Program-made: the position numbers and the translations under genes | Source of the DNA: a virus | Reading direction: 5' to 3' (one strand) | IMG/VR virus record: IMGVR_UViG_3300027754_000488 | Span: 1-21,979 of that record | DNA length: 21,979 bases | The notes under the pieces: generated by a model | What the model saw: the letters and a program-made list of their open reading frames with translations, nothing else | Databases searched by the model: none | What the model was told of the DNA's origin: nothing | Shown: positions 1 to 21,979 of the stretch, in pieces | How positions within the stretch are numbered: position 1 is the first letter of the stretch | How the letters are laid out: every line of letters starts with the position of its first letter

Positions 1-24
1 GTTTACTTTTGTAAATACTGCCAT
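1..24 (-). CDS. Start of a late gene, partial (8 codons)
   Basis: A minus-strand ATG at 24-22 opens a frame reading MAVFTKVN before it leaves the window. It is preceded by a good Shine-Dalgarno sequence (AAAGGAAA, about 33-40) and by a perfect T4-type late box at 65-72. The late promoter suggests a virion or assembly gene, but eight residues are too few to identify the product. The start call is well supported. The function is unknown. Confidence 0.6.
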
Positions 25-64
25 GATAAATTTCCTTTAAGTTAGTGGGTTGTTGCCCTACTTT

Positions 65-72
65 TATTTATA
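65..72 (-). promoter_or_regulatory. T4-type late promoter, TATAAATA
   Basis: Minus-strand TATAAATA is an exact match to the T4 late -10 element read by the phage late sigma. It lies just past the stop of the 652-aa gene and about 40 nt upstream of the ATG at 24, leaving room for a leader with the AAAGGAAA ribosome-binding site. Confidence 0.75.
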
Positions 73-85
73 CAATCGGCAAAAA

Positions 86-2044
86 TCACTGGGGTTGAGT
101 ATTGTTTTGGACACGATTTTGAGCAGCAAACGCAGTGGAATCGAACCTACTGACCAGTTTGCCATAGCCTGCAGGTGTGGCCATTACCCAGCCTTCGCCG
201 CCAGGATTGGCCATGTCAGCCTGTCCTTTAAGATGCATCTTCAAGGCATGTAACAATTCAAATGCCTGGAATGATGCGGCCAGAGCCTGTGCATTGCTGG
301 TAGGGCTGTTGAGATATTCCACTATGTTGTTGAATTTTCTTGGACTTGTCTTGGCCTGCAAATAATCTCCAAACTCTTCTAACAATTGCTGTGCAGATTG
401 TAACGGCGCACCCACTTTGGTATTAATAAAATCCACTGCCAACTTGAATAGATCAGTGATCTGTTGTGCTCTAAGTTCAGCAGGATTGAACAGTGTTCGC
501 ATGGCAGCACCTTGTGTGGTCATGATCTGTCGGAGTTGTTTTTCTATAGCACTATCAGTTTCTAATGTCTTAGGTGTAGCTGGTTTTTCTAGCAGCAGTC
601 CCGGGACCGGATTGAATGCTACGCCTTTTAATGGTTGTCGCGGTTCACCTTGATTTGCATACATTGAATGTATAGCGATACCTATCTGTGCGGGTTGCGA
701 TCCAGTTTCAGGACTGCCAGTGATGCGTTGGCCCATTGCGCTCCGGACTGGTATACGATATTCAATGGTGTTGGGTTTGAACACATAGTTGCCAGCTTCA
801 ACAGGTGGTGTTCGCATGAACAACAGATCGCCCTTGACATAGCCACGGAAGTTGGGCGGCAATGCAGCGTCTAGTATTGGAAACAACGTAGCATATATCT
901 GTATCAGTTCAGTTCGATCACCCGATCTGGTATTTTGGATGTTGGCCATCATCTGCGGACTAGTAGCCAGGCCGTCATAGCCCTTGGCATCAAATCCTGA
1001 TCCATCTGTGAGTACAAATTCGCCGGTATCGGGTTTGCGGCCAAATATCACAGCAGGCTTGCCGTCCCATTTAGCAGTGGTAGTCTGTTGTGGTGCTTCG
1101 GTAGCATGTTTGACTATGTCCAAGGCTTTTTGTATGCCCGGTGCTCCCATGCGAAATACATAATCTTCCAGGTGTTCAATACCTTTGGCACGGCCACCCA
1201 CTCCGGCTTCCGCAGCTTCAATCACTGGGCGTTGATGTTCAACCAAGGCCACATATCCGCGATTCACGATGCGATCACGCAATCTAGCTAGGAAATATGC
1301 ATCACCTTCTTTCACTGTTTGATCAGGTTCTTGTAGGCCTTCGCCGGCTAGATAACCGCGGAAGTCTTGAAGTTTGGCATCTCGGGCAGGATCTTTAGCT
1401 AATGCAGCATAGATTGATTCTACATTCTTGAGATTATTGCGAGTAGCACCACGTCCTAATAATACCTCTGCTACATAGTCAGGATCCATACCGCCTTGTA
1501 CCAGTTGATTTGTGGCTCGAGAAAACATGCCATTGGCACCTACTTTGAGTCCCAGTTGTTTGGCTATGCTCGACATCAGTACATTTCGGTTCACGCCCTT
1601 GTAGGCCGAATCTGTGCCGCCGGCATAAAAAAATTGTCCCCAATCCAGGTTAGGGAAGAACATAAAGTCGGTCTGCACAAATCCACGATTGGCATCACCG
1701 GCAATGGGTGTTTTAAGATGTACCTCACCTTTTTTGACCACATATTCTCTAGGATCCAGTCCTTGACTTTGAACAAATTGTGAAAGAATACCAGCCAGTT
1801 GTTCTTTTGAAACTTCGTTGAGATCTACTGCAAGATCCAAGTCTCCCGATGTGGGTGCCTTGCCAGTTGATCCTAACCAACGTGTGGGAATTCCATCATC
1901 ACCAAGTTCTGTACTAAAATCTAGGCCAGTGACTTGCTCTATCCATTGAATAGTAGCAGGAACGTCTTGACGGTTGATACGCTGTGTGAGTGGCTCGCCT
2001 TTGGGCCCTTTGAAAACATTGCCGCCTTCTAGTAAATGTCTCAT
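86..2044 (-). CDS. Nucleotidyltransferase plus ligase-like fusion protein
   Basis: 652 aa, no recognised gene name. Residues 58-74 read LGSTGKAPTSGDLDLAV, the GS...DxD signature of pol-beta-type nucleotidyltransferases, with a possible third acidic residue in TDFMFF (D126). Residues 325-330 read KWDGKP, matching motif I (KxDG) of ATP-dependent DNA/RNA ligases and related nucleotidyltransferases, followed by AVIFG, and FRGYVKGDLLF near 399-409 resembles ligase motif IV/V. The region between (about 150-310) is mostly helical. Similar large proteins are familiar from T4-like marine phages as uncharacterised proteins. Inferred role: nucleic-acid end processing or sealing, or nucleotidylation of another target. 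The gene starts in an ATGA overlap with the upstream gene, so it is translationally coupled. The domain calls are motif-based, and the ligase half is less certain than the DxD half. Confidence 0.75.
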   Translation of the reverse strand: MRHLLEGGNVFKGPKGEPLTQRINRQDVPATIQWIEQVTGLDFSTELGDDGIPTRWLGSTGKAPTSGDLDLAVDLNEVSKEQLAGILSQFVQSQGLDPREYVVKKGEVHLKTPIAGDANRGFVQTDFMFFPNLDWGQFFYAGGTDSAYKGVNRNVLMSSIAKQLGLKVGANGMFSRATNQLVQGGMDPDYVAEVLLGRGATRNNLKNVESIYAALAKDPARDAKLQDFRGYLAGEGLQEPDQTVKEGDAYFLARLRDRIVNRGYVALVEHQRPVIEAAEAGVGGRAKGIEHLEDYVFRMGAPGIQKALDIVKHATEAPQQTTTAKWDGKPAVIFGRKPDTGEFVLTDGSGFDAKGYDGLATSPQMMANIQNTRSGDRTELIQIYATLFPILDAALPPNFRGYVKGDLLFMRTPPVEAGNYVFKPNTIEYRIPVRSAMGQRITGSPETGSQPAQIGIAIHSMYANQGEPRQPLKGVAFNPVPGLLLEKPATPKTLETDSAIEKQLRQIMTTQGAAMRTLFNPAELRAQQITDLFKLAVDFINTKVGAPLQSAQQLLEEFGDYLQAKTSPRKFNNIVEYLNSPTSNAQALAASFQAFELLHALKMHLKGQADMANPGGEGWVMATPAGYGKLVSRFDSTAFAAQNRVQNNTQPQ

Positions 2045-2778
2045 GGTGCTGTACCTGCCTGCAATGCCTGCATGTAGGCCGCATGTTGCGGATTGTTCGG
2101 ATCAAATGGCATCCATCCTAAACCAAAATTCATTTCAAATTGTCCTGTGGTGGTTCGTCTGATACTGCCATGATTTACTTGATTTGTTGATGCCGATGCT
2201 GGCGGTGGTGCAACTGGGGCGGCTTGCCCTGCTTGCGGAGCCGGATGGAATTGCAAAAGAACTCCTGCTTCGTATGCAGCCTTTGCAATCATTTGAAATC
2301 TTGCTAATTCTTGTGTGGCAGGTGTTGCTGCATTGAGATTGCTCAATTGATGCATGCCGGCCAGCATGCGATTCATTATGCCGTCGGCTTGGTCAGTATA
2401 AACCGTGGTGGGATTGCCATTGGCATCCACCTGAGATACCATTTGATCTAAGTTGGTAAAATCTGCACCTTTAAGAAATGCATTGTGTGCTATTATGGAT
2501 TTTAATCCTTTTCTCAGATTAAACTTAGCTTGTGAACTTATCTGTGCGGGATCTGTGACTCTATCTGCTGCCATGGCTCGAGATACTTGTTCGGCCCATT
2601 GACGTTGCATAGATTCGGCATTTTGTCTGACCAACAACGGTGCCTGAGCCAGTGCTTCCAGTTCGGGGGTTGTTTTTTGCTCATCGGGCACCTTCACTCC
2701 CATCTGGTCTAGGAATCCTTTGGCCCAGGGACCAACTTCATTGAGTCTAGACTTCCTGGTCAGTTCATGAATTTGCAT
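2041..2778 (-). CDS. Hypothetical phage protein, Ala/Pro-rich linker
   Basis: 245 aa, family not recognised. The N-terminus MQIHELTRKSRLNE is of the MxIxEL...LNE type often seen in uncharacterised proteins of aquatic T4-like phages. Residues 1-175 look helical. A low-complexity Ala/Pro/Gln stretch follows (about 180-203), then a C-terminal segment rich in Asn, Gly, Phe and Trp (FEMNFGLGWMPFDPNNPQHA). No signal peptide or membrane segment is visible. It is the second gene of a three-gene minus-strand unit that starts behind a late-type box, so a virion or assembly role is plausible but unproven. It overlaps the upstream gene by 14 nt and the downstream gene by ATGA. Confidence 0.75.
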   Translation of the reverse strand: MQIHELTRKSRLNEVGPWAKGFLDQMGVKVPDEQKTTPELEALAQAPLLVRQNAESMQRQWAEQVSRAMAADRVTDPAQISSQAKFNLRKGLKSIIAHNAFLKGADFTNLDQMVSQVDANGNPTTVYTDQADGIMNRMLAGMHQLSNLNAATPATQELARFQMIAKAAYEAGVLLQFHPAPQAGQAAPVAPPPASASTNQVNHGSIRRTTTGQFEMNFGLGWMPFDPNNPQHAAYMQALQAGTAP

Positions 2779-3013
2779 CGGTTTTCCTTACTGATCTAGA
2801 GAATTTACCAGCATTTTTTGTGCGTATGGCATTGAGAAATTTCCTGTTGAGAGCTTCGGCTGTTTCTGCATCAAATTCTTGGTCAATTTGTTCGAGCAGT
2901 CTCACAGCATTGGCTATTATGGTGGCCGCTCGATTTTCAATGACCAGCCGACGATCGCGTTCGATGTACAGACTGTCCAGTTCTTCTAGGATGCTGCGTG
3001 TTTTCTTTTGCAT
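2765..3013 (-). CDS. Small hypothetical protein, charged and helical
   Basis: 82 aa from the ATG at 3013. A TTG three codons upstream (3022) is possible but sits too close to the AAAGG that would act as its ribosome-binding site. The sequence MQKKTRSILEELDSLYIERD, followed by an Ala/Glu-rich middle and a basic C-terminus, suggests one long amphipathic helix or coiled coil. No catalytic motif is seen. It is the first gene of the 3013-86 unit and lies 21 nt after a GCTAAATA late-type box. The function is unknown. Confidence 0.65.
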   Translation of the reverse strand: MQKKTRSILEELDSLYIERDRRLVIENRAATIIANAVRLLEQIDQEFDAETAEALNRKFLNAIRTKNAGKFSRSVRKTDANS

Positions 3014-3034
3014 GTAAATCAATGGCCTTTGGAT

Positions 3035-3042
3035 TATTTAGC
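3035..3042 (-). promoter_or_regulatory. Late-type promoter variant, GCTAAATA
   Basis: Minus-strand GCTAAATA differs from TATAAATA at the first two positions. It is 21 nt upstream of the ATG at 3013 and pairs back-to-back with AATAAATA at 3057-3064 on the plus strand. The same CTAAATA form stands just before the gene at 19204, which supports it as a genuine variant. Confidence 0.5.
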
Positions 3043-3056
3043 GATTTCTGGATGTG

Positions 3057-3064
3057 AATAAATA
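3057..3064 (+). promoter_or_regulatory. T4-type late promoter, AATAAATA
   Basis: AATAAATA matches the NATAAATA form known for T4-like cyanophage late promoters. It is 22 nt upstream of the ATG at 3087, with AAGGA (3073-3077) between. This fits late expression of a tail-fibre protein. Confidence 0.65.
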
Positions 3065-3086
3065 TCTATTACAAGGATACCAACCA

Positions 3087-4400
3087 ATGACCAGCAGCAT
3101 CAACCCACAAAACATCGATGGCAACTACCCAGTAGCCGGCGTACCTAATAATACACAGGGATTTCGTGATAACTTTACCAACATCCAAACAAATTTTACC
3201 TATGCCAAGAATGAAATAACAGATCTGGAAAACAAAGCCATTCTCAAAAGCGCATTGAGTGGTACCACGCTGGACAACAACATGGCAGATCAATTGATCT
3301 ACTCTGCGCTGATCCGAGACTTTTCTGGTAGCTTGGTTCAAAATACTGTTACCTCAGGATCTGTCACATTGGATTATTCTGCCGGGCATTATCAAACTGT
3401 GAGTACTACTGGTAGCATAACATTGGGATTCTCTAACTTTCCCGCTGCCGGTACTGTGGGCATGATGCGTGTGCAAGTCAACATCACCAATACTTCTTAC
3501 ACCATGACCTTGCCAGCTGCGGTCACACTGGGTGTGACTGGTATACAAGGTATCAGTTCTAACGTGATTACTTTTGGTGCCACAGGGTATTACGAATTTG
3601 GATTTGTGACCAGTGATGGTGGTACTACTGTTACTGTGTTTGATTTGAATAGACCTCTCAGTTATTATACCAACACTGTGAATGTAGCAGCTACTACTTC
3701 AAGCACCAGTACTATCACAGGTGCGGTGATCGTGGCCGGTGGGGTAGGAATCGCAGGAAACTTGTATGTGGGTGGTGACATATTTGGTAATGTGACTGTG
3801 ACAGACATTGCGTTGGGAAATGTGTCTGCATCTGGATTTGTCAGTGCAACTGGTAACGTCACAGGTGGCAATTTGATAACCGCAGGATTATCCACAGTCA
3901 CTGGTAATGTGCAAGGTGGTAACATACGCACAGCAGGACAGGTATCAGCCACAGGCAACATCACAGGCGGTAATGTGTTGGGCGGAGCCAATGTGAATGC
4001 CACTACTCATACTGGCACCACTGTTAGTGTGACCGGTAATATCACAGGTGGTAATGTGCTGGGCGGAGCCAATGTAAATGCAACTACTCATACAGGCACA
4101 ACTGTCTCAGTTAGTGGTAATGTCACAGGTGGAAATATTTTAACAGCTGGTCAGGTAAGTACTACCGGTAATGTATTATTTTTAGCCGGTACCGCAGTGC
4201 CAGTTGGCGGCACCGCAGGCGCTGGCATAATGATGTCGAGCACTGCACAATTAGGTGTATTCTTTGGATCTGGCGCGCCAACACTGGCAGCAGCGCAAGG
4301 TAGTTTATATCTTAACACCAGTGGGTCTAGTACCAGCACACGTTTGTATGTGAATACCACCGGCAGTACCAGCTGGACTGCTGTGACCACTGCTATCTAA
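3087..4400 (+). CDS. Tail-fibre-like structural protein with Gly/Asn/Thr repeats
   Basis: 437 aa from the ATG at 3087, preceded by AAGGA at 9-nt spacing. An upstream in-frame GTG at 3054 overlaps the late promoter and is rejected. The N-terminal part contains NNTQGFRDNFTNIQTNF and a helical stretch ending LDNNM, typical of N-termini of tail and neck appendage proteins in aquatic T4-like phages. A Thr/Ser/Gly beta-rich middle follows, with GAVIVAGGVGIAGNLYVGG near residues 215-233. Then come TGNxTGGN repeats in short (about 17 aa) and long (27 aa) forms. The C-terminus (AAQGSLYLNTSG, then TRLYVNTTGS and SWTAVT) is a common fibre ending in this phage group. Likely a virion fibre or adhesin exposed for host binding. 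It ends directly against the convergent helicase gene with no gap. Confidence 0.85.
   Translation: MTSSINPQNIDGNYPVAGVPNNTQGFRDNFTNIQTNFTYAKNEITDLENKAILKSALSGTTLDNNMADQLIYSALIRDFSGSLVQNTVTSGSVTLDYSAGHYQTVSTTGSITLGFSNFPAAGTVGMMRVQVNITNTSYTMTLPAAVTLGVTGIQGISSNVITFGATGYYEFGFVTSDGGTTVTVFDLNRPLSYYTNTVNVAATTSSTSTITGAVIVAGGVGIAGNLYVGGDIFGNVTVTDIALGNVSASGFVSATGNVTGGNLITAGLSTVTGNVQGGNIRTAGQVSATGNITGGNVLGGANVNATTHTGTTVSVTGNITGGNVLGGANVNATTHTGTTVSVSGNVTGGNILTAGQVSTTGNVLFLAGTAVPVGGTAGAGIMMSSTAQLGVFFGSGAPTLAAAQGSLYLNTSGSSTSTRLYVNTTGSTSWTAVTTAI
3954..4115 (+). repeat. Tandem 81-bp (27-aa) repeat, two copies
   Basis: Copies lie at 3954-4034 and 4035-4115. The encoded unit is TGNITGGNVLGGANVNATTH plus TGTTVSV, identical over nearly all positions at protein level, while the DNA differs mainly at third codon positions. 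Shorter TGN(V/I)xGGN units flank it on both sides (about 3840-3953 and 4116-4175). The pattern suggests stacked beta-structure and length variation by recombination or slippage. Confidence 0.8.
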
Positions 4401-5843
4401 TTATTTCTTGATATTGCCCAACAACTGCTTGAGCTTGTTGCTCTGTACTTCTACGCCAATCTTGGGAGTAGGATCAAATGGATCTATTCCCGGCTTGGGT
4501 TGAGCACGTTCCCAAGCATTACCGGTCTGAACAGGCTCACTTGGTGTAACACTTGCACGAGCTTTGATTGAATCCATAATGGATGTTTGTGGTTTGGTGT
4601 AACCAGTTCCTTCGTCTCCACCTTCATCCGTGATGCGCATGGTTTCAATGTTGTATTCCAAATCAATCTTTTGTCCCACGCCTGTGGAACTACGCGATTT
4701 CATACATTGGATCTGATATTTGCCACGCTCTTTCATTGATCTGCTGGTAAAGATACCAAACACATTGTCTGCTGTGTTGATCTTACTGATACCACCCGCG
4801 ATGTGGCTGTGATCAAATTCTACTTCTTCCACCGCACTACGATTCAACTGCGATGCAGTGACCATCAGTATCTTTAGTTCTTTGGCCAAGTTGCGCAGTT
4901 CTTCACTCACATACTTGTCTTTGATAAACTGATCATTGGGATTGACTTTGACACTGATTGGCATCAACAAGTCCAAATAATCAACCATGACAAAATCCAC
5001 ACGTTTGCTGGTCTGTATCTGATATTCTTTCAAGTATGATCTGATGTCATTGATGTTGCTCTGTGCCGGCATGCCTTTGACTTGATAGTTGCCAGACTTC
5101 TTGCCCATCATCTTGACCTTGAGTTCAGTGGTGTCAATGTCTCTGCGGATGTCTCTGGTGCTCATGTTTGTGAGCATGGCATCTGTACGCAAACTGGTCA
5201 GATCCTCACTCAGTTCCAATGTGATATACACTCCACTGAGTCCTTGTTGCAACCAGTTCAGTGCGATGTTCATCATGACTAGACTCTTGCCCGAGCCAGA
5301 GCCGCCTGCAAATATGTTCAGCTCGCCGCGACTGAATCCACCATACAGCAATCGATCCATCTGCGCCCATCCTGTGCTCACTTGCCCGCCTGAGTTAAAA
5401 TAGTTGTTGATACGACTTGCCGGATCAGCAAAGTAATCTGTGCCCATGTCCTTGGTCAGACTGATCTGTACTGCATCTTTGATCAGCTTTTCAACTGGAC
5501 CATACTCGCCCTTTTCCAGCAAGTCTGCTGATTTCAAGATGGCACGTTCCAGTTCTTGTCTGCGTGTGAATGATTCAAACTCTTCCATGAACCATTCATA
5601 ATGCCCTTCATTCAAGTCGGGCACCGCCTGTAGTCGGATTCCTGTGGTGGCCGATATCTGCGTGATGTCCGGCAGTGTTTTGTGTTTTTCGCTGTGTTCT
5701 TTGATAAACTCTGCTGCTGCTCGCAGGCTCTTATCAAAGTTCTCTGGATTGTAAATGTTTTGCACCCGCACATAGCTGGCAGCATCCTCCAATATCATTT
5801 CCAGGAATAATTTCTGTACATCAATGCTGTAATCTTTTAACAA
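4401..5843 (-). CDS. 41: Replicative DNA helicase, DnaB-like (T4 gp41 type)
   Basis: 480 aa, close to T4 gp41 (475 aa). It should act as the hexameric 5'-3' helicase of the phage replisome, with the gp61-type primase encoded just upstream. A helical N-terminal domain (about 1-130) leads to the RecA-like motor. Walker A GGSGSGKS is at 180-187 after GELNIFA. YITLELSED near 207-214 is the conserved strand and helix after Walker A. Walker B VMVDYLDL is at 285-292. The C-terminal MKSRSSTGVGQKIDLEYN corresponds to the arginine-containing DnaB motif. The Ser/Pro-rich tail after about residue 410 may be a flexible partner-binding tail. The start overlaps the end of the primase gene by 23 nt, so the two are co-translated. 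Confidence 0.93.
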   Translation of the reverse strand: MLKDYSIDVQKLFLEMILEDAASYVRVQNIYNPENFDKSLRAAAEFIKEHSEKHKTLPDITQISATTGIRLQAVPDLNEGHYEWFMEEFESFTRRQELERAILKSADLLEKGEYGPVEKLIKDAVQISLTKDMGTDYFADPASRINNYFNSGGQVSTGWAQMDRLLYGGFSRGELNIFAGGSGSGKSLVMMNIALNWLQQGLSGVYITLELSEDLTSLRTDAMLTNMSTRDIRRDIDTTELKVKMMGKKSGNYQVKGMPAQSNINDIRSYLKEYQIQTSKRVDFVMVDYLDLLMPISVKVNPNDQFIKDKYVSEELRNLAKELKILMVTASQLNRSAVEEVEFDHSHIAGGISKINTADNVFGIFTSRSMKERGKYQIQCMKSRSSTGVGQKIDLEYNIETMRITDEGGDEGTGYTKPQTSIMDSIKARASVTPSEPVQTGNAWERAQPKPGIDPFDPTPKIGVEVQSNKLKQLLGNIKK

Positions 5844-6804
5844 GTTGCTTTTTCCTTAGTTCTATTTTGATCTTACTGGTGTTTCTGTTTTCAAATATAG
5901 TTAGCAAAGTTGCCAACCTCCCATAACGAACCACGCTGTCATTCACATCCTTGATGTCGACCGGCCAAGGTGGCATACTCACTGCCCAACCCAGTTCCAC
6001 AGCACGATCTACCAGTTCCATTCCGGCTAGATCTTGATCCGGAACCACTGTGATCTCTTTACCTAGACTGCGGATCAATCTGGCTTGTTCATCTGATATG
6101 GTGCTGTGCATCACTGCTAGGCCACCAATGCATAACGCATCAAATATACCTTCCACCACAATCACATGTGTCCAGTCTGAGTGTTGTAAGTCTGTACCAA
6201 ACACATATCCTGGTTGGCTGTTGCTGATGTATTTGGGGGTGCGATTGTCTAAAAATCTTTGTGTGTGTCCTACTATGCGATTGTCATAGGTGAATGGTAT
6301 GATCACGCTGGGGCGATGCTTCCATGCTTGTTCCGGATGATCCTGTATCATCACGGGATAGTCATCAGGCACACACCTAAGCCTTAGGTACTCTCTACGC
6401 AGATCTTCGCCTGTCAGCAACTCACTCAATGGCGGCAGTTCTTGTTCGTCAAATCGTATATCCGCCAAGGTATTGAACAGCCTTTGGCGATCATCAATGA
6501 TACCATGTATGCTACGATGCCTTAGGCTTTCTAGATTCAACGCATCAATCTCTGCGTCCGGCACACCCATCCAGCCCAAGAGCCTACGGGCTTTAAAGCT
6601 CACTGGGCGGCCAAGGATAAAGCTGGCGGTGTAGGTACAGTTGAAGCAGTGATAACTCCAACCAGATTCTGTGGGCTTGAGACCTCCGCGGCTTCGTTTA
6701 TCCGCTGTGCTGCCATTGTGCTGACAGCACACAGCGTTAAACGATACCCAACCCGACGGCGTGGCTTTGCGTTTTGCCGGTAGATATTGCAGGATGTCTA
6801 GCAT
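5821..6804 (-). CDS. 61: DNA primase (T4 gp61 type)
   Basis: 327 aa, near T4 gp61 (342 aa). It synthesises RNA primers for lagging-strand synthesis together with the gp41-type helicase. The N-terminal zinc-binding part has C26, C27, H29, C53 and C56 (NAVCCQHN and YHCFNCTY), as in DnaG/gp61 primases. The Toprim core shows VVEGIFDA at 216-223 (catalytic Glu) and VVPDQDLAG at 253-261 (metal-binding DxD). The basic C-terminus (IKIELRKKQLVKRLQH) may contact DNA or helicase. There is no Shine-Dalgarno sequence. A weak TTGCGA-N17-TAAACT promoter ends 6 nt before the ATG. Confidence 0.92.
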   Translation of the reverse strand: MLDILQYLPAKRKATPSGWVSFNAVCCQHNGSTADKRSRGGLKPTESGWSYHCFNCTYTASFILGRPVSFKARRLLGWMGVPDAEIDALNLESLRHRSIHGIIDDRQRLFNTLADIRFDEQELPPLSELLTGEDLRREYLRLRCVPDDYPVMIQDHPEQAWKHRPSVIIPFTYDNRIVGHTQRFLDNRTPKYISNSQPGYVFGTDLQHSDWTHVIVVEGIFDALCIGGLAVMHSTISDEQARLIRSLGKEITVVPDQDLAGMELVDRAVELGWAVSMPPWPVDIKDVNDSVVRYGRLATLLTIFENRNTSKIKIELRKKQLVKRLQH

Positions 6805-6810
6805 CCGTAT

Positions 6811-6839
6811 AGTTTAACAGATTGTTTGAGCAATCGCAA
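6811..6839 (-). promoter_or_regulatory. Possible sigma70-type promoter for primase/helicase
   Basis: On the minus strand, -35 TTGCGA (6834-6839), a 17-nt spacer and -10 TAAACT (6811-6816) are followed by ATACGG and the primase ATG. Each box matches consensus at 4 of 6 bases. It is listed because the geometry, a 6-nt gap to ATG and no ribosome-binding site, is the same as in three stronger promoters in this window. Confidence 0.4.
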
Positions 6840-6842
6840 CGA

Positions 6843-7913
6843 TTATCGGTATTGTACGTTGCGGATCAAGCCATTTGAGAATATCACTGTGGCCGCTAAT
6901 GATCCTTGGAATTGTAATGGAAGGTATCCCGAACCACCATTGGTCACGTTAATTGAACTGACCGTTCCACCTGGATTGACCGTGGCCACTGCTTCGGCAC
7001 CTGCACCGTTACCTAAGATTTGCACATATGGTGCAGCCACATAATATTGTCCTAAACTATTCAAACTGATGCCAGTGACCACTCCATCCACCACATTGGC
7101 AGTTCCGCTGGCGCCGTAACCAATGCTGTTGTTCATGGCCAATCTAAGCAAAGGATGGAATCCTACTATGTTGAAGTAATCGCTTACGGTGTCATCTAGA
7201 TATTGACGTGCTTCTGACACATCGGTCCATACCGCTTCGTAATTCTCAGCGGCTTGTATTTTAACCGTGCCAGTATAATGCACAAGATCAAACTTAACGG
7301 TGGTAAACGATGTTTGGTTGGTGTTGATGTAGCTGGAATAAAATTCAGTTGCTTGTATGCTGTTGACCGGTTGCGGGGTCAATGCCCAGTCAGGAAATGC
7401 TGTGGGTGCTGCACCAACATATTGATTCTTTCCATATAGATCCGGGATGGTGCATTCGGCACTGGGGATGAAACTAGGAAACACACTATCTACAATATTG
7501 CAATCAGCACGAGCTGCACTATCCGCACCGGTGTACGCAGCTTGTACATAAGCGCCGGCGGCACGTTCTATGCTGTAGCTGGCAGGTTGTGATTGTATGT
7601 TAATGGTGTCTGCGCTGTTGAGAACCACTTTCACACGGCCTGTGCTTGCACTCAGGGTCTCCATGTCTTTGACCAATAGTAGTCGACTGCCGGATTGGTC
7701 GATTAATCGGAACACAAATGTGCTACCGGTGATGTTTACAGGTTTCTGATCTTGATTGATGAACTCAAACAATAGAACATTGTCAACACCTTTGTTGATG
7801 GTTAGGGTTTTGGCGTACACAGGGTCGTACCTCGCAGTAAAGTATCCTCCACTGGTGTCTACTAAGAGCACTCGTGTGATTTGTTGGTAAAGATAAGCGG
7901 TGGTAGAATACAT
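6843..7913 (-). CDS. Probable virion structural protein with Ig-like N-terminus
   Basis: 356 aa. Residues about 30-125 (TLTINKGVDNVLLFEFINQD onward) look like a beta-sandwich of the kind found at the N-terminus of baseplate or fibre proteins. The middle is variable. The C-terminus has two Gly-rich beta units: VTGISLNSLGQYYVAAPYV with GNGAGAEAVATV, then VSSINVTNGGSGYLPLQF. These GSGY-type repeats occur in structural proteins of aquatic T4-like phages. There is no signal peptide or transmembrane segment. Expression is from a late-type box (7921-7928) only 7 nt before the ATG, without a Shine-Dalgarno sequence. A tail or baseplate component is the best guess. The exact part is unknown. Confidence 0.75.
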   Translation of the reverse strand: MYSTTAYLYQQITRVLLVDTSGGYFTARYDPVYAKTLTINKGVDNVLLFEFINQDQKPVNITGSTFVFRLIDQSGSRLLLVKDMETLSASTGRVKVVLNSADTINIQSQPASYSIERAAGAYVQAAYTGADSAARADCNIVDSVFPSFIPSAECTIPDLYGKNQYVGAAPTAFPDWALTPQPVNSIQATEFYSSYINTNQTSFTTVKFDLVHYTGTVKIQAAENYEAVWTDVSEARQYLDDTVSDYFNIVGFHPLLRLAMNNSIGYGASGTANVVDGVVTGISLNSLGQYYVAAPYVQILGNGAGAEAVATVNPGGTVSSINVTNGGSGYLPLQFQGSLAATVIFSNGLIRNVQYR

Positions 7914-7920
7914 ATTCTAT

Positions 7921-7928
7921 TATTTATC
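7921..7928 (-). promoter_or_regulatory. T4-type late promoter, GATAAATA
   Basis: Minus-strand GATAAATA matches NATAAATA. Seven nucleotides (ATAGAAT) separate it from the ATG at 7913, so transcription would begin at or next to the start codon. It forms a divergent pair with 7943-7950. Confidence 0.65.
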
Positions 7929-7942
7929 CGAAAAAGACTGAC

Positions 7943-7950
7943 CATAAATA
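7943..7950 (+). promoter_or_regulatory. T4-type late promoter, CATAAATA
   Basis: Plus-strand CATAAATA is followed by only five nucleotides (CCCCA) before the ATG at 7956. No Shine-Dalgarno sequence is possible in that space. It is 14 nt from the divergent box at 7921-7928. Confidence 0.65.
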
Positions 7951-7955
7951 CCCCA

Positions 7956-8333
7956 ATGGGCAATAACGTATTTGAAAAATTAACTGAGAAATATCCATTT
8001 ATCAGCTTGTGCATGTATGCAAACGCTGAGTATGTGGGTGTTATCCAGAACAAAGATGATGTGGTAACCACCATCTATGACTTCGGTGCCGTGGCCGATC
8101 AAATGGACAAGATGTTATACTTGGAATTGGCATCTGTGTGGTGGTGGGAAAGCAATAGATCCATCCCCATCAACATCTTCTTGCGCAAAGATTGGGAACC
8201 ATTCCGCTACACATTGCGCACATTCGTCAACAAAGATCTAGAAATAATGCACGGGCCTGCTTGCAGTTTGCTGGACATAGCCCGCAAAAAAAGCAAACGC
8301 AAAAGCATCATGCTGGTGCGACGGCTTGATTAA
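7956..8333 (+). CDS. Conserved-type hypothetical phage protein, late
   Basis: 125 aa from the ATG at 7956. Longer in-frame starts from 7881 would run through the late box and the divergent gene's promoter, so they are rejected. The sequence has an alpha/beta look: NNVFEKLTEKYPFISLCMYA, then a beta-rich YVGVIQNKDDVVTTIYDFG, WWWESNRSIPINIFLRKDW in the middle, and a basic C-terminus with ARKKSKRKSIMLVRRLD. I do not recognise the family. Its late promoter and compact, basic-tailed form would suit a virion, assembly or nucleic-acid-associated factor. Its end overlaps the convergent gene by 26 nt. Confidence 0.75.
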   Translation: MGNNVFEKLTEKYPFISLCMYANAEYVGVIQNKDDVVTTIYDFGAVADQMDKMLYLELASVWWWESNRSIPINIFLRKDWEPFRYTLRTFVNKDLEIMHGPACSLLDIARKKSKRKSIMLVRRLD

Positions 8334-8886
8334 GCAGATTCATATGCAATGCTACCAGGGCCGCATATCCTAATGCGTGAGCTTTTTTAAACACATATCC
8401 CCGACTATCGTCACCATCCCACACTGATCCAAACACAGTCGGCCAAGATTGATTCTGTAAGTGCGCTTTGCCCGGACGTATGATAGAGATAAATGCTGCC
8501 ATCCTAGGAATTGAATCTGGTCGCATGCTCTGTAACAATGCTGTGTAGTTGCCCACATGCACCAATTGCTGTGCCCAGGTCGAATCCTGCCATAGACGAT
8601 CCCAGGGCGGCGTGTTAGACAACATCTCGTCATAGTGTGCAGGATCTTGAATCAGGCCATACACGCCCATGTTCAAAAAGTCTATCTTGAAATAGCCACG
8701 TGACTCGGCAGTTTCGTAATCTATTGCTGCACACCCCAACACAGGATCTTGCGGAATATCTGTTACATACACACCCGAATTGTGTTTTCTTGCTGTGTCT
8801 TGATGCAGTTGCCGTGCAGGTGTGTGCTGTATCAGTTTCAACACCAGTTCTCTGTCAGCAAAGTCAATGTCAATGTCTGCGCTCAT
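8308..8886 (-). CDS. Miniature DnaE-like (family C polymerase core) protein
   Basis: 192 aa. It carries, in the right order, short blocks that resemble the catalytic core of bacterial DNA polymerase III alpha (about 1,160 aa). DIDIDFADR at 4-12 matches the DxD block. ARKHNSGVYVTD at 32-43 matches the GKHAGGVVIAP block. RGYFKIDFLNMG at 63-74 matches VKFDFLGL, which holds the third catalytic Asp. MRPDSIPRMAAFISIIRPG at 121-139 matches the LQPDCFEDMIALVALFRPG block. YVFKKAHALGYAALVA at 164-179 matches YGFNKSHSAAYALVSY. The PHP, beta-clamp-binding and OB parts are absent, as is most intervening sequence. Possible roles are a polymerase-derived nucleotide or DNA-binding factor, or a minimal catalyst. 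Last gene of an operon, with AGGA 7 nt before the ATG and a 1-nt gap from the zinc-finger gene. The similarity comes from remembered family motifs, not a search. Confidence 0.75.
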   Translation of the reverse strand: MSADIDIDFADRELVLKLIQHTPARQLHQDTARKHNSGVYVTDIPQDPVLGCAAIDYETAESRGYFKIDFLNMGVYGLIQDPAHYDEMLSNTPPWDRLWQDSTWAQQLVHVGNYTALLQSMRPDSIPRMAAFISIIRPGKAHLQNQSWPTVFGSVWDGDDSRGYVFKKAHALGYAALVALHMNLLNQAVAPA

Positions 8887-8887
8887 G

Positions 8888-9562
8888 CTACCATCCTGCT
8901 TGTTTTAACATTTCTTTTGAGTATTCCTGGTCAGCTGGATATGTTTGGAATTTCTTTTGCCACACATCTGAATCAATATAACTCCAGATTATAGCCACCT
9001 GATCCGGACTCAGCTCGCTCAAGAACTTCTGTCCCGATTCGCTGTTGTAAATCGCCCACGGACTTATACGACCAGTGGTTATGGCATGGCATATTGCATT
9101 AGCGTTGCCATATCGTAAACAATCATGCGCTGGGTTGCCAGTTTTTTCTGACCAATCTAGACCATATTCCATTGCTCGTGCAAGTGCATCATCCACTGCT
9201 TCTAGTGTGAGATAATTTGTTAGATACTCTGTGTACACTTGATCGCTGCACCAACGATCAATCTTCTTCTGTTGCTTGAGTAACCAGGCCATGAACCTTT
9301 CTGGATTGATCACCCGTGTGTTTACACAATAGTGTCCAAATTTTACAAAGGCACGATAGTAAGATGATGTTTCAAAATCTTCAAATGTTTTAGATTTGGC
9401 CGAGCCCTGCATGGTCTCGTAGAATCTCACATAGGCTTGCAATGCCAGCTGTACACCTCTATCCCCGCGTTGCAGTCTGCGGCGCTTGGGCTCGCACATG
9501 TGTACTTCGATACTGCTTTCTCTTGAGAAAGTTTTATCACAATAACCGCAAGTGAATGTCAT
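8888..9562 (-). CDS. Zinc-finger protein of unknown function
   Basis: 224 aa. The N-terminus has a single zinc-finger-like motif, C5-x2-C8-x12-H21-x-C23 (FTCGYCDKTFSRESSIEVHM then C), followed by the basic run PKRRRLQRGDRG. The rest (about 35-224) is helical with many aromatic residues and no motif I can assign. The finger resembles eukaryote-style C2H2/C2HC fingers and probably binds nucleic acid. The gene starts in an ATGA overlap with the upstream gene and sits one nucleotide before the miniature DnaE-like gene, so the two are probably made together. The function is unknown, but a DNA-metabolism role is likely from context. Confidence 0.78.
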   Translation of the reverse strand: MTFTCGYCDKTFSRESSIEVHMCEPKRRRLQRGDRGVQLALQAYVRFYETMQGSAKSKTFEDFETSSYYRAFVKFGHYCVNTRVINPERFMAWLLKQQKKIDRWCSDQVYTEYLTNYLTLEAVDDALARAMEYGLDWSEKTGNPAHDCLRYGNANAICHAITTGRISPWAIYNSESGQKFLSELSPDQVAIIWSYIDSDVWQKKFQTYPADQEYSKEMLKQAGW

Positions 9563-10005
9563 TTCTTTTCATTGCCGCTGGATTTGTTGTAAGCATCAAT
9601 TTCTTTTTGTGTGACCAGTTGCGCCATCACATCAATCTCATCATCTTTGTATGTGGGAAATATGGCCATTAGTGCTTTTCTTTTGGCACTGAGTCCTGCT
9701 TCTTTCTTCTTGGGTGCGATCCAGCTGTGTCTCATCACGCCCATGCCCGGGCTTGCAGCCGTAGCACACAGCCATTGCAGTTTGGGATGTTTGGCTATGT
9801 CAAAGAAGTGCTTGTTGAGATAGTGATTGGTGCTCTGCACATAGTATTCTTGTAGTTCTTGACTGCCACCCACTGCTGAGCCCCAACGTATCATGAGGAA
9901 TGTTGAAAACTTTTTGCGTTCCTCGGCAGTGAGCTCGTCATAGAAGTCACGGTTCTTCACATCCAGTTGCCGCATCTCGTTGCTAATGTTTAGTTTGTCG
10001 CTCAT
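9559..10005 (-). CDS. Hypothetical phage protein in the DnaE-like operon
   Basis: 148 aa, helical and basic at the C-terminus. Recognisable stretches are FYDELTAEERKKFSTFLMIR, TNHYLNKHFFDIAKHPKLQW and APKKKEAGLSAKRKALMAIF. A replisome accessory such as a small clamp-loader subunit was considered because of size and neighbours, but no decisive resemblance to T4 gp62 was seen, so no symbol is given. It starts in an ATGA overlap with the upstream gene and ends in an ATGA overlap with the zinc-finger gene, which makes it a tightly coupled member of the 10792-8308 operon. Confidence 0.75.
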   Translation of the reverse strand: MSDKLNISNEMRQLDVKNRDFYDELTAEERKKFSTFLMIRWGSAVGGSQELQEYYVQSTNHYLNKHFFDIAKHPKLQWLCATAASPGMGVMRHSWIAPKKKEAGLSAKRKALMAIFPTYKDDEIDVMAQLVTQKEIDAYNKSSGNEKK

Positions 10006-10292
10006 TTTGTTTTGGTCAAGTTATAGATTATTATAGCACGATCCAAGGCATCTTGTAAAGTGGGATTGGTGCGGGCTGCTCTGCGAATGTTGCCCCACAT
10101 TTTGTCTTCCATCATCGAGTCGCGGCGGGTTTTCATTCCTGCCCTGATGTCTGCGTCTCGCCGCTCTTCGTAGGTGCCGTAATCGTATCCCACTTCCGTT
10201 CTTGTGCTGGGATCTGCGCCGATTTCGCGCATGTACACCGTGTCACCATCACGTTCATATATGTATGTGGCATCCGGTTTTAACTGCCCCAT
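10002..10292 (-). CDS. Small hypothetical phage protein
   Basis: 96 aa from the ATG at 10292, which overlaps the stop of the upstream gene as TAATG. A TTG two codons earlier is less likely. The sequence begins MGQLKPDATYIYERDGDTVY and has a beta-rich N-terminal half, a charged middle (TYEERRDADIRAGMKTRRD) and a helical C-terminus (NPTLQDALDRAIIIYNLTK). It looks like a known type of uncharacterised protein in T4-like aquatic phages. No catalytic motif is visible. Coupling to both neighbours ties it to the DnaE-like operon. Confidence 0.72.
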   Translation of the reverse strand: MGQLKPDATYIYERDGDTVYMREIGADPSTRTEVGYDYGTYEERRDADIRAGMKTRRDSMMEDKMWGNIRRAARTNPTLQDALDRAIIIYNLTKTK

Positions 10293-10792
10293 TACCAAGC
10301 CTTATTATAGTCCACTATTTCGCAGTTGCGACTGATGTCTTTGACAAAATACACACAATCGGGCTCTGCGTCGTCATTCAATGGCACTGCTAGCAATTGG
10401 CCATTTTTGAGTTTGGGTGCAAACCAATTGACTTCGTGATACACATCCAAGATTTCGATGTCAGGAAAGCTGGGACGGAAACTGGTCAGCGGATTGAATT
10501 GGAATACCTTAAACCCTCGATCATTAATGCTGGTGAGTGGCAGCACTTCGAGGTCGCCTACATCTGGTTCACCGATCAGGATCTGCCAGTCCATGGGCAT
10601 TTTGATAGTGGCATCGCCTATCCTTAATACCAGTGCAGGTGCATTAAAACTTTCCAGGAATATGAGTGGTATAAAATGATAGTCTGGATCTTTTGGATCC
10701 GAGTTATCCAAGATGGCAAATCTCATATCATCAACTTCGTCGGGCAAGTGGTCTAGGTCATAAAAGCTATTGTCTAAAGTTAGTATTCTCAT
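10292..10792 (-). CDS. Hypothetical protein, first gene of the DnaE-like operon
   Basis: 166 aa, predicted largely beta: MRILTLDNSFYDLDHLPDEV, then FIPLIFLESFNAPALVLRIG, MPMDWQILIGEPDVGDLEVL, and NDRGFKVFQFNPLTSFRPSF. It is acidic, with no signal peptide or membrane span. I do not recognise the family. The gene sits directly behind the best sigma70-type promoter of the window, with its ATG only 6 nt past the -10 box and no Shine-Dalgarno sequence, so it should be translated from a leaderless mRNA. Early or middle expression is therefore likely. Confidence 0.78.
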   Translation of the reverse strand: MRILTLDNSFYDLDHLPDEVDDMRFAILDNSDPKDPDYHFIPLIFLESFNAPALVLRIGDATIKMPMDWQILIGEPDVGDLEVLPLTSINDRGFKVFQFNPLTSFRPSFPDIEILDVYHEVNWFAPKLKNGQLLAVPLNDDAEPDCVYFVKDISRNCEIVDYNKAW

Positions 10793-10798
10793 AGTTAT

Positions 10799-10827
10799 AT
10801 TATAGTGTATATTTCAAGCAAAGTCAA
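10799..10827 (-). promoter_or_regulatory. Sigma70-type promoter of the DnaE-like operon
   Basis: On the minus strand, -35 TTGACT (10822-10827), exactly 17 nt, and -10 TATAAT (10799-10804), a near-perfect host-type promoter. ATAACT then leads into the ATG at 10792, predicting transcription start at or within a nucleotide or two of the start codon. Confidence 0.8.
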
Positions 10828-10829
10828 CC

Positions 10830-11747
10830 CTAGTAACTTAATTTCCAATTGCGTATAGTAGGATCATAATAAAAAACAATATCGCTACCTGTTCGAAATT
10901 GATCTTTGATAGATTTGGCAACATTACCAAACCAGCAGTTGTCGCTGTGCAAAACAACATCCTGAAAAAATATTTGCCATTTTAATACAATCATTGGAAA
11001 ATTTTTGCCCACAATATTGTTAGGTATGGTGATTTTTATATCGTGTTCAACATTGGATTGATTCAAGTTGATGATGATCGGCTCTGTTTGACCTGTTTTG
11101 ATTAATTTTAAATCATTGAACCGATCCAACATAGTGAATAATCGATTGAATTGGTTGGCTGTGTAAATTGTTTTTTGTAGATCGTACTGCTGAGTGAAGT
11201 CCTGATTGGCATGGTCAACAAAGTTCGACCCAACAGCAATGCCTGGATCAAATTCGTATGATTCATTCATGGACAAATCAAGTACAAATATCGGATGATC
11301 TTGATAGACTTCTGCCCACACTCTGAATCCCGAAGGTATAAATTGTCCGCCACGATCAACTGCATGATTGCTTAGTTTTAAAATATCTTCACCGAATATC
11401 TGTGTGTTGATAGTTTCGCTGACATACACGTCGGCTTGAATATTGCTGTCGATAAAATCAATGCAATGGGTTTGAATTTTATTCTCAAGACCTAATTTTT
11501 GTAGATTTTGATTGAGATATTCAAATCTATCTGCATTTCTTTCAACAGCAATCACATGTTTTGCACCGGCTTGCAATGCCAACACACTCAGCAACCCGGT
11601 ACCTGCACCAATATCGCATACGATCTTGTCCTTGGCTGCAAGATCTAATGCTTGTTTATAAAACTTATTTCGGCCGGTATCATTTAACATAGGCATGAAC
11701 GCACCATCGTCGGCCATGAAATCAATTCCTGTTGTGTCACTGGCCAT
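10830..11747 (-). CDS. Protein arginine methyltransferase-like (PRMT) protein
   Basis: 305 aa, the length of a PRMT core. SAM-binding motif I is VCDIGAGTGLLSVLALQAGA at 43-62, followed by HVIAVERN (E69, the acidic ribose-binding position). SETINTQIFGE at 110-120 matches the PRMT double-E loop (SEWMGYCLFYE in PRMT1), with the two glutamates (E111, E120) nine residues apart as in the family. The rest is beta-rich like the PRMT barrel, including VLKWQIFFQDVVL, which resembles the THW-loop strand but keeps only the Trp. PRMTs are mainly eukaryotic, so a phage member is unusual. A substrate cannot be read from sequence. The ATG overlaps the uvsW stop as TAATG, and this is the last gene of the operon. 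A different methylation target or loss of activity remains possible. Confidence 0.8.
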   Translation of the reverse strand: MASDTTGIDFMADDGAFMPMLNDTGRNKFYKQALDLAAKDKIVCDIGAGTGLLSVLALQAGAKHVIAVERNADRFEYLNQNLQKLGLENKIQTHCIDFIDSNIQADVYVSETINTQIFGEDILKLSNHAVDRGGQFIPSGFRVWAEVYQDHPIFVLDLSMNESYEFDPGIAVGSNFVDHANQDFTQQYDLQKTIYTANQFNRLFTMLDRFNDLKLIKTGQTEPIIINLNQSNVEHDIKITIPNNIVGKNFPMIVLKWQIFFQDVVLHSDNCWFGNVAKSIKDQFRTGSDIVFYYDPTIRNWKLSY

Positions 11748-13216
11748 TAGTTAATTTTCATCCATTCTAATTTTTCAGCAGTGAATGGATAGTTGGCCTC
11801 TTTGTAAAACACCTTGCGTTTGTTTAGATGTCGTTTGGCAAACTTGCATGTGCTAGTGATATCCCATATCTGCACATGATCTTTGTCTTCGGCTTTGCGG
11901 ATTCCACGTCCAATACTTTGGATCACACGCACAAAACTCTTGCCCGGCTCGATCAGCACAAGGTTAAAGATACGCGGTATGTTGATACCCACAGCAGCCA
12001 CACCATATGTGGCCACGATGATCTTGCCATCACTCACAGCAATCTCATCATATTCAGTCTGGCGTACTTTGGTCTTGGTAGCACCAGATACAAACACTGC
12101 ATGATCGCCCAAGCGTTCTACCAACTGGCGCCCACATTCTGTTCGATCTACCAACACCAAGGTATTGCCAGTTTCGTTAACTCGTTGTATAAGCGAAGCC
12201 ATGGTATCCAGTCTGCCGGATTCTTCTAGTAGATATTTTAGTTCTGCCTGATAGTCTGCGTATTCCACATGATCTACCAATTGCACTATGTTCACATGGC
12301 AGTTGGCCAGCACACCAGCGTCTTGCAATGTGCTTGCAGATAGTCTACTGATAACCGGGCCAAGACTGACCAGCAATGCCTGGCTCTCAAACAGTTCTTT
12401 AGGTACAGTTCCGGTCAATCCCCATCGAATTGGCACTCTAGACATCACCCCTGTCAGCAGAGTTTTTAATGCATCTGCCTTGGCCATGTGTACTTCGTCT
12501 ACCATCACACACACAACATCTTCTATGAACTCTTGGATGGTGCAGTCGCCTATGCCATTCTTGGTATTCTTCATGAGATTGTTTAGACTCTGCCAAGTAC
12601 AAATGGTATGTGTTCGACCGTATTCTTTTCTGTCTCCAAAATACACGCCCACATCCAGTCCCATGTTGATGTAGTCTTTTTCTGTTTGGGTCACAAGACT
12701 CTTGTTGGGCACAATGACGATACTGCGACCATACTTGCCAACTGCGTCGCTTAATGCTGCTGTCATGATGGTTTTACCTGCACCGGTGGCCACTTCCTGT
12801 ATGCATTGTGGGTTGGTTAAGAAGTTGTTGATGATCTCCACTTGATAATCGCGCAGCAGTATGGGCTGGCCTTCTGCAGGATGATTCTTGGGCCACAATC
12901 GATCGCTGTAGCTTTGTTCTGTGACCTGTGCAAACTCAAACGTGGTTGAGTATTCTCTGCGGTCATCTAGTTCGATGTCGTAGTCAAATCGTTCCAATAG
13001 CGGAATGATATCCGGCAACAGATTCACATATGTGCTGCCGCCCAGTTGAAAGTAGGATACTTTGCCGTCCCATCTTCCAAGTCGCACAGCTGGTAGATAC
13101 CGTGCGTATGGAATATCGTATTTGAATGCTTTGACCAATGCTTTGCGAGCGTCAATATCAAGACCTTCAATCTTGATATTCACTTCGTCTTGTATGATTA
13201 TGGTTGCTTGTTTCAT
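11747..13216 (-). CDS. uvsW: UvsW-type DNA/RNA helicase
   Basis: 489 aa from the ATG at 13216. The frame is open 11 codons further upstream, but the ATG at 13216 overlaps the previous stop as ATGA and is preferred. T4 UvsW has 503 aa. It is a superfamily 2 helicase that unwinds R-loops and branched DNA and moves phage replication from origins to recombination. The N-terminal part has the UvsW-like VRLGRWDGKVSYF (44-56). Motor motifs: LLRDYQVEII (120-129), Walker A ATGAGKT (143-149), DEVH box VMVDEVH (237-243), WGLTGT, and motif VI QSIGRGIRK near 440. It sits in an operon with methyltransferase-like and unknown genes, which is not the usual T4 setting. Confidence 0.93.
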   Translation of the reverse strand: MKQATIIIQDEVNIKIEGLDIDARKALVKAFKYDIPYARYLPAVRLGRWDGKVSYFQLGGSTYVNLLPDIIPLLERFDYDIELDDRREYSTTFEFAQVTEQSYSDRLWPKNHPAEGQPILLRDYQVEIINNFLTNPQCIQEVATGAGKTIMTAALSDAVGKYGRSIVIVPNKSLVTQTEKDYINMGLDVGVYFGDRKEYGRTHTICTWQSLNNLMKNTKNGIGDCTIQEFIEDVVCVMVDEVHMAKADALKTLLTGVMSRVPIRWGLTGTVPKELFESQALLVSLGPVISRLSASTLQDAGVLANCHVNIVQLVDHVEYADYQAELKYLLEESGRLDTMASLIQRVNETGNTLVLVDRTECGRQLVERLGDHAVFVSGATKTKVRQTEYDEIAVSDGKIIVATYGVAAVGINIPRIFNLVLIEPGKSFVRVIQSIGRGIRKAEDKDHVQIWDITSTCKFAKRHLNKRKVFYKEANYPFTAEKLEWMKIN

Positions 13217-13776
13217 ATTATGACTGTGCCGTTTTGTAAAGCTAACCAAGTTTGATAAAGATTTTTGTCTAGATTGGCTATACCTAATTTTTCCAAGGAT
13301 TCAATCGCGTGTCCGGCAAGTATGCCTTCTAATTTTACAATATCTTTAGTGTGATTTACGACCATGTTGGAGTAATGGATCAACATCTGTGCATAATCTT
13401 CAATGGTATTGGCACCACATTTTGATTGCATTTCTTCCCACACATGAGGTCTATGCATACTACGAAATCTTTTGGCTGCCCACATAGCCACAGCAAAATC
13501 CTGCACAGTAATTGCTATGAATTTGTGATATCGCAAAACATGATAATCAAGATCATGGCTTGGTATGCTGAGATATTTTGTCGATGTATCAATGATATAT
13601 TGATCTTTTTCTTCATTGTTAGCAAACGTATGCGGTTTCTTAAGGCGTTGCCTTGCTGAAACATGTGATATGGCACTAAATTCAAATTCTGTATCTGTTG
13701 AGTCAATCAGGGCCGACAATAAATCTCCACAGGTGCCGCCAGTATAGCATACAATTTTTAAATCACTGGATTCCAT
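13213..13776 (-). CDS. Hypothetical protein, P-loop-like N-terminus
   Basis: 187 aa. The N-terminus KIVCYTGGTCGDLLSALIDS (about 7-26) has the strand, Gly-rich loop and helix layout of P-loop or sulfotransferase-like proteins, but it is not a classical Walker A. The rest is helical with many His and Tyr residues. A nucleotide or PAPS-binding role is possible but weakly supported. GGAG lies 5 nt before the ATG. The gene overlaps the upstream gene by 19 nt and uvsW by ATGA. Confidence 0.72.
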   Translation of the reverse strand: MESSDLKIVCYTGGTCGDLLSALIDSTDTEFEFSAISHVSARQRLKKPHTFANNEEKDQYIIDTSTKYLSIPSHDLDYHVLRYHKFIAITVQDFAVAMWAAKRFRSMHRPHVWEEMQSKCGANTIEDYAQMLIHYSNMVVNHTKDIVKLEGILAGHAIESLEKLGIANLDKNLYQTWLALQNGTVII

Positions 13777-14453
13777 GGATCTCCTTTATACACAAACCAA
13801 AATTTTAGATTACCATTGGTTGAGTCTGGGTTTTCGAGCTGATCATAATAGCCGTTTTGATCGGGTAGTTTTTTAGAAAAATCAACACTATGCCATACCA
13901 GTTGTAAGTCCAGTCTTTGTTTTAACGATCTAGCCCAGTCAGAGAAATGTGACTCCATATCAGTTGTCAGTCGATTCACATGCATCTGTGTATCTCTAAA
14001 ACTATAAAACAATCTACACCCAGGATTCATGGTCTTGATATAATTAGAAAAATGGTCGGTTATTCCATCAACTGTACACCACATCTCGGCTCTATTGTTG
14101 ATCACGACAAAGTTATCAACTTTGAATGGTAATATTGTTGATAAATCGGCTCTATCGGTGCAAATATAAGCATCAGGATAAAATGTCTTGACCACCGGAT
14201 GCATCTCTACCACTTCAACATCCGGAAATATATCTCTTATGTAATAGCCTGCGCTACCAAAAAATACAGTTTTTCCTGGTTGGCAATTTTTCATTATGTC
14301 ATGATCGTACCCATCAATGATTGCCTTTGTTGGATTTTTCCGATTCCACAACCAATATTGATGTTTGAGTCTGCCTATGCGATACCGAATGTATTGTGTT
14401 TTCCAGTCAATTTTTTCCAGTGATTGATCAAAGAATTCAATAAGTTTAGTCAT
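13758..14453 (-). CDS. Hypothetical protein, Rossmann/methyltransferase-like
   Basis: 231 aa. GKTVFFGSAGYYIRDIFPDV, then EVVEMHPVVKTFYPDAYI, follows the strand-loop-helix-strand-acid pattern of class I methyltransferase folds (G-rich loop, acidic strand end), with VINNRAEMW where motif IV would be. The loop sequence is atypical, so SAM binding is uncertain. The N-terminal 45 residues are basic and aromatic (WKTQYIRYRIGRLKHQYWLW), and the C-terminus is rich in Trp, Tyr and Asn. Its ATG overlaps the stop of the 182-aa gene as ATGA. It may work with other enzymes of this operon. No product can be named. Confidence 0.7.
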   Translation of the reverse strand: MTKLIEFFDQSLEKIDWKTQYIRYRIGRLKHQYWLWNRKNPTKAIIDGYDHDIMKNCQPGKTVFFGSAGYYIRDIFPDVEVVEMHPVVKTFYPDAYICTDRADLSTILPFKVDNFVVINNRAEMWCTVDGITDHFSNYIKTMNPGCRLFYSFRDTQMHVNRLTTDMESHFSDWARSLKQRLDLQLVWHSVDFSKKLPDQNGYYDQLENPDSTNGNLKFWFVYKGDPWNPVI

Positions 14454-14998
14454 AATTTTCTAATAAAGAAATGTCTGTCGGGTATGACCCAGGTAAATGC
14501 AGTGCCATGATCCACATAGTCCAATGATAGATCAACAATATCATAACCGGGCAATTGTTTTTTTAGCCATTGTGACACAGCTACATTAAAATTCTCGTCG
14601 AGAGTTTGATCATGGTAGCTGTTGTCAATGTTGATATAATGTTTGTTTAGACATAGATACAATTGTGGACAACGATCAAGTTGATTTTTTATCTGCTGTA
14701 TCAAAACCGGGCAAGGATATCTACTGAATTTCTGATCAGTTATAACAACTAATTCTGCCTCGGAACTGTTGTTGCATCGTGTCATGTCAGTCATATCAAC
14801 GAATACATCAGTATCCGTTTTGAATTTCACTCGTGTGTATCCATTGAGTTTTACAAAATCTCTGATCTGTTTTTCTCTTCTCAATTGCACCGGCTCGGCA
14901 AAAAAGTTCCGTTGTAATCGATTAAAAATACGAGCCCAATGGTACAGTGCCCTTGGGGGGTCAACCACTAATGGTCGGTTTGGAATAAAATTAGTCAT
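14450..14998 (-). CDS. Hypothetical protein, first gene of the uvsW operon
   Basis: 182 aa, family not recognised. It begins MTNFIPNRPLVVDPPRALYH and contains a basic patch (RLQRNFFAEPVQLRREKQIR), a beta-rich middle (YTRVKFKTDTDVFVDMTDMT, AELVVITDQKF) and a His/Asp-containing C-terminus (DYVDHGTAFTWVIPDRHFF). The ATG is 7 nt after a TATTAT -10 box and has no Shine-Dalgarno sequence. It heads the unit 14998-10830. Confidence 0.7.
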   Translation of the reverse strand: MTNFIPNRPLVVDPPRALYHWARIFNRLQRNFFAEPVQLRREKQIRDFVKLNGYTRVKFKTDTDVFVDMTDMTRCNNSSEAELVVITDQKFSRYPCPVLIQQIKNQLDRCPQLYLCLNKHYINIDNSYHDQTLDENFNVAVSQWLKKQLPGYDIVDLSLDYVDHGTAFTWVIPDRHFFIRKL

Positions 14999-15005
14999 AG
15001 TGTAT

Positions 15006-15034
15006 ATAATAACATATATTCATTCAACAGTCAA
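15006..15034 (-). promoter_or_regulatory. Sigma70-type promoter of the uvsW operon
   Basis: On the minus strand, -35 TTGACT (15029-15034), 17 nt, -10 TATTAT (15006-15011), then ATACACT and the ATG at 14998. The -35 lies inside the last codons of the radical SAM gene. The -10-to-ATG segment is identical to that of the radical SAM promoter. Confidence 0.75.
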
Positions 15035-16147
15035 TAGTGCATGCGCCATTTCAGGAAATGTCTTTGCAAAATCCAATCCTCGATACTGATCGTGTTGATG
15101 TAATCGCTGACAGAACTGTTCAAACTGATCGCTGTGATCTGCGTTGGCAATCATTCTGGCCCAGGTACGCACATCTTCATAATGACTGTGAGACAGATGG
15201 TTAACAATGTATTGTTTGTTGGGCCATACTGTGGGTCTCATATGTGTAGGACTATGCACCCTGCCCAGCCACGGCCTTGGTAATCCTATATTCGCACACC
15301 AGGTGAAGAATTCGTCTAGATAAAAAATATTATAGGCACTTACCGTGTGACTCACGCTGAGTTTGAGATTAGGCAACGGATGTTGTAGATATTTTGCCAC
15401 ATTGGCTTGTGTGACTTCCCAGTTGGCCGGGTAACGTATATATTCGTATTTTTCACCCACACCATCTATGCTGAGTTGGATATCTACTTCACGAAAGTGA
15501 TTCCATAGCCTCCACCAATCCGCATCCGGGAACACAGTTGCGTTGGTGGTATAGTGCAAGGAGATATTGTGTGCTTGTCCTGATTTGATATAATGAGTCA
15601 GCAGTTTCTTTTGTTCTGCTAGCCCACTTAGAAATGGCTCTCCTCCGGGTATGTCCAGATGTATTATACCAGGTGCCTGTGATATAAAAGTTTTGACGAA
15701 ATCATTTCGATAAAACTTCACCGGCCGAAAATCTTGCCCATATATGTCCAGATATTCTTTGTGCCACCGACTACTGGCATCACTGCTGCAGGTGATGCAT
15801 TTTAGATTACAAGTGTTTCCAAATGCTATACTGGCAGTGAGCCATTGATCACTGTCCAGTTTATATTGAGCATAGTGTGTGTGCCATCGATCATGATCCA
15901 ATTGACGTTTACTTTTTATGTTGTTATCTTCATCGAGCTGGCATCGAATACACCCTGTGGGCCAGGTATCTTGAGTGAATTTTTTCTTGAGATCGTCCAA
16001 GAAGGCACTGCCGGAATATTGGTCCAATGAATGAGTTTGTATATTGAATATCGGATCGTCAACTGCACGTTGATATTTACAACAAGGCATTATAATTCCT
16101 TGAGGATCTATATCAATATTGGTCCAGGGAGAATAGCAAAAGGGCAT
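15020..16147 (-). CDS. Radical SAM protein with cysteine-rich N-terminal segment
   Basis: 375 aa from the ATG at 16147. The frame extends 16 codons upstream but would cross the promoter. The radical SAM cluster motif NTCNLKCITC holds C113, C117 and C120 (CxxxCxxC), and GGEP at 168-171 is the SAM-contacting motif. The N-terminus has CC at 22-23 and C66/C69 around FCYSPWTNIDIDPQGIIMPC and CIRCQ, resembling the auxiliary-cluster domain of twitch/SPASM-type enzymes but placed before the core. QLSIDGVGEKYEYIRYP is a typical later core segment. These enzymes often modify peptides or small metabolites. The substrate is unknown. It is a monocistronic leaderless unit between a terminator and the next operon's promoter. 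Confidence 0.87.
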   Translation of the reverse strand: MPFCYSPWTNIDIDPQGIIMPCCKYQRAVDDPIFNIQTHSLDQYSGSAFLDDLKKKFTQDTWPTGCIRCQLDEDNNIKSKRQLDHDRWHTHYAQYKLDSDQWLTASIAFGNTCNLKCITCSSDASSRWHKEYLDIYGQDFRPVKFYRNDFVKTFISQAPGIIHLDIPGGEPFLSGLAEQKKLLTHYIKSGQAHNISLHYTTNATVFPDADWWRLWNHFREVDIQLSIDGVGEKYEYIRYPANWEVTQANVAKYLQHPLPNLKLSVSHTVSAYNIFYLDEFFTWCANIGLPRPWLGRVHSPTHMRPTVWPNKQYIVNHLSHSHYEDVRTWARMIANADHSDQFEQFCQRLHQHDQYRGLDFAKTFPEMAHALLTVE

Positions 16148-16154
16148 AGTGTAT

Positions 16155-16183
16155 ATAGTAGCATCTTTCAAAAACAAAGTCAA
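16155..16183 (-). promoter_or_regulatory. Sigma70-type promoter of the radical SAM gene
   Basis: On the minus strand, -35 TTGACT (16178-16183), 17 nt, -10 TACTAT (16155-16160), then ATACACT and the ATG at 16147. The first bases of the -35 are also the last bases of the preceding terminator's T-run. Confidence 0.75.
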
Positions 16184-16206
16184 AAAAACAGGCACCTAAG
16201 TGCCTG
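16182..16206 (-). terminator. Rho-independent terminator
   Basis: Minus-strand stem CAGGCAC / GTGCCTG (7 bp, loop TTAG, 16189-16206) is followed by seven T residues (16182-16188). It ends the transcript of the ATPase, small ORF and structured-RNA unit, and its T-run merges into the next -35 box. Confidence 0.88.
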
Positions 16207-16275
16207 CTATAAAGTTCGGGCGGAGCCAACCTATCCCGAACGTTTCATTGGCTGTGAAGCCATGACTTAAACAAT
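16207..16275 (-). ncRNA. Structured RNA segment before the terminator
   Basis: On the minus strand two hairpins precede the terminator. Hairpin A is TGGCT-TCAC-AGCCA (16249-16262). Hairpin B is a 7-bp GTTCGGG/CCCGAAC stem (16214-16241) with a 14-nt loop. The loop holds UUGGCU (16224-16229), fully complementary to AGCCAA at 16248-16253, which includes the 3' arm of hairpin A. The two pairings exclude each other, so the RNA could form either hairpin A or a pseudoknot-like structure. It could be a small RNA, a 3'UTR or an attenuator. I do not recognise a known riboswitch class. A 10-codon frame (16231-16263) exists here but has no support. Confidence 0.5.
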
Positions 16276-16407
16276 CTGATGCATCACTCGACTCAGATAC
16301 CAAGCACTGATAACCAAACAGATCCATCCTGAGATAGGCGACTCTTGCTCAAAGCTCATTTTGGCAAACCACCCATTCAGCAACATCCACAAGATTGAGA
16401 TATCCAT
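16267..16407 (-). CDS. 46-aa small hydrophobic protein
   Basis: An ATG at 16407, just after the ATPase stop (16409-16411), opens 46 codons to TAA at 16267-16269. The product has two hydrophobic stretches, ISILWMLLNGWFA (about 3-15) and ISGWICLVISAWYL (about 25-38), separated by a polar KMSFEQESP segment. It looks like a small two-span membrane protein, a type common but mostly uncharacterised in phages. The ribosome-binding site is weak, so coupling to ATPase translation is likely. Being small, it remains tentative. Confidence 0.5.
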   Translation of the reverse strand: MDISILWMLLNGWFAKMSFEQESPISGWICLVISAWYLSRVMHQIV

Positions 16408-16408
16408 A

Positions 16409-17437
16409 TCAGTCTGCTGCCTTCATGCAGGTATTCTCTGCCAGTCGACGCCAGTTGTCGGGACTCAGTTTGCGCAAGTCGGCAATCTTCAACGCCATAC
16501 GCAGGCTCATCTCACGCAAGCGAACTTGGTTAGTCTCCATAAACTCAAAGATGCTGTCTTGAGTTTCGGGCTCAAAGTCGTAGCCATCAAATAACACGCC
16601 GTCTTTGGCAATCTGCTTGATACGCAAGATCTTGTCACGCATGGTGTCCACGGTCAAGTCCAAGTAATGGCAACGACTTTGCAGTGCGTCCAAGTGATCG
16701 CGCAGTTTCTGCGATTTCATCTTGTCAAACTTCATGTTGGTGATAAAGATCACTGAGCCTTTGAACTCGAACTGATCTGGGATGCCTTCACGACGCAGTG
16801 CGCTAGACTCTGACAACCATGAAATCTTACGCTTCTTGCCCGAATCCAACGCACCCTTGAGCAAGTTCAAACATACGTCGTCGAGCAGGATGCTATCACA
16901 GTCATCAAACACCAAGACGCAATTAGGGTCTGAGTATTTGTACAGAGTTTGATACAGGCCAATAGGAGTTGCAGAACCTTTCACAACTTCTGCGCGAAGC
17001 CGCTTGCCTGCTAAACGATCGAACAGTGTGGCCTTTTCAATTTCTTGTTCCACGCCGTAGCTCTTGCCAACACCCGGAGGGCCCGACACGATCATTGCGC
17101 GGATGTCGCCGCCAATGCATGCCTTGCTCATTTCTGTCAGGATCTCAAAACGCTCGCGTATGCGAGTCATTGCTTCTTCTTCAGTCTCTACCACGAAACT
17201 AGATGCCTTGGCAGCGGGTGTGTTCATTTCCACGCTGTCACCACTCACCATCTCGTAGTCAGTGATAGCATCAACACGGATGCGGATTGTGGCAGGGCAA
17301 TTGGGGAAGGTGCCGTCATTTTGCACGGTTACATAACCGCCTTTGGCACCAGTTTGGAAGCCGCTGACTAGAGCGAAGCTTTGGTTTTTTACAGTTTTGC
17401 CGCGATACTCGCCGCGTACGATACGAATTGCACTCAT
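16409..17437 (-). CDS. AAA+ family ATPase
   Basis: 342 aa. The N-terminal 90 residues form a beta-rich domain (IRIVRGEYRGKTV, AKGGYVTVQNDGTF) of unknown role. The AAA+ core has Walker A GPPGVGKS (119-126), Walker B VLVFDDCDS (174-182), sensor-1-like VIFITN (229-234), and the helical lid after about 255. It is not the gp44 clamp loader, because that family's other motifs are missing. AAA+ proteins of this kind in phages may remodel protein or DNA complexes, and the target is unknown. A strong AGGAG lies 8 nt before the ATG, with a leader of about 160 nt carrying two promoters. This contrasts with the leaderless genes nearby and suggests high, separately controlled expression. Confidence 0.87.
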   Translation of the reverse strand: MSAIRIVRGEYRGKTVKNQSFALVSGFQTGAKGGYVTVQNDGTFPNCPATIRIRVDAITDYEMVSGDSVEMNTPAAKASSFVVETEEEAMTRIRERFEILTEMSKACIGGDIRAMIVSGPPGVGKSYGVEQEIEKATLFDRLAGKRLRAEVVKGSATPIGLYQTLYKYSDPNCVLVFDDCDSILLDDVCLNLLKGALDSGKKRKISWLSESSALRREGIPDQFEFKGSVIFITNMKFDKMKSQKLRDHLDALQSRCHYLDLTVDTMRDKILRIKQIAKDGVLFDGYDFEPETQDSIFEFMETNQVRLREMSLRMALKIADLRKLSPDNWRRLAENTCMKAAD

Positions 17438-17482
17438 TTGGTTGGCTCCTAATGTGCTGTTGAACTTACTTACTAAGCTGTT

Positions 17483-17511
17483 AGTATAGCAAAATACCCA
17501 TTATTGGTCGA
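17483..17511 (-). promoter_or_regulatory. Second, proximal promoter of the ATPase unit
   Basis: On the minus strand, -35 TCGACC (17506-17511), 17 nt, -10 TATACT (17483-17488). The -10 is good (5 of 6) and the -35 moderate. The -35 is embedded in the palindrome TGGTCGACCA (17505-17514), a possible operator. Confidence 0.5.
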
Positions 17512-17598
17512 CCACTTTGTGTCGTATTTTTTACCAACTTTTACTGCGAAATTTGCGACTTTTTTCAGCAATTTGGGTTCTTTTTGCTATATGTGTGC

Positions 17599-17627
17599 AT
17601 TGTAGCACGAGCAGAATTAATGGTCAA
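17599..17627 (-). promoter_or_regulatory. Distal sigma70-type promoter of the ATPase unit
   Basis: On the minus strand, -35 TTGACC (17622-17627), exactly 17 nt, -10 TACAAT (17599-17604). It lies directly after the stop of the glycosyltransferase gene and gives a leader of roughly 155 nt to the ATPase ATG at 17437. The AT-rich interval 17438-17598 contains no gene that I can support. Confidence 0.7.
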
Positions 17628-17633
17628 CCGGGG

Positions 17634-18341
17634 TCAGCGCCATAATTGTGCAATCGTAGGGTCTGATATCTGATGTGGCTTGGGGGATCCGTGGAACACT
17701 ACCACCGCAGCATCCGGAGAGATTTTGACTCCAGTGGCCGGCGATCGATGCTGGCGGCGTTGGAAATTATATCCGCCATCCAGGCATTGCCATCTAAAAC
17801 TCTGGAATAGCTTGTCGTCGAAAAATCTACGCTGATTGACATTGAGGGCTTTGGTGATATAATCCTGATCGCCTTGATTGTTTTTGGTCAGTTGGGCAAT
17901 GTCACCCTTGGAGAACTGATCCCATATCCAGGAAAAATTACTCACATTCCACCACATGAAACTGCTGTTGAATCCTTCGAAGTGTGAGTTTTGTAGATAT
18001 CTAAAATCTCTTATGCCCCAGAAATAACCGGTGTCATGATTCAACACCCAAGACAAATCTCGCACAACCACTGTGTCTAGATCTAGGTACAATAGGTTAC
18101 CTGCATGATGTTGGGGGTTGAACATCTGCATTTTGTACCACCAGGATTTTTTTGGTCCTGCGATACCCGGCCATTCAGTCAATATGTGTTTGATCATGTG
18201 AGGCGGCACAGATCTGTCATGTTCAGTATACACATGGAAACGGATGCCGCCAGGCAGATTCCGTGTCAACATGTTGTACAGATTTTCTACATAGCGCCAG
18301 TTATATCCGGTGCTGTGGATTACACAGGCACAATCGATCAT
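17634..18341 (-). CDS. GT-A glycosyltransferase-like protein
   Basis: 235 aa from the ATG at 18341, which overlaps the previous stop as ATGA. A start 11 codons upstream is possible. The N-terminus IDCACVIHSTGYNWRYVENL is a nucleotide-sugar-binding type strand and helix. LLYLDLDTVVV at 83-93 carries the DxD metal motif (D87, D89) typical of GT8-like enzymes, and FNSSFMWWNVS follows as the usual acceptor-side segment. The C-terminus has an HG (VVVFHGSPKPH) like the GT8 HGxxKPW motif. It probably transfers a sugar to phage DNA, virion protein or host glycan; the target is unknown. It is the second gene of the 19192-17634 unit. Confidence 0.87.
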   Translation of the reverse strand: MIDCACVIHSTGYNWRYVENLYNMLTRNLPGGIRFHVYTEHDRSVPPHMIKHILTEWPGIAGPKKSWWYKMQMFNPQHHAGNLLYLDLDTVVVRDLSWVLNHDTGYFWGIRDFRYLQNSHFEGFNSSFMWWNVSNFSWIWDQFSKGDIAQLTKNNQGDQDYITKALNVNQRRFFDDKLFQSFRWQCLDGGYNFQRRQHRSPATGVKISPDAAVVVFHGSPKPHQISDPTIAQLWR

Positions 18342-19192
18342 AGTTCCAGACACAGGGCGATTCTTTTTAGCCATAAGCCTTCCGTTAGTTCATCAAGAGT
18401 GTATTCAGTATGGCAGATCTCAGTCAACCATTGCTGTCTATCTGCCCGGTATGGTTTTTCTATATCTTCTACAGCAACCGACACTGGTGCGGCCAGACTG
18501 GATTCGTGGACCACAGGTCTGCAACCCGATATGGCTGCTTGTATGCCTGGTCCAGAGTTGTAATTAACCACAGCATGATATGCATAATCCATATCAAACC
18601 CGTCGTAGGTATTGGGCACAGATCTTGGTATTTCCAATCTTACTCCGGTAGGCAAGTGCGGTAGATTCAATCGTGATCTAGGATGTGGTCGAACAATAAT
18701 GGGCCGATCGCTCACAGCCTGTAGATCCCGTATGCGATCCAACACCCAGGATTCTTGACTGGGCAAGTCTTGAACCTGCAGGCTACGGCTATGCTGTGCA
18801 GCTATCATGATGTCTGGCCTGTGGCTGTTGTTTGTTGATAACTTTACACCCAGCTTGGCCGGGCGATCAGGATCTAGATCTTGTGTGTGTCCGTAATAGC
18901 CCTGTGATGTCACATGATTTACTGCAATCTTCCAAGTGCGACCCCTATGTAATGCACCCACTTCAATTATGATTACTGGACGATTCAATCGACGATAATG
19001 TTCATACACCTGTTGATTGGCCCGCATGCGACCATTCCATAACACAGACCAAATTATTGCAGCATCAGTATCCCAGGTATTTTCTTTTGTTTGCAACCCG
19101 TGAGCATGCAATGCTGTTAGTACTGCTGACATAACAGGAGGGCTGTTCCCAGCTGATTGCGAGGGAAAATAAGATAGGGTTTTTATGCTCAC
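18338..19192 (-). CDS. GT-B/capsule-type sugar transferase-like protein
   Basis: 284 aa with a GTG start, because no ATG is close and the N-terminus IKTLSYFPSQSAGN makes a good first strand. A start at Met22 is less likely. Marks of capsule-type (Kps/GT-B-like) transferases are RPIIVRPHPRSR (strand with HPR), AVVNYNSGPGIQAAISGCRPVV (Ser/Gly donor-binding loop) and the C-terminal block with RQQWLTEICHTEYTLDELTEG. The last two blocks match the plus-strand protein at 20004-20816 (AVVAFNSTAATEAIIAGVPVF; RHAWLCHLAYGQFHIDEFKNG), so the two are paralogues. The gene is divergent from 19204 with only 11 nt between starts. Confidence 0.82.
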   Translation of the reverse strand: MSIKTLSYFPSQSAGNSPPVMSAVLTALHAHGLQTKENTWDTDAAIIWSVLWNGRMRANQQVYEHYRRLNRPVIIIEVGALHRGRTWKIAVNHVTSQGYYGHTQDLDPDRPAKLGVKLSTNNSHRPDIMIAAQHSRSLQVQDLPSQESWVLDRIRDLQAVSDRPIIVRPHPRSRLNLPHLPTGVRLEIPRSVPNTYDGFDMDYAYHAVVNYNSGPGIQAAISGCRPVVHESSLAAPVSVAVEDIEKPYRADRQQWLTEICHTEYTLDELTEGLWLKRIALCLEL

Positions 19193-19198
19193 TAAATA
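19191..19198 (+). promoter_or_regulatory. Late-type promoter variant, ACTAAATA
   Basis: ACTAAATA ends 5 nt (TCTGA) before the ATG at 19204, the same spacing as CATAAATA before the gene at 7956. No Shine-Dalgarno sequence precedes the ATG. It overlaps the start codon of the divergent gene. Confidence 0.45.
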
Positions 19199-19203
19199 TC
19201 TGA

Positions 19204-20007
19204 ATGAAATACTGTGTAGTTACCACTTTCAATGCCGCCGGTTACGAAAAATACGGTAAACGCATGATTCAAACTTTCTTGCGCACCTGGCCCACGGATG
19301 TGCAACTGGTGGTTTATGCTGAAAAATGTGCAGTACAAGAACATGCTGCCAATCTATTAGTACATGATCTTGAATTGGTCAGTCCAGAATTGGTAGCATT
19401 CAAAAATACCTGGCGCGATGTGCCCAAAGCCAATGGTGATGTCAGCAACGATCCTGCTCGGTCACGCCGCAAAGATGCTGGCAAAGGGTTCAAATGGGAC
19501 GCAGTTCGATTTGCTCACAAGGTCTACAGCATCTTCCATTGTGCAAAAAACACACCTTGCGATTGGTTGTTGTGGATGGATGCTGACACCATTTGCCATA
19601 GTACAATCACACAGTCCGATCTTGACAGACTGTGCTTCAGTTTGGTTGATCTGTGCTTCTTAGGGCGCAGCCGCAAATATACTGAATGTGGATTGTATGC
19701 AATGAGATTGGCAAGTCCTGCGATCCAATCATTTTTACAAAAATTTCAAGCGGCATACGATCATGCCGAAACTGGAATTTTTACCCTAGACGAATGGCAT
19801 GATAGTTTTGTGTTTGATGCTGTGCGAAAACAATGCAATCTGATCGAATTAGACTGGAGCAGTCATTTGATCTCTGGTGAAGGACATCCTTTGATCAATA
19901 GTGATTGGGGTGCATACCTAGATCATCTCAAAGGCGACAGAAAAGATCAAGGGCGCAGTAGAAGAGCAGACTTAAAAGTCAAACGAACCGAAGCATACTG
20001 GCAATGA
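19204..20007 (+). CDS. GT-A glycosyltransferase-like protein
   Basis: 267 aa. The N-terminus MKYCVVTTFNAAGYEKYGKR resembles GT-A enzymes in which the first strand is followed by an acceptor-handling helix. KWDAVRFAHKVYSI then WLLWMDADTI (121-130) gives the DxD metal motif in MDADT. CGLYAMRL and LDEWHDSFVFD look like the usual later substrate contacts. The basic tail (GDRKDQGRSRRADLKVKR) is notable. Similar proteins are seen in aquatic phages. Likely transfers a sugar in surface or virion glycosylation. It starts the plus-strand unit behind an ACTAAATA box and is coupled to the next gene by ATGA. Confidence 0.85.
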   Translation: MKYCVVTTFNAAGYEKYGKRMIQTFLRTWPTDVQLVVYAEKCAVQEHAANLLVHDLELVSPELVAFKNTWRDVPKANGDVSNDPARSRRKDAGKGFKWDAVRFAHKVYSIFHCAKNTPCDWLLWMDADTICHSTITQSDLDRLCFSLVDLCFLGRSRKYTECGLYAMRLASPAIQSFLQKFQAAYDHAETGIFTLDEWHDSFVFDAVRKQCNLIELDWSSHLISGEGHPLINSDWGAYLDHLKGDRKDQGRSRRADLKVKRTEAYWQ

Positions 20008-20816
20008 ACTGGATCTGTCTAAGTAAAAATGGCGAGGACGAGTACATTGACATGTTTGCTCGTGGTGCCGGCATGGAGCCTACGCCCCTGGAAACTTGGA
20101 ACTATGCAGACAGCACAGACCCGCTGGTGTTGCGTGGCATCATGAAACACAAGATAATCAAACGCTGTTGGCAGGACAAAAGATTCTTCTGGTATATGGA
20201 TTCGGGTTACTTGGGCAATCGTCCCAGCATAAAAAATCCCAATGGATGGAAACATTGGCATCGCATCGTGCCTAACAATTTACAGCACGATCAAGTGATA
20301 CCACGTCCGGCTGATAGATTAAAACAATTAGATCTGCACATGAGGCCGTATCATCAACATAGTCGTGACATATTGATTGTTGCTCCGGATCATAAACCTT
20401 GTGCTTTTTATGGGTTTGAATTGGAAGATTGGTTGACTGATGTCAAGACCAAACTCAGCATGTACACAGATCGCCCAATAAAAATACGTGAACGCCCGGC
20501 CAGCAGAATGGATCGCAAAACCCAACGTGCCGAAGATTGGCTGGCAGATGTACATGCTGTGGTCGCATTCAACAGCACCGCAGCCACAGAAGCCATAATA
20601 GCAGGTGTACCAGTGTTTGCCACAGCACCTTGCAATGCTGCTAACCCAATGAGCAATCACGATCTTTCTAAAATCGAAGAGCCGTGGTTTCCCACAGATG
20701 ATCAACGCCATGCTTGGCTTTGCCATCTTGCATATGGACAGTTCCATATAGACGAATTTAAAAATGGTATGGCATACCGCATACTTAAACAAACACAGGA
20801 GATGATAAATGGCTGA
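20004..20816 (+). CDS. GT-B/capsule-type sugar transferase-like protein (paralogue)
   Basis: 270 aa, paralogous to the minus-strand protein at 18338-19192 through its C-terminal half: RPIKIRERPASR, HAVVAFNSTAATEAIIAGVP with the donor-binding Ser/Thr-Glu, then WFPTDDQRHAWLCHLAYGQF. DILIVAPDHKPCAFYGFELEDW starts the second domain. The first 100 residues differ and may set acceptor choice. It is coupled to the upstream glycosyltransferase by ATGA and overlaps the FkbM gene by 8 nt, so the three act as one unit. Confidence 0.82.
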   Translation: MNWICLSKNGEDEYIDMFARGAGMEPTPLETWNYADSTDPLVLRGIMKHKIIKRCWQDKRFFWYMDSGYLGNRPSIKNPNGWKHWHRIVPNNLQHDQVIPRPADRLKQLDLHMRPYHQHSRDILIVAPDHKPCAFYGFELEDWLTDVKTKLSMYTDRPIKIRERPASRMDRKTQRAEDWLADVHAVVAFNSTAATEAIIAGVPVFATAPCNAANPMSNHDLSKIEEPWFPTDDQRHAWLCHLAYGQFHIDEFKNGMAYRILKQTQEMING

Positions 20817-21459
20817 ACATTACGGATGGCACTTTCCGGATTTTGAAACACACTTTCCCAAGATGCTGAAGAAAAGTGTGGATAAAGGTCTACTGCCCGA
20901 ATATCAAGTGGCAGTCCGGAAACGAAGCATTGATCTTTGCAAGTCTCGTGGCATTGCATTAGACATCGGTGCCAACGTGGGACTATGGAGTCGAGATTTA
21001 GTTAAGAATTTTGCCAAAGTTATCGCATTCGAACCAGTGGGATTATTTAGAGAATGTCTGGAAAAAAATGTCTCAGGTGATAATTTTTTCATCAGTCCAA
21101 TGGCACTAGGAGATCAGGACAGTCGAGGAACCATGATCATAACTGAAGAGAATAGTGGGCATAGCCATTTGGATCCTGCTAGCATGGGCACCGGGGATGT
21201 GCAGATTGTACGTCTTGACAATTTAAATTTGCAGGGTGTGGACTATATAAAGATTGACTGCGAAGGTTATGAATATCGTGTGTTGCAAGGTGCAGAACAA
21301 ACAGTAAAACGCTGCCGACCCATCATGGTGATTGAACAGAAACCGCACGATGCTTACAGCAAAGAGTACGGGCAATTTGCTGCTATTAAATTGTTGGAAT
21401 CCTGGGGCATGGTCAAACTAGATCAAGTCAGAGATGATTGGATCATGGGATGGATGTAG
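20809..21459 (+). CDS. FkbM-family SAM-dependent methyltransferase
   Basis: 216 aa. SAM motif I is ALDIGANVGLWS (50-61), then VIAFEPVGLFRECLEKNV (acidic motif II) and a C-terminal DYIKIDCEGYEYRVLQGAEQ, the FkbM signature (IDxEGxE.xVLxGA). The N-terminal 45 residues are specific to this protein. FkbM enzymes O-methylate small molecules, sugars and lipids, so modification of the glycan made by its neighbours is a good guess. AGGAG lies 7 nt before the ATG. Confidence 0.88.
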   Translation: MAEHYGWHFPDFETHFPKMLKKSVDKGLLPEYQVAVRKRSIDLCKSRGIALDIGANVGLWSRDLVKNFAKVIAFEPVGLFRECLEKNVSGDNFFISPMALGDQDSRGTMIITEENSGHSHLDPASMGTGDVQIVRLDNLNLQGVDYIKIDCEGYEYRVLQGAEQTVKRCRPIMVIEQKPHDAYSKEYGQFAAIKLLESWGMVKLDQVRDDWIMGWM

Positions 21460-21979
21460 AAAACCCATCCAAGGGTGCAGAAGATTCCGCAGCCTGGAAT
21501 CGCAAATGGTCTCACGAACGCTATGTGACCAAACGCTGTGCCAGCTTTGAAATTGTTGATGCATATTTAAATCAACCCGTCGGTAGATTGCTAGATATAG
21601 GATGCGGATTTGCTTACGACAGCAGATGGTTCAACGAAAAATATGGCACAGAACTTTGGCTGTTAGATGGAGATGCTGGTGCCAATGCTGCCAAGTCAGA
21701 ATCAGCCAGTTATGGCAACTGGAATACCACCAGCAGTGAGCTAAAGTTTTATCACACATTTGAATTTTTAGATTCAAAACTACAAGAGCTAGGTACAAAG
21801 AATTATCACCTTGTCGATGCTAACAATATCAACATACCTGATGATGTTAAGTTTGATGTCATAACCAGTTGGCTCAGTTGCGGGCATCACTATCCTGTAA
21901 AGACTTACATAGAACTCATGAAGAGACATTCACATGCCGGCACTAGAATTATTTTAGACATTAGATGCAAAGGCCCTGA
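21450..21979 (+). CDS. Class I SAM-dependent methyltransferase, partial at the window end
   Basis: 176 codons are visible before the window ends; no stop is seen. The gene starts at ATG 21450, overlapping the FkbM gene by 10 nt. VGRLLDIGCGFAYDSRWFNE (SAM motif I) is followed by LWLLDGDAGAN (acidic ribose-binding position), DVITSWLSCGHHYPVKTY (motif IV region) and IILDIRCKG. The Cys/His-rich loop WLSCGHHYP is unusual. The substrate is unknown, but its position in the sugar cluster suggests glycan or small-molecule methylation. Confidence 0.82.
   Translation, partial: MDVENPSKGAEDSAAWNRKWSHERYVTKRCASFEIVDAYLNQPVGRLLDIGCGFAYDSRWFNEKYGTELWLLDGDAGANAAKSESASYGNWNTTSSELKFYHTFEFLDSKLQELGTKNYHLVDANNINIPDDVKFDVITSWLSCGHHYPVKTYIELMKRHSHAGTRIILDIRCKGP

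Follow-up and report, generated by a model that had tools for sequence, protein, structure and literature searches.

A PRMT7/9-like methyltransferase gene beside uvsW in uncultured phages

The window analysed here, the whole 21,979-base stretch, is the record of an uncultured virus. A single minus-strand open reading frame, opening with an ATG at 11747-11745, occupies the locus of interest and encodes a PRMT-like class I SAM methyltransferase (Table 1). The upstream gene specifies a UvsW-like helicase (phrog_16, 1.1e-70), and where it meets the methyltransferase gene (minus-strand sequence AACTAATGGCC) its stop codon and the next start have one base in common. A sequence-only reading of this DNA had pointed to the TAATG overlap, a motif I and a double-E loop, SETINTQIFGE, with nine-residue spacing, and all three are present. 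Motif I (VCDIGAGTGLLSVLALQAGA) and a ribose-binding acidic residue after strand 2 belong to a class I SAM methyltransferase core. E111 and E120 lie nine positions apart, as in PRMTs, where the double-E glutamates bind the guanidinium of arginine. The N-terminal helix motif MLxDxxRxxxY, which closes over SAM in PRMTs, is present as MLNDTGRNKFY. Comparison with the nearest relative (L002) gave a dN/dS of 0.14, and the gene is under purifying selection.

Table 1. Coordinates of the methyltransferase gene, its motifs and neighbours in the window, and of plasmid genes resembling PRMT7/9
Feature	Position	Strand	Remarks
PRMT-like class I SAM methyltransferase gene	10830..11747	-	305 aa, ATG at 11747; from ORF, profile and fold
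N-terminal SAM-binding helix motif, PRMT7/9 type (MLxDxxRNxxY), residues 16-30, AFMPMLNDTGRNKFY	11658..11702	-	D23, R26, N27 invariant
Motif I, residues 43-62, VCDIGAGTGLLSVLALQAGA	11562..11621	-	invariant E69 slightly downstream
Double-E loop SETINTQIFGE (E111, E120), residues 110-120	11388..11420	-	aligned with PRMT9, PRMT7 and bacterial PRMT7/9-like proteins
Candidate THW loop equivalent CWFGNV, residues 271-276	10920..10937	-	inferred from strand order only
UvsW-like helicase gene	11747..13249	-	stop and PRMT-like start share one base (TAATG)
Conserved 166-aa gene (phrog_11279)	10292..10792	-	other border of variable slot
Plasmid genes of PRMT7/9-type appearance	L242:2435-3400, L246:2408-3331, L241:2267-3481, L243:2297-3385		

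Several other genes of the window deserve mention, beginning with four minus-strand loci. At 8308-8886 lies a free-standing 192-aa protein with a match to a DNA polymerase family (phrog_11778, 1e-50), conserved in many relatives, which also matches phrog_405 over part of that profile; next to it, at 8888-9562, a phage protein of 224 aa (phrog_11058), likewise conserved, has a C2H2 zinc finger match at its start. Three genes upstream of uvsW (13213-14998) have no clear family match and occur in few relatives, for example L083. The gene at 15020-16195 encodes a radical SAM protein whose N-terminal part has a SPASM-like match (PF13186), and relatives of this gene sit elsewhere near uvsW in other phages. 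Finally, several putative glycosyltransferase-like genes in a row, together with one for an FkbM methyltransferase (2e-18), lie in the stretch 17634-21459, which may be a cassette for surface modification.

Curated protein families give the 305-residue protein a different name from the one suggested by solved structures. The best Pfam match is PrmA (6.3e-8, above the Pfam cut-off), and in NCBIfam an L11 methyltransferase ranks first (9.3e-10), at 38 bits, far short of the 188 required; PRMT5 appears in these libraries at only 0.06. The PrmA and generic matches in both libraries are confined to the SAM-binding part, residues ~31-145. A PADLOC match to mad2 (7e-14) likewise covers only residues 34-103 of this part and was rejected as a link to defence. 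Against the PDB, a phmmer search with the single protein returned essentially only PRMTs at the top (PRMT7, PRMT9, PRMT1, PRMT6 and CARM1; best 7e-10). A profile built from eight relatives reached PRMT7 at 1.2e-19 and PRMT9 at 4e-17, with PRMTs in 59 of the 60 matches listed and the exception, at 3e-6, in last place, and one built from 24 relatives reached PRMT7 at 2.6e-25, PRMT9 at 3e-23 and CARM1 at 3e-19. The alignments behind these matches pair the MLND..RN helix motif, motif I and the two glutamates with their counterparts in PRMT7 and PRMT9, so that SETINTQIFGE falls on TETVDAGLFGE of PRMT9 and TELFDTELIGE of PRMT7. The proposal of a PRMT-like enzyme, for which the sequence-only reading had suggested a profile search, gains good support from these searches. 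Best matches to unrelated methyltransferases with an unaligned double-E loop, named there as the refuting outcome, did not appear in the structure-database searches.

Structural modelling, also suggested at the outset, led to the same enzymes. An AlphaFold model from the single sequence had a pLDDT of 36 and was replaced by one from a 30-sequence alignment, with a pLDDT of 79.5 and a pTM of 0.82. The best 50 matches of this model were all PRMTs, both in Foldseek against the PDB and in VIA-align. The leading VIA-align match was PRMT7 from C. elegans (Z 20.2, 3.4 A over 254 residues), followed by PRMT9 (Z 19.7), PRMT6 (19.2) and CARM1 (18.7). Because the match spans residues 2-305 of the model, the predicted fold includes the C-terminal barrel; confidence in the barrel part is mixed, with block pLDDT values of 50-94. 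Helices 174-187 and 200-209 of the model could form a dimerisation arm.

The PRMT barrel and THW region shape substrate choice. The C-terminal half of the phage protein matched no PRMT in the profile search, and the Pfam PRMT_C family gave no match, nor did it in control genomes. No THW loop with a histidine was recognisable; sequence and global profile alignments failed to place one. By strand order, the best candidate for a THW equivalent is the family pattern [TCVSA]-[WI]-[FW]-G at 271-274. W257 was rejected for this role, as it sits in the long strand preceding the loop.

Relatives of the protein were sought among viral contigs. A scan with the single protein recovered none, and the route through uvsW neighbours succeeded: seven relatives, 55-89% identical, were found solely in this way, with the sequence of the window protein not used as bait. 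Profile scans of IMG/VR then yielded 58, 84 and finally 132 stretches encoding relatives, and the phage family spans more than 100 uncultured phage contigs. All 73 distinct phage relatives carry E-x8-E (66 by strict pattern, seven by reading the sequences). The invariance of the first glutamate is partly built in, since some scan patterns contained E111; E120, which lies outside patterns A3 and A5, is mostly exempt. Conservation of the pair nonetheless goes beyond chance, because both glutamates lie within an invariant ADVYVSETINTQIFGE in 7/7 of the bait-free relatives. Invariant positions in a 24-member alignment are D23, R26, N27, E69, E111, E120, W257, K278, Y294 and W301, and within the helix motif M20, N22, D23, R26, N27, F29 and Y30.

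One family member is found in BFVD, A0A6J5L7A5 from an uncultured Caudovirales phage, which is 38% identical to the window protein over its whole length and was deposited as an 'AdoMet_MTases domain containing protein' only. Up to now the family has gone under generic methyltransferase names alone ('AdoMet_MTases', PrmA-like), which hide its likeness to PRMTs. Among isolate phages, tblastn, a search of limited reach, found no family member and gave only short, weak matches to the SAM-binding part. Two scans of GTDB contigs also found no relative, which is weak evidence of absence because these scans demand exact short peptides. In a tree of 142 columns, with eukaryotic rows consisting of fragments taken from PDB alignments, all phage proteins form one clade on a long stem (support 98/91, 200/200 bootstraps); the long branches and few columns do not let the tree place this stem relative to the PRMTs of eukaryotes and bacteria. 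The literature searched contained no description of a phage-encoded PRMT.

The genomic neighbourhood bears on the second half of the sequence-only reading, in which the enzyme was coupled to UvsW. In relatives, uvsW is followed by at most two cargo genes and then by the PRMT-like gene, as a rule no more than one further cargo gene, phrog_11279 and other conserved genes. Among 46 distinct relatives with uvsW in the available DNA, the PRMT-like gene directly follows uvsW in 27; in the remaining 19, one or more genes (0.6-4.3 kb) separate the two. Many close relatives of the window uvsW have no PRMT-like gene beside it. Among isolates, the nearest UvsW proteins are those of Sinorhizobium phage Phosso and Agrobacterium phage Atu_ph07 (about 470-490 kb), in which uvsW is directly adjoined by a 166-aa phrog_11279 homologue (48-49% identity) and the slot is empty. 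The slot between uvsW and phrog_11279 is thus variable, and the TAATG overlap is local economy and no evidence of a shared job. Cooperation of the enzyme with UvsW, for example by methylation of the helicase or a recombination partner, would fit the overlap and the frequent adjacency, but the intervening genes and the many related uvsW loci lacking the gene make it very improbable. The overlap and adjacency claimed for the pair are real, and the link between the two genes is only positional. Other genes occupying the slot in relatives encode methyltransferases (Methyltransf_24) and a PIG-L-like deacetylase (for example L091:2802-3401, L159:1031-1540 and L121:4291-4998).

Distant bacterial relatives were also identified. 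Using a divergent phage member, tblastn led to genes from plasmids, annotated as '50S ribosomal protein L11 methyltransferase'. Two of the encoded proteins matched PRMT7/9 in the PDB at 1e-39 to 1e-41 by phmmer, and a profile of seven bacterial proteins matched the phage profile with an E value of 4e-32 and both glutamates paired. Some of these genes, on Pantoea and Methylobacterium plasmids, adjoin genes for an iron-containing redox enzyme, a Rieske protein and an ATP-grasp protein; by analogy with szn, two such loci are possibly SznE-like clusters. A Rhizobium plasmid gene annotated as a TPR protein (L245:2003-3370) carries a PRMT7/9-like domain in a layout reminiscent of PRMT9.

Overall, we favour, at a probability of roughly 0.6, the view that in a large tailed phage this accessory gene specifies an arginine (guanidino) N-methyltransferase of PRMT7/9 type, built of one module and not dedicated to UvsW. 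Computation shows the SAM methyltransferase core, the helix motif, a double-E loop of exact spacing that is invariant, and a predicted fold that takes in the whole PRMT core along with the barrel. The catalytic evidence read from the sequence comes from ~130 residues. The enzyme-class reading stands in the form of a protein with the PRMT fold that would function as PRMTs do; the unplaced THW loop and the unrecognisable barrel sequence hold back full PRMT membership. The earlier proposal therefore divides: its PRMT-like half is upheld by profile, fold and the invariant glutamate pair, and its coupling to UvsW comes down to position. Mechanistically, the SAM core and N-terminal helix would bind SAM within the predicted PRMT fold, and E111 and E120 would clamp an arginine guanidinium beside it, as in PRMTs. 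In infected cells the enzyme may then methylate arginine side chains on proteins of the phage or the host, as the product of an accessory gene in the variable slot that is probably expressed with the replication genes.

The generic label is the alternative most readily set aside. An ordinary PrmA-type or other class I methyltransferase with a coincidental double-E loop would explain why PrmA and the L11 methyltransferase are the best names in Pfam and NCBIfam, but those matches stop at the SAM-binding part, and PRMTs lead every PDB sequence and fold search with a whole-length fit; we regard this already disfavoured explanation as most improbable. The choice of substrate is a finer question. 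The double-E loop does not by itself imply a protein substrate, because the bacterial relatives include likely small-molecule enzymes. The main rival is a guanidino methyltransferase that, in the manner of SznE/StzE, uses a small molecule, for example free L-arginine, as its substrate. The nearest bacterial relatives by tblastn include the genes beside redox, Rieske and ATP-grasp functions, a setting that may recall SznE/SznF, and the phage enzyme bears no added protein-binding domain. Against this, the window ORFs scanned include no recognised SznF-like or ATP-grasp gene, replication genes surround the phage gene in ~50 distinct contexts, and the TPR fusion of one bacterial relative suggests a protein substrate. 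Together, the lack of a recognised pathway partner and the conserved replication-gene setting weakly favour a protein, and we consider a small-molecule substrate unlikely.

Similarly unlikely is an enzyme that has kept the PRMT fold and glutamate pair but methylates another group or target, such as a different amino acid, a nucleobase or a sugar. Divergence of the barrel and THW region past sequence recognition would suit such a change, as would a phage rich in methyl- and glycosyltransferases, with the FkbM methyltransferase in the window and the further methyltransferases and PIG-L-like deacetylase among relatives' cargo. However, E111 and E120, whose known role is guanidinium binding, lie within the most strictly conserved part of the family.

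Returning to the assignment as an arginine methyltransferase, we lean slightly towards the broader proposition that the phage proteins are a clade of true PRMTs, related to PRMT7/9, that modifies proteins of the host or the virion in the course of infection. In Cellulophaga infection, by phages with no known methyltransferase, methylated lysines and arginines were detected on proteins of both phage and host in a 2026 study, which reported methylation of phage proteins as new (PMC13288928). Arginine modification during phage infection is plausible on this basis. If the proposition holds, phages possess a protein-modification system thought typical of eukaryotes, some may chemically mark their own or host proteins, and part of the arginine methylation in infected bacteria would be explained. 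With a defined family and two candidate catalytic residues, phage arginine methylation becomes directly testable. The labels 'L11 methyltransferase' and 'AdoMet_MTases' also conceal PRMT7/9-like proteins in bacteria and phages alike.

Comparison with known systems places the phage protein as follows. With PrmA it has the SAM-binding Rossmann part in common (the Pfam match above), has no match outside that part and falls far under the NCBIfam cut-off. SznE/StzE, which uses SAM to methylate the guanidine of free L-arginine, giving N-omega-methyl-L-arginine for streptozotocin in the SznE/SznF pathway (PMC11705231), is a possible functional model, set beside the phage enzyme by description only; it works in a biosynthetic cluster, no part of which is recognised in the window. 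The bacterial PRMT7/9-like proteins (plasmids of Tropicibacter, Pantoea, Tistrella and Methylobacterium, and the Rhizobium TPR protein) share profile and glutamates with the phage family; unlike it, they are longer, have WHF before the ML motif and a THW-like loop (SHW, GHW and variants), and occur in a TPR fusion or biosynthetic clusters. The best sequence and fold matches are to PRMT7 (mouse 4c4a, C. elegans 3wst, T. brucei 4m36/4m38), with which the phage protein shares the MLxDxxRN helix motif, the SAM core, the double-E spacing and, in the model, the barrel fold. Solved animal PRMT7 chains contain two tandem modules in about 650-690 residues, whereas the phage protein has one module in 305, its barrel sequence is unrelated by profile and its THW region is not recognisable. 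PRMT9 (6pdm, 7rbq, 8rbk, 9ay9), with solved chains of 719-830 residues and ~20% identity to the phage protein over the aligned fold, offers the closest likeness by eye in its LNDTxRN motif and TETVDAGLFGE loop.
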